This document shows positions 1 to 64,000 of a DNA stretch of 64,000 bases, one piece after another. The stretch covers positions 1,302,001-1,366,000 of the forward strand of contig NZ_CP099546.1 in NCBI RefSeq assembly GCF_023973145.1. Reading direction: 5' to 3'. The position numbers and the translations under genes were made by a program. This DNA is from Natronosalvus vescus. Lineage in GTDB: Archaea > Halobacteriota > Halobacteria > Halobacteriales > Natrialbaceae. Every line of letters begins with the position of its first letter. Within the stretch, counting starts at the first letter, position 1. A model generated the notes under the pieces. The model did no database searches. It was not told the DNA's origin and was given only the letters and a program-made list of their open reading frames with translations.

Positions 1-996
1 GGCGACCTTCCGGGCGGCTTCACTGGCGTCGAGTTTCGCCAGGGCCGACTCCTGGGTCACGGTTTGGCCGTTGTCGTAGCGACAGGCGGCTTTGTGGGTC
101 AGCAGGCGGGCGCGTTCGGTCTTGCGGTGCATGTCGACGAGTTTGTCGCGAATGGCGTCGAACTTACAGATTGGCTTGCCGAACTGCTCGCGCTCTTTGC
201 TGTAGGCGTGGGCGTGTTCGTAGGCACCCTGGGCCAGCCCCGTCGAAATTGCCGCGATGGAGATCCGACCGCCGTCGAGAGTCTTTTTCGTCTGCTCCCA
301 GCCCTCGCCAACCTCGCCAAGCAGGCGATCCTCCGGAAGCCGGACGTCGTCGAGCGAAATTTCGCAGGTCGGGGAGGCGTTGAGCCCCATCTTGTCCCAG
401 ACCGTCGTGACCTCGAATCCGTCGTCTTCGTCGGGGTCGACGATGAACGTGGAGATACCGTCGTAGCCCGCACCGGGGTCGGTGACGGCTTTCACGAGTA
501 CCGAGCCCGCGACGTTCGCGTTCGTGATGAACTGCTTCGTGCCGTTGAGCACCCACTCGTCTCCATCCTGTTCTGCCCGGGTGTCCATATCGGAGGCGTC
601 CGACCCGCTTCCCGGTTCGGTGAGCGCCCAGCCACCCAGGTACTCCCCCTCCGCGAGCGGGCGGAGCCAGCGCGCTTTCTGTTCCTCGGTGCCGAACAGC
701 TCGAGTGGCTTCGATGCGAGCGAGGTGTGGGCAACGTACGAGAGCGCGACCGACCCGGAGACCCGCCCGAGTTCCTCGCCGACGATGGCGTACATGAGCG
801 TATCGCCGCCGAGTCCGCCGTACGCCTCGTCGATCGGCACCCCCATCATGTCGAGGTCGCCGAGCTGGTCGAACACCTCCTCGGGGAAGCGGTGTTCCTC
901 CTCGATCTCCTGGGCGATCGGTTCGATTTCCTCCTCGCAAAACTCCCTGACGGTGTCCCGGATCATCCGGTGTTCGTCGGGCAGGTCGAAGTCCAT
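1..996 (-). CDS. Acyl-CoA dehydrogenase (C-terminus off the left edge)
   Basis: Flavin-dependent alpha,beta-dehydrogenation of acyl-CoA thioesters in fatty-acid or branched-chain amino-acid breakdown, in the cytoplasm. Translation from the ATG at 996 reads MDFDLPDEHRMIRDTVREF, the usual start of this family. It continues into the FAD/substrate signature around residues 120-135 (GGWALTEPGSGSDASD), then ITNANVAGSVLVKA, and a C-terminal helical part with YSKEREQFGKPI. The 332 visible codons cover most of a roughly 380-residue protein; the rest, including the usual catalytic Glu near the end, lies outside the window. A TATA-like CTTTATTT (minus strand, about 1019-1026) sits just upstream of the start, suggesting a short or absent leader. 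Acyl-chain preference cannot be judged from sequence. Confidence 0.93.
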   Translation of the reverse strand, partial: MDFDLPDEHRMIRDTVREFCEEEIEPIAQEIEEEHRFPEEVFDQLGDLDMMGVPIDEAYGGLGGDTLMYAIVGEELGRVSGSVALSYVAHTSLASKPLELFGTEEQKARWLRPLAEGEYLGGWALTEPGSGSDASDMDTRAEQDGDEWVLNGTKQFITNANVAGSVLVKAVTDPGAGYDGISTFIVDPDEDDGFEVTTVWDKMGLNASPTCEISLDDVRLPEDRLLGEVGEGWEQTKKTLDGGRISIAAISTGLAQGAYEHAHAYSKEREQFGKPICKFDAIRDKLVDMHRKTERARLLTHKAACRYDNGQTVTQESALAKLDASEAARKVA

Positions 997-1154
997 GCGC
1001 AACACTTGCCGACGGTCGAAATAAAGTCACCGAAGCGTCGTGCCTGTCCGTCACCTGGGCCTGGATTGCTGGCTCACTTGATCCTCGAGCGCTGGTTCGG
1101 TGCCGGAACGCTCATCGCTTTTTCGACGACGTGGACGAGGCGACGATCTACGCC

Positions 1155-2345
1155 TTACCAGCCCCGTCCGTCGTCTCGATCATCGTCGGGTTCCTCGTCA
1201 TCGTCGCGGTCGTCGTCCCAGTTGCTCGAGGTGTCCCAGCCCGTCCCTTCGTCGTGATCGTCCTGGCCCGTCTCCTCGTCACTGTCGTCGTCCCAGTGGT
1301 CACCGTCGCTCGGCTCCTCGGGGACGGAACCGACGCCACCGTCGTGTCGACGGACGGCCGCGCGTCGCTCGGGAATCAGATCAAGCTCCGGGTTCGTATC
1401 GCCGAGGAGCAAGAAGCCGTAGTACCGGAAGTAGGAGTCGATCGGCACCCGGATCAGCATGACGGCCAGCAAAACCGTGAGCAGGCCAAGCGCACCGACG
1501 GCGACGGCGAGATACAGAGCTGGCCCACCGACGACCACGAGTACCGCCACGGTGATGGCAAACGGGATCACGACGACGAGTGCAGCGATCACGGCCAGGA
1601 ACGCGAACCCGAAGTTCACGACGACCTGGAGGATCCAGACGAGAAGCACGTAGAGTCCGTACTCCGCGAGGTTCCCGCGGAGTGTGGGGAAAAACCGTTT
1701 CCAGGCACTCAACACGCCCCGATCCTCGAGCAGCATGACCTGGGTAACGAAGATAGTCGTGAACCGGCTGATGAGGACGTAGAGGAGCCCGAGAACGAGC
1801 GCGGTCAATGCGTAAATCCCGCCGAGAACGGCCAGTGTAACGGTGAATCCGTTGGCCGTGGAGATGACGTACCAGACGGGTACAGCGAGCGGGACGAGAA
1901 CGGCCAGGAAGAGGCCGATCCTGAACCCGAACAGCCTGAGCCCACGGCCGAGATTCTGGTTGAAATAGCGTCTGAGATGAACCGACTCTGACCGGAGCGA
2001 CTCGATGAACGTAAACTCCATAATGGCTGCGATGAGCGCGTAGATGAGGCCGAACCCAATCAGGAGGACAACGAGTATCGCGATTGCGTACAACAACTCT
2101 TCGAACGTCACCTGGTCACCGAATTCGGCGTTCCACTCCGCCTCGAGTTCCTCGAGGGAGTCGACCCCCTCCATATCGCCCGTGGCGGTACCGCCGTCCG
2201 ATGCCGGTAGACCTGGGCCACCGACAGTCGCCCCGCCGACGAAAAGGAGGATGATCGCCAGTTTGAGCCACGTTCCGATTTCGATAGGGGTGAGGCGGTC
2301 ACGCGTGACGTCGATGGCATCACCGAGGTTGTCAATTGCGTACAT
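1155..2345 (-). CDS. Haloarchaeal multi-pass membrane protein, unknown function
   Basis: 396-residue protein starting MYAIDNLGDAIDVTRD; an in-frame GTG 25 codons upstream exists but the ATG fits the conserved-looking N-terminus. It has one membrane segment near residues 28-45, then a Gly-rich and acidic loop. A core of about five more hydrophobic stretches follows (LLYAIAILVVLLIGFGLIYALI and similar, roughly residues 90-330). The C-terminal 70 residues are highly acidic and probably disordered, ending in Asp/Glu/Arg repeats. It resembles a conserved haloarchaeal family of unknown role. I see no transporter or enzyme motif. It is transcribed in the same direction as the upstream DUF411 lipoprotein gene, about 110 bp away, but a functional link is not evident. 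Confidence 0.85.
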   Translation of the reverse strand: MYAIDNLGDAIDVTRDRLTPIEIGTWLKLAIILLFVGGATVGGPGLPASDGGTATGDMEGVDSLEELEAEWNAEFGDQVTFEELLYAIAILVVLLIGFGLIYALIAAIMEFTFIESLRSESVHLRRYFNQNLGRGLRLFGFRIGLFLAVLVPLAVPVWYVISTANGFTVTLAVLGGIYALTALVLGLLYVLISRFTTIFVTQVMLLEDRGVLSAWKRFFPTLRGNLAEYGLYVLLVWILQVVVNFGFAFLAVIAALVVVIPFAITVAVLVVVGGPALYLAVAVGALGLLTVLLAVMLIRVPIDSYFRYYGFLLLGDTNPELDLIPERRAAVRRHDGGVGSVPEEPSDGDHWDDDSDEETGQDDHDEGTGWDTSSNWDDDRDDDEEPDDDRDDGRGW

Positions 2346-2458
2346 TCTTCTCTGAACGTAGGTGTTGGAGTTGCAAAATAGTGCGGTATCCGATTCGGAC
2401 ACTCGTGTAGAAGGCGACACGCGGAATATCGAGGGGGTGACGCCGCTCGACTACAATC

Positions 2459-2950
2459 CTACAGCTCCGCGTATACCGACGGTTCCTCGCCCGCGGCGTT
2501 GATAGCGTACACCGTCCACGTCCCGTCTTTGTCACCACCCATACCGGGGGATCCCTGTGGCATCCCCGGAAGCGAAATCCCGCGGATGTCGGGTTCGTCC
2601 TCGAGCATCGTTGCAATCGTCTCGACCGGCATATGCCCTTCGACGAGGTAACCGTCCAGTTCGATCGTGTGGCAACTGTACAGGTCGCTCGGGATCTCGT
2701 GCTCGTCCTTCACCGATGAGAGGTCGTCAGTGACGACCGTCTCGAGCGACGTCGCGAGGTGGTCGTCGAGGTAGTCCGCGTACACTCCACAGCAGCTACA
2801 GTTTGGATCCTGATACAGCGTCGCCGAGGACGCTGCCAGGGGTTCCTCACGCTCCCACGCATCGGTATTGTCGCCCAAACAACCGGCCACAGTGATGGCG
2901 AACGTACCCACGCCAGCCGACAGGAACGCCCGCCTCGAGAAATCGGTCAT
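2459..2950 (-). CDS. DUF411 metal-binding protein, Tat-exported lipoprotein
   Basis: 163-residue protein from the ATG at 2950 (a GTG four codons upstream is possible). The N-terminus MTDFSRRAFLSAGVGTF is a twin-arginine signal, and VAGC supplies a lipobox Cys, so export and lipid anchoring at the outer face of the membrane are expected. The mature part matches DUF411: DPNCSCCGVYADYL carries the CxCC cluster, followed by SCHT, the VEGHMPVE signature and GMPQGSPGM. DUF411 proteins are associated with copper handling, so periplasm-like copper binding is the most likely role. No copper ATPase or chaperone lies next to it here. The intergenic region toward the divergent kinase gene at 3134 is about 180 bp and should hold both promoters. 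Confidence 0.9.
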   Translation of the reverse strand: MTDFSRRAFLSAGVGTFAITVAGCLGDNTDAWEREEPLAASSATLYQDPNCSCCGVYADYLDDHLATSLETVVTDDLSSVKDEHEIPSDLYSCHTIELDGYLVEGHMPVETIATMLEDEPDIRGISLPGMPQGSPGMGGDKDGTWTVYAINAAGEEPSVYAEL

Positions 2951-3133
2951 GTGTTTCGACACTCATTGCACGTACGTATCTCTCCCGATCGTTCTAACCG
3001 TTTGGGAACTGCCAGGATCGCTCGAGGGCCCCTGCGCTGGGTGCGAACGACCATGGCGTTCAGCACCTGAAGAACCGGCAACACGAGTTCGACTCCGGGA
3101 GGCATTTATTACTGGTGCATCTGTACCTCCGAT

Positions 3134-3940
3134 ATGGACATCCGCCAACTCGCTCGCGGATCGGTCGAATGGGTGCGCATCGAGCGAGTCGTGCGAACGC
3201 TGGCGGAGCGCTACGACCTCGAGGACGTCCGCGTCGAATTCCTCGAAGCCGATAACTGGCTGTCGACCCCCTGTGTGATCAACGACGAGTACTTCGTCAA
3301 GATCGTCTCCCGGCAGAACGCCCTCGTTCACGGGGTGTTGACCACCGGCAGAAACGTCGGGGCGTTCTCTTCCGGCACGGAGGGCTTTTTCGACCGATTC
3401 GATACCCCGTTACAGATGGTCGAACACGAGTTCGAGGCGACCGAACGGATGCGCGGGGTCGGCCTCAACGTCCCCCGTCCCATCGACGCCTTCGAAGTGA
3501 ACGGGCTCGGCGTGCTCGTTCTCGAGTATCTCCCCGCGTTTCGGACGCTCGACGAGCTCGAGGACGGGGAGCTCCTCGAGTATGCTCCTACCCTGTTCGA
3601 CATGCTCGAGACGCTGCACGATCACGGGCTCGCCCACGGCGACCTGCGAGCGGAGAACGTCCTGCTTCGAGACGGCGAACTCTACTTCATCGACGCGACG
3701 AGTGTCGACGCTGACCGCATTTCCGAGACGGCAGCGTACGATCTCGCGTGTGCGCTCGCCATCCTCGAACCCCGAACCGGTGCTCGAGACGCCGTCTACG
3801 CTGCCGCGAGCGTCTACGACGCCGAGACCTTGCTGTCTGCGCGCTCGTTCCTCGATTTCATCCGCCTGCGGCCGGATCACGAGTTCGATTCGACCCAGCT
3901 TCGAAGCGAACTCGAGAAGATGGCCGATCTCAACTCTTGA
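3134..3940 (+). CDS. RIO-like atypical serine/threonine kinase
   Basis: 268-residue protein with a compact protein-kinase fold of the RIO1/Bud32 type. The N-terminal part lacks a clear Gly-rich loop but has the beta3-like strand EYFVKIVSRQ, with a candidate ATP-binding Lys. The catalytic loop is HGDLRAENVLLRDG around residues 170-183, and the metal-binding Asp lies in YFIDATSV, where DFG is replaced by DAT. The C-terminal helical part ends MADLNS. RIO-type kinases act in ribosome maturation or as regulatory kinases; Bud32 acts in t6A tRNA modification, but the context gives no support for either here. The gene stands alone, divergent from the DUF411 lipoprotein gene. The kinase fold is well supported; the substrate is unknown. 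Confidence 0.85.
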   Translation: MDIRQLARGSVEWVRIERVVRTLAERYDLEDVRVEFLEADNWLSTPCVINDEYFVKIVSRQNALVHGVLTTGRNVGAFSSGTEGFFDRFDTPLQMVEHEFEATERMRGVGLNVPRPIDAFEVNGLGVLVLEYLPAFRTLDELEDGELLEYAPTLFDMLETLHDHGLAHGDLRAENVLLRDGELYFIDATSVDADRISETAAYDLACALAILEPRTGARDAVYAAASVYDAETLLSARSFLDFIRLRPDHEFDSTQLRSELEKMADLNS

Positions 3941-4321
3941 CGCAATGCCGTTTGCGTGCATCCGTCGAACGCCTGGTGGTGGTAGGGTGGTCAGTGGTAC
4001 AGTGGTATCAGCGTGGCCGACCGAGATTGGGCGATCGTGTCTCGTCAGCGATCACGACCGTTGAAATACAATCGAGGTTGGACACCGGTAATTGCCTGAC
4101 CCTGCTGCTCCATCGAGCGTCGATCGATGAATCGAATCGTCCCGGTGCTCGGTTCGCCCCATCGCTTCTATAGTGGCCACTGCACGTCATGGCACACCTG
4201 ATCGCCAGACGTGTCGGCTATCAGTGTGCAAATCGTTACAGTTGTTACTATAGCCTGACGAAACGGTGAGCCGATAGTATAGCAGGCTTTTTCATACCGG
4301 TGAGCGAAAATATTGCCGACC
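3941..4321. other. Intergenic region before the aldehyde dehydrogenase gene
   Basis: About 380 bp without a convincing gene on either strand. It is less GC-rich than its surroundings near the 3-prime end. It holds one copy of a dispersed hairpin-bearing repeat (4171-4228). Further right, repeated TATAG-containing words around 4249-4282 and a short T-run at 4287-4291 probably mark the promoter region of the downstream gene. No tRNA-like fold was seen. Confidence 0.6.
4171..4228 (+). repeat. Dispersed intergenic repeat, copy A, with hairpin
   Basis: This 58-nt stretch aligns with the reverse complement of 42416-42471 at about 88 percent identity by hand, with two short indels. The shared start is TAGTRGCCACTGCACGTCA, followed by ACACCTGATCGCCAG, and the shared end is ATCAGTGTG. 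Within it, CTGATCGCC (4199-4207) can pair with GGCTATCAG (4216-4224) with one central mismatch, so the hairpin is kept in both copies although the loop differs. Both copies lie in intergenic DNA just upstream of a plus-strand gene. Confidence 0.7.
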
Positions 4322-5860
4322 ATGAGCGATCAAGCACCAGCGGAAACCTACGGCCACTACATCGGGGGCGAGTGGACCGACGGAACCGGCAGCGAGACGT
4401 TCGACAGCCAGAACCCGGCAACGGGCGAGACGCTGGCGACATTCCAGCGCGGCACCGAAGACGACGTCGACGCCGCACTCGAGGCGGCCGAGGAAGCGTT
4501 CGACGAGTGGCGCGAACTCTCCTACATCGACCGCGCGGAGTACCTCTGGGACGTCTACCACGAGATGCGCGAACGAACGGACGAACTCGCCGAGATCGTC
4601 ACCAAGGAGTGTGGCAAGGAAATTTCCGAGGGCCGGGCGGACGTCGTCGAGGCTTACCACATGGTCGAGTGGGCCGCAGGCAACGCCCGCCACCCCCACG
4701 GCGACGTGGTTCCCTCCGAGGTTGGCGCGAAAGACGCCTACATGCGACGCAAACCGCGCGGCGTCATCGGCTGTATCACGCCGTGGAACTTCCCCGTAGC
4801 CATCCCGTTCTGGCACATGGCCATCGCGCTGGTCGAGGGGAACACCGTCGTCTGGAAGCCCGCCGAGCAGACGCCGTGGTGTGGCCAGATCATCGCCGAG
4901 ATGCTCGAGGACGCGGGCGTCCCCGAGGGCGTGTTCAACATGATACAGGGCTTCGGCGACGCCGGCGCCTCGATCGTCGACGACTCCCGGGTCGACACCG
5001 TCCTCTTCACCGGCTCAGCCGAGGTTGGCCACGAAATCGCAGGCAAGGTCGGCGGCGAACCCGGCAAACTCGCGGCCTGTGAGATGGGTGGCAAAAACGG
5101 CATCATCGTCACCGAGCAGGCAGATCTCGACATCGCCGTCCACTCCGCCGTCATGTCGAGTTTCAAGACGACCGGCCAGCGCTGTGTCTCGAGTGAGCGC
5201 CTGATCGTTCACGAGGAGGTGTACGACGAGTTCAAGGAGCGCTACGTCGAGTTAGCGGAGCAGGTCGCCGTCGGCGACCCACTCGACGAAAACACGTTCA
5301 TGGGCCCGGCGATCGAACCGGAGCACGTCGAGAAGATCCACCGGCACAACGACCTCGCGAAAAAGGAGGGAGCGGAGGTGCTCGTCGACCGTGCCGACCT
5401 CGACGACAACGAGATCCCGGACGGCCACGAGGACGGCCACTGGGTCGGCCCGTTCGTCTACGAGATCGAGTACGACACCGATCTGCGCTGTCTGAAAGAG
5501 GAGTGTTTCGGCCCCCACGTCGCGCTCCTGAAGTACTCGGGTGACATCGAGGAGGCCGTCGAGATCCACAACGACACGCCCTACGGGCTGGCCGGGGCGA
5601 TCATCTCCGAGGATTACCGCCAGATCAACTACTTCCGCGACCACGCCGAACTCGGCCTCGCCTACGCCAACCTGCCGTGTATCGGTGCCGAGGTGCAGTT
5701 GCCATTCGGCGGCGTCAAGAAGTCCGGCAACGGCTACCCAAGTGCTCGAGAGGCTATCGAAGCCGTCACCGAGCGTACTGCCTGGACGCTGAACAACTCG
5801 AAGGAGATCCAGATGGCCCAGGGGCTGTCGGCGGATATCACGACGCAAGACGACGACTGA
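4322..5860 (+). CDS. NAD(P)-dependent aldehyde dehydrogenase
   Basis: 512-residue cytoplasmic enzyme oxidising an aldehyde to the acid with NAD(P)+. The ATG at 4322 is preferred over an in-frame TTG three codons upstream. Family landmarks are all present: TPWNFPVA near 153, the cofactor-binding VVWKPAEQT near 176, GSAEVG near 231, the general base Glu254 in CEMGGKNG, the catalytic Cys288 in TTGQRCVSS, and a C-terminal LPFGGVKKSGNG. Length is normal for the superfamily. The motif set resembles semialdehyde dehydrogenases (succinic, 2-oxoglutaric or aminoadipic type), but the substrate cannot be fixed from sequence and there are no pathway neighbours. The gene appears monocistronic, with its promoter in the preceding 380-bp region. 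Confidence 0.93.
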   Translation: MSDQAPAETYGHYIGGEWTDGTGSETFDSQNPATGETLATFQRGTEDDVDAALEAAEEAFDEWRELSYIDRAEYLWDVYHEMRERTDELAEIVTKECGKEISEGRADVVEAYHMVEWAAGNARHPHGDVVPSEVGAKDAYMRRKPRGVIGCITPWNFPVAIPFWHMAIALVEGNTVVWKPAEQTPWCGQIIAEMLEDAGVPEGVFNMIQGFGDAGASIVDDSRVDTVLFTGSAEVGHEIAGKVGGEPGKLAACEMGGKNGIIVTEQADLDIAVHSAVMSSFKTTGQRCVSSERLIVHEEVYDEFKERYVELAEQVAVGDPLDENTFMGPAIEPEHVEKIHRHNDLAKKEGAEVLVDRADLDDNEIPDGHEDGHWVGPFVYEIEYDTDLRCLKEECFGPHVALLKYSGDIEEAVEIHNDTPYGLAGAIISEDYRQINYFRDHAELGLAYANLPCIGAEVQLPFGGVKKSGNGYPSAREAIEAVTERTAWTLNNSKEIQMAQGLSADITTQDDD

Positions 5861-6064
5861 GGACAGAGGGCTGACGACTCGCGATTCAGCAGATCCCTCG
5901 AGTACGGGTACGCCGCTCGAGCCTTTCGATCCCGTTTCTTTGTACCAGTGCCACAGTGATTCAATGACCGCTCAGCCATAGCGATATTCAGCCGTCGAGA
6001 ACGGTACGAACAGGTATATCTCGAGACGCCATCGTTCGTCTAGAGCACTCACAGGGGTTCCGGT

Positions 6065-6523
6065 GTGAAACACGTCGAATACACGCACACGTTCGGGATG
6101 GACGAGGAAACCGTCGAGCGTCGGCTTCGGGACGCCGAGACGGGGGTGCTGTCGCTGGCCAGCGGCAGCGATAGCTACGCGATTCCGGTAGCCCACTACT
6201 ACGACGATCAGCTCTACTTCCGCCTCGGTGTAACCAGGGGGAGTGCGAAACAGGCGTATCTCGAGTCGACCGAGACGGCGTGTTACATCGTCTATGGTAC
6301 GGAGAAAACCGCAGATCCGCGTAAAATTGACTCCTGGAGCGTCCACGTCACTGGATCGCTCAGCCAGCTTACCGGCGCTGAACGCGATCGGTTCGATACG
6401 GCCGAGAGCAACCGACACTTCGCGCCGATCCGTGTCTTCGACGAGGATATCGAGGACATCGAGATCAGTATCGTCGAACTCGAGATTGAGACGATCACCG
6501 GCCGAACGACGGGACGTGGCTAG
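6065..6523 (+). CDS. PNPOx-like flavin-binding protein
   Basis: 152-residue protein, GTG start at 6065 followed by KHVEYTHTFGMDEETVERRL. The fold signature of the pyridoxamine-5-phosphate oxidase split-barrel family is visible: GVLSLASGSDSYAIPVAHYYDDQLYFRLG, then an ACYIVYGTE strand and SWSVHVTGSL. Haloarchaea carry many such FMN-binding (sometimes F420-binding) proteins of unknown substrate. It is unlikely to be a true vitamin B6 oxidase because it is short and lacks the C-terminal dimerisation block. It has no close operon partner: the GGGP synthase gene begins 217 bp downstream. Confidence 0.85.
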   Translation: MKHVEYTHTFGMDEETVERRLRDAETGVLSLASGSDSYAIPVAHYYDDQLYFRLGVTRGSAKQAYLESTETACYIVYGTEKTADPRKIDSWSVHVTGSLSQLTGAERDRFDTAESNRHFAPIRVFDEDIEDIEISIVELEIETITGRTTGRG

Positions 6524-6740
6524 CCGCGGCCTCGAGTAGTGTGTCGACCGCTCTCGTCAGTGTCGGCCAGCTGTGAACAAAACTTCGAATAGCGGAGTGA
6601 TTAGCTACAAAATGTATAGTCAGCCGTACGACTCGGGGAACCGACGGGATCGCACCGCTCGAGCGCCGATCGCCGGATGAAACGCCGCGGATAGCGGCCG
6701 ATTCGTAGCGCTTTTGCCGGGTACCGAGAAACCAAGCGGT

Positions 6741-7442
6741 ATGACTGCACCCTGGGACGACTGGAACCACATCCTGAAGCTCGATCCCGACAAGGAGCTT
6801 CCCGACGGGGTCACCTACGGCGATCTCTGTGCGACCGGCACGGACGCCATCGAGGTCGGCGGGACGATGGGGATGACCGAGGAGAACATGACGGCCGTCA
6901 TCGAGGCCTGTGCCGAACACGACGTGCCGCTCTATCAGGAGCCCTCGAATCCGAGCGTCGTCGTCGAGAACGACGCCCTCGCGGGCTACCTCATCCCGAC
7001 GGTGTTCAACGCCGGGTCGCCGTTCTGGATCACCGGCGCCCACAAGGAGTGGGTTCGGATCGAAGGCGGCCTCGACTGGAGTCGTACCTGGACGGAAGCC
7101 TACATCGTGATGAACCCCGACGCTGACGTTGCGGCGCTGACGGAAGCCGACTGCGACCTGAACGAGGACGACGTGGAATCCTACGCGATGATCGCCGAGC
7201 GAATGTTCGGCCAAGAGATCATCTACGTCGAGTACTCGGGCACCTACGGCGACGAGTCGATCGTCGAAGCAGCGGGCGACGCCCTCGAGGAGTCGACGCT
7301 GTTCTACGGCGGGGGCATCCACGACTACGACTCAGCGTACCGGATGGCCACCCACGCAGACGTGATCGTCGTCGGCAACCTTGCCCACGACGAAGATGTC
7401 GATGCCGTCCGCGAGACAGTCGAGGCGGCCAACGACGCCTAA
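6741..7442 (+). CDS. Geranylgeranylglyceryl phosphate synthase (GGGPS)
   Basis: Catalyses the first ether-bond formation of archaeal lipids, joining geranylgeranyl diphosphate to the sn-3 hydroxyl of glycerol-1-phosphate in a TIM-barrel prenyltransferase. The 233-residue protein starts at the ATG at 6741 ([20 protein letters not shown]). Seen are the phosphate-binding and substrate elements typical of the family: [61 protein letters not shown] and a C-terminal [16 protein letters not shown] with [10 protein letters not shown]. An in-frame start nine codons upstream would add non-family residues. The gene stands alone between the flavin protein and a UspA gene. Confidence 0.95.
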
Positions 7443-7504
7443 GCGATTCTAACATTCCTGGAACGAGGATTACAGTATATGCTGTCTGGCGTGGTCGTTA
7501 CGGT

Positions 7505-7933
7505 ATGGCAAACACAATTCTCGTGCCGATCGACGGCTCGGAACCATCCCGCAACGCACTGACTGTGGCGATCGAGGAGTTCGACGACGCGGAACTGATA
7601 CTGCTCCACGTCATCGAACCGTACAACGTGTTCTCGGTGACCGAAGATGCGGTAAGAGACGACGACATACTCGAGGAACGGCGGTCTGAGCGGGCAGCGC
7701 TCCTCGAGGAGTTCGCCGAGACGGCCGTCGACATGAGTGCTGACGTCCGAACCGAACTGATGCTGGGATCGCCGTCGCGGGCGATCGTCGACGCCTGCGA
7801 GGAGTTCGACGTCGACCACGTCGTGATGGGAAGTCGGGGCCGAACCGGCCTCTCTCGGATGATTCTCGGGAGCGTCGCCGACACCGTGGTCAAACGGGCA
7901 CCGGTGACGGTGACGGTGGTTCGTTCGGATTAA
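7505..7933 (+). CDS. Universal stress protein (UspA family)
   Basis: 142-residue single-domain UspA protein. The N-terminus MANTILVPIDGSEPSRNAL and the ATP-binding signature MGSRGRTGLSRMILGSVADTV (G-2x-G-9x-G-S) near residues 112-128 are intact, so nucleotide binding is likely. Haloarchaea encode many paralogues and their individual roles are unknown. The promoter is visible as ACAGTATATGCTGT at 7473-7486, a 14-bp imperfect palindrome (12 of 14 positions) centred on the TATA box about 25 nt before the ATG. A repressor could therefore occlude it. Another UspA gene lies at 58107. Confidence 0.94.
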   Translation: MANTILVPIDGSEPSRNALTVAIEEFDDAELILLHVIEPYNVFSVTEDAVRDDDILEERRSERAALLEEFAETAVDMSADVRTELMLGSPSRAIVDACEEFDVDHVVMGSRGRTGLSRMILGSVADTVVKRAPVTVTVVRSD

Positions 7934-7941
7934 CGAATCGG

Positions 7942-7979
7942 TCATCCTCACGTCACCCTGTCGTCCTCACGTCACCCCG
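7942..7979 (+). repeat. 19-nt tandem duplication
   Basis: Two adjacent 19-nt units, TCATCCTCACGTCACCCTG and TCGTCCTCACGTCACCCCG, match at 17 of 19 positions. They lie between the convergent ends of the UspA gene and the sirtuin gene, and look like a local slippage duplication. No function is evident. Confidence 0.75.
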
Positions 7980-8013
7980 TCGCCAACGATTTGTGAACGT
8001 TGTCCACCACCCG

Positions 8014-8808
8014 TTACAGCGACTCGAGCAGGTCGGCCAGCTGCGGCACGACCGTAGCGGCGTCCGCCCGGCGAACCACCGATGCGTGGCGGTCGGCCGG
8101 CGTTTCCTCGAGATTGACGATCACGAGTGTGGCCCCGGAACGAACTGCCGCTCGGGGAAGCGACGCCGCGGGTTCGACGACGAGCGAGGAGCCGATGGCG
8201 AGGAAGACATCGCTCGCTCGAGTCAGGGATCTTGCTCGTTGAAGCACCGGTTTCGGCAGTTGCTGGCCGAAGAGGACGACGTCGGGTTTGTAGCATCCGC
8301 CACAGTCACACCGCGGTGGAACGTCGCCGTCGGCGACACGGTCGAAGACGTGGTCGGCCGCCGTTTTTGCTCCACATTCGACGCACACGACACGGTGAGC
8401 GTTGCCGTGGAGTTCGAGGATCGTCGCCTCTGTGTCGTCAGCGATGTCGTCCCCACTGCTGTCCGATTCTTCACTGGCCGCCCACCCGTGTAACCCGTCC
8501 GTGTTCTGCGTGATGATCGCCTCGAGGTGACCCGCTCGCCCCAAGCGGGCGAGCGCCTCGTGGGCCGCGTTCGGCTCGTAGTTCGACCCGTACAGCGCCC
8601 GCTGTAACTCGAGTCGATCCCGCCAGAAGCCGGTGGGGTCGCGCTGGAATCGCCCGTAGGTGAACTGATCCTCCTCGAAGTGCTCCCAGACGCCGTCGTC
8701 GCCACGAAAGGTCGGCACGCCGGAGGGTGCGGAGATGCCAGCGCCGGTCAGCGCGACGACGCAGTCGGCCTCGCTGATTTCCTGGGCCAGGGGCTCGAGG
8801 TCGTCCAT
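8014..8808 (-). CDS. Sir2-type NAD-dependent protein deacylase
   Basis: Sirtuins remove acyl groups from lysines, consuming NAD+ and releasing nicotinamide and O-acyl-ADP-ribose. The 264-residue protein starts at the ATG at 8808 (MDDLEPLAQEISEADCVVAL). All core motifs are present: ALTGAGISAPSGVPTFRG for NAD binding, TQNTDGLH, the catalytic His in LELHGNAH, a zinc site CVEC plus RCDCGGC, KPDVVLFGQQLP, and AIGSSLVVEPAASLP. A Ser/Asp-rich insert (EESDSSGDDIADDTEAT) sits just before the catalytic His, longer than in bacterial CobB-like proteins. Longer reading frames extending upstream lose family similarity. It shares direction with the Bat-type regulator gene 72 bp upstream. Confidence 0.94.
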   Translation of the reverse strand: MDDLEPLAQEISEADCVVALTGAGISAPSGVPTFRGDDGVWEHFEEDQFTYGRFQRDPTGFWRDRLELQRALYGSNYEPNAAHEALARLGRAGHLEAIITQNTDGLHGWAASEESDSSGDDIADDTEATILELHGNAHRVVCVECGAKTAADHVFDRVADGDVPPRCDCGGCYKPDVVLFGQQLPKPVLQRARSLTRASDVFLAIGSSLVVEPAASLPRAAVRSGATLVIVNLEETPADRHASVVRRADAATVVPQLADLLESL

Positions 8809-8879
8809 ACCGATCGAACAACCGCTCGCCTGAAAAGCGAGACGGTCACCGGGAGCGCCCCCTCTCGTTCGACAGGCGG

Positions 8880-9575
8880 TCAGTGACGCCCCGGTTCGCC
8901 TCGAGCATAGGCGCTCGCCAGTTTCGTCTCGATGTGTCTGAAGTGTTCGCCGACGGTTCCCGTCGCGACATCGAGGGCCGCTGCGACCTCCGCCTGCGTG
9001 GTCTCGCGCGGAATTTCGTAGTAGCCCAGTCGGCTGGCGACGTCGAACACCTCCCGTTGTCGGTCGGTGAGATCGGCGTCGAACGGCCGCGGCGACGGAT
9101 CGTACTCGCCCAGCCGCAGCACCTCGAGGCCGATCTCCTCGGGGAGGGTGGCGGCCGCCCGCTGAATCGCCTCGCCCGGCCCGATGACTGTCAACTCGAG
9201 GCCCCGAACGCCGGGTTCCGTGACTTCGACGTACCGGATCGGCCAGTCGAGCACGATGTCGTGGTCGCGAAGGATTGCCAGTAGATCGGTGACCAGCCCC
9301 TCGTTCCGGCACGTTACGTAGGCGACACCGCGGCATTGGTTCTCGTCTCCTCCGTCGCTGACACCGTACTCGAGCGCGTGGCTCGAGTCGGCGAGTCGGG
9401 TACGAACCCGTGCAGGGTCGCCGCGGAAGGTCAACAGTTCGATGTACTCGCCGTCACGAACGGGACTGACGTAGCGGATCGATTCGATCGAGACGCCGTC
9501 GATGCTGGCAAAGAGCTCGTCGAGGGGGTGAATCGACCCCGTTTTCCAGGTCAGCGTGACCGTTGCATATTGCAT
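8880..9575 (-). CDS. Bat-type HTH_10 transcriptional regulator
   Basis: 231-residue protein from the ATG at 9575 (a GTG four codons upstream is possible). The C-terminal 60 residues are a bacterio-opsin-activator type helix-turn-helix: LTDRQREVFDVASRLGYYEI, then ETTQAEVAAALDVATGTVGEHFRH. The N-terminal about 160 residues form the sensor-like domain often paired with it in haloarchaea, with no recognisable ligand motif. The gene is divergent from the P450 gene at 9681 and shares a 105-bp promoter region with it, containing an inverted repeat (9628-9645). Control of the P450 gene is therefore plausible but not shown. Confidence 0.9.
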   Translation of the reverse strand: MQYATVTLTWKTGSIHPLDELFASIDGVSIESIRYVSPVRDGEYIELLTFRGDPARVRTRLADSSHALEYGVSDGGDENQCRGVAYVTCRNEGLVTDLLAILRDHDIVLDWPIRYVEVTEPGVRGLELTVIGPGEAIQRAAATLPEEIGLEVLRLGEYDPSPRPFDADLTDRQREVFDVASRLGYYEIPRETTQAEVAAALDVATGTVGEHFRHIETKLASAYARGEPGRH

Positions 9576-9627
9576 TCGCGTTGGCACCTCGAGTGATGTG
9601 AACCTGCGTGATTATCTATTATAAGTC

Positions 9628-9645
9628 TCCCGAGGATACTCGGGA
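9628..9645. promoter_or_regulatory. Inverted repeat in the HTH/P450 divergent promoter
   Basis: TCCCGAG-GATA-CTCGGGA is a perfect 7-bp inverted repeat with a 4-nt spacer. It lies directly after an AT-rich TATA-like stretch (ATTATAAG, about 9617-9624) that could serve both divergent genes. Its position, 36 nt before the P450 ATG and near the expected transcription start, is typical of an operator. A role as an mRNA hairpin is the alternative. Confidence 0.55.
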
Positions 9646-9680
9646 ACAGGGATAGCCTGCTTCCGGTCGTGGTAGCGACT

Positions 9681-11027
9681 ATGCGACGGACTCGTTCGAA
9701 TCCACCACGGCCGCGGCCGCCCGGTCCCGACGGCTTGCCGTTCGTCGGCACGCAGCTTTCGTTTCTCCGCGACCCCTACGGGTTCATGACCGAGACGGCC
9801 CGCGAGTACGGCGACATCGTCTCCTGGAAGGATCCAGGCGGGCTCGTCTATCAGCTCAACCACCCCGACTACATCGAGCAGGTGCTCGTTCGGCACAACC
9901 AGCACTACGTCAAGGGAGATCTGTTCCAGAACACGCTCAGACCGATCACCGGAAACGGCATTCTGAACAGCGAAGGTGAGGTCTGGCGGCGGAATCGCCA
10001 CCTGATCCAGCCCGCGTTCCACCCCGACCGGATCCGGGAGTACGCGACGATGATGACCGACTTCACTACCGAGGCGCTCGAGGCGTGGACCGACGGTGAG
10101 ACTCGCCGGTTCCACGAGGAGATGTCCACGTTGACGCTACGGATCGTGGCTCGAGCGCTCTTCGGCGTCGGCATCGACGACCACGTCGACACGGTCGCGG
10201 TTGCGCTCGACGACTTCATGCTGGCGTCGGAGACGCTTTCCCACTACGTGCTGCCGCCGGGGATTCCGACGCCGTCCCGCCGCCGGATCGCTCGCGCACG
10301 GGAACGACTCGACGCACTCATCTACGACATGATCGAGGATCGGCGGGCCAACCCGACCGAGGGCGACGTCATCTCGAAACTCCTCGAGGTCAGCGACGAG
10401 GACGGAATCACCCTCTCGGACGAGCAGATCCGCGACGAGGTCGTGACGCTGTTGCTCGCCGGTCACGAGACGACGGCGCTCGCCATGACGTTTACCGCCT
10501 ACCTGCTCTCGACGCATCAGGCGGTCGAGGAGCGACTGGTCGAGGAACTCGAGACCGTCCTCGACGGCGACCCGCCGACGATGGCCGACCTCGACGACCT
10601 CGCGTACACCGAGCGAGTCGTCACGGAGTCGATGCGACTGTATCCCCCGGTTCCGGGGATCGTCCGGGAACCGGTCAAACCGGATCTGATCGGCGGCTAC
10701 GAGATCCCGCCCGGTGCGACCGTCCAGATGCAGCAGTGGGTCGTCCACCGTGACCCCCGCTGGTACGACGACCCGCTGGCGTTTCGGCCCGAGCGCTGGA
10801 CGCCGGAGATGGAGGCTGACCTGCCGAAACTCGCGTACTTCCCGTTCGCGGCCGGCCCGAGGCGGTGTATCGGTGACCGGTTCGCCATGCTCGAGGCCCG
10901 CCTGCTGCTGGCGACGATCTATCAGCGCTACCACCTCGAGTTGGTGCCCGGCACCGACCTCGATCTGATGGCGACGATCACCGCGCGCCCGAAACACGAG
11001 ATTCCGATGACCGTCCACGAACGCTAA
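9681..11027 (+). CDS. Cytochrome P450
   Basis: 448-residue haem-thiolate monooxygenase. Landmarks: proline-rich start [14 protein letters not shown]-helix [12 protein letters not shown], ExxR in TESMRLYPP, and the haem-binding loop [13 protein letters not shown] with the axial Cys at about residue 396. No N-terminal membrane anchor is visible, so the protein should be soluble. A GTG four codons upstream is an alternative start. The overall pattern resembles archaeal and bacterial P450s of the fatty-acid-hydroxylase-like clan, but substrate and redox partner are unknown; no ferredoxin or reductase gene is nearby. It is divergent from the Bat-type regulator gene at 8880-9575. Confidence 0.94.
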
Positions 11028-11113
11028 CCCGCCGCAGTCGGCCTGGTCATCGCGGCCCGCCGTCTCGAGCGCGAAAGATTGTGCTTAAGTTGTGGCTACG
11101 AGAATCGGTGGGT

Positions 11114-12418
11114 ATGCAGGACCGAACCTACACGGCCGATGCCGAGCCGGGCGAGACGGTTACCGTCGCCGGCTGGGTCCACGAGGTGCGCGACCTCGGT
11201 GGAATCGCTTTCCTGATCCTTCGTGACACCACGGGCAAGATCCAGGTCAAATTCGAGAAAGACGAGATGGACGAAGAGCTCGTCGAGACCGGCCTCGGCG
11301 TCTCCCGCGAGAGCGTGATCACGGTCTCCGGTGCCGTCGACGAGGAGCCACGCGCACCGACGGGCGTCGAGATCACGCCCGTGAGCCTCGATGTCGTCGC
11401 CCCGGCCGATCCACAGCTTCCGCTCGACCCCTCCGAGAAAGTCGATGCGGAACTCTCGACCCGCCTCGACAATCGGACGCTCGACCTGCGCAAGGACGAC
11501 GTGCAGGCTGTCTTCGAGATTCGCGCGGAGATCCTCCGGGCGGCCCGCGAGCACTTCCGCGAGGTCGGCTGTACGGAGATCACGACCCCAAAAATCGTCG
11601 CCACGGGTACCGAAGGCGGCACCGAACTCTTCCCGATCACCTACTTCGGGGAGGAGGCGTTCATGAACCAGAGTCCGCAGCTGTTCAAGCAGTTGATGGC
11701 CGGCTCCAACCTCGAGCGCGTCTTCGAGATCGGGCCAATCTTCCGCGCCGAAGAACACAACACGCCGCGCCACCTGAACGAGGCGACCTCGATCGACTTC
11801 GAGGGGGCGTTCTGTGATCACACCGATGCGATGGACGTCGTGGAAGGCGTCGTCAAGGCTGCGTACGAAGCCGTCTCCGAGAACTGCACCGAGCAGCTCG
11901 AGACCCTCGGGCTTGCCGAGGAGTTCGACCTCCCGGAGGGCGACTTCCCGCGGCTCACCTACGAGGAGGCCATCGAGCGCATCAACGCGACCGGCGAACT
12001 CGACGAGCAACTGGTCTGGGGTGACGACCTGCCGACCGAGGGGGAGAAGGCCCTTGGTGGGGACGTCGGCGGTCACTACTTCATCACCGACTGGCCGAGC
12101 GAGATCAAGCCGTTCTACATCATGGATCACGAGGACGACGAACAGCTCTCGACGGGCTTCGACCTGATGCACCCGAACATGGAACTGGTGTCGGGCGGCC
12201 AGCGTGAACACCGCTACGACGAACTCGTCGCCGGGTTCGAACAGCAGGGACTCGATCCCGATCAGTTCGATTACTACACGAAGATGTTCAAGTACGGCAT
12301 GCCGCCCCACGCCGGGTTCGGTCTCGGCGGCGAGCGCCTTGTCATGACGATGCTCGGACTCGAGAACATTCGAGAGGCTGTTCTGTTCCCGCGAGACCGG
12401 CAGCGGCTGTCGCCGTAG
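11114..12418 (+). CDS. aspS: Aspartyl-tRNA synthetase (archaeal type, probably Asp/Asn)
   Basis: 434-residue class IIb synthetase starting [20 protein letters not shown]. An N-terminal OB-fold anticodon-binding domain (residues 1-105) is followed by the catalytic core. Motif 2 is [21 protein letters not shown] and motif 3 is [22 protein letters not shown]. Length fits archaeal AspRS, which lacks the bacterial GAD insertion. In Haloferax volcanii asparagine is made on tRNA, so its AspRS also charges tRNA-Asn; the same is likely here, but discrimination cannot be read from sequence by eye. GatD, encoded at 61204, belongs to the separate Glu-to-Gln pathway. A TATA-like GCTTAAGT lies about 30 nt before the ATG. 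Confidence 0.97.
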
Positions 12419-12513
12419 ACCCGAGCCAGACTCGAGCCCGACTGGAACCGATTCGGCGGTATTTCTGGCAGACCCGAGCGACTATCTGTCACCTCGTTTT
12501 CGAGAACCGCATT

Positions 12514-12529
12514 GAAGGTGATCGCCTTC
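12514..12529. promoter_or_regulatory. Near-palindrome upstream of the SHOCT gene
   Basis: GAAGGTGATCGCCTTC reads as its own reverse complement except for two symmetric positions (G-T wobble if RNA). It lies 95 nt after the aspS stop and 50 nt before the SHOCT gene ATG, so it could be an aspS transcript-end hairpin or a regulatory site for the downstream gene. Confidence 0.4.
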
Positions 12530-12578
12530 GTAGCGTCGGGTATGGAAATGGCATCGATCGACCGGGCGGGTGGAGGCA

Positions 12579-13022
12579 ATGAGTGAGCACGAGGACACCC
12601 CACTCGAGGAAATCGCTGCGGGCGTGACGATCGGCCTCATTCTGACCGTCGCGTTCGGGTTGCTCGCGCTCGGCGTGTCGTGGTTCTGGATCGTCTTTCC
12701 CATCGGGTTTGCAGGGGTACTCCCGGCAGTGATGGGACTCGTGAAACTCTACGAGCGACGCCGTGAACGAGAGCGAGCGGGGGAGGACGAATCCGACGTG
12801 GATCCGTTAGATCAACTCCGCGATCGGTATGCTCGCGGTGAACTGAGCGACGCCGAATTCGAGCGAAAGCTCGATCGGTTGCTCGAGACGGAGACACACG
12901 ACGGAGCGAAACGGGCTGCTCGACGGGATTCTCGGGTAAGTAACGAACAAGAGCGAGTTCTCGACCCAGGTTTCGACCCTGATCTCGACGTCGATGTTGA
13001 CGTCGACCTCGAGCGGGAGTGA
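12579..13022 (+). CDS. SHOCT-domain membrane protein
   Basis: 147-residue protein starting MSEHEDTPLEEIAAG. Two membrane segments are visible at about residues 15-35 and 40-60, followed by a basic stretch (ERRRERERAG). A SHOCT motif follows, DPLDQLRDRYARGELSDAEFE, at about residues 75-95, and then an acidic tail with Asp-Val repeats. SHOCT is a short C-terminal oligomerisation-type motif found in many membrane proteins of unknown role, abundant in haloarchaea. Its end is 28 nt from the convergent end of the antiporter gene. Confidence 0.88.
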   Translation: MSEHEDTPLEEIAAGVTIGLILTVAFGLLALGVSWFWIVFPIGFAGVLPAVMGLVKLYERRRERERAGEDESDVDPLDQLRDRYARGELSDAEFERKLDRLLETETHDGAKRAARRDSRVSNEQERVLDPGFDPDLDVDVDVDLERE

Positions 13023-13050
13023 GACCAGCAGCGAGGGCATGAGTAACGGC

Positions 13051-14751
13051 TCATCGAACCCGAGCCACGTCGCTCGGCCCGTACTCGACGGCGCGGTCGA
13101 GCCGTTTAGCAGCCAGTTCGCGAAGCTCCTCGCGAGTCATGTCGCCGGCGAGGAGCGCCTCGACGTTGTCGCGAAGTTGCTCGGCGGCGAGCGTATCCGG
13201 AACGGCGACGAAGAGCGCGCCTCGCTCGAGCAGGTCGACCCCCGACTCGACGTTGACTGCGCGGACGATCGTATTGCTCCCGACCTCGAGCGAGAGGACG
13301 TGTTTGGCCCACGCTCGGCGGGGCGTCGTGGCGACGATGAGGGCGGCTTCGTCCGCTCGAGCCACCGCCCAGGTGGCGTCGGCCATGGTGTCGCCGAAGA
13401 CGTAGTTGTCACAGGCCTTCCGAACCTGATCGCGCCGATTGGGATCGGTTTCGATCACCAGGTAAGGGTGATCGAGTTCCTCACAGACGGCGACGAGCTG
13501 TTTCCCCTCGCGGTCGAAGCCGGTGATGATGACGTGTTCCGCGAGGTCGTCGGGAACCCGACTCGCCCGGGCGATGGATTCGTGAGATGCGGTGAGCAGC
13601 TCTCGACCGACGAGTTGGCGGTACCAGTCCTCGGCGTATCTGGAGATCGCTACCGAGCCGAGCATGGTGATGATCGCCGCGAGGACGATCGCATCGAAGA
13701 GGGCTTCCACGAGCAATCCGGCCACCAGCGCCTCGATCGCGATGATGAGCGCGAACTCGCTGACCTGATCGAGGCTATAGCCGGTCAGGAAGGCCGTCCG
13801 GGAGTCGTACCCGCGCCAGCGAAGGCTCCCGTAGATGACCAGCGGGTTGAGGACGACGATGACGGCGACGAGGACGGCGGCGACGCCCACCGTCTCGAGG
13901 GCGACAACCGGTGCCGACAGCAGCGGGAACGTGAGGAACGCGCCGACGGTGACGAAGAAGATCGGGGCGAAGAAGTCCTCGAGCGAGCCGATGGCGTCCA
14001 CGACGCCGATGTCGTGAGGGTACTCCGAGGTGACGGCGAGGCCGGCGGCGAACGCGCCGACGACGATCGAGACGCCGGTCAGTTCGGCGAGGGCGACGAA
14101 GCCGATGATGAGCGAAATCGCGGTGAGCATCAGAATCTCGACGTCTCCGTCGGCGAGCGTCGCGACTCGATCGAACACGAACCGACGGAAGGCAAGCGCA
14201 CCGACGAGCAGACCCACACCAGCGAGCATCGTGAGAACGGTGCCGTCCGTGTAGACGACGGCGTGTAACACGAGGATGATGAGAATCGCGGCCACGTCCT
14301 CGACGAAGTGGAGGGCTTCGGCGAGTCGTTCGTGGAGGGAACGGAGTCGAACCCGACGCTCGAGGAGGCTCAACGCGACCAGCGACGAACTCAGGGTGCC
14401 AGCGATGGCGAAGTAGACCGCCTGAAGTCCGGTAAACCCGACGAGATGGGCGGCCGCGTACGTAATCGTCCCGGTGACCGTTATCTGTACGACGCCGACG
14501 AGCCAGGCGTCTCGTCCCAGCGTTTCGTCGGAGAGCGGCTCGAACTGGACGGCGAACGCGAACACGAGGAACGCGATCCCCCACTGAGCGAGATCGAAGA
14601 GCTGTCCCTCGTCGATGAAGCCACCGATGAACACGCCGGCGAGCACGTAAAACGGTACCGTCGGGAGCGAGTAGCGACTGGCGACGACGAGCAAGACCGC
14701 GGCGACGCTGAAGATCAGGGTCAGCGCGACGATGAACTCGTACTCGCTCAT
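13051..14751 (-). CDS. CPA2-family cation:proton antiporter with TrkA-N domain (second of pair)
   Basis: 566-residue protein starting MSEYEFIVALTLIFSVAAVL (a GTG three codons upstream is possible). About 12 membrane helices span residues 1-380 in the KefB/Nha-like Na+/H+ exchanger fold, with AGVFIGGFIDEG and GTLSSSLVALSLLERR typical of CPA2 proteins. The C-terminal RCK/TrkA-N Rossmann domain begins near 410 (HVIITGFDREGKQL) and includes ETDPNRRDQVRKA and GDTMADAT, the usual nucleotide-binding pattern. A role in K+ or Na+ efflux gated by NAD(H) or a nucleotide is expected. The gene lies 82 bp downstream of a paralogous antiporter gene on the same strand. Confidence 0.92.
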   Translation of the reverse strand: MSEYEFIVALTLIFSVAAVLLVVASRYSLPTVPFYVLAGVFIGGFIDEGQLFDLAQWGIAFLVFAFAVQFEPLSDETLGRDAWLVGVVQITVTGTITYAAAHLVGFTGLQAVYFAIAGTLSSSLVALSLLERRVRLRSLHERLAEALHFVEDVAAILIILVLHAVVYTDGTVLTMLAGVGLLVGALAFRRFVFDRVATLADGDVEILMLTAISLIIGFVALAELTGVSIVVGAFAAGLAVTSEYPHDIGVVDAIGSLEDFFAPIFFVTVGAFLTFPLLSAPVVALETVGVAAVLVAVIVVLNPLVIYGSLRWRGYDSRTAFLTGYSLDQVSEFALIIAIEALVAGLLVEALFDAIVLAAIITMLGSVAISRYAEDWYRQLVGRELLTASHESIARASRVPDDLAEHVIITGFDREGKQLVAVCEELDHPYLVIETDPNRRDQVRKACDNYVFGDTMADATWAVARADEAALIVATTPRRAWAKHVLSLEVGSNTIVRAVNVESGVDLLERGALFVAVPDTLAAEQLRDNVEALLAGDMTREELRELAAKRLDRAVEYGPSDVARVR

Positions 14752-14833
14752 CGTAGACACCTCCAGCCGACGATGTCTCTCCCATCTGCGCCGTCTCTAC
14801 TACCGTTCTTCTCGTCGACTTTCGTCGCTCGCA

Positions 14834-16576
14834 TCACCAATCACCTCCGGTCGTGTCCGTGGTCGTCCCGCCGCGACGGGGTGGCCGCTCCCCTCCGGTT
14901 GCGCGGTCGCGAAGCGCCGACATCGCGTCGGTCGCCGACCGGTCGAAACGTGACCGATCCTCGAGGAACGATCGGACGTACTCCCCGAGCATCTCCCCGG
15001 CCAGCACGGATTTGATGACGACGTAATCGGCACCCGCGTCGTACTGCTCGCGGGCCTCGGTGACGTGTTCGGCTGACGTGATCACGACCGCGTCGTCGTC
15101 GGCGGCCTCGACGAGTTGCCGATTGACCGAACCCGGCCGAGCCATCGAAAGCACGAACGCAGCCCCCTCGATACCGATGTCGTCTCGAATCTCGCCGTGA
15201 CGGACATCGCCGTAATGAAAGTCCACGTCGAGCGACCGCAACTCCTCGACGGTGTCGGCCGAGCGGTCGACGACGACGACCTCCTCGAATTTGCCTTGGA
15301 TCACGGGGAGCGTTTCCCTGACCACTGGGTCGTACCCGACGATCACCGCGTGATCGGTCTTCGGTTCGAGCGCCGAATCGCGTCCCTCGTCGTCGATGAA
15401 CCGCTCGAGGACGGGTTTGGCCATCCGATAGAGGCGCTCGTTGTAGCGGATGATGTACGTCGAGAGGGTCATCGTGAGCAGGGCCATCAGGCTCAGATAG
15501 CCGAGCACCGGCTCCTCGACCAGTTCCTGGCCGACGGCGAGCGTCCCGACGACGAGCGAGAACTCGCTGACCTGTACCATGTTGACCGATCCGAGAAACG
15601 CAGTGTCGGGGGCGAAGTTTTCCCGGTCGATCAGGTACAGCATGATCAGGAAGTTGCCGATCATGAGCGCCGCCGAGGCCAGCACCGCTTCGCTCCAGTA
15701 CGCGGCGAGATACGCCGCCTCGAGCTGGAGGCCGATGCTCGAGAAGAAGACGACGAGAAAGAAGTCAGTCACCGGCCGCATCCGCTCTTTGAGCTCCGTG
15801 CTGTAGGGGAGTTGTGCGAGGCTGAGCCCGGCGATGAACGCCCCGACTTCGACCGAGAGGTCGAGGGATTCGGCGACGAAAATGAACACGAACGCCCAGG
15901 CGATACCGACGACGAAGAGTGCGTTCCGGTCGCTCGCGACGGCGTCGAGCAGTGGTGGCAACACGTACCGGTAGGCGACGAACGCGGCGATGCCGATAGC
16001 GGCCATGAGTCCGAAAATTCTCGCGACGTCGGTGAGCAAGGCACCCGCTGGCCCCTCGAGTCCGGCCCCGACCAGCGCGAGGACGATCACGAGGTAGATG
16101 TCCTGGACGATGAGGACGCCGACGTCGATGCGCCCGTGGATCGTTTTCAACGCGTCCTGTTCGTCGAGGAGTTTGACGATCACCGGCGTCGCCCCGAAGA
16201 CGGTCGCCAGGGCGATGACGACGACGTCCATCCCGCGAAACCCGAGGAAAAACGCGATGGCGAACGCTGCCGCTGTCTGGAGGATCGTCTGGCCGATCGA
16301 GATCCTGATGATGGGGCGAAGGATGTCCCGAATGCGATCGAAGCGCATCTCGATGCCGAGGACGAACAACAGGAATCCGAGCCCCAGTTCGGCCATCACG
16401 TCGATCAGGGCGTCCTCGGTAACGATGCCGAACAGAACCGGGCCGAGTACGATGCCAGTAACGATGTACGCGACGATGGTCGGTTGGCCTGTCGCCCGGG
16501 CAACGTAGCTCAAGACCGTCGCTGTGACGATGATGATCGCGAAATCGGCCGCGAGCGCAATTCCACCGAGTGTCAT
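14834..16576 (-). CDS. CPA2-family cation:proton antiporter with TrkA-like domain (first of pair)
   Basis: 580-residue antiporter starting MTLGGIALAADFAIIIVTAT. The membrane domain (residues 1-385) shows the CPA2 pattern: GQPTIVAYIVTGIVLGP, ELGLGFLLFVLGIEM and ATVFGATPVIVKLLDEQ. The C-terminal domain starts near 413 with HAVIVGYDPVVRETLPVIQG, which aligns with TrkA-N but lacks the usual Gly-x-Gly-x-x-Gly. VVVDRSADTVEEL and HYGDVRHGEI are still present. Nucleotide binding may therefore differ from the downstream paralogue. The tail after about 555 is Gly/Arg/Thr-rich and low in complexity. The pair may form a two-gene unit with differently gated exchangers. Confidence 0.92.
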   Translation of the reverse strand: MTLGGIALAADFAIIIVTATVLSYVARATGQPTIVAYIVTGIVLGPVLFGIVTEDALIDVMAELGLGFLLFVLGIEMRFDRIRDILRPIIRISIGQTILQTAAAFAIAFFLGFRGMDVVVIALATVFGATPVIVKLLDEQDALKTIHGRIDVGVLIVQDIYLVIVLALVGAGLEGPAGALLTDVARIFGLMAAIGIAAFVAYRYVLPPLLDAVASDRNALFVVGIAWAFVFIFVAESLDLSVEVGAFIAGLSLAQLPYSTELKERMRPVTDFFLVVFFSSIGLQLEAAYLAAYWSEAVLASAALMIGNFLIMLYLIDRENFAPDTAFLGSVNMVQVSEFSLVVGTLAVGQELVEEPVLGYLSLMALLTMTLSTYIIRYNERLYRMAKPVLERFIDDEGRDSALEPKTDHAVIVGYDPVVRETLPVIQGKFEEVVVVDRSADTVEELRSLDVDFHYGDVRHGEIRDDIGIEGAAFVLSMARPGSVNRQLVEAADDDAVVITSAEHVTEAREQYDAGADYVVIKSVLAGEMLGEYVRSFLEDRSRFDRSATDAMSALRDRATGGERPPRRGGTTTDTTGGDW

Positions 16577-16647
16577 CGGTTCGAAGTTCTCGAGGGGGTG
16601 TCACTGTACGTGCCAACGTCACGGGACTGGCGGGCGAGCACGGGGCT

Positions 16648-16688
16648 TACGGAACTGGGGTGCAAGCACGCGGAGTCGTCGTTCCGTA
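16648..16688. promoter_or_regulatory. Inverted repeat upstream of pantoate kinase gene
   Basis: TACGGAAC at 16648-16655 is the exact reverse complement of GTTCCGTA at 16681-16688, with 25 nt between. It lies in the 213-bp region between the divergent antiporter and pantoate kinase genes. The arms are short for so long a spacer, so chance is possible. Confidence 0.3.
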
Positions 16689-16757
16689 GTGGGGGCACCA
16701 CGACCGCGGACTTTAACGTCGGGGTCGATCCCGGTAGATCAGCCTGGAAATCTTCAA

Positions 16758-16766
16758 CGTTATATC
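16758..16766 (+). promoter_or_regulatory. TATA box of pantoate kinase gene
   Basis: GTTATATCC lies about 24-32 nt before the ATG at 16790, the spacing expected for a leaderless haloarchaeal transcript. No ribosome binding site precedes the ATG, which agrees. Confidence 0.6.
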
Positions 16767-16789
16767 CGCCGGAACCAAACGACGGTCGT

Positions 16790-17617
16790 ATGCGTGAGGA
16801 GGCGACGGCGTTCGTACCGGGGCACATCACGGGGTTTTTCAGCGCGCACCCAAACGACGATCCGACGAAAGCTGGTTCTCGCGGCGCCGGGGTAACGCTC
16901 ACAGATGGCGTGGAGGTCACCGTCCAGCGAGCGGACGAACCGACGCTACTCCTCGATGGGGAGCCAGTCGAGATCGAGCCCGTCCGAATAGTGCTCGAGG
17001 CGCTCGAGGCACCCGCACGGGTCGAAGCGACGTCGTCGCTCCCGATCGGTGCGGGCTTTGGCGTGTCGGGGGCGACGGCGCTCGGGACGGCGCTCGCTGC
17101 CAACATCGTCTTCGACCGGACGCTGTCGTACAACGAACTGGTGACGATCGCTCACGGCGCCGAGGTACAGGCCGGAACCGGACTGGGGGACGTCGTCGCG
17201 CAGGCTCACGGGGGCGTCCCGATCCGACTCGAGCCGGGGGCACCCGCCCACAACGTTATCGATGCCGTGCCGGCGCGGGCCCGGGTCGAGTACGTGTCTT
17301 TCGGCGAACTGTCCACCGCGACGGTCCTTACGGGCGATACCGACCAGCTGTCGGCGGCCGGCCAGGAGTCACTGTCGTTGCTCGTCGACGAACCGACGCT
17401 CTCATCATTTATCTACGCCTCGCGTCGATTTACGCGCGAAGCGGGACTCCTCACCCCGGACGTGCAGGGGGCACTCAAGGACGTGGCCGCCGTCGACGGG
17501 CAGGCGTCGATGGCGATGCTCGGTAACACGGTGTTCGCCCTCGGAACCGGTCTCTCGGACGCCGGGTACGAGCCGTCGGTGTGTTCGACGCATCCGGCGG
17601 GGGCGATCCTCAAATAA
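16790..17617 (+). CDS. Pantoate kinase (archaeal CoA biosynthesis, GHMP family)
   Basis: 275-residue GHMP-superfamily kinase that phosphorylates pantoate to 4-phosphopantoate, replacing bacterial pantothenate kinase in archaeal CoA synthesis. The start MREEATAFVPGHITGFFSAH is characteristic. The ATP-binding GHMP motif appears as SSLPIGAGFGVSGATALG around residues 82-99, and the C-terminal motif as GQASMAMLGNTVFAL. HGAEVQAGTGLGDVVAQAHGG fits the substrate-binding region. The partner enzyme, 4-phosphopantoate-beta-alanine ligase, is encoded 4.5 kb downstream at 22130 rather than adjacent. Confidence 0.93.
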   Translation: MREEATAFVPGHITGFFSAHPNDDPTKAGSRGAGVTLTDGVEVTVQRADEPTLLLDGEPVEIEPVRIVLEALEAPARVEATSSLPIGAGFGVSGATALGTALAANIVFDRTLSYNELVTIAHGAEVQAGTGLGDVVAQAHGGVPIRLEPGAPAHNVIDAVPARARVEYVSFGELSTATVLTGDTDQLSAAGQESLSLLVDEPTLSSFIYASRRFTREAGLLTPDVQGALKDVAAVDGQASMAMLGNTVFALGTGLSDAGYEPSVCSTHPAGAILK

Positions 17618-18007
17618 CGCGGACAGTCGATAGAAAAGTCCGGTCAGGCGTCGGAAATACGGTCGTTCTTTTAAATACTCTCGCAACGTATCAGTCGGTA
17701 GGAATAGTTGGCGTGTCGAATGGCTATTTAGTACTGGAGAGGGTTCAGTTTGCACGAGCATGGTGTCGTCAGGGATACATTCTGTCCCGCAGAAACGACC
17801 GTGACTCGAGTCCAGATTACTGATTTGGCCCGCTCGGTGGCTCCCTTCTTCGTTCAACCGCTACTGCATCGTTCCGCTCGACCCGCGATCCCATCGGATT
17901 TCACCCCGAGTGGTGCCGTCTGCAGATCCGTCGTCGATATGTCTGTTGAGTTATTCGTAGCCAGAAGTTTATTATGAATGAGTGTAGTGATGCACTCGAG
18001 TTAACGA
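17618..18007. other. Intergenic region before the DUF1508-array gene
   Basis: About 390 bp, visibly less GC-rich than the flanks (for example TTCTTTTAAATACTCTCGCA near 17670). No open frame on either strand has haloarchaeal codon habits. It ends with a clear TATA box, AGTTTATTATG at 17967-17977, about 31-41 nt before the downstream ATG. Nothing else was recognised in it. Confidence 0.6.
17967..17977 (+). promoter_or_regulatory. TATA box of the DUF1508-array gene
   Basis: AGTTTATTATG stands out in AT content and lies 31 nt before the ATG at 18008. This suggests a transcript with little or no leader. Confidence 0.6.
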
Positions 18008-20884
18008 ATGTCTACGCTCCGTGACTTTCATCAAAACCTGTTTCGACTGTACGAACACTACGTGGGGGAACCCGATTCCAAAACGGACGTCTACGGATTC
18101 TGGTTCTTCATCGCCGGCTATTTCATCGGTGCGATCGGTTTGCTGGCCTTCGTCGCCGGCTACGCCGGTGGGGACGCGTTCAACCAGATTCGAGCGTCGG
18201 GCGTTGCGGCTGCGATCGGCCTCGCGCTCTGTCTGTTCGGAATCGTTCTTTTATTGCCCGTCCGAACGCGGGGGATTCAGGCGAGCGTCGTTGGGCTGGT
18301 CGTCGCGCTCGCTGGTGCCATCGCCTTCGGTTTCGTCTATCCAGATCACTGGCGCGGTCACGGGCTCGAGTTGACCGTCGAGGTCGTCACCCTGTATGCG
18401 GCTGGCATCGGGATCATCGCCGGCGTCACCGCGCTCGTCCCCATTATCACCGGACGGAAAGGGATGTTCGTCCGGGAGCAAGGCGAGAGCGAGGATCCAC
18501 CGATTATGACCGGCGACTCACTCGAGGGGGCCCAGTTCGCGGTCTTCCGGAACGAAGCGGGTGACTGGAAGTGGCACGTCCTCCACCTCGAGGCGCTGGC
18601 CGAAAGCGAGGGGAGTACGGTTACACGGCCGGAGACGGAGACGAGCATCGAGAAGGTCAAATCTCAGATCGGGTCGGCTGGCCTGATGGAGCTGACGACG
18701 TCGGCGTTCCGTCTCCACGAGGACCGAGAGGGAACCTGGCAGTGGACGCTGGCCCGGGACGATGGCAGCGTAGTCGGCACCTGTGCGAGTCAGTTCGACC
18801 GCCGTGACGACGCCGAACAGTCGGTCAGCTTCCTCAAAGACCGTGGCCCGGCCGCGGACGTCATCGAGATCGATGGCGCGGCGTTCACGTACACGGAACG
18901 ACGCGACCAGTGGTTCTGGCAGTTGCTCGACGACGACCGTCAGCCGCTGGCCGAAAGCGAGGACGGCTACCGAACCATGGAGGCCGCCGAGACGGCCGCC
19001 CAGACGTTCGCCGAGCGGTTCGATCGGGCCCGTCTGCTCGACATCGACCACGTCGGCGTCGAACTGGAAACGCTCGATGGGGAGTGGTCGTGGCGGTTCG
19101 TCGACGAAACGGACGACGAATTCGCCCAGGCGACGACGACATTCGAGACCAAACGCGCGGCCGAGGACGCCGTGGAAGCGATCCTCGCCGAACTCGGCTC
19201 GGCGGCCATCACCGTTGCGAGCGAGCCCACCTACGAGTGCTACGAGGCGGACGGTGGCTGGCGCTGGCGGCTGGTCGACGGGAACGAACACGTCGTCGCC
19301 ACCACTCCAGACACGCTCGAGGGCTACGGGGCGACCGAGGAAGAAACCGGGCTCTTCGCAGACACCGTCACCAGCGCTGACGTCGTAGAAATCGAGGACG
19401 CAGAGTACGAAATCTTCCCCACCGAACGGCCGACGGCCGCAGATGGTGGCGAACTCCAACCGGTCACGGACGACGATGGCGACGCGGCGGAAGCGACCGA
19501 ACCGACGCCCACGCAGGACTGGCACTGGCGACTCGTCACCGAAGACCGGGATATCATCGCTGCGAGTACGGAAGCACACACCGACGAAGAGACCGCTGGC
19601 GAGGCGATCGAACGGGTTCGTCAGCAAGCCAGCGAGGCCGATCTGATCGAGTTCGAAAACGCCGCATTCCAGGTTTACGAGGCAGACTCCGGCGAGTGGC
19701 GCTGGCGGCTGATCGACGATGACGGCAACGTCCTCGCCGACTCCGGTGAGGAACACACCTCCCGCGGCGACGCGGCCGAAGCGATGATGACACTCAAAGA
19801 GCAGGCCCCAGACGCCGAACTCCTCGAGATCGACACCGCGGCGTTCGAAATCTTCGTCAACGAGGACGACGAGTGGGGCTGGCGGTTGATCGACGAGGCG
19901 GGGAAACTGGTCGCCGAAGACCCGGCCGTACACCCGACTCGAAGCACGGCCAAACAGGCGATGGAGCGCCTGTTGACCCATCTCGACTCGAACGTGCGGA
20001 CGATGGACGACGCCATCTTCCAGACCTACGCCGAGGAGGACTGGCACTGGCGGTTCGTGTTACCAGCGGGCGAGACGGTCGCCGTCGACGCGGAAGCCAG
20101 TTCCACCCGTGACGAACTCGAGCGATCGATCGACGGGATTCGTGAGGCAGCGGCTGCAGGGCAGTGTACGGCCATCGGTGACGTTTCGATTCAACTGTAC
20201 GGCAGCGGCAACGGCGAGTGGCGCTGGCGACTGCTGGATCGGGATCGAACGGTCGTCACCGACGCGAGCCGAAGCTACGACGCCCAGCCACTCGCGGAGA
20301 CCGCAGTCAAGGGCCTCAAGGCGCGCGCAGCGGACGCCCCGATTTTCACGATCGACGAGGCCGCCATTCGGATGACTAACGAGGGCGGCTGGGGCTGGGA
20401 ACTCATCGACCGCGACCGCGAGGTGTACGCGGGCCCCGCCGACTCGAGATCCTCGAAAGCCGACGCGATGGCCGACGTCGAAGCGGTTCGCCGCCTGGCT
20501 CCGATCGCCGGCCGCGTCGACTTCGACGTCGCCTCCTTCGAGCTATTCGCCGCCGAGGACGACCGCTGGCGCTGGCGACTCATCGACGAAAACGGCCAGA
20601 CCGTCGCGACCGGTTCGGAGGGCCACCCTTCGACCGAAGCGGCCCACGAAGCGCTCGATAACGTTCGCGACATCATCGAGAACGCGAGCATTCTCGAGAT
20701 CGACAGTGTCTCCTTCGAACTCCACCGGGCGGAGGAGGCCTGGGTCTGGCGGCTGATCGACACCTACGGCGAGGTGCTCGCCGAGAGCACCCAGAGCTAC
20801 GAACACCGGACGGATGCCAGGGAGGCGATGATGGCGGTCAAAGAACACGCTCCCGAGGGCTGGATTACGTTCACCGACGAGTAG
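18008..20884 (+). CDS. Membrane protein with about 13 tandem DUF1508 repeats
   Basis: 958-codon frame. The N-terminal 165 residues hold about four membrane helices (WFFIAGYFIGAIGLLAFVAG, AAIGLALCLFGIVLLL and two more). From about residue 175 to the end there are some 13 consecutive 55-60 residue units. Each follows the DUF1508 (YegP/HVO_2922-like) pattern: a strand ending in F/Y, then W-x-W-R-L-I/V-D, then a second strand, a helix with A-rich face, and a linker ending I/V-x-I-D. Unit 6 carries a 25-residue acidic, Thr/Pro-rich insert. Some units have W-x-W replaced in part (WSWRF, WVWRL). DUF1508 is a small beta-alpha domain of unknown role, usually in one or two copies. The array is presumably cytoplasmic; no enzymatic motif is visible. 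It separates two CoA-biosynthesis genes. Confidence 0.93.
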   Translation: MSTLRDFHQNLFRLYEHYVGEPDSKTDVYGFWFFIAGYFIGAIGLLAFVAGYAGGDAFNQIRASGVAAAIGLALCLFGIVLLLPVRTRGIQASVVGLVVALAGAIAFGFVYPDHWRGHGLELTVEVVTLYAAGIGIIAGVTALVPIITGRKGMFVREQGESEDPPIMTGDSLEGAQFAVFRNEAGDWKWHVLHLEALAESEGSTVTRPETETSIEKVKSQIGSAGLMELTTSAFRLHEDREGTWQWTLARDDGSVVGTCASQFDRRDDAEQSVSFLKDRGPAADVIEIDGAAFTYTERRDQWFWQLLDDDRQPLAESEDGYRTMEAAETAAQTFAERFDRARLLDIDHVGVELETLDGEWSWRFVDETDDEFAQATTTFETKRAAEDAVEAILAELGSAAITVASEPTYECYEADGGWRWRLVDGNEHVVATTPDTLEGYGATEEETGLFADTVTSADVVEIEDAEYEIFPTERPTAADGGELQPVTDDDGDAAEATEPTPTQDWHWRLVTEDRDIIAASTEAHTDEETAGEAIERVRQQASEADLIEFENAAFQVYEADSGEWRWRLIDDDGNVLADSGEEHTSRGDAAEAMMTLKEQAPDAELLEIDTAAFEIFVNEDDEWGWRLIDEAGKLVAEDPAVHPTRSTAKQAMERLLTHLDSNVRTMDDAIFQTYAEEDWHWRFVLPAGETVAVDAEASSTRDELERSIDGIREAAAAGQCTAIGDVSIQLYGSGNGEWRWRLLDRDRTVVTDASRSYDAQPLAETAVKGLKARAADAPIFTIDEAAIRMTNEGGWGWELIDRDREVYAGPADSRSSKADAMADVEAVRRLAPIAGRVDFDVASFELFAAEDDRWRWRLIDENGQTVATGSEGHPSTEAAHEALDNVRDIIENASILEIDSVSFELHRAEEAWVWRLIDTYGEVLAESTQSYEHRTDAREAMMAVKEHAPEGWITFTDE

Positions 20885-20906
20885 GTGACCGACGTCTCGG
20901 GTGGTA

Positions 20907-20912
20907 TTTTTT
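20907..20912 (+). terminator. T-tract terminator
   Basis: A run of six T residues begins 23 nt after the stop of the DUF1508-array gene, in an otherwise GC-rich context. Archaeal termination typically occurs at such T-runs. Confidence 0.5.
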
Positions 20913-21041
20913 CATCGATCGGCATCGCAGTAGCCGTCACAGTTGGAAGCGTTTCGTTCCAGCCGTATACATCGAAACTGCTGCTCACGAATAACTCGAG
21001 GAACTCACTCCAGAACACTCAATTCGCTTGATCTGGCGTCG

Positions 21042-22007
21042 CTACGGCTCGATAACGAGTTTCCCGAGGAAGCTGTCCTCGAGTACCGCTCGCTGGGCTT
21101 CGCCTGCGTCCTCGAGGGTGTAGCTGTCGGCGATCTCGATCGAGAGTTTGCCGGTGTTCATGAGGTGGGCCACACCCCGCAACGGCACGCGGAGATCCGG
21201 GGTGTTGAACATGCTCATGAACTGGTAGTTGACGTCCTTCGAGCGGGCGGCACCGTCGTTGGTGAACCCCGGATCGGGGCTGTTCTCGCCGATGCCGACG
21301 ACGCGGGCGCTGGTCGCGGCCACGTCCGCGTCGAACTGGAGGTAGTCGTCGAGGCGGTGATCGAGAATCACGTCGACGCCACCGTCGCTCGCCTCCAGGA
21401 CGGCGTCGGCGAGGTCGTCCCGTCGGTAGTCGAGGACGGTGTCGGCCCCGAGGTCGCGAAGACGGTCGTGGTAGGACGGGTCGGCGGTCGTGATGACGCG
21501 GGCGCTGACCGCCTGCGCGATCTGCACCGCCGCGTGGCCGACGCCACCGGAGCCGCCGTGGACGAGACAGTACTCCGCGGGCTCGAGACCCGCGTGGCCG
21601 ATCAGTGCGCGCCAGGCGGTGACCGCGACGACGCCGGCCGCGCCAGCCTGCGTTGTGTCGACATCGTCGGGGAGGTGGACGACGCGATCGGTCGGGATCG
21701 TCGCGTACTCGGCGTAGCCGCCCTGGAAGGACATGTTTCCGATGCCGGTACCGAAAACCCGGTCACCGGTTTCGAACCCCTCGACGTCCCCCCCGACGGC
21801 GACGACGGTACCGGCGACGTCGACACCGGGGGTGAACGGCAACGAGACCGGTTCGTAGGAACCGTCGCGGAAGTAGGTGTCGACCGGGTTGACGCCGGCC
21901 GAACCCACCTCGAGGAGGAGTTCGTCGTGTGCTGGTTCGGGGCGATCGGTTTCGATTCGGTCGATGACGTCCGGGCCGCCGTGATCGGTGAGTCGAGCAG
22001 CGTACAT
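21042..22007 (-). CDS. Zinc-independent quinone oxidoreductase (MDR family)
   Basis: 321-residue medium-chain dehydrogenase/reductase of the NADPH:quinone reductase type. The ATG at 22007 gives MYAARLTDHGGPDVIDRIE, the canonical family start; a longer frame adds ten unrelated residues. GVNPVDTYFRDG and FTPGVDVAGTV lack the zinc-binding Cys/His of alcohol dehydrogenases. The Rossmann motif is HGGSGGVGHAAVQIAQ, and the C-terminus ends FLGKLVIEP. It is predicted to be soluble and to use NADPH to reduce quinones or enones. It is divergent from the phosphopantothenate synthetase gene, with a 122-bp shared region. Confidence 0.93.
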   Translation of the reverse strand: MYAARLTDHGGPDVIDRIETDRPEPAHDELLLEVGSAGVNPVDTYFRDGSYEPVSLPFTPGVDVAGTVVAVGGDVEGFETGDRVFGTGIGNMSFQGGYAEYATIPTDRVVHLPDDVDTTQAGAAGVVAVTAWRALIGHAGLEPAEYCLVHGGSGGVGHAAVQIAQAVSARVITTADPSYHDRLRDLGADTVLDYRRDDLADAVLEASDGGVDVILDHRLDDYLQFDADVAATSARVVGIGENSPDPGFTNDGAARSKDVNYQFMSMFNTPDLRVPLRGVAHLMNTGKLSIEIADSYTLEDAGEAQRAVLEDSFLGKLVIEP

Positions 22008-22129
22008 TCGTCTCGAGAGAACGGTATAGAGGCTCATAAAGACAGGTTACGGTTCATAGTCCCTGGGTTCTGTTCGGGTATGTCGGTTCGGGTGGGGTCG
22101 ACTCGAGGGCTCCAATCGCGCCGTTTTTG

Positions 22130-22936
22130 ATGACTGCGTTCGATCTAGCAACTGTGAGCGAACACGAGACCGTGCCGGCCGAGGTCGAGGACGAGGAGGA
22201 GATTCCGACGGATCATCCTCGCTACACAGACCTGGTGACGCGTCACCGAATCGAACGCGGGGTCGAGAAGGGGATCACGCACCTCCAGGGGATGCACGCC
22301 GAGGGACGGGGGAGCGCGTTCGACTATCTGCTGGGCGAGGAAACGACGCCCACCGCCGACGAGGCCGAGCGGGCCGCCGCTGCACAGCTGTTACTCGCCG
22401 AGAAGCCCGTCCTCTCGATCAACGGCAACGTCGCCGCGCTGGTGCCCGCCGAGATGGTGGCCCTCGCCGACGCCGTCGACGCCGATCTCGAGGTCAACCT
22501 CTTCAACCGAACGCCCGAACGCATCGATGCTATCGTAAGTCACCTCCGGGAACACGGCGCGACGGACGTCAAAGGGATCGAGGCCGACGCCCGGATTCCG
22601 AACCTCGAGCACGAACGGGCGAAAGTGGATGCGGAAGGGATCTACGCGGCCGACGTTGTCCTGGTTCCCCTCGAGGACGGCGACCGTGCGGAAGCGCTCG
22701 AAGCGATGGGGAAGACCGAAATCGTCATCGACCTCAACCCGCTGTCGCGATCGCCACAGGTCGCCGACGTTCCCATCGTGGACAACATCGTCCGCGCGGT
22801 GCCGAACATCACGGCCCACGCGGAAGCGCTCGAGGGTGACGGCGCGAGCGACGCCGACCTCGAGGCCATCGTCGACGCGTTCGATCGGGAGGCGGCGCTC
22901 GAGGACGCCGAAGCGAGAATTCGAAGTGGCCTCTGA
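22130..22936 (+). CDS. 4-phosphopantoate--beta-alanine ligase (archaeal PPS)
   Basis: 268-residue enzyme joining 4-phosphopantoate to beta-alanine with ATP to give 4-phosphopantothenate, the second archaeal-specific step of CoA synthesis. Family landmarks: IPTDHPRYTDLVTRHRIERG, GITHLQGMHAEGRGSAFDYL, VNLFNRTPERIDAIV, EIVIDLNPLSRSP and VPIVDNIVRAVPNI. The ATG at 22130 is used; a GTG eight codons in (VSEHETV) is an alternative start, since the first 25 residues are variable and acidic. The pantoate kinase gene lies upstream at 16790 with two unrelated genes between. Confidence 0.94.
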   Translation: MTAFDLATVSEHETVPAEVEDEEEIPTDHPRYTDLVTRHRIERGVEKGITHLQGMHAEGRGSAFDYLLGEETTPTADEAERAAAAQLLLAEKPVLSINGNVAALVPAEMVALADAVDADLEVNLFNRTPERIDAIVSHLREHGATDVKGIEADARIPNLEHERAKVDAEGIYAADVVLVPLEDGDRAEALEAMGKTEIVIDLNPLSRSPQVADVPIVDNIVRAVPNITAHAEALEGDGASDADLEAIVDAFDREAALEDAEARIRSGL

Positions 22937-23005
22937 TACGTCGTGTGTGCGGTCGTGTATTCGATTTTGCTGACGGTGCTCGGTGAATCAGAATATCGAA
23001 CCCGC

Positions 23006-23665
23006 TCAGAACTTGTTGGTAATACGCGGTGAGACGCTGTCCCGGTCGCTCTCCTGATCGGTAATGTAGCTCTCGTAGCCGTCTCCGTCGACCAGCGGAA
23101 GCCGCGACTGAAGCGCCAGCCACCGGTCTTTCGCCCAGTAGTACGACACCGAGAGGTGTTCGCTCAGCCGACGCTCGATTCCGGTATCGACCTCGTAGGA
23201 CAGGTCACCGTCGAGACAGTCGAAATCCCGTTCGGTGAGGAGTCGCCGGGTGAGAGTTACGCCGGTTTCGGCGTCGTACCCCTGTTTCGAGTAGTGGCGG
23301 TAGGGATGCCGAATCCAGGAGGTCTCCCAGTGGGCGTAGACGTCGACGGAGTTCGGTCGATCCTCGAGCGCGTGGAGAACGACGTGTAGCTGGTGTGACG
23401 CGAGTGGGGAGTCGCGGTAGACCCACGACCCGTCGGCCGTGTTCCCGTCGAGACGGACTTTGACGGCGGCGATCGGGTTACGCGAAAAGCCCAGTTCCTC
23501 GAGGGCGGCCTCGAGGTCGGCTTCCGAACAGTGGGCCGTCATGACGTACTCGTCTGCGGTCGTGTGGCTGACGGCGTAGACGCCGAAGGTTCCCTTGAGG
23601 AGGTAGTGAAGTTGTGGAATCGTGCTCCGTCTAATGCCGTTGACGAGGTCGTCGCGGTAGCCCAT
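23006..23665 (-). CDS. Conserved-looking haloarchaeal protein, unknown function
   Basis: 219-residue soluble protein starting MGYRDDLVNGIRRSTIPQLH. I do not recognise a named family. Composition is balanced, with many aromatic and His residues (HWETSWIRHPYRHYSKQGYD, SVSYYWAKDRW) and a globular pattern of strands and helices. There is no membrane segment, signal or cysteine cluster. The acidic bias and codon use match neighbours, so the gene is credible. A TATA-like GTTTATACG (23669-23677) lies immediately before the chosen ATG, closer than usual, so the true start could be further downstream. A strong hairpin (23767-23795) lies about 100 nt upstream. Confidence 0.75.
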   Translation of the reverse strand: MGYRDDLVNGIRRSTIPQLHYLLKGTFGVYAVSHTTADEYVMTAHCSEADLEAALEELGFSRNPIAAVKVRLDGNTADGSWVYRDSPLASHQLHVVLHALEDRPNSVDVYAHWETSWIRHPYRHYSKQGYDAETGVTLTRRLLTERDFDCLDGDLSYEVDTGIERRLSEHLSVSYYWAKDRWLALQSRLPLVDGDGYESYITDQESDRDSVSPRITNKF

Positions 23666-23766
23666 GGAGTGGCGTTTATACGCTGTCAGCACCCAAGAGC
23701 CTTGGCCGACGTTCGTAGCGACGTGACTGTCTGTCTCCGTGGCGCGGTACCTGTCCAGTGGGTGTA

Positions 23767-23795
23767 CGTTCGATCGGGGGTAGATCGATCGAACG
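23767..23795. promoter_or_regulatory. Long inverted repeat upstream of the 23006-23665 gene
   Basis: CGTTCGATCG (23767-23776) and CGATCGAACG (23786-23795) are exact reverse complements, 10 bp each with a 9-nt loop GGGGTAGAT. The element lies between two minus-strand genes. It could end the upstream transcript or regulate the downstream one. Confidence 0.5.
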
Positions 23796-23826
23796 AGCGA
23801 GTGAGTGTGATCGCGCGAAACGAGGG

Positions 23827-23831
23827 AAAAA
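23827..23831 (-). terminator. T-tract terminator on the minus strand
   Basis: On the minus strand, CCTTTTTCCC occurs 25-29 nt after the stop of the membrane protein gene ending at 23856. It is a plausible archaeal termination signal, followed by the inverted repeat at 23767-23795. Confidence 0.4.
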
Positions 23832-23855
23832 GGCGCAATCGAGACGAGCGCCGTT

Positions 23856-24311
23856 CTAGACGATCGTTTCCCAGAGCGGTCGGATCAGGAAGAACAGCGA
23901 CTGGTAGGCGATGTAGAGGAAGACGAACGTCGAGGCGAACAGCGCTGCTTTCGGCCGCTCGAGGGGCATCTCCTGGCGCGCTTCGACGAGGCGCGCCTCG
24001 AACTCGAAGAAGTCCGCGACCAGCAGGCCGATGGCGAGGGTCGTGAAGACGACGCCGCCGTGGACGTGAACCGTGATGTAGTAGAACCCGCCGAGGACGA
24101 TCAGGACGTTCGTCACCTCGAGCGCGAGGCTTCGAGAGAGGGCGTCGGCGCCGTCTTCGCGGACGGCGGCGACGTGACTTCGGTGGGTCAGTGCACGAAC
24201 GAGCAGGTTCACGACGACGAGTCCGAGCAGGACGAACTCGATGAGGGTGACGCTGGCGACGACCTCCTCACCGAGGACGTCGACCGGGCCAAACAGCGCT
24301 GGTGATAGCAT
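23856..24311 (-). CDS. Small haloarchaeal membrane protein, unknown function
   Basis: 151-residue protein starting MLSPALFGPVDVLGEEVVAS. Four membrane helices are visible: VTLIEFVLLGLVVVNLLVRA, a pair around NVLIVLGGFYYITVHVHG and VVFTTLAIGLLVADFF, and a last one near FASTFVFLYIAYQSLFFLI. A conserved-looking His/Arg loop (LTHRSHVAAVREDGADALSR) lies on one face. I know of haloarchaeal proteins with this layout but no function. There is no operon partner closer than 190 bp. Confidence 0.82.
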   Translation of the reverse strand: MLSPALFGPVDVLGEEVVASVTLIEFVLLGLVVVNLLVRALTHRSHVAAVREDGADALSRSLALEVTNVLIVLGGFYYITVHVHGGVVFTTLAIGLLVADFFEFEARLVEARQEMPLERPKAALFASTFVFLYIAYQSLFFLIRPLWETIV

Positions 24312-24456
24312 ACCTGAACCACGGTGGTTCGTGCATTAGAATTTTTCCAATGTCTTTCGGCGGGATTCGGCTGTCACGTCGCCCGGTCATTTGTCACTCT
24401 AAAATCAGATAATGGGAGTTAGAGGGGTTGTACCGGCCGAAAATGGTGTTCTGAAC

Positions 24457-25344
24457 TCATCCGGCGAACGGGTCGCGACTGAACGGCGTCTCGAGCACCC
24501 CGAGTTCGGCGGCCGGATCGACCGCGATATCGACGCGCGCGCCGAACTCGAGCGTCCCGACACGGCGGTCGTCGACACAGAGGGTGACGTCGTCGCCCTC
24601 ACGTTCGACCGACAGCGAGAGGCCGTCGTCGGGAAGCACCCAGTGGCGGGTGCGCGTGACGAACGGGGCGATGGGGACGACGGCGAGACCCGATATCGCT
24701 CCCGACAGCGACGGGCCGTCGGCGGCGCTGGCGTAACCGTGGCTCCCCGCTGGGGTAGCGGCGACCACGCCGTCGGCCCGGAACTGTGCGATCTGTCGCC
24801 CGCGGCTGGTGACGCCGTACTCCGAGATGCGAGCCGCTTCGGCGGTCACGAGCGAGACGTCGAACAGCGCGCGGGTTCGGGTTTCCTCGCTCGAGCCAGC
24901 ATCACTCGAGCCAGCGTCACTCGAGCTTGCATCGCTCGAGACCGACAGAAGCGGATACGCTTCGGTGGTGGCTTCCCCAGCAGCGAGCGCGTCGAATGCG
25001 CGCCCCAGCGCATCAGCAGGAATCGGGGAAACGCCCGGGCTGGTGTCGACCGGGAGAACGGGCGACATCGCGGTGGCGTCGGCTCGAGCTACCGCGGTAA
25101 GAGCACTGTCGCCGAGAGCCACGACGAGCGTCGGATCGGCAGCGAGAACGGTGTCGGGCCCACCGGTCACGAGGTCGATGGCATCGTCAGATCCTTCGAA
25201 GCGACCCGCATCGTCGAGCGCGGTGTGAACCAGCGCCGTCGGATCGCTCACACCGTCTGCGTGGGTCGGCGACGCGGTCGCTGGTTCGACGTCGATCACG
25301 CCGATGAGAGGGTCTGGGTCGAGCGTCCACCCGTCGTCGTCCAT
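24457..25344 (-). CDS. Divergent NAD kinase-like protein
   Basis: 295-residue protein related to ATP-NAD kinases. The clearest signature is DGVVAATPAGSHGYASAADGP, matching the family motif DGxxxxTPTGSTAY; PVLPVDTSPG resembles the PVLGVN strand. The catalytic/ATP motif GGDGT is degenerate (VVALGDSALTAVARA), keeping only G-D. A Ser/Ala/Asp-rich insert (SSDAGSSDAGSS) is encoded by a short direct repeat at about 24890-24940. The protein may have lost or altered kinase activity, or act as a regulatory paralogue of the canonical enzyme, which is not in this window. It lies 90 bp downstream of the M28 peptidase gene on the same strand. Confidence 0.82.
   Translation of the reverse strand: MDDDGWTLDPDPLIGVIDVEPATASPTHADGVSDPTALVHTALDDAGRFEGSDDAIDLVTGGPDTVLAADPTLVVALGDSALTAVARADATAMSPVLPVDTSPGVSPIPADALGRAFDALAAGEATTEAYPLLSVSSDASSSDAGSSDAGSSEETRTRALFDVSLVTAEAARISEYGVTSRGRQIAQFRADGVVAATPAGSHGYASAADGPSLSGAISGLAVVPIAPFVTRTRHWVLPDDGLSLSVEREGDDVTLCVDDRRVGTLEFGARVDIAVDPAAELGVLETPFSRDPFAG
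24888..24945 (-). repeat. Short in-gene direct repeat coding a Ser/Asp linker
   Basis: Four near-copies of a 15-nt unit (TCACTCGAGCCAGCA and variants, each with CTCGAG) encode the Ser-Ser-Asp-Ala-Gly-like linker of the NAD kinase-like protein. The frame is preserved, as expected for slippage in a surface loop. Confidence 0.7.
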
Positions 25345-25434
25345 ACCGTCCTTTCCGGGGGATCGATCAAAAACGTGTGCGGTTGTGGTCGATCCAACGT
25401 TGGGGGCGTCTCCGATCGTCGCAGGTACCGGTTT

Positions 25435-26745
25435 TCAGTCGTCGTACGGCCAGTCACCGGTGATCCGCATCCCCTCGGCGAGATCCTGTTCCTCGAGCAT
25501 TTCGACGATGTCGTCGGGGGTTTTGTGCTCGGTAGTCACGTCTTCGCCCGTGAGGTGGACGACGAGGTCGGTGAGCAATATTGCCTGCTCGCGCAGGTTG
25601 CGTTTCTCGATCTTATCGAGCGTGTCGGCGAACGTGTGCCCCCAGCCGCGTCCAACCTCGTCGGAGGTGCTCATGACGTGATATCCCGGGACGCCCCAGC
25701 GAGTAAACGGCCAGTGATCGCTGTGGGGGCCGAGGCGAGGAATCGCCTCGACCGGGTGGCCGTGACGGTCAGCGATTTCGTCGGCGGCGTCGGCGAGTGC
25801 GTCGAACCCGTGGGTCGTCATCGAGAGCGTCCGTCCCCGGACGACACCGTCGTTGTTCACGATGGCTTTGATCGACTCGTGATCGGTCGTCTCTGCGTGA
25901 TAGCCCGAACCGACGAGACCGACTTCTTCGGCACCGTAGGCGACGAACTCGACGCGGCTCTCGAGGTCGTCCTCGCGGGCGGCGAGGGCGTGTGCGAGTT
26001 CGACGACCATCGCCGTGCCGGCACCGTTGTCCATCGCGCCCTCGGCGATGTCGTGTGCGTCGATGTGGCTCGTGACGAGTACCCGCTCGTCGGTGTCGGG
26101 ACCGAGTTCGGCGTGGACGTTCTGACTCTCCGCGTCCTCGATCGTCGCTTCGACGCTGACGTCAATCTCCTCGCCGTCGAACCGGCGGGCGAGTCGGGAA
26201 CCGACCTCGCTCGAGACGCCGACGGCGGGAATTTCGCCGATCGGATCGTCCGCGGTGCCGACGCTGCCGGTCGGCGGGAGACAGCCCTCGACGTGGTTCC
26301 GGTAGACGAAGCCGGCCGCACCGTTGACGACCGCGTGGTAGTACTTCTCCCGGCGGTGAACGTACCGGTCGAAGTAGCTCGGAATGTCACTGCGAACCAT
26401 GACGATCGAGCCCTCGACATCGGCGTCCTCGAAGTCCTCGGGGAGGCCGTAGCCGAGGTCAACGAGCGGCGCGGTCGCCGACGCGGATGGACTGCGAGGC
26501 AAGGCGATACAGTCCTGTTCTTCGCCGTCGGTGGTGATCGAACTCTCGCCGCGCTCCCAGCCCTGGATGTCGAACGATTCGAGCCGAGCGTGCCGAGCAC
26601 CGGCAGCCTCGAGCGCGTCTCGAGTCACTTCGGCCGCCTCGCGCTCGCCGGGGGAACCGGCCATCCGGTTTCCGATATCGACGAGTGCCTCGAGGTGATT
26701 CCAGCCGCGATCACTGGTAAAGATGTCGCCAATCCATTCGGACAT
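25435..26745 (-). CDS. M28-family metallopeptidase (cytoplasmic aminopeptidase type), copy 1
   Basis: 436-residue protein starting MSEWIGDIFTSDRGWNHLEA. All M28 di-zinc ligands can be read: SHIDAHD (His and catalytic Asp), AMDNGAG (bridging Asp), GAEEVGL (catalytic Glu and ligand Glu), NNDG and GWGHTFADT (last His). A PA-like insert lies around residues 110-190 (VRSDIPSYF, GAAGFVYRNHVEG). There is no signal peptide, so an intracellular role is expected. A paralogue with the same layout is encoded at 56506-57876. The substrate is probably short peptides with free N-termini; this is inferred from the family only. Confidence 0.92.
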   Translation of the reverse strand: MSEWIGDIFTSDRGWNHLEALVDIGNRMAGSPGEREAAEVTRDALEAAGARHARLESFDIQGWERGESSITTDGEEQDCIALPRSPSASATAPLVDLGYGLPEDFEDADVEGSIVMVRSDIPSYFDRYVHRREKYYHAVVNGAAGFVYRNHVEGCLPPTGSVGTADDPIGEIPAVGVSSEVGSRLARRFDGEEIDVSVEATIEDAESQNVHAELGPDTDERVLVTSHIDAHDIAEGAMDNGAGTAMVVELAHALAAREDDLESRVEFVAYGAEEVGLVGSGYHAETTDHESIKAIVNNDGVVRGRTLSMTTHGFDALADAADEIADRHGHPVEAIPRLGPHSDHWPFTRWGVPGYHVMSTSDEVGRGWGHTFADTLDKIEKRNLREQAILLTDLVVHLTGEDVTTEHKTPDDIVEMLEEQDLAEGMRITGDWPYDD

Positions 26746-26911
26746 ATGCCGGAGTAAGGTTTGCCCGGCGGCCTAACTGTTGGGGAAGCGGCCGTCCGGA
26801 ACATCGACGGATCGTCAATATTTGCGCGAACCGCTGGAGGTTTTCTGTTGGATTGTTACATGGGTTTAAATGCCAGTTACGATATCTTGGTGGAGGGGGC
26901 AAAAGGCCATA

Positions 26912-26919
26912 GTTTATTA
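26912..26919 (+). promoter_or_regulatory. TATA box of the E1-alpha gene
   Basis: GTTTATTA stands in a GC-rich background 42 nt before the ATG at 26961, predicting a leader of roughly 15-20 nt. Confidence 0.5.
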
Positions 26920-26960
26920 GCCAGTGGGTCGACTATCCCGATAGAACGTTGGTGCACAAC

Positions 26961-28031
26961 ATGGCAAGTCACGTCGATGAAATCGTTCGAGTGTTGCCCA
27001 CGGTCGAAGACGACGAAGCCGACGAGGAGTCGCCAACACCGTTTTCCGAGGCGACGCTTCTCGAGCTGTATGAAACACAGGTACTCGCTCGAACGTTCGA
27101 CGAGAAAGCTATCAGCCTCCATCGTCAGGGGCGGATCGGCACGTACGCGCCACTGCAAGGCCAGGAAGCAGCCCAGGTGGGCGCGGCGATGGCGCTCCGC
27201 GAGGAGGACTATCTATTTCCGACCTATCGCGACCACGCGATGTATCTCACCCGCGGGCTGCCGCTCTCGGAGGTCGTCCGTCACTTGATGGGACGAGGGA
27301 ACTACGTCGACCGACAGGACGAATCTGACCTGCGAACGTTCCCGATCACGATTCCGATCGCAACGCAGTTACCACACGCCGTCGGTATCGGAATGGGCGC
27401 GAGCTACAAGGGCGACGACGTCGTCGCGATGGCGAGCCTCGGCGATGGGGCGACCTCCGAAGGGGACTTCCACGAAGCGCTCAATTTTGCGGGCGTCTTC
27501 GAGGCCCCAGCCGTCTTTTTCTGTCAGAACAACGGCTACGCGATTTCGGTGCCTCGAGAACGACAGACTGCGAGTGCGACCATCGCCCAGAAGGCCGATG
27601 CTTACGGCATCGAGGGCGTTCGGGTCGACGGCAACGACGTCCTCGCCGTCTACGACGTCGTCACCGACGCGCTGCAGCACGCTCGTTCGGGCGGCGGCGC
27701 GACACTCATCGAAGCCGTAACCTACCGTCGTGGCCCCCACACCACCACCGACGATCCGGACGTCTACCGCGACGAAGACGAGTGTGAGGAGTGGACGGAT
27801 CCGCTCGAGCGCACGCGGGGGTACCTCGAGGACGTCGTCGGCTGGACGGAAGCGGACGATCAGGAAGTTCGCGAGCGCGCACAGGAACGCGTGCAAGCCG
27901 CTGTCGAAACCGCCGAAGCCGAATCCGATCCAGAACCCGAGACGATGTTCGATCACGTCTACGCTGGCGACCATCCGCGCTACCCACACCAGCGCGAGCA
28001 GTTGCCGGACGATCCGGTCGTCAATCACTGA
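26961..28031 (+). CDS. 2-oxoacid dehydrogenase E1 component, alpha subunit
   Basis: 356-residue thiamine-diphosphate subunit of pyruvate or branched-chain 2-oxoacid dehydrogenase. TPP/Mg-binding motif: MASLGDGATSEGDFHEALNF through CQNNGYAIS, around residues 157-200. Also present are LARTFDEKAISLHRQGRIGTY at the N-terminus, FPTYRDHAMYLTRG and the phosphorylation-loop region YRRGPHTTTDDPDVYRDE. The ATG at 26961 gives MASHVDEIVRVLPT; a GTG four codons upstream is possible. No E1-beta, E2 or E3 gene lies in the window, although alpha and beta normally sit together, so this is an orphan. It may pair with subunits encoded elsewhere. Confidence 0.93.
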   Translation: MASHVDEIVRVLPTVEDDEADEESPTPFSEATLLELYETQVLARTFDEKAISLHRQGRIGTYAPLQGQEAAQVGAAMALREEDYLFPTYRDHAMYLTRGLPLSEVVRHLMGRGNYVDRQDESDLRTFPITIPIATQLPHAVGIGMGASYKGDDVVAMASLGDGATSEGDFHEALNFAGVFEAPAVFFCQNNGYAISVPRERQTASATIAQKADAYGIEGVRVDGNDVLAVYDVVTDALQHARSGGGATLIEAVTYRRGPHTTTDDPDVYRDEDECEEWTDPLERTRGYLEDVVGWTEADDQEVRERAQERVQAAVETAEAESDPEPETMFDHVYAGDHPRYPHQREQLPDDPVVNH

Positions 28032-28241
28032 TAGGGGGAACAATGTACCGCCGTTTGCCACTACGGGGTCTGCAAACGTCGGTGCGTCCCTACAACGATT
28101 CCGCTGAATCGTCGACCGTTCGCTACTGGATTCTGCCATCGAGATGCGGCCGAGGGTGCATTTCTACGCACCATGTTATTAGTCGCCTACCGGTTGTGTA
28201 CGTCCAGTACCGGGAATTAGCCTCTATTCTCGACGTTCCGA

Positions 28242-28277
28242 GGCGGATAATATACTAAGCCTTAATATGTTATCGCC
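28242..28277. promoter_or_regulatory. Imperfect dyad operator overlapping the NikR-type promoter
   Basis: GGCGGATAATATACTAAG (28242-28259) pairs as an inverted repeat with CTTAATATGTTATCGCC (28261-28277). Eleven of 13 inner positions match (ATAAYATAYTAAG) plus the outer GGCG/CGCC. The dyad covers the TATA-like sequence and ends 13 nt before the ATG of the NikR-type gene, an ideal place for autorepression. No other gene is close enough to be its obvious target. Confidence 0.65.
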
Positions 28278-28290
28278 ACTCATTTATTAT

Positions 28291-28722
28291 ATGGCCGTTG
28301 TTAGCGTCTCGATGCCGGATGCACTCCTCGAACGTCTCGATCAGTTCGCCGACGATCACGGATACACGGGTCGAAGTGAAGTCGTCAGAGAAGCCTCGCG
28401 AAACCTCCTCGGAGAGTTCGAGGACACCCGTCTCGAGGATCGGAAACTGATGGGGCTCGTCACCGTCCTGTTCGATTACGAAACGACGAACGTCGAAGAG
28501 CAGATGATGCACCTGCGCCACGAACACGAGTCGCTCGTCTCATCGAATTTCCACACCCACGTTGGGGATCACTTCTGTCTGGAGCTGTTCGTTCTCGAGG
28601 GTTCACTCGAGGAGATTTCGACGTTCGTGGGTAAGATTCGGGCGACACAGGACGTGCTGTCGGTCGACTATTCGGTCAATCCCGTCGACGGATTCGATCC
28701 GCTCTCTCACCAGCACGGATAA
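28291..28722 (+). CDS. nikR: NikR-type nickel-responsive regulator (CopG/RHH)
   Basis: 143-residue regulator with an N-terminal ribbon-helix-helix DNA-binding domain ([20 protein letters not shown], residues 3-22, then [14 protein letters not shown]) and a C-terminal ACT-like metal-sensing domain. The high-affinity nickel ligands of NikR are conserved: His77 or His79 in RHEHE, His88 and His90 in FHTHVGD, and Cys96 in [11 protein letters not shown], with the exact H-x-H-x5-C spacing. The protein should bind DNA as a tetramer with metal as cofactor. The start at 28291 follows the TATA/dyad region directly. No nickel transporter gene is adjacent, so its regulon lies elsewhere or it acts on itself. 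Confidence 0.9.
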
Positions 28723-28730
28723 CGTCGCGG

Positions 28731-28735
28731 TTTTT
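28731..28735 (+). terminator. T-tract terminator after the NikR-type gene
   Basis: GCGGTTTTTGCGG occurs 9-13 nt after the stop codon, a plausible archaeal stop signal for transcription. Confidence 0.4.
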
Positions 28736-28790
28736 GCGGTGGCAGGCTGTCGTTTCGAAGTGTTCGACGAGTGCTCCCGTGTAACCGGTC

Positions 28791-28967
28791 TCACTTCGTT
28801 TGAGAATCTGACTCAGTGACGGACTCGAACTCCACACTGCCACACCGGCACCCGTTCTTTTGACCGATCGGATGAATACTGTTATCCGGGAGAACCCAGG
28901 CAGAATACACAGACCCACATTCACAACACCGTGCAGCCGTCTTTACCCAGTCGTCTTTCCCCTTCAT
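28791..28967 (-). CDS. Tiny zinc-ribbon protein (58 aa)
   Basis: The minus strand from the ATG at 28967 reads MKGKDDWVKTAARCCECGSV and ends at a TGA at 28791. Two metal-binding knuckles, CCECGS and CRCGS, lie 22-23 residues apart with a short basic N-terminus and acidic tail. This is the layout of the small CPxCG-type zinc-finger proteins abundant in haloarchaea, some of which influence motility, biofilm or stress phenotypes. It is too short for default gene calling. The frame is free of alternatives, and a 16-bp palindrome containing TATATA lies 72 nt upstream as a possible promoter. Confidence 0.72.
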   Translation of the reverse strand: MKGKDDWVKTAARCCECGSVYSAWVLPDNSIHPIGQKNGCRCGSVEFESVTESDSQTK

Positions 28968-29038
28968 GTCTCTCGGTTTCGTCGCGAACTGACCGTGTCC
29001 GTAAACGCAGTATCCGAGGGGAACGACAAGACGCCGTT

Positions 29039-29054
29039 GGTTGTATATACAACC
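29039..29054. promoter_or_regulatory. 16-bp perfect palindrome containing TATATA
   Basis: GGTTGTATATACAACC is its own reverse complement. It lies between the Bat-type regulator gene (stop at 29075, minus) and the zinc-ribbon gene (ATG at 28967, minus), 72 nt before the latter. A TATA element embedded in a perfect dyad suggests a promoter that doubles as an operator. Confidence 0.5.
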
Positions 29055-29074
29055 CTTGATGTGTGTCGGGTCGG

Positions 29075-29737
29075 TTAGCCGTCGTCTGAACGCGTGATCG
29101 CAATAGTACTCGTAATGAGGTTCTTGTGTGCCACGTGCAGTCGCTTCGAGAGCGCCTGCTGGGAGATTCCTAACATGGCAGCCAGCTCAGTCATCGTCGC
29201 GCGTTGTGGCACCTCGTAGTAGCCGGCCTCGAGGGCGGCAAGCAGCGTGTTTCGCTGTGTTGATGAGAGTTCGAATTGGGCACTCGCCATCGGTTGATTT
29301 TGCTCCTGGAGGTGCAGCAGTTCGAACCGAATGTCGTGTTCAGAACAGTAGGCACGAAAGGCAGCGAGATTCTCGTGGTCATCGAATCGCATCCGCAACT
29401 CCCATCGACCGTCCTTTCCGACCGCTTTGAGTAGCGTTGCGCCGATTTCGAGATAGGCGGTGACGATCGATTCGACGTTCTTCGTCCACTCGGCTCGATA
29501 CAGTTTCGAATCGTCCACCTCGTCGATAACGGTGGCGTGGTTCACCGAGCCATCCGCTTCGAACGCCTCCTCGAATGCCTCGAAGTCACCACCGGTGACC
29601 CAGAAATACGGCATGATCCGATCCTCCATCGTCGCGACCACCCGCTCGACTTCGACGACCATCTCGGGAGCGGCGGCGAGCACGTGATCTAAAGCGAAGT
29701 CGTCGGATGTGACGGCGATCTCCGCGATGAAGCTCAT
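29075..29737 (-). CDS. Bat-type HTH_10 transcriptional regulator
   Basis: 220-residue protein starting MSFIAEIAVTSDDFALDHVL. The N-terminal 155 residues form the helper domain seen in many haloarchaeal bacterio-opsin-activator-like proteins (APEMVVEVERVVATMEDRIM, PYFWVTGGDFEAFEEAF). The C-terminal HTH reads LSSTQRNTLLAALEAGYYEV, then ATMTELAAMLGISQQALSKRL. It is one of four regulators of this type in the window and is closest in layout to the one at 43336-43983. The divergent gene is cbiX (30098), across 360 bp, so a regulatory link is possible but unproven. Confidence 0.9.
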   Translation of the reverse strand: MSFIAEIAVTSDDFALDHVLAAAPEMVVEVERVVATMEDRIMPYFWVTGGDFEAFEEAFEADGSVNHATVIDEVDDSKLYRAEWTKNVESIVTAYLEIGATLLKAVGKDGRWELRMRFDDHENLAAFRAYCSEHDIRFELLHLQEQNQPMASAQFELSSTQRNTLLAALEAGYYEVPQRATMTELAAMLGISQQALSKRLHVAHKNLITSTIAITRSDDG

Positions 29738-30097
29738 AACTGGCGGGTTCAATGGTGGGTCGAATAAATACGTATGATCGAGCCAAATCTTCGAGACACG
29801 TCGTAGACGGTTGTAGGCGTACCTCTCTATGCAGGTTGGGACACACGAAATGGTGAAACGAAGGGCTGGTCACTCGCGGGTATCACGCCCGCAGGAGCAA
29901 CGAGGGGGGAGTGTTGCCCGGTGGAACTGACCACCGCGAGTGTACTTTCACCAATACGGGGTAGTTACGAAAGCGTTAGTCCAAAATATTTTGGCATCTC
30001 TCGAACGGATATCGGTCGACCGGGAGCACGTTCAGCCGAATCAGCAACGGAATCCGACAGCGAAGTCGATAAACCGCCGCCGCCCCAACCCTCATCT
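29738..30097. other. Divergent intergenic region between a Bat-type regulator gene and cbiX
   Basis: About 360 bp. An AT-rich stretch at 29763-29780 (GAATAAATACGTATGATC) is probably the regulator promoter. A 14-bp perfect palindrome lies at 29981-29994 on the cbiX side. The open frame that continues upstream of cbiX through this region has atypical composition and is unlikely to be translated. No RNA gene was seen. Confidence 0.55.
29981..29994. promoter_or_regulatory. 14-bp perfect palindrome upstream of cbiX
   Basis: CCAAAATATTTTGG is its own reverse complement, 104 nt before the cbiX ATG. The AT core could be a TATA element, giving an untranslated leader of about 80 nt, and the symmetry suggests a dimeric regulator. 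Confidence 0.45.
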
Positions 30098-30973
30098 ATG
30101 CAAGCGCTGGTCATCGTGGCACACGGCTCACACTTGAATCCGGGGTCAGCACAGCCGACGTACGACCATGCGGATACGATCCGTGATACGGGTGCCTTCG
30201 ACGAAGTTCGCGAAGCGTTCTGGAAGGAAGAACCACACTTTCGGGAGGTGATTCGCACCGTCGAATCCGACGAGGTGTTCGTCGTCCCGTTGTTCATCAG
30301 CGAGGGGTACTTCACCGAACAGGTGATACCCCGCGAACTCCGCCTCGAGGGCTGGGATCCCGACCTGTGGGACTCGGACGGTACCGACGCCAGCGACGTG
30401 TCACTCGCGGTTGGCGACGCGGAGAAGGTCGTCCACTACTGTGGCCCCGTCGGGACGCACGACGCGATGACGGACGTCATCGTCCAGCGAGCGGAGACCG
30501 TCACCGGTGACAGTGACGTTGGAGAGGGGTTCGGCCTCGCTGTCGTCGGACACGGCACCGAACGGAACGAGAACTCCGCGAAGGCAATCGAGTACCACAC
30601 AGAGCGCATTCGAGATCTCGATCGATTCGACGAGGTCGAGGCGCTGTACATGGACGAGGAACCCGAAATCGACGACGTCACCGATTACACGGACGCCAAG
30701 GACATCGTCGTCGTCCCGCTGTTCGTCGCGGACGGCTTTCACACCCAGGAGGACATCCCCGAGGATATGGGATTGACCGACGATTTCCGCGAGGGGTGGG
30801 ACATCCCGGGGGAGGTCGACGGCCAGCGGATCTGGTACGCAGGCGCAGTCGGCACCGAAGCGTTCATGGCCGACGTGATTCTCGAGCGGGCTGCCGACGC
30901 GGGTGCGGAACTCGGCGACGCGCTCGAGCAGGTACAGGCACGAACCGGTGGCACGCCAGCGACGGGTGACTGA
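30098..30973 (+). CDS. cbiX: CbiX-type chelatase, two-domain (sirohydrochlorin cobaltochelatase family)
   Basis: 291-residue protein starting MQALVIVAHGSHLNPGSAQP. It is a tandem duplication of the CbiX fold: the first copy has the catalytic-type VAHGSH and VVPLFISEGYFTEQVIP, the second VVGHGTERN and VVPLFVADGFHTQEDIP. CbiX inserts Co2+ into sirohydrochlorin in anaerobic cobalamin synthesis; related enzymes insert Ni or Fe, so the metal is not certain. The next gene starts 3 nt after the stop and encodes the DR2241-family protein, a pairing consistent with a shared operon. A frame extension upstream to 29921 is rejected because it lacks family similarity. Confidence 0.92.
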   Translation: MQALVIVAHGSHLNPGSAQPTYDHADTIRDTGAFDEVREAFWKEEPHFREVIRTVESDEVFVVPLFISEGYFTEQVIPRELRLEGWDPDLWDSDGTDASDVSLAVGDAEKVVHYCGPVGTHDAMTDVIVQRAETVTGDSDVGEGFGLAVVGHGTERNENSAKAIEYHTERIRDLDRFDEVEALYMDEEPEIDDVTDYTDAKDIVVVPLFVADGFHTQEDIPEDMGLTDDFREGWDIPGEVDGQRIWYAGAVGTEAFMADVILERAADAGAELGDALEQVQARTGGTPATGD

Positions 30974-30976
30974 TCG

Positions 30977-32176
30977 ATGCCGGGACAGCGTGACGGGATG
31001 CGCTCGGAACTGGAACTCACCGATGCGGTAGGCGAGGCCGTCCTCGAGGCGGTTCGCGAGACCGACAACGCCACCACCGCGATCGATTTCGACGGCCTTC
31101 GTATCGGTCAGGACGAGGACGGCTACGTCCTCGAGACACCGGAGACGGCCCACGACGGACTCACCGAGGCCGACCTGGCCGCGGCGCTCGAGTCTGCGGC
31201 CCCCTACGTCACCAACTGGCACTTCTGGGAGCGGACGGTCGGTGGCGAGGGAACCGCCAGACGGGCGTTTTTACGCTGGGCGGAGGGTGCCTCGTTCGAT
31301 ACCGACGGTGGAGCCAGTGACGACTCGTCCGACCCCGATTCGGTGTTGCTCGAACGCCACGACGCTCTCGAGTCCGCGTCCGGCGTCGTGCGCCACTGGG
31401 GCGAACTCGAGCTGCGGACGCGACTAGCCGACGCCGAGATCGACCAGCGCGGCGAACCCGGCGGCCGGGTCTACGAAATCCGCCACGTCGACGACAGCGC
31501 CGAACCGCTCGACGGCCTCGAGCGATACGATGATCCGCGCGAGGCCCGCGACCTCGTCACCTACGACGACCGTGGTCGCTACCGGCCGCTGAAGACCGCA
31601 CCCAGCCTGGTATCGGGCTGGTGTTTCGACGACCTCTCGAGCAGCGAGTTCGTCGAGACGATTCGCGCGATCTACCCCGCGACGATCGCCAACTGGCACC
31701 GCGAACAGCGGGGACGACTCGACGTCGACCACTGGATCGAGACGGCCGAGCGCCAGAGCGGCATCTACGACGTGATCGACGAACTGCCGCGGGAGGCCCT
31801 CGAGTGGGTGACCGAGGCCTGTTGTGTCGACTCCCAGTGTCTGAAGCGCCGGAAGTGGCACTTTGACGAGGACGACGAGCTATCGACACCCGGTGGCGAC
31901 GGCGAGTTCCCCTGCCGGGAACCGTGTTCGCTGGTCATCGCCGCGGCTCGAAAGTGGACGATCCTCGAGTCCGAGAATGAGAAGACGTGGGAACTCGAGT
32001 TGACGACGAGCGAGATGAACCAGTTGGCCGAAATCGTGGACGCCGTCGCGGATGGCCGGGTCGACGAGATTCGGGAAGCGGACGTCTACGACGGCGCGAA
32101 TCGCTATCGGGCACGGTACTTGCGAGCGAAGCGGTTGACGGACGGTTCGCTGGACGCAGACCAAACGGACGACTGA
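30977..32176 (+). CDS. DR2241-family protein with C-terminal Cys cluster
   Basis: 399-residue protein; an internal ATG at codon 8 (MRSELELTDAVGEAVLEAVR) may be the true start. An N-terminal alpha/beta region with APYVTNWHFWERTVGG is followed by RRAFLRWAEG. The C-terminal part holds Cys residues in CCVDSQCLKRRKWHF and FPCREPCSLV, which look like an iron-sulfur or zinc site. The family is named after a Deinococcus protein and is commonly encoded beside cbiX in haloarchaea. A role as partner or reductant in metal-tetrapyrrole synthesis is therefore inferred. It is translationally close to cbiX, with a 3-nt gap. Confidence 0.85.
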   Translation: MPGQRDGMRSELELTDAVGEAVLEAVRETDNATTAIDFDGLRIGQDEDGYVLETPETAHDGLTEADLAAALESAAPYVTNWHFWERTVGGEGTARRAFLRWAEGASFDTDGGASDDSSDPDSVLLERHDALESASGVVRHWGELELRTRLADAEIDQRGEPGGRVYEIRHVDDSAEPLDGLERYDDPREARDLVTYDDRGRYRPLKTAPSLVSGWCFDDLSSSEFVETIRAIYPATIANWHREQRGRLDVDHWIETAERQSGIYDVIDELPREALEWVTEACCVDSQCLKRRKWHFDEDDELSTPGGDGEFPCREPCSLVIAAARKWTILESENEKTWELELTTSEMNQLAEIVDAVADGRVDEIREADVYDGANRYRARYLRAKRLTDGSLDADQTDD

Positions 32177-32273
32177 GTCGCTCGCATATTGCTGGCTGCG
32201 TGGATCTCGAGTTAGCCCGACGTTTCGGCTACCAGTCGGTGACGGGCGCCGCCTTCACCGACCGCTCCCCCGC

Positions 32274-32840
32274 TTACCACTCCTCGCCGAGAGCCGCTTT
32301 TACCCCACCGTAGCCGCTCGAGCACGTCCAGGTGCGGCCGCTGTCGCTGTGTTCGACCGTGTAATCCGCTCCGCACGAACCACACCGGTACCGTTCGGGC
32401 GTCGTCACGGGCTTCGAGGCTCGGTGGCGGGTCGCCCGCCAGTCACAGCTCTCGTTCTGACACCGGAGGACGTACCGAGGCTCGGTGAACGAGGGACAGT
32501 GACGCGGTGCCTCGAGACGGGCGGCGACGCGGCGAAATCGCTCCCCGTGGCCGGATTCGCCGAACTGCTGGTACTCCCAGGCGTGGATCAGTTCGTGGCG
32601 GACGACCGACGCAAACGTCTCCCACTCGTAGGCCTCGTATGCCGCCCGCGAGAGGACGATCGTCGCCACCTCGCGAGAGTGCTCCCACCGGCAGAGTCCT
32701 GCGCGTCGCTTCGCTCGGGCGGACACCGCCCACTCGAGGTGATCCCAGTCGACGTCGATGTCGACGGTTCGAGCGTGAATGCGCGCTCGCGCGAGGAGTT
32801 CGTCGTCGACGGTTAACGGTTCGGTATCTGCGTCGCTCAC
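32274..32840 (-). CDS. SprT-like zinc metalloprotease
   Basis: 188-residue protein with a GTG start at 32840 (SDADTEPLTVDDELLARARI). The zinc-metalloprotease motif RHELIHAWEY lies near residues 81-90 and a C-terminal zinc ribbon uses LRCQNESC and RCGSCG. This is the architecture of SprT/Spartan-like proteases, which in eukaryotes cut DNA-protein crosslinks; the archaeal role is not established. The start lies 12 nt after the stop of the upstream membrane protein gene, so the two are co-transcribed. A much longer frame reading into that gene is rejected. Confidence 0.88.
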   Translation of the reverse strand: MSDADTEPLTVDDELLARARIHARTVDIDVDWDHLEWAVSARAKRRAGLCRWEHSREVATIVLSRAAYEAYEWETFASVVRHELIHAWEYQQFGESGHGERFRRVAARLEAPRHCPSFTEPRYVLRCQNESCDWRATRHRASKPVTTPERYRCGSCGADYTVEHSDSGRTWTCSSGYGGVKAALGEEW

Positions 32841-32851
32841 GGATCGATCAC

Positions 32852-33337
32852 TTACAGTCCGATGGCTCGCTGGGCCGGTTCGGTCACCCAGTGATGGGCT
32901 TCGTACAGGATGGCCGCGGCGATCACCAGTTCGCCCACGGTGACCAACACGGTGACCAGGTCGGACTGTCTGCTCGAGACCGCGACCCCGACAGGCAGTC
33001 CGAACTCCTTTTTCCAGACCGGGTAGAACAGCGCGATGCCGCGCTTGCTCCCGGCGACGTCGAGGATGTAGTGGGTCAACACGCCCAGCCAGACCCACTC
33101 GAGGTTGCCGAAGTAGAACGGAAACAGTGCAAATCCGACGAAAATCGGCAGATTGTGGAGGGTCTTGCGGTGGCGACCGAAGGCGGTGTCGACGTCGGGA
33201 AAGAGGGCTCCCAGGGTTACCGGCACCCCAATTTCGATCACGGTGGCGAAGGTGGCTTCGTCACCGGCTGGCTCGATGAGATATGCCAGCCCGATGCTCA
33301 ACAGCACAGCGTTGAGCACGTGTCCTTTCTTGTTCAT
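32852..33337 (-). CDS. DUF457/YdjM-like membrane metal-dependent hydrolase
   Basis: 161-residue membrane protein starting MNKKGHVLNAVLLSIGLAYL. Four to five hydrophobic segments are interspersed with the conserved histidine/acid motifs of the family: GALFPDVDTAFGRHRKTLHN and GVLTHYILDVAGSKRG. Members are annotated as inner-membrane metal-dependent hydrolases, though the chemistry is poorly known. It is the first gene of a two-gene operon with the SprT-like protease, and divergent from the RAM-domain gene at 33527. Confidence 0.88.
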   Translation of the reverse strand: MNKKGHVLNAVLLSIGLAYLIEPAGDEATFATVIEIGVPVTLGALFPDVDTAFGRHRKTLHNLPIFVGFALFPFYFGNLEWVWLGVLTHYILDVAGSKRGIALFYPVWKKEFGLPVGVAVSSRQSDLVTVLVTVGELVIAAAILYEAHHWVTEPAQRAIGL

Positions 33338-33526
33338 CGACTTCGACTGTGTAGCCGACCACGAAAAACCTGTCCTCGTGACTGTCCCGCCCCGGGTGGG
33401 TTTCGGCCACGGCGCAGCGGCCGTGTTGGCGGGGGTACTGGTCAGCGTATTCGAGGGAGTATCTGCGCACGACCCCGACGGGCGGGCAAACACTTTAGTC
33501 GTGTCAGGGAGTACCACACCTCCGAA

Positions 33527-33757
33527 ATGGTTCACGCGTTCATTATGGTGAAAACCGCCGCCGGGAAGTCGGAGGGACTGCTCGCGGACATCCGCGGCCT
33601 CGAGAAGGTGACCGGTGCCCACATCGTCGCCGGTAACTACGACATCATCGCCGAAGTCGATGCTCCCGAGGTGTACGATGTCTTGCACGCCGCCTCCGGT
33701 GAGGTGCAAAGCCTGGAAGGCGTCACTGAGACGAAAACGTACATCGCGATGGATTGA
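33527..33757 (+). CDS. Stand-alone RAM (Lrp/AsnC ligand-binding) domain protein
   Basis: 76-residue protein, MVHAFIMVKTAAGKSEGLLA through VTETKTYIAMD. It is a complete ligand-binding/oligomerisation domain of Lrp/AsnC regulators without the DNA-binding HTH. GAHIVAGNYDIIAEVDAPEV matches the core strands. Such stand-alone domains bind amino acids or modulate full-length Lrp partners. A TATA-like ACTTTAGTC lies about 28-36 nt before the ATG. Confidence 0.92.
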   Translation: MVHAFIMVKTAAGKSEGLLADIRGLEKVTGAHIVAGNYDIIAEVDAPEVYDVLHAASGEVQSLEGVTETKTYIAMD

Positions 33758-33990
33758 TGCCTCGAGGCGTTCACAGTGTGTGGGCTCTTCCCACCCCTAT
33801 ATTACGTTAATTGTAGAATATTACTATAACAAAGATACCTTTGCGTCTGTGACGCCTTTACGTTCGATACGAACGCTGGCCGATTTTCGACTCGCCCGAG
33901 ACCTGATTCACCAGGTTGAGGCATCCGATAGTTCGGTGTCCCTGTCTGGCCGATACCACGTGTACACAGTGGACGAACTTTCCCTGACGC

Positions 33991-34551
33991 TCACAACCGC
34001 GGGTCGCTTCGGCCGGAACCTTCATCTCGAGGCCCACTGCTACCCGTTTCCGCCTCACGGCCCGCCTGCTGGGCATTCGTGAGCAACGCGGCAGCCGACC
34101 CGCGATAGCTGTAGCCGGGGATAATGCCCTGGGCGTAGGTTCCCTCCACGTACTCGATCAGGGTCTTGGCGTCGTCGACCCCCTCGGTGGCATCCCAGGC
34201 GACGTACTCGAGGATCACACGCACCTCGCCCGCGGCCAGATCCCGCTCGATCCGGGGAGTGTCGTGCGTGCTCGTCTGTGCGACCGAAAAGATGTCCTCG
34301 AGTCGCCGCTCGAACGTTTCGAACCAGCCGTCTTCGACGACGGGGGCGACGTCGTCGTCGGTCGCCGCATCGAGCGTTGGCATCACGACGGTCACGGTGA
34401 ATTCGCCGTTACGCTCGCCGTCAGCGGATGTGGCCGTCACGGTCGTTTCGAACACCGTCGTCTCGAGTGCGTAGGCGTGTTCGTCGTCGATCGGTGTGAA
34501 CGCCTCGTGGCCCTCCAGGGCGTCGTCGACTGGCGGTGGTAACGCTGTCAT
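33991..34551 (-). CDS. Haloarchaeal DUF5813-like protein
   Basis: 186-residue acidic protein starting MTALPPPVDDALEGHEAFTP (a longer frame adds seven residues). It has a beta-rich N-terminal half (YALETTVFETTVTATS, GEFTVTVVMPTL) and a helical middle (DGWFETFERRLEDIFSVAQ). A region EVRVILEYVAWDATEGVDDA with YVEGTYAQGIIPGYSYRGSA follows, then a low-complexity tail. I believe it belongs to the haloarchaeal DUF5813 family; the function is unknown. No cysteines, signal or membrane segments are seen. Confidence 0.82.
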   Translation of the reverse strand: MTALPPPVDDALEGHEAFTPIDDEHAYALETTVFETTVTATSADGERNGEFTVTVVMPTLDAATDDDVAPVVEDGWFETFERRLEDIFSVAQTSTHDTPRIERDLAAGEVRVILEYVAWDATEGVDDAKTLIEYVEGTYAQGIIPGYSYRGSAAALLTNAQQAGREAETGSSGPRDEGSGRSDPRL

Positions 34552-34758
34552 TGATCGAATGAGGCTCGTCACGAAAAAGGGTGTTACGTTCTCGCCTCCA
34601 CTCGAGGCTGGATGGGGGGCCGGACGAGGCCGGATAAACGAGAGGCGATCGTTCGCCGAATCAAGACCATCGGTGGCTGTTTGGTTTCGGTGTATAATTC
34701 CTGGTTAAGCGGTTTACGAGACGTATAACTACAACGGTTTCCCCCATGAGTCGGTGGT

Positions 34759-34896
34759 ATGGCACTCGATAAATACGCTGCAGAAAAACGTCGCTTCGCT
34801 CGCTTGCTCGGTACAGATGGTGAACACGGTTCAGGGCTCCCGATCGGTGAGCAGACCGAATCGACGGATCGGCCGGCAGTCACCGCAGACGATTAA
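34759..34896 (+). CDS. Possible 45-residue protein
   Basis: ATG at 34759 opens MALDKYAAEKRRFARLLGTD and ends at a TAA at 34894-34896, overlapping the convergent stop of the next gene by a few bases (shared TTAA). A basic helix is followed by an acidic, Thr/Asp-rich tail, a common haloarchaeal small-protein layout. The third-position GC is lower than in neighbouring genes. No family is recognised; it could be spurious. Confidence 0.4.
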   Translation: MALDKYAAEKRRFARLLGTDGEHGSGLPIGEQTESTDRPAVTADD

Positions 34897-35282
34897 TCGA
34901 TATCGCCTCCCCCCAGGAACGTGTCGAGCGCTGTTGCAACTTCTTCGAAGTCCTTGATCGTCAGTCCGTCCGTGGTGACGAAGACGCCCTCCCGATCGGT
35001 TGTCACGCGGATGAGGAACCCGTTGTCGAAGACTCGAATCGTGTAGTTGTAATCACCGAGTTCTGAGCCTTCGTAGGCGGTCTGGGTCGTCTTGAAGCCG
35101 CGCCACTCGTGACCGATGAAACTCGTGAGGTCGGCGTCGCGCTCGAGGTCGCCCCGCAAGTAGAGCTGTTCGTAGTCGTCGCGGGTGAAGTACGTCACCG
35201 AGCGGAGGCTGTCGCCGACGGTGGTTCGGCAGGTGGTGACGATCCGGTCGGCCGTGTCGTCCGTAATCAATCCCGTCGCCAT
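34893..35282 (-). CDS. Small haloarchaeal protein, unknown function
   Basis: 129-residue protein starting MATGLITDDTADRIVTTCRT. The pattern is alpha/beta with SVTYFTRDDYEQLYLRGDLE, FIGHEWRGFKTTQTAYEG and a beta hairpin YTIRVFDNGFLIRVTTDREG. No cysteine cluster, membrane helix or catalytic motif is obvious. It looks like one of the conserved haloarchaeal families that have roadblock/profilin-like size, but I cannot name it. It is divergent from the PAN gene at 35435. Confidence 0.8.
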   Translation of the reverse strand: MATGLITDDTADRIVTTCRTTVGDSLRSVTYFTRDDYEQLYLRGDLERDADLTSFIGHEWRGFKTTQTAYEGSELGDYNYTIRVFDNGFLIRVTTDREGVFVTTDGLTIKDFEEVATALDTFLGGGDID

Positions 35283-35434
35283 ACAGGGGAAGGATCGCCC
35301 GACCGCATAAAAGACGCGGCGGGAGAGCGGAGGAGAGTGGCTGACACCTCGACGTGAACGCCGGCGGAAGGGGGTTGATGGTCTCCTGAACCCAAAGGCA
35401 GATGTACCGTCGGCAGGTATGCTCGGTTGTCAGG

Positions 35435-36661
35435 ATGTCTCGAAGCCCGTCGCTCCCCGATACGCCGACACGTGAGATCGATCCGGATCTCCCCGACGAT
35501 GAACGGCTCGAGGCGCTCAAAGAACACCTCGTGCAGCTAGCCGACGCCAACGAGCAACTGGCTGCACAGCTGGACGCCGCTCACGAGCGGCGAACGCGCC
35601 TTGGTGAGAACGTCACTCGCATCGAACGCGAAAACGAAGTACTCAAAAGCTCTTCGCTGTACCTCGCGACCGTCGAAGACTGTCTGGGAACCGAAGTCGT
35701 CGTCAAACAACACGGCAACAACCAGGAAGTACTCACCGAGGTCACGACGGAGATGGTAGACGATCTCGATCCGGGCGACCGGGTCGCAGTAAACGATTCC
35801 TTCGGGATTCAGCGGATTCTGTCGGCCGAAACCGACGCCCGCGCCCAGACGATGGAGATTACCGAAAAGCCCACCGTCACCTACGACGACATCGGCGGCA
35901 TCGACGACCAGGTTCGCGAGGTTCGCGAGGCCGTCGAACAGCCACTCGCCGAGCCCGAACTGTTCGAGAACGTCGGTATCGAACCACCCGCCGGTGTGCT
36001 CCTGTATGGGCCGCCGGGGACCGGGAAGACGATGCTCGCGAAGGCCGTCGCCAACCAGACCGACGCCACCTTCATCAAGATGGCCGGCTCCGAACTCGTC
36101 CGGAAGTTCATCGGCGAGGGTTCACGACTCGTTCGGGATCTCTTCGAGATGGCCCGCGAACGCGAACCCGCCGTCATCTTCATCGACGAAATCGACGCTA
36201 TCGCCGCCACACGGACGGAGTCGAAGACCTCCGGCGACGCCGAAGTCCAGCGGACGATGATGCAGCTCCTCTCGGAGATGGACGGGTTCGACGAACGCGG
36301 CGACATCCGCATCATCGCGGCAACGAATCGCTTCGATATGCTCGATAGTGCAATCCTCCGACCCGGCCGATTCGATCGGCTCATCGAGGTACCCGAACCC
36401 GACATCGAGGGGCGAAAACGCATTTTCCAGATCCACACCCGGAACATGAACGTCGAGGACGATGTCGACTTCGTCGACCTCGCCGAGGCGACCGAAGGCT
36501 TCTCTGGAGCCGAAATCGAGTCCCTCGCGACGGAGGCCGGGATGTTCGCCATCCGCGACGACCGAACCACGGTCGAACACGCGGACTTCGAGGCCGCCCT
36601 CGAGAAGATCGAGGCCGGCGACACCGAAATCGTGACGACGGCGAACTACTTCTTCGACTGA
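35435..36661 (+). CDS. pan: Proteasome-activating nucleotidase (PAN)
   Basis: 408-residue hexameric AAA+ unfoldase that feeds substrates to the 20S proteasome. An N-terminal coiled coil at about residues 22-70 (RLEALKEHLVQLADANEQLA) is followed by an OB-like domain (75-130, DRVAVNDSFGIQRIL). The AAA core has Walker A GPPGTGKT at 192-199, Walker B AVIFIDEIDAIA, a pore-loop-type KFIGEGSRLV, sensor 1 IIAATNR, and arginine-finger region RPGRFDR. The C-terminus is NYFFD, in which the penultimate residue of the gate-opening HbYX motif is Phe instead of Tyr. The start at 35435 excludes 11 unrelated upstream codons. Confidence 0.96.
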   Translation: MSRSPSLPDTPTREIDPDLPDDERLEALKEHLVQLADANEQLAAQLDAAHERRTRLGENVTRIERENEVLKSSSLYLATVEDCLGTEVVVKQHGNNQEVLTEVTTEMVDDLDPGDRVAVNDSFGIQRILSAETDARAQTMEITEKPTVTYDDIGGIDDQVREVREAVEQPLAEPELFENVGIEPPAGVLLYGPPGTGKTMLAKAVANQTDATFIKMAGSELVRKFIGEGSRLVRDLFEMAREREPAVIFIDEIDAIAATRTESKTSGDAEVQRTMMQLLSEMDGFDERGDIRIIAATNRFDMLDSAILRPGRFDRLIEVPEPDIEGRKRIFQIHTRNMNVEDDVDFVDLAEATEGFSGAEIESLATEAGMFAIRDDRTTVEHADFEAALEKIEAGDTEIVTTANYFFD

Positions 36662-36845
36662 TAGTGAGTCGTGGAACTGTCGAGGTACTCGAGGTCTACC
36701 GCCTCCGATCGAGTGTCTCGGAATCTCAACGAATCAGTAGAAGCTGGGACTGACGTCGGTTCGACCGACGAGACGGTGAGTCGAGGCCCGATCTACGGGC
36801 ATCGAAATCGCAAGCCCTTACGCTGCCGATCACCGACCGAGTGGT

Positions 36846-37328
36846 ATGAGCACGATTCGAGTCGTCTGGGGGTCGGCGACCGCGCCGACGAAGATGGCCT
36901 CCTACGACGCCGCACTCGCGGATGCGGGTGTCGAAAATTACAACCTCGTTACCGTCTCCTCCGTCATCCCCGCCGACGCCGACGTCGACCCCGTCGGGAC
37001 GGCTCCCAATCTGGGTTCGATCGGTAACCGACTCACCGTCGTCGAGGCACGCGCGACGACCGCCAGCGTGGGGAGTGCCAGTGCTGCCCTCGCGTGGGTG
37101 CAATCGGATCACGGCCGAGGGCCCGGTCTGTTCTACGAAACTGCTGGCGAGGAAGACTCTGAAAGCGTCGAGGCGCGCGTCCTCGAGGGACTGGATGCCG
37201 GACAAGATCTCCGAGACTGGGCGTTCGACGATCCCGAGGTGCGCGTCGAGACCGTTTCGGGAACGGTCGAGGGGTACGCGACGGCGGTCGTTCTCGCCGT
37301 CTACGGCAAGAGCGAGCCGATTTGCTAG
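36846..37328 (+). CDS. Pyruvoyl-dependent arginine decarboxylase (PvlArgDC)
   Basis: 160-residue proenzyme that cleaves itself to create a pyruvoyl cofactor, then decarboxylates arginine to agmatine. The cleavage site is visible as VTVSSVIPADADV: Ser38-Ser39, with Ser39 becoming the pyruvoyl group. Other landmarks: NLGSIGNRLTVVEARATT, GLFYETAGEEDSE (catalytic Glu region) and TVSGTVEGYATAVVLAVYGK. Agmatine is the substrate of the agmatinase encoded at 54331 and, in Haloferax, the source of the hypusine side chain on eIF5A. A short direct repeat duplicates the region of the stop codon (37314-37356). Confidence 0.94.
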   Translation: MSTIRVVWGSATAPTKMASYDAALADAGVENYNLVTVSSVIPADADVDPVGTAPNLGSIGNRLTVVEARATTASVGSASAALAWVQSDHGRGPGLFYETAGEEDSESVEARVLEGLDAGQDLRDWAFDDPEVRVETVSGTVEGYATAVVLAVYGKSEPIC

Positions 37329-37356
37329 CGCCTCGTATCGAGCCGATCTGTTAGCG
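37314..37356 (+). repeat. Direct repeat across the PvlArgDC stop codon
   Basis: GAGCCGATTTGCTAGCG (37314-37330) recurs as GAGCCGATCTGTTAGCG (37340-37356), 15 of 17 identical with a 26-nt period. The first copy contains the TAG stop, and the second has a TAG at the same place. A recent slippage duplication is the simplest reading. Confidence 0.6.
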
Positions 37357-37427
37357 AGTCGCTCGAGCGAGCCACTCTGTTGGATCGGTTCGCGTGCCGA
37401 CTCAAAACGTAAAAAGGCGTCCTCGAA

Positions 37428-39350
37428 TCAGTCGTCGGCCGGTGCCGGTGAATCGCCAGCCGAGACGCCGGTTCCCGGGCCGAGGTCGATACCGAGTTCC
37501 GCGAGTTTCTCGTCCGGGACGACGCCGTCGACCCAGCCGCGGTGGTCGTAGTATTCGGCTTTCATCTCCTCGAGTTCGCAGTACTCGCCCTCGCTCGCCC
37601 CCTGACCGCGGATGCCGTCCTCGAGGAAGCGGGCGGGAAGTGAGTCGTCGCTGCCGTCGAAGCCGGCGAGGTTGTTGTAGTAGCGCTCGAGGTTGTAGAC
37701 GCGTTCGCCGGCTTCCATCAGCTCGTCCTCGGTGACGTCGAGGCCGGTCATACCGTTGTACTGGAGGACGTACTCCTCGATGCCTTCGGCGAAGGCGTTG
37801 AACTTGCAGATGTCGAAGGAGTCGCTGATGGCGTGGAGATCCTGGAAGGCCGCGGTGAGTTCACCTTTGCCCTCCCACTCGTACGGATCGACCTTCTCGG
37901 GAATGCCGAGAATCTCGGCTGCTGGCGTGTATCCGCGGAGGTGACACGCTCCGCGGTTCGAGGTGGCGTAGCCGATCCCCATCCCCTTCATACAGCGTGG
38001 GTCGTACGCCGGGATCGTCTGGCCCTTCACAGCTAAGGAGTTGTCTTCGGCGCCTTTGCGCTCGGCGATGCGGCGGGCGCCTTCGGCCAGCAGGTCGGCC
38101 AGATCGTCCTCGCGGCGACCGATCCGCTCGATCATGTCGATCATCGTCTCGGAGTCGCCCCACTCGAGTTCGCCTACGCCCTCGAGTTTGCCCTCCTCGG
38201 TCATCTCCATCGCCATCGCCATCATGTTGCCCGCTTCGATGGTGTCGATGCCCATGTCGTTACAGCGGTCGATCATGAGGGCGATGTCGTCGCGGTCTGT
38301 GTGTCCCGAGTTGGGGCCGAGGGCGAACGCGGACTCGTACTCGTAGGACTCCATCCGGACGTTCATCTCCTCGCCCTTGTGCATCGCCTGGACTTCGACT
38401 TCCTTCTTGCAGGCGACCGGACAGGAGTGACACGTCGGTTCGTCGACGAGGATGTTCTCGCGGACGTTCTCCCCCGAAACACGTTCGGCGTCGATGTCGA
38501 CGTCCAAATCGTCGCGCATCGAGCCCGTGGAGGTGTACTTGCCGTTGCGAGTCGGCAAGCCGTCCATCTCCTCGGTGATATTCATCAGGACGTTCGTCCC
38601 GTAGAGCGAGAGACCGCCCTCGTTGGGGGCGGTGACGTCCGATTCGGTGATCGCCTTCATTGCCTGCTGGTGACCCTCTTTGAACGTCTCCGCGTCGGCT
38701 GGCTTGGGCATCTTCGTCGTCGACTTGACGACGACCGCTTTCAGTCCCTTGTTGCCCATCACACAGCCGGTACCGCCCCGGCCGGAGGCCCGGTCGTCCT
38801 CGTTGATGATACAGGCGTATTTGACCTCGTTTTCGCCGCCCGGCCCGATCGCCATCATCGAGAGATTCTTCCCGTAGGATCCGTCTACCTCCTGCTCGAG
38901 CGTGTCGCGCGTCTCGTGGACGCCCATTCCCCACAGGTGGGTGGCGTCCCGAAGTTCGACCTCGCCGTCTTCGATGTAGGCGTAGACGGGGTCGTCCGTC
39001 TGGCCCTCGAAGAGCAGACCGTCGAAGCCGGCCCACTTGAGCCGAGCGCCCGACCAGCCGCCGTGGTGACTGTCGGTGACCGTCCCCGTCAGCGGTGATT
39101 TGGTGCAGACGGCAATTCGGCCGGACATGGTGACCTGCGTGCCAGAGAGCGGCCCGTTCATAAACGCGAGCAGATTGTCCGGGCCGAGCGGGTCGACGTC
39201 AGCCCCCTGCTCGAAGACGTACTTCACGCCGAGCCCACGCGCGCCGATGTACTTTTTCGCATCCTCGTCGTCGATCGACTCGTAGCCAACCGACCCATCG
39301 GAGAGGTCGATGCGAGCAACCCGATCTTGAAAACCGCCAAGTTCTGTCAT
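37428..39350 (-). CDS. aor: Aldehyde:ferredoxin oxidoreductase (tungsten enzyme) family
   Basis: 640-residue enzyme of the AOR family, oxidising aldehydes with ferredoxin via a tungsto-bispterin and one [4Fe-4S] cluster. Landmarks: N-terminal AOR domain (YIGARGLGVKYVFEQG, PLSGTQVTMSGRIAVCTKSP, HHGGWSGARLKWAGFDGLLF), the cluster-binding CHSCPVACKKE, and the fourth Cys in DSFDICKFNAF. AIGPGGENEVKYACIINED and GRGGTGCVMGNKGLK fit the pterin-binding region. The C-terminus is Gly/Pro/Ser-rich. The start at 39350 is a clear ATG; a 20-bp palindrome lies 56-75 nt upstream. Two moeA genes at 44-47.5 kb could serve its cofactor. Confidence 0.95.
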   Translation of the reverse strand: MTELGGFQDRVARIDLSDGSVGYESIDDEDAKKYIGARGLGVKYVFEQGADVDPLGPDNLLAFMNGPLSGTQVTMSGRIAVCTKSPLTGTVTDSHHGGWSGARLKWAGFDGLLFEGQTDDPVYAYIEDGEVELRDATHLWGMGVHETRDTLEQEVDGSYGKNLSMMAIGPGGENEVKYACIINEDDRASGRGGTGCVMGNKGLKAVVVKSTTKMPKPADAETFKEGHQQAMKAITESDVTAPNEGGLSLYGTNVLMNITEEMDGLPTRNGKYTSTGSMRDDLDVDIDAERVSGENVRENILVDEPTCHSCPVACKKEVEVQAMHKGEEMNVRMESYEYESAFALGPNSGHTDRDDIALMIDRCNDMGIDTIEAGNMMAMAMEMTEEGKLEGVGELEWGDSETMIDMIERIGRREDDLADLLAEGARRIAERKGAEDNSLAVKGQTIPAYDPRCMKGMGIGYATSNRGACHLRGYTPAAEILGIPEKVDPYEWEGKGELTAAFQDLHAISDSFDICKFNAFAEGIEEYVLQYNGMTGLDVTEDELMEAGERVYNLERYYNNLAGFDGSDDSLPARFLEDGIRGQGASEGEYCELEEMKAEYYDHRGWVDGVVPDEKLAELGIDLGPGTGVSAGDSPAPADD

Positions 39351-39750
39351 GGTAAACCCTGTTCATTATATTCGTTGTGAAGCCTGTTAGGCGTTCCCAC
39401 ATTACCGTAACCACATGTGGTTACGACAGCTGCGACAGGGCGGTGTGTCGGGGACGCTCCCACGGTCAGAAGATCCACAGGAGGTACCGCACTGGCAAGC
39501 ACGCTCACCCGGATTCGACCTCGTAACTGTGTGTCGTCAGGTTCGTCGGCGTTCCGATCGAGCAAGAGCAACTGCTGTCGCTCGAGGGGAATCGATCGTA
39601 GTGTCATACGTGGCGAGTTCCGCAGAGCGTCGCACACGGAGAATCACGCAGTGGTGCACGCGGAGAATCGACGCGGTGGGTTATATGCACGGGATCGGTA
39701 CCACTGCGTGACCACTTCCGAAGACACCTCGAACCGAGAAACGGCGGTGT
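39351..39750. other. Intergenic region upstream of the AOR gene
   Basis: About 400 bp between the divergent-facing AOR gene and the DUF1328 gene (both minus). It contains the AOR promoter (AT-rich ATTATATTCG at 39365-39374) and the palindrome at 39406-39425. An imperfect 24-nt direct duplication around 39632-39680 (CACGGAGAATCACGCAGTGG, CACGCGGAGAATCGACGCGG) is also present. Open frames on both strands here have poor composition and no recognisable domain. Confidence 0.55.
39406..39425. promoter_or_regulatory. 20-bp perfect palindrome upstream of the AOR gene
   Basis: CGTAACCACATGTGGTTACG is its own reverse complement over 20 bp. It lies 56-75 nt before the AOR ATG, just upstream of the AT-rich promoter element. 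Such length and symmetry are rare by chance and typical of an operator for a dimeric regulator, possibly one sensing molybdate, tungstate or aldehyde. Confidence 0.65.
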
Positions 39751-39933
39751 CTATAGCAACAGTGCCACGACTGCCAGGATGATGAATATCAACACGAAGA
39801 TGCGAGCGATCTCCATGCTGATACCGGCGACGCCACGGGCACCGACGGCGGCGGCGATGATCGCCAGGACGAAGAACACTATCGCCCAGTACAGGAAGCC
39901 GCCGCCACCGATTTGAAGCGGAATGTCGAGCAT
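39751..39933 (-). CDS. DUF1328 small membrane protein
   Basis: 60-residue protein starting [20 protein letters not shown]. Two membrane helices (residues 11-30 and 40-60) flank [15 protein letters not shown], matching the DUF1328/YtjA family, widespread in bacteria and haloarchaea with unknown role. The next nine codons upstream are not part of the family. Confidence 0.9.
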
Positions 39934-40198
39934 GCGACGGCACCTACCACAGAGCCACATATAAACGCCTGTGACCGTCGTATTTGATTTTTGAGGCTAA
40001 GGCGTGACTAGCCAGAAGTAAGTGAGGCTCTTCTCACGTTTGGCCTCTCGCGGACTGTTGGATCTTCGCTCGAGGATCGTCCCATCCATCAAACAGCATA
40101 GACCCACACACGAATCCGGGACGAATCGGAGCGGTTTCGACGACAGTCGTGACCACCTGGCTCGCCGTTTTTCCGTGAGTGAAACCGTTTCGGATGGC

Positions 40199-42049
40199 TC
40201 AGTCGTCCCCGAAAAACGCTCGACACAGTTTCGCCTCAGCAGTTCGGAGATGTTCGTGGAACGTCGGTCTCGATACCCCCATCGACTGGGCGAGTTCTTC
40301 CCCCGTTGTCGGCCGCGGCCACTCGAAGTAGCCGCCGAGGTAGGCCCGCTGTAACGACGCGAACTGTCGTTCGGTGAGATCCGCCTCGAGGCTGGCTGCA
40401 AACTCCTCCTGACTGGCTCCACTTCGTTCTTGCTGTCGGAACGAGATGATGTCTGTTCCCGAATACCGGGCCTCGACCGCCTCGACGACGCTCCGGACGT
40501 TCGTTGACTGAGGAATCTCGAGGGTGAGCCGGGCGCTGCCGTCCGCGGTGTCAATAGACTGCACCACCACCCCGCGATCTGACAGCCAGCGGACGATGTC
40601 ATCGTGGTGTTGCAGTTCGACGAGGGTTCGGTCGTCCCGGTCGACGAGTATCTCGAGTGAGGCGTTTTCGAGGGCATCTCCGGCGGCTTCGAGTGCCTCG
40701 ACGCTGGCGTTAGTCACGGTGAACAACGAGGCCGTATCGTCGCCGGTTCGGTGCACCGAGCGGCGATATTCGAGGGTGCCGCCGGTGTCCGCGCTGATCG
40801 CGACCGGTGGCAGGGCCGGGTCGGTGATTTCGATGTCGACGGCGACGACGGAGTCGGTCGCGAGCATTCGACTCGTCTCGCGGGCGTTGATCCCGCTCCC
40901 AACCGCTCGCGTCAGCGCCGAGAGGATCAGTCGTTCGCGGTCGTCTACCTCACGTTCCTCCGGGCTACAGACGACCAGCGTTCCGTACTCGATGCCGTTG
41001 TACGTTATCGGGAACGCGGCGTGCGTCCGTCCCTCGAGCGTTGCAACTGCAACCGCTTCCGATCGGAGGCTTCGAGCGGCCGGGTGGTCGTCCGCCATCG
41101 ACAGGGTGGCCGGTTCGACACCGGCGTTCGCACGCACCGCTACGGTGTCCTTCGCTGGGTCGCGCTCACCGACCCAGGCACCTTCGTAGGCAGGGTCGGT
41201 AGCGATTCGCCCACACACTGCCGTCTCGAGATCCGAACGGGTCGTCGCGCCGGTAACGGCGGCCGTTACGTCCTGGATCAACCCCTCCACGCGCTCGAGG
41301 ATGTACTCGAGTTCTGCCGTTCGTTCCTCGAGGGCGAGCTGGGCCTCCTTCCGGTCGGTGACGTCGTTCTGGAAGCCGACGAAGTTGGTGACGGTGCCTT
41401 GCTCGTCTCTGACCGGTGCGATCGTCACTTCGTTCCAGAACTCGGTGCCGTCCTGCCGGTAGTTCCTGACCTCGACGGTGACTGGCTGTTCGTTCTCGAT
41501 GGCCGTTCGCATCGACTTGACGGCCGTCTCGCTCGAATCAGGCCCCTGAAGGAACCGACAGTTTCGACCGACGATGTCGGCGGCGTCGTATCCCGTGAGC
41601 TCCTCGTAGGCCGGGTTGACGTACACGAGCGGGTTGTCCTCGAGATCCGGGTCGGAGAGCGAGAAACCGATCGGCGCTTCGTCGATTGCTCGCGTTTTCA
41701 CTGCCCGGTCGACGTCGACCGGTTCGGTCGGCTCGAACCGCTGGAGGACGATGGTGACGCCGGTCTCTCCTCGGTGAACACGTGCGTCGTACTCATCTAT
41801 GTCGAGCGGGACGTGTCTGACGGTTCCAAGCATCGTTTCCTGGATTTCGCTGGCCAACCGTTCCCAGTGCTCGTCGAACGCGTCCCCAGGGGACGTTCCG
41901 ACGACGTCGTCGGGTAACCCGAAGACGCGCCTCGCCGCATCGTTCGCGAAGACGACCGTCTCATCGTGAACTGCCACGACCGGATCGACGACGTGCTCGA
42001 GTGCGGCAGCGGCCCCACGTCCGGATCGGTCCGTGTCGGACTCGCTCAT
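40199..42049 (-). CDS. LOV-PAS/GAF bacterio-opsin-activator (Bat-like) regulator
   Basis: 616-residue putative light-responsive regulator. Order: an N-terminal PAS-like region (15-105), a LOV domain (115-235), a GAF-like domain (255-390), the Bat linker domain (400-550), and a C-terminal HTH_10 (LTERQFASLQRAYLGGYFEW, then TGEELAQSMGVSRPTFHEHL). The LOV domain has the full flavin set: GRNCRFLQG with the photo-adduct Cys164 and Gln168, Asn196 in RNYRQDG, Asn206 in FWNEVTI and Gln227 in FVGFQNDV. Blue-light adduct formation with FMN is therefore expected. No rhodopsin gene lies in the window, so its target is unknown. The gene is monocistronic. Confidence 0.94.
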   Translation of the reverse strand: MSESDTDRSGRGAAAALEHVVDPVVAVHDETVVFANDAARRVFGLPDDVVGTSPGDAFDEHWERLASEIQETMLGTVRHVPLDIDEYDARVHRGETGVTIVLQRFEPTEPVDVDRAVKTRAIDEAPIGFSLSDPDLEDNPLVYVNPAYEELTGYDAADIVGRNCRFLQGPDSSETAVKSMRTAIENEQPVTVEVRNYRQDGTEFWNEVTIAPVRDEQGTVTNFVGFQNDVTDRKEAQLALEERTAELEYILERVEGLIQDVTAAVTGATTRSDLETAVCGRIATDPAYEGAWVGERDPAKDTVAVRANAGVEPATLSMADDHPAARSLRSEAVAVATLEGRTHAAFPITYNGIEYGTLVVCSPEEREVDDRERLILSALTRAVGSGINARETSRMLATDSVVAVDIEITDPALPPVAISADTGGTLEYRRSVHRTGDDTASLFTVTNASVEALEAAGDALENASLEILVDRDDRTLVELQHHDDIVRWLSDRGVVVQSIDTADGSARLTLEIPQSTNVRSVVEAVEARYSGTDIISFRQQERSGASQEEFAASLEADLTERQFASLQRAYLGGYFEWPRPTTGEELAQSMGVSRPTFHEHLRTAEAKLCRAFFGDD

Positions 42050-42161
42050 ACTCTACAAGGGTAGGGAACGGTAGTAAATCTGTGCCGACTATCACGCGGG
42101 TGAACAGTCGTGTCTGCTAATACACAGTGGAATTAAGGGCGGCCGAGTTGTATGGTAACAC

Positions 42162-42368
42162 ATGTCTCTCTCCAGAAGCCGATCCCCATTCGAACGCCTG
42201 CGCCAGAAATTCGATCGTGCCGACCGACAGTGCACGCAGTGTGGATTCACCACCGAGGATGGGGGCTGGCAGGTGACTGCGTCAGGACGTCACGTGTACT
42301 ATCAGTTCGATTGCCCGTCCTGTGACGCTACCCTGCGCAAGGAGCTTCGGCTGGAGCCCGTTCGATAA
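42162..42368 (+). CDS. Small zinc-finger protein, HVO_0649-like
   Basis: 68-residue protein starting MSLSRSRSPFERLRQKFDRA. It has two CxxC knuckles, CTQCGF and CPSCDA, 28 residues apart, with GGWQVTASGRHVYYQF between. The layout matches a haloarchaeal zinc-finger family named after Haloferax HVO_0649. The function is unknown; a nucleic-acid or protein interaction role is inferred. The basic N-terminal helix is notable in an acidic proteome. Confidence 0.85.
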   Translation: MSLSRSRSPFERLRQKFDRADRQCTQCGFTTEDGGWQVTASGRHVYYQFDCPSCDATLRKELRLEPVR

Positions 42369-42415
42369 CCGACGGTGAGCCGTTCGCACGCTATCGGAAG
42401 CACTGAAACGGTTCA

Positions 42416-42471
42416 CACACTGATCGCCCACGGCTGGCGATCAGGTGTCCAATGACGTGCAGTGGCTACTA
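42416..42471 (-). repeat. Dispersed intergenic repeat, copy B, with perfect hairpin
   Basis: Its reverse complement matches 4171-4228 at about 88 percent identity. It contains TGATCGCC-CACGGCT-GGCGATCA (42421-42443), an 8-bp perfect stem with a 7-nt loop. It lies between the zinc-finger gene and the HAD hydrolase gene. Weaker similarity between the two copies may extend some 40 nt further on the left side. Confidence 0.7.
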
Positions 42472-42522
42472 CACGCTCGAGCGATAGCCACTTACTTCTG
42501 GAGCGTTAAGTGAACTATCCGA

Positions 42523-43152
42523 ATGGTCGATGAGTACGACTTCTGGTTGCTCGATCTCGACGGCACGCTGGTCGACGTCGAGTGGGGATACACCCGGGAG
42601 GTGTTCGACCGAGTCGGTCGTCGACTCGAACGGTCGTTCACCGATCGGGAAGCCGACATCCTGTGGAACGGACTGACTGGTTCCCGCAATGCACAGCTCC
42701 TGGCGTGGGGAATCGATCCCGATGCGTTCTGGGAGGCATTCCACGCCGAGGAGGATCCACAGCGGCGGGCCGAACTCACCTACCTCCACGAGGACGCCGC
42801 CTTCGTCGCCGATCTCGAGACACCGGTCGGACTGGTCACGCACTGCCAGCAGTTCCTGGCCGATCCGGTGTTAGACCACCTCAACATTCGTGACTGGTTC
42901 GACGTCACGCTCTGTTGTACCGAACAGACGGGGTGGAAGCCGGATCCCGAGCCAGTGCAGTCGGTGATGGCCGATCTGGGGGTCGTCGGAAACGGCCACC
43001 ACGGCGTGCTGGCGGGCGACGGTGCGAACGACGTCGGGGCCGCCTGGAACGCTGGCCTCGATGCAATCCACATCGAGCGCGTCGGTCACGACAGACGTGG
43101 CCAGTGTGTCCTCGGTGACTATCGCGTGCAGTCGTTCGACGAACTGTTCTGA
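42523..43152 (+). CDS. HAD-superfamily phosphatase
   Basis: 209-residue hydrolase with a helical cap (class I). Motif I is LLDLDGTLVDVEW near residue 10 with nucleophile and acid Asp. Motif II is GLVTHCQ (Thr rather than Ser), motif III Lys lies in TGWKPDPEPVQ and motif IV in LAGDGANDVGAAWNAGL. It resembles phosphoglycolate phosphatase and related small-metabolite phosphatases; the substrate is unknown. The ATG is at 42523; the dispersed repeat copy B lies 50 nt upstream. Degenerate tandem repeats follow its stop. Confidence 0.92.
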   Translation: MVDEYDFWLLDLDGTLVDVEWGYTREVFDRVGRRLERSFTDREADILWNGLTGSRNAQLLAWGIDPDAFWEAFHAEEDPQRRAELTYLHEDAAFVADLETPVGLVTHCQQFLADPVLDHLNIRDWFDVTLCCTEQTGWKPDPEPVQSVMADLGVVGNGHHGVLAGDGANDVGAAWNAGLDAIHIERVGHDRRGQCVLGDYRVQSFDELF

Positions 43153-43156
43153 CCGT

Positions 43157-43267
43157 ACTGATCGTTGCGGACGGCGTGGCCAGCGTTACTGATCGTCGTG
43201 GACGTTACTAGTTGTCGTGGACGGTGTCGTCAGCGATACAGATCGTCGCGTGCGGTATCGTCAGCGA
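43157..43267 (+). repeat. Degenerate tandem repeat array (about 31 nt, four units)
   Basis: Four head-to-tail units start at 43157, 43188, 43207 and 43238, with lengths 31, 19, 31 and 30 nt. They share ACTGATCGTCGTGGACGGTG followed by TCGTCAGCGAT; the second unit is internally shortened. The array starts 4 nt after the HAD gene stop. No coding function is evident. Confidence 0.7.
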
Positions 43268-43335
43268 GGTCGGCTTGCGACGACTGCTGGCGGTGACTGC
43301 CACGGCTGGGCCGCCAACTCGAGTGAAAACAACAG

Positions 43336-43983
43336 TTAGCTGTTCGACTGTTCGTTCGCCGGTTGTACCTCCGCATCGACAAGCGTGCCGTACGCCCGGC
43401 GCAACCGCTCGGAGAGTGCCTGGTGGGAGATTCCCAGTTCGCTAGCGAGTTCCTCCATCGAAATCTGGCGCGGGATCTTGAAATACCCCTTTTCGAACGC
43501 GGCCGTCAGCGCCTCGTGTTGCTCCGGAGTCAGCCGCGTGTTCGCCGTCGACACCGTCGTCACGTCCGTGACCCGGATGAGGTCGACCGTGACGCCTTGC
43601 TCCTCGAGACGCTCGTGGGTGTCGACGAGGTCTTCGCGCGAGCGAAAGCGCATCTTGAACTGCCACCACCCGTCGACGCCACGCCCTTCGAGCAGCGAGC
43701 CACCGGAGGTGAGCAACTCGTCGTAGCGACGCTGGGCCCGCTCACAATCCACGTCGTACAGCAATCGATCGTCCGAACTCGCGACGAGTTCGAACGATTC
43801 GACCGTTGGATCGCCAGCGAACGCTCGCTCGATCGTCTCACAGGTCGCACCAGAGACCCATAGCGACGGGAGCGTCTTTGATACCGATGACTCGAGCTCG
43901 AGGGTCGCCTCCGGGGCAGCCTCGAGCGTCGAAGACATCGCCATGTCCGACGCCGGAATCTGAAACTCGGCTATCGTCGACAT
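43336..43983 (-). CDS. Bat-type HTH_10 transcriptional regulator
   Basis: 215-residue protein starting MSTIAEFQIPASDMAMSSTL (a GTG one codon upstream is an alternative). It has an N-terminal sensor-like domain (SVSKTLPSLWVSGATCETIE, LLYDVDCERAQRRYDELLTS) and a C-terminal HTH (LTPEQHEALTAAFEKGYFKI, then ISMEELASELGISHQALSER). Layout and length parallel the regulator at 29075-29737, suggesting paralogy. Adjacent genes (HAD phosphatase, moeA) give no clear target. Confidence 0.9.
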   Translation of the reverse strand: MSTIAEFQIPASDMAMSSTLEAAPEATLELESSVSKTLPSLWVSGATCETIERAFAGDPTVESFELVASSDDRLLYDVDCERAQRRYDELLTSGGSLLEGRGVDGWWQFKMRFRSREDLVDTHERLEEQGVTVDLIRVTDVTTVSTANTRLTPEQHEALTAAFEKGYFKIPRQISMEELASELGISHQALSERLRRAYGTLVDAEVQPANEQSNS

Positions 43984-44063
43984 CACTCTGTCTACATCGC
44001 TGAGCCGTAAAACTGCTACTTCGAGAAAGGCGACTATCAGGCTCGAGAGACCGTCACACCGAC

Positions 44064-45992
44064 TTATTGGTTCATCTGAGATACTGCTGACTCGAGTTCA
44101 CTGACGCCGGGTTTGTCCGTGCGGTCGGGGGCAACGAGCACGCGAACGGACTGCTCGTCGATTGGGACGAACTCGAGACCGAGATGGGTCGCCGTCTCAC
44201 GAAGCCCGAGTGCCACGTCGGCCTCGCCGGCGATCACACGGCGTGCGGGGCTCTCGTGGGCACGCAAGCCGATATCGTATCCCGCAATCGCCGACGCGAG
44301 CTCCCGACGTGAGCTTCCTCGGCGGTCGGCGGTGGTTTCCAGGGTAGCGTCGAAGCTGGTTCGCAATCCGGAATCGGTCGTCCGATTGACGAACCGGAGG
44401 TCGCGGTCGAGAAGGTCGAAAACCCCCTGCACATCGCCGGGATTCCCTGGCGGAACGATCAACCCCCACTCGCGCGTCCAGGAACCGAGTTCCACGTGGT
44501 CGACCGTGCGCTCGAGTGGCCCGGCCACGACGGCGACGTCCGGCACACCGTCTCGAAGGCGACGGAGCGCCGGTCGCGATCCGATGGCGAGATACCGGGG
44601 GTGCTCGAGTCGATCCAGTATCCGATTCATCGTCGGGTCGTCCTCGCCGACGCCAAAGAGCGTGGGCGGCCGACTGTCCGGCGAGAACAACCGCACCTCG
44701 ACCGTCTCCCCGGCCTCGAGGTAGTCGGTGTCGGCGTCGACCTCGACGACCCCGTCGGCCTCGGCGAGGCTCGTCGTCGCCCCGCTCCCCTTATCGACGG
44801 GGTAGACCAGCGTCGAGCCGTCCCCATCGGTCGTGATCCCGACGGGAACGAGCCGATGGCGACCCTGCTCTGAGCGTTCTTCTCGCGCCAACCGACCCGT
44901 TCGCGTCGCCGTTTCGGGTTCGGGAAGCCCGGCAGCCTCTCGGAGCGCTGGCGCGACGAAGGTTCGGAACACCATCATCGCGGAGACCGGATAGCCAGGG
45001 AGACCGACGTACGCCGAGTTTCCACCAGCGACGCTCGAGCCCTCACCGTCGACAGAACCGCTCGACGCCTCACCGGCCGGGTCGTTCGACGAACCACCCT
45101 CGAGACGACCCACGAGCATCGGCTTGCCCGGTTTGACACTCACCCCGTGGAGCAACAGTTCGCCCTGTTCCTCGATAACGCGATAGATGACATCGACGGC
45201 GCTCGCGCTCGTCGATCCCGACGAGAGGACGAGGTCGCACTCGTCGGCCGCCTGGCGCAAGAGGCGTTCCATCTCCGCCTGCTCATCCCCGGCGTGTGGA
45301 TACACCACCGCCTCGCCCCCCGCTTCCTCGACGCCCGCCGCAATGGTGTAGCTATTGACGTCGTAGATCTCGCCGCGTGCGCTCTCGAGGTCGCCACCTG
45401 GGCGAACGAGTTCGTCGCCCGTCGAGATGATGCCGACCCGCGGGCGAGCGCGGACGGGAACCTCGTCGATTCCGAGCGCCGAGAGTAACCCAATCTCCCG
45501 CGGCGTCAGTCGCGTGCCGGGGCCGAGTGCCCGTTCACCTGCGGCCACATCCGCTCCCGCGAACATGACGTTGTCTCCCGGGGCCACGCTGGTTCGGACG
45601 AGTACCGTCTCCCCGTCCTCGTCCGTTCGTTCGACCGGCACCATCGCGTCCGCACCGTCCGGCATCACCGCTCCCGTCGAAATTTCGACCGCCTCCCCCG
45701 TACCGACCGTTACCCCAGGTTCCTCCCCGGCGTGCACTGCACCGACCAGTTCTAGCGTGGCCGGGTCGGCCTCGTCAGCCCCGAACGTATCGGGTGCCCG
45801 GAGGGCGTACCCGTCGAGGCTCGCCCGGTCGAACCCCGGCACGTCCAGTTCGGCGTCCATCCGTGCCACCAACACCCGTCCGCGCGCTTCGGCGAGCGGG
45901 ACGCGTTCGATTCCGGCCTCGAGCGACAGCGAACGGATCGCCTCGTGAGCCTCCGCCGGCGTCGCCAGATCCCGAAATTCCTTGCGTTCCAT
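44064..45992 (-). CDS. moeA: MoeA fused to a periplasmic-binding-like domain
   Basis: 642-residue fusion. Residues 1-400 are MoeA, which inserts Mo or W into adenylated molybdopterin: FDRASLDGYALRAPDTFGAD, GAVMPDGADAMVPVERTDED, GTRLTPREIGLLSALGIDEV, ISTGDELV, SSGSTSASAVDVIY and HGVSVKPGKPMLVG are all intact. A Ser/Gly-rich insert (about 300-330) precedes VGLPGYPVSAMM. Residues 430-642 form a LysR/ModA-like substrate-binding domain (RYLAIGSRPALRRLRDG, GLIVPPGNPGDVQGVFD, ADVALGLRETATHLGLEF), which may sense molybdate or tungstate. This fusion is known in archaea. A TATA box TTTTTAT at 46014-46020 (minus) gives a leaderless start. Confidence 0.94.
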   Translation of the reverse strand: MERKEFRDLATPAEAHEAIRSLSLEAGIERVPLAEARGRVLVARMDAELDVPGFDRASLDGYALRAPDTFGADEADPATLELVGAVHAGEEPGVTVGTGEAVEISTGAVMPDGADAMVPVERTDEDGETVLVRTSVAPGDNVMFAGADVAAGERALGPGTRLTPREIGLLSALGIDEVPVRARPRVGIISTGDELVRPGGDLESARGEIYDVNSYTIAAGVEEAGGEAVVYPHAGDEQAEMERLLRQAADECDLVLSSGSTSASAVDVIYRVIEEQGELLLHGVSVKPGKPMLVGRLEGGSSNDPAGEASSGSVDGEGSSVAGGNSAYVGLPGYPVSAMMVFRTFVAPALREAAGLPEPETATRTGRLAREERSEQGRHRLVPVGITTDGDGSTLVYPVDKGSGATTSLAEADGVVEVDADTDYLEAGETVEVRLFSPDSRPPTLFGVGEDDPTMNRILDRLEHPRYLAIGSRPALRRLRDGVPDVAVVAGPLERTVDHVELGSWTREWGLIVPPGNPGDVQGVFDLLDRDLRFVNRTTDSGLRTSFDATLETTADRRGSSRRELASAIAGYDIGLRAHESPARRVIAGEADVALGLRETATHLGLEFVPIDEQSVRVLVAPDRTDKPGVSELESAVSQMNQ

Positions 45993-46013
45993 GGACGCCG
46001 TTTGGGGACGGGG

Positions 46014-46020
46014 GATAAAA
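46014..46020 (-). promoter_or_regulatory. TATA box of the moeA fusion gene
   Basis: The minus strand reads GTTTTTATCCC about 22-28 nt before the ATG at 45992, the expected position for a leaderless haloarchaeal gene. The gene therefore has its own promoter despite following a second moeA gene. Confidence 0.55.
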
Positions 46021-46097
46021 ACGTCGAGTGCTTTCGTGGCGTTTCACACGATCTGCTCTCACCTCGACAGTCGCCGGCGGGCCGGTCTGACGGCCGC

Positions 46098-46106
46098 CTG
46101 TTTATA
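46098..46106. promoter_or_regulatory. Orphan TATA-like sequence between the two moeA genes
   Basis: GTTTATATA occurs in an otherwise GC-rich 227-bp spacer, about 110 nt before the first moeA start and 115 nt after the second moeA stop. It could drive a second, longer-leader transcript of the fusion gene or a plus-strand antisense RNA into the second moeA gene; neither is shown. Confidence 0.3.
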
Positions 46107-46219
46107 TACGATAGCGAGGCAGACCACCCATGCGCTAACTCGAGACACGGGTCATGCCGCGGCTGTGCGACACGGTGGCCCGTGATGAAGACGGTGTGCA
46201 GTGTCGCCTGTCTGCCCCT

Positions 46220-47521
46220 CTACCACGACGGCTCCCAGCACTCCACCGTCACTACCTCGCCCGCTGGAATTCCCTCGCTGGACTCTGGAACGACGACCCA
46301 GCCGTCCGCGAGGGCAACGCTCGAGAGAACGCCCGACCCGCTCGCTCGAGTTGGCACGGCAACCACCTCGCCCTCCGTCGACCCACCCGAGTTCGAACCG
46401 TCCGATTCCGAATCCTCCGATACCGACTCGAGTGACACCCGAGCGAACGTCCGCGTCCCAGGCTCACTCGGAATCTTGCGCTCGAGGCGCGCCTCGACGG
46501 TCGGGTGGGGCGTCGGAACGGTTCCCTGCACCCACGACAGCACCGGTCGGAGGAACTGTACCGCGTTGATGATGCAGGCGACGGGGTAGCCGGGAAGCGC
46601 GAGCACCGGCGTCTCCTCGACGATACCGAGACAGACCGGGTGACCTGGTTTCAGCGCGACACCGTGGACGAGTACCTCGCCCAGATCGTCGATCACCTCC
46701 GGGAGGAGGTCTCGCTGGCCTACCGACGAGCCGCCGGTGGTGACGACGACGTCCTTCGTCAGGTCGCGCTCGATCGCCACCCGAAGCGCCTCGGGGTCGT
46801 CGGTGACGACCTCCCGGTGCGTCGAACGTCCGCCCCACCGCTCGACGAGTCGAGAGACGGTGAGCCCGTTCGTCTCGATCACTTCGCCGGGCGCCGGATC
46901 GGCCTGGACGACCTCTTCTCCGGTCGGGATCACACCGACGGTCGGGCGACAGGCGACGAGCGGGGTTCGAACGCCGGCCGAGCGCAACAGGCCGAGATCC
47001 GAGGGCCGGAGTCGGTGGCCGGGACCGTAGAGATGCTGACCCGCTTTCACGTCCTCGCCGACTGGAGCGACGTTTTCCCCCACCGCGACGCCGTCGAGCA
47101 CCTCGAGTTCGCCAACCGACTCGAGCGACTCGGTGTGTTCGAGCATGACGACGGCGTCGGCACCCTCGGGAAGGGCGCTCCCGGTGTGGACGCGGCGAGC
47201 GGTTTCCGGTTCGACCGACGTGTCGGCGTCGGCCTCGTCCTCGAGGCGGAGCACCGCGGGCGAGCGCTCGGTCGCCCCGAAGGTGTCCGCCGCTCGCACC
47301 CCGTAGCCGTCCATCGCGGCTCGCTCGTAGTGCGGGACGTTCACCTCGGCGGTGATCGATTCGGCCAGCACCCGACCGTCGGCGCGCTCGAGCGGGACGC
47401 GTTCGTGCTCACAGCTGACGGTTCGATCCTCGAGTGCCGTCTCGAGGATCGAGCGAGCGTCTTCGACACGGGTTCGAACTTTGAACCCCGATTTCCTGCG
47501 GTCGTGGTCGGCACCCTCCAT
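46220..47521 (-). CDS. moeA: Molybdopterin molybdenumtransferase MoeA (single-domain copy)
   Basis: 433-residue MoeA starting MEGADHDRRKSGFKVRTRVE. Motifs: NVPHYERAAMDGYGVRAADT, GSALPEGADAVVMLEHTESL, GHRLRPSDLGLLRSAGVRTP, VIPTGEEVV, TTGGSSVGQRDLLPEV, HGVALKPGHPVCLG and LALPGYPVACIINAVQ. Unlike its neighbour it lacks the binding-protein domain. Archaea often carry two MoeA proteins, possibly separating Mo and W insertion. The upstream frame extension is rejected because it runs into the divergent promoter region. It is divergent from the GIDE gene at 47633. Confidence 0.93.
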   Translation of the reverse strand: MEGADHDRRKSGFKVRTRVEDARSILETALEDRTVSCEHERVPLERADGRVLAESITAEVNVPHYERAAMDGYGVRAADTFGATERSPAVLRLEDEADADTSVEPETARRVHTGSALPEGADAVVMLEHTESLESVGELEVLDGVAVGENVAPVGEDVKAGQHLYGPGHRLRPSDLGLLRSAGVRTPLVACRPTVGVIPTGEEVVQADPAPGEVIETNGLTVSRLVERWGGRSTHREVVTDDPEALRVAIERDLTKDVVVTTGGSSVGQRDLLPEVIDDLGEVLVHGVALKPGHPVCLGIVEETPVLALPGYPVACIINAVQFLRPVLSWVQGTVPTPHPTVEARLERKIPSEPGTRTFARVSLESVSEDSESDGSNSGGSTEGEVVAVPTRASGSGVLSSVALADGWVVVPESSEGIPAGEVVTVECWEPSW

Positions 47522-47632
47522 ACGTTGAGGGGTGGGGCCGATAGGCAAAAGCGTGCGGGGATGTGTCCCGGGCCGGTGTCGGATTGGTTGCTCGCACAGA
47601 CCGATCATTTTTCTATCACTCGGTGTTAACGG

Positions 47633-48481
47633 ATGGGTATGCCGACGCTGGTTGTCACCCTCCTCGCCCTCGGCCTCATTGCTGCTATCGCCTTTCTCGG
47701 GTACGGCCTCTGGGAACTCCGTCTGGCCTATCGAATCTACGGCACCGATCCCGATACTGTTCTCGACGCAACGAACGGTGGGTCGGTCGAACTCGCTGGA
47801 ACCGTTGCCGTCGAGAACGACGTTATCGAATCGCCGTTCACCCACACCGACTGCGTCGCGTTTTCGTATACGATCGAAGAGAAGCGATCGCGTTCGAGCA
47901 AACACGGGAGTAACACGAAATGGGTCGACATCGATAGCGCGACCTACTGGGTGCCGTTCCGACTCGAGGATCGGTCGGGTTCCGTCCTCGTCAATCCCGA
48001 TGGTGCCCGCTTTCGACTGACCAGGGACAGCTCGATTCGGGTCAAGGGTGGTGACGAGCCACCGGAACCGATCGCTCGGTTCATCGCGTCGGACGAGGAC
48101 ATTTCGGACGAGAATACCTCGATTTCACTCGGGCCGCTCGAGCTGTCGACGGGCCGGACACGCCGCTACCGCGAGCGGCGGCTCGACGTCGGGGCGTCGG
48201 TACACGTGCTGGGAACCGCCCGTCACGATACCACCGTCTCGCGGGACGTCGGCCACGTCAATGCCGTCATCGAAGCCTCGGAGCCGGCGAGAGACGGCTG
48301 GCCCGCGTGGCTCCGTCATCGGTTGTTCGGCCCACCGTTCGTGATTTTCGACGTCTCGGAGTCACGGGCCGCCCGTCGCGTCGCGTTCACGGGGCTCTTG
48401 TCGACGTTCGTCGGACTGGTCGCCCTCGCACTCGTCCTCGCCGTCCCCTTCCCCCTCGGGATCCTAGGAGGGGTTCACTGA
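47633..48481 (+). CDS. GIDE-domain membrane protein (MULAN-like, no RING)
   Basis: 282-residue membrane protein: one N-terminal helix (LVVTLLALGLIAAIAFLGYG), an extracytoplasmic or cytoplasmic globular GIDE domain (VELAGTVAVENDVIESPFTH through FRLTRDSSIRVKGG), and a C-terminal helix (LLSTFVGLVALALVLAVPFP). GIDE is the beta-rich domain of eukaryotic MULAN/MUL1 E3 ligases; here the catalytic RING finger is absent and no cysteine pairs exist. Two closely spaced ATG codons (47633 and 47639) are possible starts. Hsp20 and UbiB genes follow on the same strand. Confidence 0.85.
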   Translation: MGMPTLVVTLLALGLIAAIAFLGYGLWELRLAYRIYGTDPDTVLDATNGGSVELAGTVAVENDVIESPFTHTDCVAFSYTIEEKRSRSSKHGSNTKWVDIDSATYWVPFRLEDRSGSVLVNPDGARFRLTRDSSIRVKGGDEPPEPIARFIASDEDISDENTSISLGPLELSTGRTRRYRERRLDVGASVHVLGTARHDTTVSRDVGHVNAVIEASEPARDGWPAWLRHRLFGPPFVIFDVSESRAARRVAFTGLLSTFVGLVALALVLAVPFPLGILGGVH

Positions 48482-48529
48482 GCGACCGGTACCGCGGGCT
48501 TTTTCGTATCGGCGTTCGAACCTGTAGGT

Positions 48530-48946
48530 ATGTCAGCGCTCCGTGACGCGTTGGGTGACCTCTCCGACGCCGTGTTCTTCGATCTTCTCGAGAGCGAGGA
48601 CGCCTACTTGCTCGTCGTCGACGTGCCGGGCGTCTCCGCCGAGACGATCGACGTCGCCGTCGAGAATGGCCGAATCACGATCGAAGCCCGGCGAGAGAAG
48701 GATCTGCCCGGAGAGTACCACTACCTCGAGGAGAACCGGTCGCTGTTTCTGGACGTCGACCTCCCGCTTCCGAACGATGCGACGGAGGCCAAAGCCGAGG
48801 CGACCGTCGACCGGGGGGTGCTCGAGTTGATCCTCCCGAAACGATCGGCCGCGGACGAAACGAAAATCGACGTCGTCGCGGATGAAGATCCGGACGAGGG
48901 CGACGACGATCCCTCCGATTCACCTCGAGCTGACGGAGACGGCTAA
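48530..48946 (+). CDS. hsp20: Small heat-shock protein (Hsp20/alpha-crystallin)
   Basis: 138-residue ATP-independent chaperone. The alpha-crystallin core covers residues 20-105: YLLVVDVPGVSAETIDVAVE, GRITIEARREKDLPGEYHYL, and the A-x-x-x-x-G-V-L-type motif EATVDRGVLELILPK. The C-terminal tail is acidic and lacks a clear I-x-I motif, so oligomer assembly may differ. A Shine-Dalgarno sequence for the next gene starts 2 nt after its stop, so it is co-transcribed with ubiB. Confidence 0.92.
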   Translation: MSALRDALGDLSDAVFFDLLESEDAYLLVVDVPGVSAETIDVAVENGRITIEARREKDLPGEYHYLEENRSLFLDVDLPLPNDATEAKAEATVDRGVLELILPKRSAADETKIDVVADEDPDEGDDDPSDSPRADGDG

Positions 48947-48948
48947 CC

Positions 48949-48956
48949 GGAGGTGA
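48949..48956 (+). promoter_or_regulatory. Perfect Shine-Dalgarno sequence for the UbiB gene
   Basis: GGAGGTGA is an uninterrupted complement of the archaeal 16S 3-prime end (UCACCUCC). It ends 6 nt before an in-frame CTG (48963) and not before any ATG or GTG of that frame, which points to CTG as the initiation codon. Confidence 0.7.
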
Positions 48957-48962
48957 CCTGAG

Positions 48963-50627
48963 CTGGCCACCCTACACGCGTACCGTCGGTTCGTCGTCGT
49001 CGCCTGGCACTTCTTGCCGCTGTTGCTGGCGTACGCCCGCGACCGCCGACGATGGCTGCTTTTTGGGCGACCCCGACGGGTCGACCCCGATACGCATCGC
49101 CACCGTGCGGAGGTGCTCCTCGAGTCGTTGCTCACGCTGGGGCCGACGTTCATCAAACTCGGGCAGTTGCTGTCGACGCGCCCGGACGTTCTTCCACCGG
49201 CATACATCGAGGTGCTCTCGGCGTTACAGGACGAGGTGCCACCAGCCGACTGGGCGGATGCTCGGCCAGTCCTCGAGACTGATCTCGGACCGGTGGACGA
49301 ACGGTTCGACCAGTTCGACACTGAGGCGATCAGTGGTGCCAGCCTGGGTCAGGTGTATCGAGCCTCGATCGACGGGGAACCGGTCGCCGTCAAGATTCGT
49401 CGCCCGGATATCGAGACGCTGGTCGAGGCTGATCTGCGGGTGATTCGATGGTCGCTCCCGATACTGATGCGGTTCGTCGACGAGTCCCGCTCGTTCTCCC
49501 TCGAGAACCTCGCCGACGAGTTCGCGAAGACGATTCGCGAGGAGATGGACTACGATCGGGAGGCGGCGATGCTCACCGAGATCCGGTCGAACTTCGATGG
49601 TGACGATCGGTTCGTGATCCCGTCGGTGTACGAGGCCTACTCGAGCGAGCGCGTCCTCACGATGGAGTACCTGGGCGGGACGAAGATCAACGACGTCGCT
49701 GAACTGGATCGAAAGGGAATCGATCGGGAGCAGATTGCCGAGAACCTCGAGCGCTCGTACCTGCAGATGATCATCGACGACGGCGTCTTTCACGCCGACC
49801 CGCATCCGGGTAATCTGGCCGTGACGGATTCGGGACAGATCATCTTCTACGACTTCGGGATGAGCGGTCGGGTCGATCCGTTCGTCCAGGAGAAAATCGT
49901 CGAGTTCTACATCGCGGTCGCCAACCAGGACATCGACGCCATCCTCGACGCGCTGATCGAGATCGGTACCTTGAGCCCGGAGGCGGATCGTGCGGTGATG
50001 GCCGAGGTGATGGAACTGGCTATCGCGGACGCCCGCGGCGAGGCTATCGAACAGTACCGCGTCCAGCAGATCGTCGGCCAGATCGAGGACTCGATCTACG
50101 ACTTCCCGTTTCGCCTGCCGAAGAACCTCGCGCTCGTGTTGCGGGTCGCGACTGTCGTGGAAGGCGTCTGCGTGACGCTCGACTCCGATTTCGACTTCAT
50201 CGCGACTGCGACGGACTATCTCACCGAACAGGGCTACCGCGAGGAGTCCATCCAGCGGGTGCTCGAGGACTCCGCGGGGCGGGTTCGCCAGGCGGGCGAG
50301 TCCGTGATCAACGTGCCGCCAAAACTCGAGCGAACGCTCGACCGACTCGAGCGGGACGACCAGTTCGTCCGGATCGGCGTCGAGGACTCCGACCGGGTGT
50401 TCGCAAAACTCGCCAAACGGCTCGTGTATGGGATGTTGTTAACGATGTCGCTCTTCTCGATGGGCGTGCTCTACGCGCTCGGTGCGCCCGAAGCGTCGGT
50501 CGTCGCCGCCGTGTTTTCGGTCGTGTTGACGGTGTTGCTGTACCGGTCGTTCCGCGGGCCGCGCTCGATCAGGGCCAAACCGCAGTTCACCCGCCAGAAC
50601 CTTCGAGAGCGACGGGGCGAGGACTGA
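48963..50627 (+). CDS. ubiB: UbiB/ABC1-family atypical kinase
   Basis: Membrane-associated ADCK-type kinase/ATPase linked in other organisms to isoprenoid-quinone synthesis. From the CTG at 48963 the protein has 554 residues; the first canonical-type start in frame is TTG at 49014 (537 residues). The CTG is favoured because a perfect GGAGGTGA precedes it by 6 nt. The added residues (ATLHAYRRFVVVAWHFLP) also look like the usual haloarchaeal N-terminus. Motifs: TFIKLGQLLSTRPDVLP (KxGQ), SGASLGQVYRA (Ala-rich loop), VAVKIRRPD, EEMDYDREA, HADPHPGNLAV, YDFGMSG, and two C-terminal membrane helices (YGMLLTMSLFSMGVLYALGA). It is in an operon with hsp20. Confidence 0.93.
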   Translation: MATLHAYRRFVVVAWHFLPLLLAYARDRRRWLLFGRPRRVDPDTHRHRAEVLLESLLTLGPTFIKLGQLLSTRPDVLPPAYIEVLSALQDEVPPADWADARPVLETDLGPVDERFDQFDTEAISGASLGQVYRASIDGEPVAVKIRRPDIETLVEADLRVIRWSLPILMRFVDESRSFSLENLADEFAKTIREEMDYDREAAMLTEIRSNFDGDDRFVIPSVYEAYSSERVLTMEYLGGTKINDVAELDRKGIDREQIAENLERSYLQMIIDDGVFHADPHPGNLAVTDSGQIIFYDFGMSGRVDPFVQEKIVEFYIAVANQDIDAILDALIEIGTLSPEADRAVMAEVMELAIADARGEAIEQYRVQQIVGQIEDSIYDFPFRLPKNLALVLRVATVVEGVCVTLDSDFDFIATATDYLTEQGYREESIQRVLEDSAGRVRQAGESVINVPPKLERTLDRLERDDQFVRIGVEDSDRVFAKLAKRLVYGMLLTMSLFSMGVLYALGAPEASVVAAVFSVVLTVLLYRSFRGPRSIRAKPQFTRQNLRERRGED

Positions 50628-50705
50628 TCTCGGGACGCCACCGTCACCCACGCTTCGAGTCGTACTCGGACAAACGTTCTTCTCACTGGCACTCGAGTGT
50701 GCAGT

Positions 50706-51806
50706 ATGGCGTACGACCGACTCGCTGCCCTCGAAGTTCGCATCGACGACGTCGACCACCAGCGACTCGAGCGCGAGACCTCGAGTGACTTCACGCGAGT
50801 CACGACGGAGATTGCACTCACTGGGCCCAGTTCAGGCTCTGACACAAGCGCAGGTACCGACGACGGGACGGTCACTGGACTCGGAGAGGACGTCACCTAC
50901 GACGGAGACGAACACGATGCGATTGCCGAGACGGGGCTCCCGACCGGAAAACTCGAGGGCGCGTTCACGCTCGAGTCGTTCTCCGAGAGGCTCAGCGAGG
51001 TCGACCTGTTTCCGGCCGGATCGCCAGATAGAGACGACTTCCGCGACTATCGACGGTGGGCGTTCGAGAGCGCGGCGCTCGATCTGGCGTTGCGTCAGGC
51101 CGGAACGACGATGGCAGACGTCGTAGAGCACGAACGCAGTCCCGTTCGGTTCGTCGCGAGCACTCGACTGGGCGACCCGCCGACGCTCGAACGGATCGAC
51201 CACCTCCGAAGGATCGTCCCGGACGTCGAACTCAAACTGGATCCGACGTCGGACTGGACGGACGACGTTATCGACGGACTGGCGGCGACCGATGCGGTTC
51301 GAATCCTCGATTTGAAAGGCCAGTACGAGGGGACGGACGTCGACGCGCCCGGGGATCCGGCGCTATATCGACGACTCGCCGATGCCTTTCCGAACGCGGT
51401 ACTCGAGGATCCTGCCGTGACGCCGGAGACGAGACCGGTGCTCGAGGACGAGGGCGTCCGAGAGCGCCTGTCCTGGGACGCACCGATCCACGGCGTGGCA
51501 GATATCGAGGCGCTCCCGTGGGAACCACGGTGGCTCAACGTCAAACCCTCCCGGTTCGGCTCGCTCGAGACCCTGCTCGAGACGCTCGAGTACTGCACCG
51601 AGGCGGGGATTATGTGTTACGGCGGCGGCCAGTTCGAACTCGGCGTTGGTCGGGGCCAGATTCAGCTGCTGGCCTCGCTGTTCTACCCGGACTCGCCGAA
51701 CGACGTCGCCCCGCGGGCGTACAACGAACCGACGGTCGGAGAGGAGTTGCCGACGAGTCCGCTCGATCCCGATAACGCCGAGGGTTCGAGTGGCTTTCGC
51801 TGGTAA
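50706..51806 (+). CDS. Enolase-superfamily (mandelate racemase/muconate lactonizing-like) protein
   Basis: 366-residue protein starting MAYDRLAALEVRIDDVDHQR. An N-terminal capping domain carries a Ser/Thr/Gly-rich insert (TGPSSGSDTSAGTDDGTVTG), and a modified TIM barrel follows. Candidate catalytic and metal residues are in VELKLDPTSDW, RILDLKGQYEG (Asp), VLEDPAV (Glu-Asp), and SWDAPIHG. NVKPSRFGSLETLLETLEYC and MCYGGGQFELGVGRGQIQLL form the C-terminal strands. The usual KxK base pair is not obvious, so the chemistry is uncertain. Haloarchaeal genomes carry such proteins of unknown substrate. It lies 78 bp after the UbiB gene. Confidence 0.86.
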   Translation: MAYDRLAALEVRIDDVDHQRLERETSSDFTRVTTEIALTGPSSGSDTSAGTDDGTVTGLGEDVTYDGDEHDAIAETGLPTGKLEGAFTLESFSERLSEVDLFPAGSPDRDDFRDYRRWAFESAALDLALRQAGTTMADVVEHERSPVRFVASTRLGDPPTLERIDHLRRIVPDVELKLDPTSDWTDDVIDGLAATDAVRILDLKGQYEGTDVDAPGDPALYRRLADAFPNAVLEDPAVTPETRPVLEDEGVRERLSWDAPIHGVADIEALPWEPRWLNVKPSRFGSLETLLETLEYCTEAGIMCYGGGQFELGVGRGQIQLLASLFYPDSPNDVAPRAYNEPTVGEELPTSPLDPDNAEGSSGFRW

Positions 51807-51885
51807 CCGGTCGCAAAGTGGTCTGTGGTACCTCGAGGCTGCCGGAGTCGGTGCCTCTTTGCCCACCCGTCCCGCTCATCCGCGT

Positions 51886-52950
51886 ATGCAAATCGAACCA
51901 TTCGGCCTCGAGCGCTGGTTCGCGGCGTACGAACACGAGGCGGACATCATGCTTGCCGAGAGCGGCATCCGGAGCCTGCCGGCGAGCCGTTTCGACACCG
52001 ACCCCGGCGACCTCGGGTACGTCATCCCGACCGATGGCGACCCCGAGTTCCGCGCCGCGGTGGCGGATCGGTACGACCGCGACCCCGAAGAAGTGCTCTT
52101 CACCGTCGGTACCCAGGAGGCGAACTTCCTGGCGTTCCTCTCGATCCTCGAGGACGAACGCTCGCATGCGGTGGTGGTCACACCCACGTATCAGGCGCTT
52201 CACGCCGTCCCGGACGCTTTTGGAGACGTGACCAAGGTGTCACTCGAGCCGCCAAACTGGGAACTCGACGTTGACGCCGTTGCCGAGGCGATTCGCCCGG
52301 AAACCGATGTCATCGTGCTCAACAACCCGAACAACCCGACCGGGCGCTATCACTCCCTCGAGACCGTCGAGGCGCTGTACGACCTGGCCGAAGACAACGA
52401 TGCCTACCTCCTCTGTGACGAGGTGTACCGTTTACTGGCCGAGAATCCGTTGCCCCCGGTCGCCAGCCTCGGTGAACACGGACTCTCGACGACCAGCCTG
52501 ACGAAAGCCTACGGCCTCGCTGGCACCCGGTTCGGCTGGCTCGTGGGCGACCGCGACGTGATCGAGGCCGCCTGGACGTGGAAGGATTACACCACCATCT
52601 CGCCGTCGATATTCGGTCAACACGTCGCGAAACAGGCGCTGGGCGAGCAGGAAGACGCGATCCTCGAGGAAAACCGCACTCTCGCGGCCGAACATCGAGC
52701 GACCGTGCGGGAGTTCGTCGACGACCACGGACTCGAGTGGTACGACCCGGTCGGCGTCAACGGCTTCGTGACCGTTCCCGACGGGTTCGAGAACGGCACC
52801 GAGTTCTGTCGAACCGTCGTCGAGGAGGAGAGTGTGGTTCTCGCACCCGGCGACCTGTTCGGGTTCCCCGGCTACTTCCGGATCGGGTTCGGATTACCAA
52901 CGGACGAACTCGAAGAGGGGCTAGAGCGCGTCGGTCGCGTCATTTCCTGA
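51886..52950 (+). CDS. PLP-dependent aminotransferase class I/II
   Basis: 354-residue fold-type I enzyme starting MQIEPFGLERWFAAYEHEAD. Motifs: GYVIPTDGDPEFRAAVADRY, GTQEANFLAFLSIL, VVTPTYQALHAVP, IVLNNPNNPTGRYHSLE, YLLCDEVYRLLAE, the PLP Schiff-base Lys in TTSLTKAYGLAGTRFGWL, and FRIGFGLPTDELEEGLERV with the carboxylate-binding Arg. Substrate is unclear; the group includes alanine, aspartate and aromatic transaminases as well as capreomycidine-synthase-like proteins. It is preceded by the enolase-superfamily gene at 79 bp. Confidence 0.93.
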   Translation: MQIEPFGLERWFAAYEHEADIMLAESGIRSLPASRFDTDPGDLGYVIPTDGDPEFRAAVADRYDRDPEEVLFTVGTQEANFLAFLSILEDERSHAVVVTPTYQALHAVPDAFGDVTKVSLEPPNWELDVDAVAEAIRPETDVIVLNNPNNPTGRYHSLETVEALYDLAEDNDAYLLCDEVYRLLAENPLPPVASLGEHGLSTTSLTKAYGLAGTRFGWLVGDRDVIEAAWTWKDYTTISPSIFGQHVAKQALGEQEDAILEENRTLAAEHRATVREFVDDHGLEWYDPVGVNGFVTVPDGFENGTEFCRTVVEEESVVLAPGDLFGFPGYFRIGFGLPTDELEEGLERVGRVIS

Positions 52951-53137
52951 TCGCGGATCGTTCCCGTCGACTCCTGGCGAGAAGTCGCACACACGGATCC
53001 AGGGGAACTCACCTCGTTTGTTCTCACAACGATGGTCGTCACTGTGTTCCGGTACGCTCCGTTCGACTCTACGATCAATCGGGAAAACGTCGGTATCGGG
53101 GAGTCGCTACGGAGGGAATGTTGTAACGATGTGCCGG

Positions 53138-53164
53138 CGATCGCTCACCCGGGATCAGCGATCG
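53138..53164. terminator. Hairpin between convergent gene ends
   Basis: CGATCGCT (53138-53145) and AGCGATCG (53157-53164) are exact reverse complements with an 11-nt loop. The element lies between the aminotransferase gene and the convergent membrane-anchored protein gene, so a shared transcript-end structure is likely. Confidence 0.4.
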
Positions 53165-53189
53165 TGGTACGTGGCTACAAGGAACCCTC

Positions 53190-53765
53190 TCAGTCACCTC
53201 GAGACCGATACGGTCGACAGCTTCCCCAGAGAACCGGTGCGGTCTCGTCCCCTCCGTCGTCACCGCTCTCGACGTCCCGTCGGAGGTCGATCGGTCGGTA
53301 CCGCGCGTCAGCACATAACCGGTCGGCCAGGGCAGGCGGAATCGACACTCGCTGGCAGAGCCGCGAGACGAATAGACCGCTCGGCCCAAAGGTGAACTGG
53401 ACGTCGTAATGACGGACGCGGACGTCTTTCTCCTCGAGAACGGGATGGATCGCCTCGAGCACGCTCGCGACGAACTCGAAGACGAGTTCCATGCTCGGGG
53501 GATCGGTCATCCCGAGTTCGACGCGAACGACCGGAACGTACACGGGTTCGTCGTCTTCGATTCGTTCGACGACCGCGAGTTCGCGAACCGCTGGCGGACG
53601 CTCAAGGTGCGTCCGTTCGACCGTGTGGCTCTCGGCGAGGCACTCCTCGAGTCGACGAATCCGGTCGCTATGGGATCGATCGAGACGACTGCGCACGATC
53701 AGCAAGGCGGCGGTCGCGACGGCGGCCAGCACGAACGTTCCGGCGACCAACAGGAGTTCGGGCAT
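53190..53765 (-). CDS. Membrane-anchored haloarchaeal protein, unknown function
   Basis: 191-residue protein from the ATG at 53765: MPELLLVAGTFVLAAVATAA forms one membrane helix, followed by basic IVRSRLDRSHSDRIRRLEEC and a soluble domain. That domain includes EPVYVPVVRVELGMTDPPSM, LVFEFVASVLEAIHPVLEEK and YDVQFTFGPSGLFVSRLCQR. An upstream in-frame extension to 53912 lacks plausible signal features. The plus-strand frame over the same DNA has poor composition, so the minus gene is preferred. No family is recognised. Confidence 0.75.
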   Translation of the reverse strand: MPELLLVAGTFVLAAVATAALLIVRSRLDRSHSDRIRRLEECLAESHTVERTHLERPPAVRELAVVERIEDDEPVYVPVVRVELGMTDPPSMELVFEFVASVLEAIHPVLEEKDVRVRHYDVQFTFGPSGLFVSRLCQRVSIPPALADRLCADARYRPIDLRRDVESGDDGGDETAPVLWGSCRPYRSRGD

Positions 53766-53925
53766 CGACTGGTCAACAGTTGGCGAGCGATTCCAAAAGC
53801 GTTCGCTCTTCGTTCGCGAACTCATCGGAGATGGTTTTTGGTTTGGGAACCGGGAACTGCCTGTACCCCACCGGGAACGATCGACGGCGTCTCGAGCCGA
53901 CTCGCCGGGCAACGAGTTTCAATCC

Positions 53926-53933
53926 CTTTATGG
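53926..53933 (+). promoter_or_regulatory. TATA box of the eIF5A gene
   Basis: CTTTATGG lies 24-31 nt before the ATG at 53957, giving a leaderless transcript as is usual for haloarchaeal translation-factor genes. Confidence 0.6.
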
Positions 53934-53956
53934 CGTTCGGTTGAGTACCCCGCTGT

Positions 53957-54331
53957 ATGGCGAAACAGCAGAAAGAAGTTCGCGACCTCGGAGAAGGCGG
54001 CTACGTCGTCATCGACGACGCAGCGTGCAAAATCAACTCCTACTCGACAGCCAAACCCGGCAAACACGGCAGCGCCAAGGCCCGCATCGAGGCCAAAGGC
54101 GTCTTCGACGGGAAGAAACGCTCGCTCTCACAGCCCGTCGACGCGAAGATCTGGGTGCCGATCATCAACCGCAAACAGGGCCAAGTCGTCTCGACCGACG
54201 GCGACGACATGCAGGTGATGGACCTCGAGAGCTACGAGACGTTCACCATGCGGATCCCCGACGACGTCGACGCGTCGCCGGACGACAACATCGAGTACCT
54301 CGAGATGGAAGGCCAGCGCAAGATCGTCTGA
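53957..54331 (+). CDS. eif5a: Translation factor aIF5A (hypusine-containing)
   Basis: 124-residue archaeal homologue of eIF5A, which relieves ribosome stalling at difficult sequences such as polyproline. The modification loop [14 protein letters not shown] places the hypusine site at Lys36. The C-terminal OB domain follows from about residue 70 ([18 protein letters not shown]). Its stop overlaps the agmatinase start (TGATG at 54329-54333), implying translational coupling. In Haloferax volcanii the hypusine side chain is made from agmatine, with an agmatinase-like enzyme, so the adjacency is meaningful. Confidence 0.97.
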
Positions 54332-55194
54332 TGTTTCCCGGGGCGACCGCCGATCGATCGGAGGCGAACTTCGTCATCGTCGGTGCGCCCCTCGACGCAT
54401 CGACGACCTTTCAGCCGGGAACCCGATTCGGGCCCCGGCGCATTCGACACTTTTCGGAGACGTTCGACGATTACGACCACCGGACGGGCTTGCGGTTCAC
54501 TGAATGCGGTGTCCACGACGAGGGTGACATCCACGCTTGGGACGATGTCTCGGAGTACCTCGAGTTTCTCGAGGGAACGCTCAGGGACGCCGTCTGGGAC
54601 GAGGCCGTGCCGGTCACCCTCGGGGGCGAACACACCGTCACTGCGGCGGGCGTCGGCGCCGTCGACCCCGACGTGTTCGTCTGTCTCGACGCTCACCTCG
54701 ACCTACGGAGCGCGTACGATGGTAACCCACTCAGTCACGCGTGCGTGACCAGACGCATCCTCGATGCGGCCGACTTCGAGAACGCGCCAACCGCTGACGT
54801 CGAGGTCGAGGAAGCGATCATCCTCGGCGCGCGCACGGGCAACGAAGCGGAGTGGGAGCGAGCCAGTGAAGCGGACGTCACGGTCGTTTCACCCGAGGAC
54901 GTCGCCGACTTCGTCCCGGAACTCGAGTCCCGCCTCGCGGGCCGGGAAGCCTACCTCAGCGTCGACATCGACGGCGCTGACCCGGCGTATGCGCCTGGGA
55001 CGGGGACGATGGAGCCTTTCGGGCTCGAGCCTCGTGAGATGCGCGAGGTCGTGCGGGTGGTTGCACCCGCGGCGACGGGGTTCGACGTCGTCGAGGTAAA
55101 TGACCGGGACGACGGACAGGCCGCGTCACTCGCGGGAAAACTGCTTCGAGAATTCGTGTTTTCACACGCGACGGCCGTCGACGGCGGCGACTAA
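54331..55194 (+). CDS. speB: Agmatinase/ureohydrolase (polyamine and hypusine pathway)
   Basis: 287-residue Mn-dependent ureohydrolase that hydrolyses agmatine to putrescine and urea, or in haloarchaea possibly processes agmatinylated eIF5A. Metal ligands are intact: His in LGGEHTVTAAG, DAHLDLRS, and SVDIDGADPAYAPGTGTMEP. The last motif has Met where Pro is usual. The ATG overlaps the eIF5A stop by one base, so the genes form an operon. The arginine decarboxylase that would supply agmatine is encoded 17 kb away at 36846. Confidence 0.95.
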   Translation: MFPGATADRSEANFVIVGAPLDASTTFQPGTRFGPRRIRHFSETFDDYDHRTGLRFTECGVHDEGDIHAWDDVSEYLEFLEGTLRDAVWDEAVPVTLGGEHTVTAAGVGAVDPDVFVCLDAHLDLRSAYDGNPLSHACVTRRILDAADFENAPTADVEVEEAIILGARTGNEAEWERASEADVTVVSPEDVADFVPELESRLAGREAYLSVDIDGADPAYAPGTGTMEPFGLEPREMREVVRVVAPAATGFDVVEVNDRDDGQAASLAGKLLREFVFSHATAVDGGD

Positions 55195-55267
55195 GTGGGT
55201 TCGACTCACTGCGTCCCGTGGCGCAACGCAGAAATAGCGAACGCTCGTAGCCACAGGTGATTCGTGG

Positions 55268-55768
55268 ATGACGCTGTCCGATGAGGCGCTCGATCGATTG
55301 GCGGACGTAGTTGAGTTACAGCCGACGAAAAACAGTGAGTTACAGGATCGCTGGGAGCTGGAAAGTGGGAGCGAGGTGCACAGCTACCTCGAGAACGAAC
55401 TCGGGGACTACTACTTTCGTGACGACAACAGCCTGATTCGGACGACCGCTGAAGCGGCCGAACTGGTCGACGTCGAACCTGGCATCGAACTCACCGAGGA
55501 CGAAGGGCCGCCCTCGCGCGTTCGCGTGCCGGAACTGCACGCACAGATCATCGAGGTGCTCGCGGAACCGGGGGAACGCTCCCAGAGTGTCGTGTCAGTC
55601 CTCCACGACCTGCGCGAGACGTTCGATATCGATCCTGACGTCGAATCGGTGCGATCTGGATTACAGAGCCTCCGTCGCAAGGACGTCGTCGAGGTCGAGT
55701 ACCGCACGGTGCCGACGTTCCGTCTCGCCATCGAGCGCGACGAACTCGAGGTCGCCGTCGCGGCGTAA
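55268..55768 (+). CDS. DUF5797-like haloarchaeal protein with HTH features
   Basis: 166-residue protein starting MTLSDEALDRLADVVELQPT. The N-terminal 60 residues suggest a winged helix (KNSELQDRWELESGSEVHSY, LENELGDYYFRDDNSLIRTT), followed by an acidic linker. A second similar unit follows (LHAQIIEVLAEPGERSQSVV, ESVRSGLQSLRRKDVVEVEY). It resembles the haloarchaeal DUF5797 family. A regulatory or DNA-binding role is inferred only from the helical pattern. It follows agmatinase by 73 bp on the same strand. Confidence 0.83.
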   Translation: MTLSDEALDRLADVVELQPTKNSELQDRWELESGSEVHSYLENELGDYYFRDDNSLIRTTAEAAELVDVEPGIELTEDEGPPSRVRVPELHAQIIEVLAEPGERSQSVVSVLHDLRETFDIDPDVESVRSGLQSLRRKDVVEVEYRTVPTFRLAIERDELEVAVAA

Positions 55769-55813
55769 GCGCGCCGTCGCGAGGAGGGGGTTCCAGCCGG
55801 TCGGTACCGGTCG

Positions 55814-55818
55814 CCTTT
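55814..55818 (+). promoter_or_regulatory. T-run serving as deoC promoter or upstream terminator
   Basis: CGCCTTTTTACGC lies 46 nt after the DUF5797-like gene and 28-32 nt before the deoC ATG. It may be both the end of one transcript and the TATA-like element of the next. Confidence 0.35.
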
Positions 55819-55845
55819 TTACGCTGTGAGTGAGTCACACCCGGT

Positions 55846-56484
55846 ATGGATCGACGCGAACTCGCCCCTCTGATCGACCACACGGTGCTCGGGCCCGAAA
55901 CGACGCCGGCCGATATCGACGCCGTCCTCGAGGTTGCCGACGAACACGGGATGAACGCCTGTATTCCGCCCTATGCCCTCGAGAGGGCGTCCGAAGCGTA
56001 CCCGGACGTCACCCTCGCGACGGTGATCGGCTTTCCACACGGCCAGAACGATCACGACGTGAAACGCCGGGAGGGCGTCCTCGCCTGGAAGGCCGGGGCT
56101 GACGAACTCGACGTCGTGATCAACGTTGGCCTTCTCCAGGCGGGCGACGTGGAAACCGTCGAAGCCGAACTCGAGGAACTCGTCGCCGCCGTTCCCATCC
56201 CGGTCAAGGTGATCATCGAGACGGCGTTGCTGACCGACGAGCAGAAACACGACGCCTGCGAGGCCGCGAAATCGGCAGGCGCAGCGATGGTTAAAACGTC
56301 GACCGGGTTCGCCGATGGCGGTGCGACCGTCGAAGACGTCTCGCTGATGAGCGAGTACCTGCCGGTCAAAGCCAGTGGCGGCGTCGGCAGCTACAACGAG
56401 GCGATGGCCATGATCGAAGCTGGTGCCGAGCGGATCGGCGCCTCGAGTGGTTCGGCGATTCTCGAGGGTGCACCGGAGGCCTGA
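55846..56484 (+). CDS. deoC: Deoxyribose-phosphate aldolase
   Basis: 212-residue class I aldolase cleaving 2-deoxyribose-5-phosphate to glyceraldehyde-3-phosphate and acetaldehyde. Starts [20 protein letters not shown]. The Schiff-base Lys150 lies in [14 protein letters not shown]; the proton-relay Asp and Lys are in [12 protein letters not shown] and [26 protein letters not shown] is the characteristic strand-loop. Length is typical of archaeal DeoC. It converges with the M28 peptidase gene, only 21 nt away. Confidence 0.96.
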
Positions 56485-56501
56485 TCGACGTCTCCGATTT
56501 C

Positions 56502-56506
56502 TTTTT
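56502..56506 (+). terminator. T-tract between deoC and the convergent M28 gene
   Basis: TTTCTTTTTCAG begins 14 nt after the deoC stop. The run of five T residues abuts the M28 gene stop codon, fitting archaeal termination for deoC. Confidence 0.45.
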
Positions 56507-57876
56507 CAGCCCCAGGCCTCCGGCCAAATGTCCGAGGCGCGCATCCCTGGCTCGTAATCCTGCTCGAGCAGTACGTCCCGCAATGTCGGTTCTTCCACCC
56601 GTGGGGGCTCCTGTTTCGTGAGCGTTCGCGTCACAAGCGCCGTCAGCATGGCGTGCTCACGAAGGTTTCGCGGATCGACTTTATCTCGCGTATCGGCAGC
56701 CGTGTGACCCCAGCCCCGGCCACGTTCGCCGCCGTCGGCCGGTTCGCTGTGAAGCTGGAGTGACGGGACGCCCGCCCGGAGGAACGGCCAGTGATCGCTG
56801 AACGGGTGCGGGTCGGGGTCGTGAACGATCGGCTGTCCCCACTGGTCGCTCACGTCGGTGGCCATCTCCGCGAGGGGTTCCGACGCGTGGGAGTACGCCT
56901 TCAGATTTCGGAACCGACCCGCCCCGTCGACGTTGACGACCGCCCGAACGGACTCGAGGTCGAGGTCGTCGGCCAGCGCCGCCGCACCGAGTAGGCCGAT
57001 CTCCTCGCTGCCCACGCCGGCGACGCGGACGCGACACTCGAGGTCGTCCTCGATTTCGGCCAGGATCGAAGCGGCACCCAGTACGGTCGCGATGCCACAG
57101 CCGTTGTCGAGGGCCCCCTCCGCGATATCGTGGGCGTCGTAGTGGCCGAGGAGGACGATTTCCTCGTCGGTATCGGGGCCGAGTGTGCCGACCACGTTCT
57201 GACTCGAGCCCTGTGTTGTCGACGCCTCGACTGTGAGTGTCGCTCGCGCCGTCTCCTCGCCGCCGGCGTAGTCGGTGAGCCAGTCGTGGGTCTCCCTGCT
57301 GACGCCGACGCCGGGCATGGCGGCCTCGCGGTCGAAGCGCAGGGAGCCGGTTGGCGGTAGCTGTCCGGGGACGTGATTGGCGAAGAGGAACGCCTTTGCC
57401 CCCGCGTCGACGGCATGACCGAACTTCTCCATGCGATGGACGAAGCGCTGGCCGGGCGGCGTCGTCGTGCTCGCGACGACGATCGCGCCGTCCACGGCGT
57501 CGCCGGCTTCCTCGATCTCCTTCGGCGTCCCGTAGCCGACGTCGACCAGCGGGGCCTCGAGGTCGCCGGGCGGCGAGTACGGGAGGGCAATCGCGTCGAA
57601 CGTTCGCTCGACTGGCTCGGTGACAGTCAGGCTGGTGTGGCCGCGCTCCCAGTACTGGATCGGGAACGAGCGCGTCTCGACGTCGGCGACGCCAGCGTCC
57701 GAAAACGCCTCATCGACGATATCCGCCGCAGCGTATTCCCCCGGTGAGCCCCCCATCCGGTGCTCGAGCTGGGTTAATTCCGTGAGCAGATTCCACGACT
57801 GGTCGTCTCCCCATGCGTAGCCGAGGGCGGCCTCGAGGGCATCGTTCGTGGTCTCTCTATCCTCGTGTGCAGACAT
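56506..57876 (-). CDS. M28-family metallopeptidase, copy 2
   Basis: 456-residue protein starting MSAHEDRETTNDALEAALGY. Zinc and catalytic residues are conserved: GHYDAHDIAEG (His, Asp), ALDNGCG (Asp), GSEEIGLLG (two Glu), NVDGAG and GWGHTAADT (His). A PA-like insertion lies around residues 105-200 (VASTTTPPGQRFVHRMEKFG). The same layout and the shared DAHDIAEGA and SDHWPF motifs identify it as a paralogue of the protein encoded at 25435-26745. No signal peptide is visible. Substrate unknown. Confidence 0.92.
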   Translation of the reverse strand: MSAHEDRETTNDALEAALGYAWGDDQSWNLLTELTQLEHRMGGSPGEYAAADIVDEAFSDAGVADVETRSFPIQYWERGHTSLTVTEPVERTFDAIALPYSPPGDLEAPLVDVGYGTPKEIEEAGDAVDGAIVVASTTTPPGQRFVHRMEKFGHAVDAGAKAFLFANHVPGQLPPTGSLRFDREAAMPGVGVSRETHDWLTDYAGGEETARATLTVEASTTQGSSQNVVGTLGPDTDEEIVLLGHYDAHDIAEGALDNGCGIATVLGAASILAEIEDDLECRVRVAGVGSEEIGLLGAAALADDLDLESVRAVVNVDGAGRFRNLKAYSHASEPLAEMATDVSDQWGQPIVHDPDPHPFSDHWPFLRAGVPSLQLHSEPADGGERGRGWGHTAADTRDKVDPRNLREHAMLTALVTRTLTKQEPPRVEEPTLRDVLLEQDYEPGMRASDIWPEAWG

Positions 57877-58106
57877 AGCCGCAGTTCCCGGCCGGATGAA
57901 GAAAGCCGTTGGGTTGGCGGCGGCCTCCGCCGGTGTACCGTTGACTGTCCACTCTCTACCCCCTTACTGACACTTCCCCTCCATTTTTGTTCCACATAGA
58001 CTATGCAGAACATAGCCGCGAGAGTTCCTCACACACCCACGTGACGGACTCCCATGAGTTGTGTTTTCACGCAAGAACTTTCATATGCCCGATCGTAATC
58101 TCGAGT

Positions 58107-58571
58107 ATGAACAACAGCCTCGTCGTCATCGACGACACCGACCGACACCGATCGCTCCTCGAAACAGCCGGCGAACTCGCCACCGGATCGGGAACCAACC
58201 TCGTCTTGTTGCCGCTGACGTCGACCGAGGACGTCAACGCCGAGCGCGATGCAATCGGCCAGATCAGCGCCGAGCGCGTCGCCGCGTACGGAACCGACAC
58301 GGCCGAACAGCGACTGACCCGAATCGCACACACGGTTGCACGCGACGCACTCGCCGATCTCGACGCCGACGTCGACTACCAGGTCGTTCCCAAAATCGTC
58401 GATGCGAAGACGGAAGCGACGGCCATCCTCGACGCTGCCGCGGAACACGGCTGTGATCACATCTTCCTCGTCGGCCGAAAACGCTCCCCGACAGGGAAGG
58501 CACTTTTCGGCAACCTCGCTCAGTCGATCATGCTCACGTTCGACGGCCAGGTCACCGTCGAACTCGAGTAA
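58107..58571 (+). CDS. Universal stress protein (UspA family)
   Basis: 154-residue UspA-fold protein starting MNNSLVVIDDTDRHRSLLET. The N-terminal ATP motif differs from the classic VPVDGS (VVIDDTDRH), while the C-terminal loop VGRKRSPTGKALFGNLAQSI keeps the G-x-x-x-x-x-x-G-N-type phosphate contacts. DIFFerent from the copy at 7505, this one is probably a two-part fold with weaker nucleotide binding. TATA-like CTTTCATATG sits about 20-30 nt before the ATG. The divergent neighbour is the M28 peptidase gene. Confidence 0.88.
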   Translation: MNNSLVVIDDTDRHRSLLETAGELATGSGTNLVLLPLTSTEDVNAERDAIGQISAERVAAYGTDTAEQRLTRIAHTVARDALADLDADVDYQVVPKIVDAKTEATAILDAAAEHGCDHIFLVGRKRSPTGKALFGNLAQSIMLTFDGQVTVELE

Positions 58572-58628
58572 TCGAGCGACAAGCGACCTCGGCCCGTGTA
58601 CCCCGCGCGACCCGCGATCGCGAATCGA

Positions 58629-58633
58629 TTTTT
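58629..58633 (+). terminator. T-tract terminator after the UspA gene
   Basis: GCGATCGCGAATCGATTTTTAA: a run of five T residues 58-62 nt after the stop, preceded by the palindromic CGCGATCGCG. A plausible transcription end. Confidence 0.4.
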
Positions 58634-58807
58634 AACGCAGGATTAGGGCCCGACAATGCTGACTCGCGTCCGAATACCATCGGCCGGGTAATCCGGTCTG
58701 GGAGCCCAGCCACCCGTTTGGTTCCGCGGTCAATTCCGCTATCCGATTACCCTCGAGGGTCGCCCGGTATCGACAGCCTCTTTCACGCTGCCCGTCCGTG
58801 TGCTGGT

Positions 58808-60574
58808 ATGACCGAGTACTTCGAGGTTCACGAGCGCGACGGGGCCGCGCGACTGGGCGAACTCCGCCTCGAGACCCCCCGGACGACGCCGGCACTCGTC
58901 GACGACCTGCTCGAAGACGGTGGCTCCCTCTGGGCCGCCGACCGCGAGATCCCCGAAGGCGACGACTCCGCGCTGACCGTCCTCCCCTATCGCGGCTTCC
59001 CGGGCGGGACGGCTCCCGAGGTACAGGAGTCGTTCGCCGTCGACTACCCCGACGTCTCCTATCCGAGCGTGTCCGTCGTCTCGAGCGAGACCCCCGCCGA
59101 CCACGGCACTGACGCCTACGCCGTCTCCGACGTGCAGTCGGTCGTCGGCCACGGGGCGGCCCTCGTCAAGGCCGTCGTGAACGTCAAACAGGAGATTCCC
59201 GCCGATACCGCCCTGATCTTCTCCGGCGTCGCCACACCCCGAAACGTCGCCCTGCTCGCGTACGCCGGAGTCGACTGCGTCGACGCGTCCAAAGCCATCG
59301 TCGAAGGGACACGAGGGAAGTATTTGACCACCGAGTCGGCGTATTTCCTCGAGGATCTCGAGGAGTTGCCTTGCTCGTGTTCGGCCTGTCAGCAGCCCCG
59401 CTCGGCGTTCACCCGACAGGATTGCGCCGACCACAACCGCAACGCACTCGCAGCCGAACTCGCGATCGTTCGCCAGCGCATCCGCGACGGTCGCCTGCGC
59501 GACTACATCGAGGGGCAAGCCCGCCACGATCAGTGGCTCACCGCGGCGATGCGAGAACTCGACGCCCAGTGGGGGTATCTCGAGGAGCGCACCCCGATCC
59601 TCCGGACGGGGAACCTCGACGCGGCGACCGAGGACACTCTCCGTCGAGTGGAGATCCAGCGCTTTGCCGACCGGGTGACCGGCCGGTACCGAAACCGGTT
59701 CGACGCCCCGCTCGTCCTCGTGCCCTGTTCGGCCCGCAAACCCTACAGCGAGTCCCAGAGTCACAGCCAGTTCCATCGGACGATCCAGTGGCGCGGCCAC
59801 CTCGTCTCGATGACCTCGCCCATCGGCGTCGTCCCCCAGGAACTCGAGACGACGTACCCGGCCCAGCACTACGACACCGTCGTCACGGGACGCTGGTTGG
59901 CCGACGAGAAGGACTTCGTCGCCCGCGTCCTCGAGCGGTACCTCGAGCGTAACGAGTACCCACGGATCATCGCCCACGTGCCGGACGAAGGCTACCGCGA
60001 CATCGTCGGACGGGTCGAGGACGAACTCGATCTCGAGGTGACCTACACCGTCGAGCCGGGTGCCCATCCGACCGACGACGACTCGCTTGCGGCCCTGGGC
60101 GATGCCCTCTCGGGCGAGTCAGCGTACCGGAAACGCGAGCGCGAGCACAACACCGTCCGGGCCATTGCCGACTACCTGCTCGGCGACGGTGCCGGCGACG
60201 ACCTGTTCGAGGAGTTCTCCACGACGAGTCACTACCCACGCCTCCAGATCCGGGACACCGACCCCGAGGAAACCCAGCTCGCCACGATGGTACCCCAGTA
60301 CGGCACGCTCTCGTTCACCCTCGAGGGCGCACAGCGATGGGTCGAGAGCGACGCCCCGGTCAAACGACTCGAGATCGACGGCTTCGTCCCGCAGGGAAGC
60401 GTCCTGGCACCGGGCGTCGTCGACGCCGACGACGACATCCGCGTCGGCGACGAGGTGATCGTCGAGGGGCCACGAGCGTTCGGTGTCGGCCGCGCCGAGA
60501 TGTTCGGTCGCGAGATGGTCGAGAGCACGCGCGGCATCGCGTGTGAGATTCGTCACGTCGAGGAGAAAGCCTAA
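58808..60574 (+). CDS. arcS: Archaeosine synthase ArcS (alpha subunit)
   Basis: 588-residue tRNA-guanine-transglycosylase paralogue that converts preQ0 at tRNA position 15 toward archaeosine. The ArcS-specific motif PC-x3-KPY-x2-S-x2-H is exact: PCSARKPYSESQSH at residues 306-319, with the key Cys at 307. A TGT-like N-terminal part contains ATPRNVALLAYAGVDCVDAS, a zinc-type CSCSAC, and a C-terminal PUA domain (LEIDGFVPQGSVLAPGVVDA, VIVEGPRAFGVGRAEM). Starts at the ATG at 58808 (MTEYFEVHERDGAARLGELR). The following small membrane-protein genes may share its transcript. Confidence 0.96.
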   Translation: MTEYFEVHERDGAARLGELRLETPRTTPALVDDLLEDGGSLWAADREIPEGDDSALTVLPYRGFPGGTAPEVQESFAVDYPDVSYPSVSVVSSETPADHGTDAYAVSDVQSVVGHGAALVKAVVNVKQEIPADTALIFSGVATPRNVALLAYAGVDCVDASKAIVEGTRGKYLTTESAYFLEDLEELPCSCSACQQPRSAFTRQDCADHNRNALAAELAIVRQRIRDGRLRDYIEGQARHDQWLTAAMRELDAQWGYLEERTPILRTGNLDAATEDTLRRVEIQRFADRVTGRYRNRFDAPLVLVPCSARKPYSESQSHSQFHRTIQWRGHLVSMTSPIGVVPQELETTYPAQHYDTVVTGRWLADEKDFVARVLERYLERNEYPRIIAHVPDEGYRDIVGRVEDELDLEVTYTVEPGAHPTDDDSLAALGDALSGESAYRKREREHNTVRAIADYLLGDGAGDDLFEEFSTTSHYPRLQIRDTDPEETQLATMVPQYGTLSFTLEGAQRWVESDAPVKRLEIDGFVPQGSVLAPGVVDADDDIRVGDEVIVEGPRAFGVGRAEMFGREMVESTRGIACEIRHVEEKA

Positions 60575-60611
60575 GGCGAACCGCGCGTTCGATCGACTCG
60601 TATCGACCTAC

Positions 60612-60821
60612 ATGGCGACGCTCGCGACACTCACGTTCGGCCTCTTCGCACTCGGCGTCGGCACGCTCGCGTACGTACTCACGGCGAACCTCGAGCGCCA
60701 GCCGGAGTACCCGACGCTCATGACCGACAGGATGCGCCTCATCGGGTTACTCATCGCGCTCGCTGGCGGCGGACTGGCCGTGATCTTCCTCGGCTATTCC
60801 GTGATCTCGTACGTCGGATAG
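60612..60821 (+). CDS. Small two-helix membrane protein
   Basis: 69-residue protein starting MATLATLTFGLFALGVGTLA. Two membrane helices (residues 2-24 and 42-65) flank NLERQPEYPTLMTDRMRLIG. No family was recognised. Length, clean start and haloarchaeal codon use support it as real. It begins 37 nt after arcS. Confidence 0.72.
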   Translation: MATLATLTFGLFALGVGTLAYVLTANLERQPEYPTLMTDRMRLIGLLIALAGGGLAVIFLGYSVISYVG

Positions 60822-60932
60822 AGTACTGTAGCGGTCAGATGTCGACGATTCCGGCAGGGTAGCACCGAAATTGGCCCAGAACCGTCCGATTTTTCAAGCT
60901 CCTCTTCTTCTCGAGAATCTGTACGAGTTGCT

Positions 60933-61130
60933 ATGGATCTCTTCTTGGTTCTGATTGGCTGCTCGCTCATCGTCGTCGGGCTCGCGTTGCTGGTCGGTAC
61001 CCGAACGCTCCTGGAGCGACTCGCCGTCACAGAAACGGGGATGGACGCACTCATTTACGGCGGCGTGCTCGGCGGCGCGCTGTCGCTGACGATCGGCGTC
61101 GTCGTCGTGCTGATCGGGCTGCTCTGGTGA
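60933..61130 (+). CDS. Small two-helix membrane protein
   Basis: 65-residue protein starting MDLFLVLIGCSLIVVGLALL. Two hydrophobic segments (3-22, 40-64) flank RTLLERLAVTETGMDALIYG. It resembles its neighbour at 60612 in size and layout but not in sequence. No function can be assigned. It lies 73 nt upstream of gatD. Confidence 0.7.
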   Translation: MDLFLVLIGCSLIVVGLALLVGTRTLLERLAVTETGMDALIYGGVLGGALSLTIGVVVVLIGLLW

Positions 61131-61203
61131 CGGCACGACCCCAAAGTCCGGCACCTGACGGTGAAAGCGTGCTTTCAAGTCCGCCGACGCGAAACCCTGA
61201 TTT

Positions 61204-62466
61204 ATGAGCCAGACCCCAGCCCCAGGCGATCGCGTCCGCGTCGAGCGCGCGGATCGAACGTACGAAGGCGTGTTGCTCCCCTCGAGCACCGACGACCACC
61301 TGGTCGTGAAACTCGAGGGCGGGTACAACGTTGGAATCGACCGCGAGGAAGCCGCCCTCGAACTGCTCGCCGAGGACGTCTACGACGTGGAGACGTCACA
61401 GAGCGACGATGGCACTTCCGAAATCGAGTTCGACGACTCGCTACCAACCATCTCGCTCATCTCGACCGGCGGCACCATCGCCTCCACGGTCGACTATCGG
61501 ACTGGTGCCGTCACGGCACAGTTCGACGCCGAGGACGTCCTTCGGGCGGTTCCCGACCTCGCGGGTCGGGCGAATTACCGCGGCCGGGTCGTCGCGAACA
61601 TCCTCTCCGAGAACATGGAGCCGCCGATCTGGCAGGATCTCGCGGCGGCGGTGGCCGAGGAGATCGAACTGGGGGCCGACGGCGTCGTCGTCATGCACGG
61701 TACAGACACGATGCAGTACTCCGCCTCCGCGCTCGCGTTCATGCTCGAGACGCCCGTCCCGGTCGTCTTCACCGGCAGCCAGCGCTCGGCCGATCGGCCG
61801 TCCTCGGACAACGTGATGAACGCCGTCTGTGCCGTCGAAGCCGCGAAGAGCGACTGCGCGGAGGTACTCGTCTGCATGCATGCCAGCGAGAGCGACACCA
61901 CCTGCGCGCTCCACCGGGGCACCCGCGTCCGGAAGAATCACACCTCCCGACGGGATGCATTCGAGACCGTCGGCAGCGAGCCGCTGGGGACGGTCGACTA
62001 CGACACCGAAACCGTCGCTCTCTCCGGGGACTATACCGAACGCGGCGACGTCGACCTGGACGTCGACACCGACCTCGAGGAGTCCGTCGAACTCGTCAAG
62101 TTCACGCCCGGGATGGATCCTGCGTTCCTCGACGCGGTTTCCGGTTCTGCCGGCCTCGTCCTCGAGGGCACCGGGCTCGGACACGTCCACACCGACCTTA
62201 TCCCGCAGGTCGAGTCGCTCGTCGAGGACGGTACGACGGTCGTCATGACCAGTCAGTGTCTCGAGGGGCGCGTGTGTGACCGGGTGTACGACACCGGTCG
62301 CGACCTGCTGTCGGCGGGAGTTCTCGAGGGTGAGGATATGCTCCCCGGGACGGCGAAAGTCAAACTGATGTGGGCGCTCGCGAACGCGGACGATCCAGCA
62401 GAAGCCATGCAAACCTCACTGGCGGGCGAGATTCAGGAACGGTCGGTGCCGTGGGAGAGCCAGTGA
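61204..62466 (+). CDS. gatD: Glu-tRNA(Gln) amidotransferase subunit D
   Basis: 420-residue archaeal-specific asparaginase-like subunit that releases ammonia from glutamine or asparagine for conversion of Glu-tRNA-Gln to Gln-tRNA-Gln by GatE. An N-terminal AnsA-like domain (VRVERADRTYEGVLLPSSTD) precedes the catalytic part, where the first Thr motif is STGGTIAST (residues 87-95) and the second is MHGTDTMQYSA. KFTPGMDPAFLDA and TSQCLEGRVC are also family landmarks. GatE is not in the window. A GNAT gene follows 10 nt after the stop, suggesting co-transcription. Confidence 0.96.
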   Translation: MSQTPAPGDRVRVERADRTYEGVLLPSSTDDHLVVKLEGGYNVGIDREEAALELLAEDVYDVETSQSDDGTSEIEFDDSLPTISLISTGGTIASTVDYRTGAVTAQFDAEDVLRAVPDLAGRANYRGRVVANILSENMEPPIWQDLAAAVAEEIELGADGVVVMHGTDTMQYSASALAFMLETPVPVVFTGSQRSADRPSSDNVMNAVCAVEAAKSDCAEVLVCMHASESDTTCALHRGTRVRKNHTSRRDAFETVGSEPLGTVDYDTETVALSGDYTERGDVDLDVDTDLEESVELVKFTPGMDPAFLDAVSGSAGLVLEGTGLGHVHTDLIPQVESLVEDGTTVVMTSQCLEGRVCDRVYDTGRDLLSAGVLEGEDMLPGTAKVKLMWALANADDPAEAMQTSLAGEIQERSVPWESQ

Positions 62467-62476
62467 GGTGCCTTCG

Positions 62477-63421
62477 ATGACGAACGAGAACTCCACGGCT
62501 GCCCCAGACGACCTCGAGATTCGACGCGCCACGCTCGACGACCAGGAAGCCGTCGCCGCGATGACCAGCGACATCTGGAGCGACCGCGGCGGCGACTACC
62601 TATCACGGGTCTACCCGGACTGGCTCGAGGAGCCGACCGACGACCACAAACGGACGTTCCTGATGGACGCGGGGGACGCCGTCGCCGGTATCGTCCAGGC
62701 CGTAATGCTCTCGGACGACGAAGCCTGGTTCCAGGGACTGCGCGTCCACAGCGACTACCGTCGCCGGGGCGTCAGCCAGCGGCTCAACGAGGCGTGTTTC
62801 GACTGGGCAGTCGATCGGGGGGCGACCGTCGGCCGGCTCATGATCTTCTCCTGGAACGCGCCGGCACTCGGCGCGTCCCGGGCTGCTGGCTACGAACCGG
62901 ACACGGAGTTCAGGTGGGCACATCCGAAGCCCGACGCGGAGGCAGAAGGGCCACATCCGGTCACAACCGCCGGCAACGTAGACCGGGCCTGGCGGTACTG
63001 GACGGCGAGCACCGCTCGAGACCACCTCCGCGGGCTCGCGCTCGACCTCGAGGAATCGTGGGCGCTCAGGGAACTCACTCGATCGGATCTCGAGACCCTG
63101 GCCGACGAGACGGTCGTGTTCACCGTCGATCGACCCGACGGCGTCGCCGGAATGAGCTACCGAAACCGCACCTACGAGCGCCACAACGACGACGGCGATA
63201 CCGACCTGTGGGTCGAGTATGGCGTGTCGGCCTGGGACGACATCGACGCCGCACGGTCGCTGTTCGCTTCCATCGCTCGAGATGCGGCGTCGCTCGAGGC
63301 CGACCGGACACGCGTGTTGATCCCCGAAACCGTGGGGGTAGTCAGCGATGCCTCCTACGCCGGGGCCCAAATCTCCGAGGAGCCGGATTTCGTCCTCGGT
63401 GTGGATCTCAGCGCCTGGTAA
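62477..63421 (+). CDS. GNAT N-acetyltransferase
   Basis: 314-residue protein starting MTNENSTAAPDDLEIRRATL (a GTG three codons upstream is an alternative). The N-terminal GNAT fold has the acetyl-CoA motif A LRVHSDYRRRGVSQRLNEAC near residues 92-111. The C-terminal half (about 160-314) is an additional beta-rich domain of similar size, perhaps a degenerate second GNAT. Substrate unknown. The gene follows gatD by 10 nt and could be co-transcribed. Confidence 0.9.
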   Translation: MTNENSTAAPDDLEIRRATLDDQEAVAAMTSDIWSDRGGDYLSRVYPDWLEEPTDDHKRTFLMDAGDAVAGIVQAVMLSDDEAWFQGLRVHSDYRRRGVSQRLNEACFDWAVDRGATVGRLMIFSWNAPALGASRAAGYEPDTEFRWAHPKPDAEAEGPHPVTTAGNVDRAWRYWTASTARDHLRGLALDLEESWALRELTRSDLETLADETVVFTVDRPDGVAGMSYRNRTYERHNDDGDTDLWVEYGVSAWDDIDAARSLFASIARDAASLEADRTRVLIPETVGVVSDASYAGAQISEEPDFVLGVDLSAW

Positions 63422-63430
63422 GTGCTCGCG

Positions 63431-63435
63431 TTTTT
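63431..63435 (+). terminator. T-tract terminator after the GNAT gene
   Basis: GCGTTTTTCCTTTGC starts 8 nt after the stop codon, a likely termination signal of the gatD/GNAT transcript. Confidence 0.45.
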
Positions 63436-63556
63436 CCTTTGCGTGACTCGCTCTGGCGGGAGGTATCGTCATCGCATGGAACGGATTCGGCCGTCAGCAC
63501 CTCGTCCCACACGGAGACGACGAAAGTGTTAACTGCCGTGGGTCGGAGCGTCGAGT

Positions 63557-63691
63557 ATGGGTCTCGGTGATCTCCTGTTTACCTACGAGGAAAAGATGCT
63601 CCCGCCGATCGTCGTCGTGACCACGACGCTTCTGATCGCGATTCTCGTCCTCGGCGCGGCGATCCGCGTCCTCCTGACGGTGCTATTCTGA
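63557..63691 (+). CDS. 44-residue single-helix membrane protein
   Basis: ATG at 63557 reads MGLGDLLFTYEEKMLPPIVV and continues through one membrane helix (VTTTLLIAILVLGAAIRVLL) to a TGA at 63689-63691. The short amphipathic start followed by a clean hydrophobic helix is a convincing small-protein pattern. It is below usual gene-calling length. Function unknown. Confidence 0.62.
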   Translation: MGLGDLLFTYEEKMLPPIVVVTTTLLIAILVLGAAIRVLLTVLF

Positions 63692-63734
63692 CCGTCTCTC
63701 GAGTTTCCAAGGTCGACGTCGATACTCGAGGAGA

Positions 63735-64000
63735 CTACGTTTGAGAGCCACCGCTCACCGGTGGAAACAGCGCAAGTTCGTCGTCCTCCTCGAGTTTCGT
63801 CTCTAATCCCTGCTCCTGACTGCGGACGTCCTTCCCGTTGCGAAGCACGTTGATCTGTGAGCGGAGTTCTCCGTGCTCGTCCTCGAGTACCCGTTCCGAC
63901 AGCGCGGATCGATCCGCGAGCAATGCCTCGAGGGCGTCACCCACGGTGTCTCCGGCACCGACGTCGACGGTGACGGTTCGGTCGCCGGCGTGTTCGGCGA
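63735..64000 (-). CDS. SAMP/MoaD-like ubiquitin-fold protein (N-terminus off the right edge)
   Basis: Minus-strand beta-grasp protein: visible part reads AEHAGDRTVTVDVGAG, GDALEALLADRSALSERVL, SQINVLRNGKDV, then DDELALFPPVSGG and the stop. The conserved LRNG, DELALFPPVSGG and beta-grasp spacing identify a small archaeal modifier (SAMP1/MoaD). It would be adenylated by a MoeB/UbaA-type E1 and used for protein tagging or as sulfur donor in molybdopterin synthesis. Unlike standard members, three residues (Ser-Gln-Thr) follow the di-glycine before the TAG at 63735, so processing would be needed to expose the Gly-Gly terminus. Confidence 0.9.
   Translation of the reverse strand, partial: AEHAGDRTVTVDVGAGDTVGDALEALLADRSALSERVLEDEHGELRSQINVLRNGKDVRSQEQGLETKLEEDDELALFPPVSGGSQT

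Follow-up and report, generated by a model that had tools for sequence, protein, structure and literature searches.

Thirteen DUF1508 units in fixed order on a DUF7139 membrane anchor: a candidate docking scaffold of haloarchaea

DUF1508 is a widespread domain with several solved structures, and the papers that we searched for DUF1508, DUF7139, HVO_2922 and YegP gave no function for DUF1508. A gene of Natronosalvus vescus, in a window of 64,000 nucleotides (the whole stretch of DNA analyzed here), encodes a long tandem array of such domains in one membrane-anchored chain, which raises the question of what so many copies might do together; conversely, an ordered array of 13 units offers a handle on the role of the domain. 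The domains themselves are already known, and database records carry their names. What goes beyond the preliminary description, which was made from the sequence alone, is the invariant number of 13, the context of coenzyme A (CoA) genes and the likeness to an array in an Anabaena baseplate protein. In the openly accessible papers that we searched, we found no account of the fixed order of 13 units, of paralogs with a swapped anchor, of the CoA locus or of the resemblance to the Cis12 arm.

The open reading frame encodes 958 amino acids from an ATG start, and its full length is conserved in relatives. Residues 10–151 match DUF7139 (PF23600) with 130 bits against a cut-off of 30, and four membrane helices are predicted in this part both by hydropathy and by AlphaFold2 (H25–53, H58–82, H87–110 and H123–148), in agreement with the membrane-spanning N-terminal segment proposed earlier. 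Positive-inside evidence weakly suggests that the array lies on the cytoplasmic side, as had also been proposed. Searches with Pfam and NCBIfam gave no enzyme domain and no signaling domain in the protein.

Features of the array gene and its two CoA-synthesis neighbors (window coordinates)
Feature	Position	Strand	Basis
Pantoate kinase (CoA synthesis), upstream neighbor; start approximate	16775..17617	+	NCBIfam E 7e-55 and 3e-45, both below curated cut-offs; synteny
Whole gene: DUF7139 membrane anchor and 13 x DUF1508	18008..20884	+	ORF, Pfam, W-x-W cores, AlphaFold2, HVO_2922 model
DUF7139 (PF23600), four membrane helices, residues 10-151	18035..18460	+	Pfam E 6.7e-38; hydropathy; AlphaFold2
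DUF1508 unit 1 (residues 171-227)	18518..18688	+	Profile score, alignment; dN/dS 0.11
DUF1508 unit 2 (residues 228-285)	18689..18862	+	Profile score, alignment; dN/dS 0.09
DUF1508 unit 3 (residues 286-343)	18863..19036	+	Profile score, alignment; dN/dS 0.21
DUF1508 unit 4 (residues 344-401)	19037..19210	+	Lowest score of the 13 units, 13.8 bits; dN/dS 0.20
DUF1508 unit 5 (residues 402-459)	19211..19384	+	Profile score, alignment; dN/dS 0.31
DUF1508 unit 6 (residues 460-547), insert in first beta hairpin	19385..19648	+	Profile score, alignment; dN/dS 0.29
Acidic insert of unit 6 (about residues 474-501)	19427..19510	+	Variable; missing from many orthologs; low model confidence
DUF1508 unit 7 (residues 548-606), central, canonical WRWRL...G...DSG	19649..19825	+	73% mean identity; dN/dS 0.062; 67.6 canonical bits
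DUF1508 unit 8 (residues 607-662)	19826..19993	+	Profile score, alignment; dN/dS 0.09
DUF1508 unit 9 (residues 663-721)	19994..20170	+	Profile score, alignment; dN/dS 0.23
DUF1508 unit 10 (residues 722-778)	20171..20341	+	Profile score, alignment; dN/dS 0.33
DUF1508 unit 11 (residues 779-837)	20342..20518	+	Profile score, alignment; dN/dS 0.27
DUF1508 unit 12 (residues 838-895)	20519..20692	+	Profile score, alignment; dN/dS 0.25
DUF1508 unit 13 (residues 896-958)	20693..20881	+	Profile score, alignment; dN/dS 0.09
4-Phosphopantoate--beta-alanine ligase (CoA synthesis), downstream neighbor	22127..22936	+	NF041123 309 bits vs cut-off 300; synteny

First, we analyzed whether the remainder of the chain consists of DUF1508 units. 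W-x-W cores, 13 in number, lie between residues 187 and 912, and the units measure 56–59 residues, except for unit 6 and the last. Pfam DUF1508 (PF07411) matches with E 3.1e-75 and 248 bits (cut-off 22), and 10 stretches pass singly. With a DUF1508 model made only from a separate family of five-unit proteins, all 13 units score 13.8–72.9 bits, above the maximum of 11.3 bits obtained with shuffled units (2,318 scored of 2,600 shuffled). In a whole-genome search, the NCBIfam HVO_2922 model falls at 13 places in the ORF (weakest E 0.27), and elsewhere in the N. vescus genome it finds nothing better than E 0.68. As judged by AlphaFold2, the full chain forms four membrane helices and 13 beta-beta-beta-alpha repeats (mean pLDDT 85.8, pTM 0.59). 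The preliminary description had counted about 13 units, and had named profile searches of each unit and a structure prediction of the full chain as checks; both bear out the count, which is exactly 13.

The units have a predicted YegP-like fold of three strands and a helix, matching 3bid with 1.0 Å over 45 residues and 6q2z with a TMt of 0.75. HVO_2922/UPF0339 of Haloferax volcanii (6q2z; unit profile E 2.5e-22) and NMB1088 (3bid) are the same domain, but they are single proteins of ~60 residues, whereas the array joins 13 units in one membrane-anchored chain. YegP of E. coli (2k8e) and SO3888 (2k49) have the same unit fold and, like the array, carry units in tandem, but only two of them. Compared with the packing in 2k8e and 2k49, neighboring-unit pairs reach a TMt of 0.39–0.42 in both of our models, which themselves have a pTM of only 0.59 (full chain) and 0.48 (units 7–8 alone, with low confidence in the arrangement). 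The whole protein scores 291.9 bits against the HVO_2922 equivalog family (NF041908; threshold 90 bits) because its units are summed, none alone exceeding 58.7 bits; that family comprises small one-domain proteins with no membrane anchor, unlike the anchored 958-residue chain. DUF1508 was also matched in the control genomes of E. coli, B. subtilis, Caulobacter, Methanosarcina and Haloferax.

Second, we evaluated whether the number and order of the units are fixed. Of 292 haloarchaeal genomes, 74 encode proteins of the 13-unit kind that match along most of the chain. All 13 units are kept one-to-one in 46 of 46 aligned full-length sequences, which are 34–75% identical to the N. vescus protein; the alignment left out near relatives of included loci, truncated contigs, the frameshifted L147 and L166, and one paralog. 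Counts of 14 units in some proteins probably come from the insert splitting unit 6. The one-to-one mapping of units between families extends to pairs of less than 45% identity, and a recent expansion of the array is therefore rejected. The earlier view of an old array under selection fits both this mapping and the dN/dS values given below. A period-5 signal in unit similarity, which would suggest growth from a five-unit block, has p 0.011 alone but p 0.10 once all the separations tried are corrected for, and is not significant. In Natrinema thermotolerans (L147, 9914–12989) the ortholog breaks near units 4–5 into two frames that overlap, owing either to a frameshift or to a sequencing error.

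Several genomes encode 13-unit proteins without DUF7139, which have one or two predicted membrane helices instead. When eight of these anchor-swapped paralogs were compared with the 13 unit profiles, their units fell on U1 to U13 in order, except that unit 12 of L094 was off order and the first unit of L092 was undetected. The 13 units therefore behave together as a single module in which the repeats are not interchangeable; the array, with its order of units, is older than the duplication and has been joined to two different anchors. One such paralog, whose only annotation is 'DUF1508 domain-containing protein', is carried by plasmid pNMAG02 of Natrialba magadii. A search for conserved neighbors of these paralogs, and of arrays away from CoA genes, gave no lead.

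Third, we compared the constraint on the individual units. All of them are under purifying selection, with dN/dS of 0.06–0.33 over 13 pairs of close relatives, pairs that share species and are not independent: the value is 0.062 for unit 7, 0.085–0.114 for units 1, 2, 8 and 13, and 0.20–0.33 for the rest. Unit 7 has a mean identity of 73%, the others 40–59%. Unit 7 also scores 67.6 bits on average against canonical DUF1508, compared with 22–42 bits for the other units; the middle unit is thus the most constrained, and it alone stays near the canonical sequence. Over the 13 units, the canonical score shows no significant correlation with dN/dS (p 0.17). The array in this way points to unit 7 as the likely functional unit. 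An acidic insert in unit 6 had been described earlier and is indeed present, but it is not supported as a mark of function: the insert comes and goes among orthologs, and we reject a function for it.

A canonical and most constrained unit is what would be expected of a binding site, and the canonical sequence is common to the units of the five-unit DUF7139 family. The protein could accordingly be read as a multi-site sensor, in which a small ligand or a polymer binds to the DUF1508 units and the membrane part relays a signal. We regard such a sensor as unlikely, given that the literature searched yielded no ligand for any DUF1508 protein, that the chain carries no signaling domain detectable with Pfam or NCBIfam, and that an ordered set of 13 dissimilar units exceeds what a sensor needs.

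The five-unit family, composed of DUF7139, a coiled coil and 5 x DUF1508, is represented in 105 of the 292 haloarchaeal genomes. It resembles the 13-unit array in its anchor family, its tandem DUF1508 units and its haloarchaeal distribution, but has five near-canonical HVO_2922-type units, whereas the thirteen of the array are divergent; in three examples, 13 of 15 units resemble unit 7 best. The preliminary statement that DUF1508 proteins usually have one or two copies is thus roughly right but has to make room for these two families. Among 60 genomes sampled from the phylum but outside the class, the DUF1508 matches were confined to small ORFs with a single unit. Over the class, the 13-unit and five-unit families show an anticorrelation (p 4e-5). 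The signal reflects lineage and is gone outside the window's own taxonomic family (p 0.81); mutual exclusion is rejected. In several genomes (L095, L101, L197 and L200), a stop codon between unit 3 and unit 4 interrupts the five-unit gene and leaves a YegP-sized ORF of two units downstream.

Among solved structures, the first-ranked Foldseek match of the array is the extension of Anabaena Cis12 (All3315; PDB 7b5h, E 1e-4), in which tandem DUF1508-like units are also recognized by profile (E 3.8e-5). This extra domain has been described as a wide connector from the baseplate to the thylakoid membrane (PMC8894136); YegP and DUF1508 are not named in the text of that paper that we searched. Cis12, from a thylakoid-anchored contractile injection system, shares tandem DUF1508-like repeats with the array, but there they belong to a baseplate protein. 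With a TM of only 0.05 and a large rmsd, the likeness is one of the repeats and not of the overall shape, and the two shapes cannot be superposed. Pfam and NCBIfam gave no baseplate domain for the array protein, and its identified and conserved neighbors are not contractile injection system genes. In view of the similarity, arrays of DUF1508 may serve more generally as building parts of connectors. DUF1508-like repeats are seen in the injection baseplate proteins 7b5h (All3315, residues 683–1161) and 7aeb/9wsz (Alg12, about residue 600). In a viral structure library, short DUF1508 phage proteins appeared at high probability, none of them with E ≤ 0.001.

The Anabaena membrane connector also bears on a role in envelope or cell-shape architecture, in which DUF7139 would be a general haloarchaeal anchor and the array a spacer arm that holds a structure at a set distance. 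DUF7139 is found in 280 of 292 haloarchaeal genomes with varied cytoplasmic tails, which are zinc-ribbon-like and charged (in the N. vescus genome), a coiled coil with 5 DUF1508, or 13 DUF1508. A role of this kind seems quite improbable to us, since no conserved cell-shape or division gene stands beside the array in the loci examined and the presence of the array across the class is patchy. DUF7139 proteins with a four-cysteine zinc-ribbon-like C-terminal tail (L204, 988–1977; L207, 1018–1965) are kept between Natrialbaceae and Haloferax. The haloarchaeal division protein CdpA, probably HVO_0739, might belong to the DUF7139 proteins; its paper describes it only as a 'predicted membrane protein' with an mRNA of ~1,052 nt.

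The reading that we tentatively favor is a membrane-tethered, cytoplasm-facing docking scaffold of fixed length and position-specific surfaces. The four DUF7139 helices would hold the protein in the membrane, and the 13 units in set order would form a platform on which each unit presents its own surface. Unit 7 and, to a lesser extent, units 1–2, 8 and 13 would be contact sites under the strongest constraint, with units 3–6 and 9–12 serving mainly for spacing and geometry; the scaffold would probably dock or position cytoplasmic proteins close to the membrane. Several observations argue for such a scaffold: (i) the one-to-one retention of the units and their order in the paralogs, (ii) the low dN/dS, (iii) a protein in which Pfam and NCBIfam detect no enzyme domain and (iv) the structural use of a DUF1508-like array in the Anabaena connector. 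Against it stands the restricted distribution of the array, which makes it dispensable at the level of the class, and the moderate AlphaFold2 confidence between units speaks against reading an elongated shape from the models. Both a closed, ring-shaped array and a sensor with several sites would likewise be compatible with a fixed repeat number. The A subunit of PP2A and similar repeat scaffolds have a set number of dissimilar repeats with position-specific surfaces; the comparison concerns only how they work, the folds being unrelated, and no membership is claimed.

Finally, the position of the gene hints at possible partners. Its neighbors, encoding pantoate kinase and 4-phosphopantoate--beta-alanine ligase, represent two steps of archaeal CoA synthesis. 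Both enzyme genes lie within 7 kb of the array and on the same strand in 27 of 33 array genomes (one of which, G130, holds a remnant), and within 1 kb in 18; array-to-ligase gaps are 43–160 bp in many of the 33. A neighborhood survey had been named earlier as a further check, and it thus reveals the conserved gene association that an accessory protein of CoA biosynthesis would be expected to have. The kinase–array–ligase order recurs in Natrialbaceae, Halorientalis, Salinarchaeum and Halorubellus, and where the enzyme pair is split (G033, G103 and G115) the array still adjoins one of the two. The array might, on this evidence, bind the kinase and/or the ligase, or an intermediate, and so localize or regulate CoA synthesis at the membrane.

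Other features of the same neighborhood make us consider such a CoA-pathway factor unlikely. In 60 of 100 genomes that lack the array, the kinase and ligase genes lie immediately side by side, so the pathway works without it. The array is away from both genes in G049, G078 and G088 of the 33 genomes, and also in Haloferax marinum and Halosimplex. The array tree follows taxonomy, and array distances correlate with those of both enzymes (r 0.72 and 0.78); inheritance in place can therefore explain the gene order without a functional link. In N. vescus, 390 bp separate the kinase gene from the array gene, which has its own TATA-like element (TTTATTA at about 17967) and a T-run past the stop, both read by eye, and an opposite-strand gene precedes the ligase. 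A functional link between the array and CoA synthesis is possible. The combined reading, a 13-position membrane scaffold, so far seen only in haloarchaea, that brings pantoate kinase together with phosphopantoate--beta-alanine ligase at the membrane, we consider very unlikely; if true, it would be the first biological role for DUF1508. Natural comparisons are supplied by the anchor-swapped paralogs and the five-unit family, and CoA synthesis is a testable pathway.

The remnant in G130 (contig C10; L103, 8168–8563) comprises about two units with one internal TAG and lies between pantoate kinase and ligase, which indicates loss in place. Elsewhere in the window, two adjacent genes resembling Kef-type transporters, identified by reading, lie between aspS and pantoate kinase (13051–16576, minus strand), and the pair is found at the same place in two other loci (L130 and L146). 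A gene at 24457–25344 (minus strand) shows partial similarity to NAD kinase, with an E of 1e-16 that is far below the cut-offs, and possibly encodes a divergent NAD kinase-like protein.

Follow-up and report, generated by a model that had tools for sequence, protein, structure and literature searches.

A conserved CTG behind hsp20 as the probable translation start of a haloarchaeal ABC1/UbiB-like gene

The window – the whole stretch of DNA analysed here, 64,000 nucleotides from the genome of Natronosalvus vescus – carries a gene for a small heat-shock protein and, directly behind it, one for an atypical kinase-like protein (Table 1). A first interpretation made from the letters alone (the sequence-only reading) had called the latter a UbiB gene. 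At the level of the ABC1/UbiB-like family this name stands, the match to Pfam PF03109 (ABC1) scoring 246.9 bits against a cut-off of 22.9, but the score against the NCBIfam UbiB equivalog TIGR01982 (345 bits) falls below the cut-off of 487.55, so 'UbiB-like' is the safer name. Of 126 distinct haloarchaeal loci, 124 have an Hsp20 relative on the same strand and at most 600 nt upstream. The pair kept in this way, which occupies 48530–50627 in the window, suggests that the small heat-shock protein and the ABC1/UbiB-like protein are functionally linked. The gene ahead of hsp20 (47633–48481) matches Pfam GIDE (E3 ubiquitin ligase) with 30.3 bits, the cut-off being 23.6.

The ubiB frame, which runs to a TGA at 50625–50627, is closed upstream of its 554 codons by another TGA that is itself part of the Shine–Dalgarno (SD) sequence GGAGGTGA. 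The 16S rRNA of the same genome ends in GGATCACCTCC and pairs with this octamer along its full length, as had been claimed, with a duplex energy of −16.9 at this locus. The ubiB frame of the window is free of ATG, GTG and TTG from the TGA at 48954 as far as the TTG at 49014, and its CTG at 48963 follows the SD sequence at a spacing of 6 nt; the positions given for these elements by the sequence-only reading, and its statement that no in-frame ATG or GTG precedes the TTG, are all correct. The SD sequence also contains a GTG outside the ubiB frame, whose own frame is shut after two codons (GTG ACC TGA).

Table 1. Features of the hsp20–ubiB-like junction, in positions of the window
Feature	Position	Strand	Basis or remark
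hsp20, small heat-shock protein (Hsp20 family)	48530..48946	+	PF00011, 48.9 bits, cut-off 20.8
hsp20 stop, TAA	48944-48946	+	16 nt ahead of CTG
Shine–Dalgarno sequence GGAGGTGA	48949..48956	+	sequence; 16S 3' end; GGTG spacing in 102/102 family loci
GGTG core of the SD sequence	48952-48955	+	ends 7 nt ahead of CTG
Out-of-frame GTG in the SD sequence, then ACC TGA	48953..48955	+	sequence
In-frame TGA, bars starts further upstream	48954..48956	+	TGA at codon −3 in 96/102 family loci
CTG, probable start codon	48963..48965	+	102/102 family loci without ATG/GTG/TTG through +2
ABC1/UbiB-like atypical kinase-like protein	48963..50627	+	554 codons from CTG plus TGA; Pfam PF03109
TTG, codon +17, first in-frame canonical start, judged not to be the start	49014..49016	+	TTG in 1/101 loci
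KLGQ, which we take to be a KxGQ-type motif	49155..49166	+	K65, G67 and Q68 invariant in 25 sequences

Taken by itself, a bare match to GGAGGTGA is weak evidence for a start, because the octamer occurs seven times in the window against 2.87 expected from shuffles (4 of 100 shuffles reach seven) and four of the seven copies have no ATG, GTG, TTG or CTG in the following 14 nt. The full-length match on which the sequence-only reading had leant is thus real and, considered alone, of little weight; the case for a CTG start is supported far more by comparison between genomes. Folding of the RNA around the start (48925–49005) was no better than that of shuffles (z −0.33), and a scan for sigma-70-type promoters, which is uninformative for an archaeon, returned none.

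Two overlapping sets of loci were compared. The first sample held 139 haloarchaeal loci, of which 126 distinct ones were counted after 13 duplicates had been left out. For the second, every genome offered for the window's own family, the Natrialbaceae, was searched (n = 125) and the gene was found in 124, the sole miss being a genome that is 53% complete (G148); this family set includes 72 additional start regions, and at least 37 genomes are common to the two sets. The family name was inferred from loci whose start regions are the same as those of named records, for instance Natronosalvus hydrolyticus, a member of the Natrialbaceae according to NCBI taxonomy. Column 0 denotes the alignment column of 48963, and loci are termed obligate if the stretch that runs from the last in-frame stop to codon +2 inclusive is free of ATG, GTG and TTG. 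By this rule, one locus with ATG at −14 (G074) and five with GTG at −2 were scored as having a canonical start despite the CTG at column 0.

The obligate filter leaves 102 of the 124 family loci, and every one of them has CTG at column 0 and a GGTG that ends exactly 7 nt before it; in the first sample 41 of the 126 loci pass, again with CTG and with GGTG at 7 nt in all 41. Cultured species in which CTG is the sole candidate include Natrialba aegyptia (L050) and Natronorubrum texcoconense (L048). Among the 126 loci as a whole, column 0 is CTG in 90, GTG in seven, ATG in three, TTG in two and CTA in one, the remaining 23 having codons that are neither leucine nor NTG. Where ATG or GTG stands at column 0 – ten loci, nine of them outside the window's family – no other canonical codon lies between it and the upstream stop, and ATG, GTG, TTG or CTG is found at column 0, +1 or +2 in 125 of the 126. 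From these two counts, the gene most likely starts at column 0 or at the codon next to it across haloarchaea. The alignment of orthologous N-termini, which the sequence-only reading had named as a check, therefore comes out in favour of the CTG, with 102 of 102 family loci keeping it at a fixed distance from GGTG and ten of the 126 having ATG or GTG in its place.

How unusual this constancy is can be judged from codon changes counted on a nucleotide tree of the 102 obligate family loci, at columns with at least 90% leucine: none fell at column 0, compared with 2–42 (median 19.5) at 18 other leucine columns. Two of the latter, columns 52 and 65, are mostly CTC and, with two codon changes each, nearly as frozen, so the invariance of the CTG alone is no proof. 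More telling is the local pattern, in which an invariant GGTG is followed by a variable spacer, the invariant CTG and then codons 1–3 that vary at all positions. Across codons 4–16 of the same 102 loci the differences per codon position (0.106, 0.056 and 0.313) fall mainly on the third, as in translated codons. The two codons between the TGA and the CTG are about as variable as synonymous sites, which indicates that the conserved N-terminus probably begins at the CTG or directly after it. The sequence-only reading had carried a plausible family N-terminus down to the TGA at 48954; a conserved N-terminus is indeed there from the CTG or just behind it, but the codons between TGA and CTG do not belong to it by this measure.

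The other 22 family loci offer some contrast. In 16 of them CTG is kept at column 0 and an in-frame canonical codon lies at −14, −3 or −2; column 0 is GTG in three and TTG in two, four of these five also having GTG at −3, and the single locus with CCG carries one GTG at −3 and another at +1. These GTG, TTG and CCG loci are weak controls, since most of them also possess GTG at −3 or +1. Within the window's genus (L001–L008), five of the eight genomes have CTG with GGTG at 7 nt, two have TTG at column 0 together with GTG at −3, and one has CTG with GTG at −3; these differences in the start region amount to natural controls. An uncultured archaeon contributes a locus (L097:2501, 62% identity) with CTG at column 0 and, as its sole nearby canonical codon, a TTG at −10; this locus is possibly a CTG start outside the window's family.

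As the 102 species belong to one family, fixation of the CTG may represent one or a few events. Parsimony applied to a rough tree built from the proteins of the 126 loci gives 13 changes between CTG and other states at column 0 (shuffles: mean 31.5, least 22), a count that was not used for dating the CTG because the deep branching of the tree is unreliable.

The SD duplex before the CTG is strong, with a median energy of −14.0 both in the 41 obligate loci of the first sample and in the 102 of the family, and with values of −10 or below in 37 of the 41. Where column 0 is ATG or GTG (ten loci) it is weak (median −6.75) and the anatomy is different. A strong SD sequence may compensate for a CTG start, on a comparison in which the ATG and GTG loci are few and mostly distant.

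The junction with hsp20 takes two forms among the 41 distinct obligate loci. In 22, hsp20 ends with the TGA of the SD sequence, in the ubiB frame and 6 nt from the CTG; in the other 19, hsp20 ends at another stop, 14–16 nt before the CTG, the distance in the window being 16 nt. The sequence-only reading had set the SD sequence against the leaderless genes common in haloarchaea, a comparison that is inapplicable to a gene directly behind hsp20. Closer relatives are the termination–reinitiation pairs of haloarchaea, which resemble the present one in their short intergenic distance and downstream SD sequence; in the published material available, those pairs mostly overlap or nearly touch, whereas the hsp20–ubiB pair has a CTG start and a gap of 6 or 14–16 nt, at which published efficiency is already reduced (PMC6728339, PMC10666635). 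According to the accessible parts of these studies, SD sequences are amply used at the downstream genes of overlapping haloarchaeal pairs and little at the leading genes, yet in Haloferax volcanii they are not essential, their removal having abolished restart in none of seven pairs (PMC6728339); restart efficiency in the same species is given as 40–60% at 13–14 nt and near zero at 22–23 nt (PMC10666635). Because efficiency drops with distance, the 16-nt gap of the window is unfavourable for reinitiation. By analogy with these pairs, ribosomes leaving hsp20 could plausibly reinitiate across a gap of 6 nt but would do so only in part across 16 nt, and direct SD-guided initiation may add to the translation of the ubiB-like gene.

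All this makes it very probable, on genome comparison, that translation starts at the CTG at 48963, placed there by GGAGGTGA, with some of the ribosomes probably coming from hsp20. The codon would be read as methionine by the initiator Met-tRNA; the strong GGAGGTGA site, 6 nt ahead of it, would place ribosomes on it; and part of these would arrive by termination–reinitiation, having finished hsp20 a few nucleotides earlier. Column 0 or the adjoining codon would be the start of the gene across haloarchaea and, in the window's family, would be a CTG and have remained so. Two features mark a non-canonical start of this kind: the stretch between the in-frame stop and the conserved coding sequence holds no ATG, GTG or TTG, and the CTG occupies the position at which relatives have ATG (three of the 126 loci) or GTG (seven). 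The sequence-only proposal of a CTG start is thereby strengthened, and we infer initiation at the CTG, the first amino acid and the source of the ribosomes from what can be read directly at these loci, namely the conservation of column and spacing, the lack of another usable start, the coding-type constraint after the CTG and the neighbouring hsp20.

The most obvious competitor is a start at a downstream canonical codon – the TTG at 49014 in the window, mostly a TTG at +20 elsewhere – with the stretch upstream of it either untranslated or part of a longer second form of the protein. The first canonical codon does lie at +20 in 70 of the 102 obligate family loci, and column +20 (49023–49025) is TTG in 75 of the 98 that have leucine there, an odd codon preference. 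Yet the first canonical codon falls anywhere from +3 to +102, at +50 or beyond in 16 loci and behind the KxGQ motif in seven of the 102, and the column of the TTG at 49014 itself is TTG in one of the 101 obligate loci with leucine there. The SD duplex before the first canonical codon has a median of −4.5 and reaches −10 in none of 41 loci, the third-position bias of codons 4–16 lies ahead of the TTG at 49014, and a start at that TTG would remove Y7, R9, F10, V13 and F17, which are invariant in 25 sequences. This alternative is accordingly very unlikely, and the same low probability is given to initiation at the out-of-frame GTG at 48953, which lies within GGTG 10 nt upstream of the CTG and from which ribosomes would have to shift into the ubiB frame. 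Such a GTG is present in all 102 obligate family loci, in 93 of them its frame meets no stop before the CTG, and GTGACCGAG forms the first 9 nt from the GTG in 19 of 41 loci; there is also the precedent of HVO_1510, for which the choice between an in-frame CTG and slippage from an out-of-frame ATG was left undecided in the part of the report available (PMC8305020). Against it, in nine of the 102 loci (six of them among the first 41, and the window included) the GTG frame is shut after two codons by TGA, TAA or TAG, the spacer from GTG to CTG varies about like synonymous sites, and under a frameshift the CTG would need no invariance. Nor do the 41 loci share a slip sequence, there being 20 different 9-mers from the GTG; programmed frameshifting would be expected to show a conserved slip site and a zero frame that stays open, and here no such site was found in the 41 loci and the zero frame is closed in nine of 102.

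Two further explanations are less probable still. Readthrough of the hsp20 stop into ubiB, yielding a fusion, would suit the 22 of 41 obligate loci whose hsp20 ends in the ubiB frame, at the TGA that lies 6 nt ahead of the CTG. It is scarcely credible given the other 19, the window among them, where hsp20 has another stop, at a distance of 14–16 nt from the CTG; the hsp20 and ubiB-like genes of the window are, moreover, in different frames. A sequencing error, or a decayed gene that has lost its start, would be admissible for one genome taken alone; with an identical arrangement in 102 family genomes, and a protein that is open and conserved in the loci read, its probability is negligible, and the family comparison already refutes it.

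Whether a CTG start reaches beyond the Natrialbaceae depends on loci whose codon −3, in the ubiB frame, is GTG, of which the first sample contains 50, five of them from the window's family. Column 0 is CTG in 45 and TTG in two; the three without NTG at column 0 all have GTG at +1. In 48 of the 50 a G precedes the GTG, which thus lies inside a GGTG core, as in Haloferax elongans (L062), and codon −3 is ATG or TTG in none of the 126 loci. SD pairing before this GTG has a median of −5.2, against −4.3 in controls and −11.8 before the CTG, although the stretch scored before the CTG includes the GTG itself and the two SD medians are not independent. The pairing, the nearly constant G and the lack of ATG at −3 favour the CTG in these loci. 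Codons −2 and −1, by contrast, show coding-like differences (0.201, 0.107 and 0.432), which favours translation from the GTG, and the CTG kept in 45 of the 50 might owe part of its conservation to another cause. That the CTG is the working start also in Haloferax, Halorubrum and others, with the GTG at −3 being merely the core of the SD sequence, is on these sequence patterns a tentative proposal, somewhat closer to doubtful than to likely. If it is true, CTG initiation would be old and stable in a haloarchaeal gene that is widespread, and would be tolerated since a strong SD sequence behind hsp20 lowers the demand on the start codon; and any gene model that begins at the GTG at −3 may include three codons too many.

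In the window's family, a CTG fixed in about 100 species offers a natural experiment on the acceptance of CUG by archaeal ribosomes in the presence of a strong SD sequence. Annotation restricted to ATG, GTG and TTG would truncate the protein, by about 100 residues in one family locus, and a conserved column combined with a fixed SD spacing can uncover non-canonical starts.

The protein has clear sequence relatives in the ABC1/UbiB/COQ8 family of atypical kinase-like proteins, among them COQ8A/B and the PDB entries 7cy2, 5yjz and 4ped, but the PDB matches score best over stretches that start only at residue 46 or later. Elsewhere in life, CTG can start translation. For archaea, a review of initiation names AUG, GUG and UUG as start codons, CUG being absent from the portion of its text available (PMC7531240). 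A search of open-licence literature on archaeal initiation and UbiB gave, among the matches listed, no report on the start of this ubiB-like gene. The nearest known case is HVO_1510 of Haloferax volcanii, a paralog annotated around EC 2.3.3.13, for which, in the accessible part of the report, an in-frame CTG was proposed and peptides are described from upstream of Met-93, the first alternative start (PMC8305020). There, too, a set of haloarchaeal orthologs is involved in which canonical starts cut a long conserved N-terminus or leave none; as far as that part goes, it differs in concerning another gene, in that CTG was one of two options and in that its orthologs are inconsistent (PMC8305020). 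The ubiB-like gene, in contrast, has one CTG column and one SD spacing in 102 of 102 obligate family loci, and a CTG held at one column and one spacing through an archaeal family appears, as far as searched, to be new.
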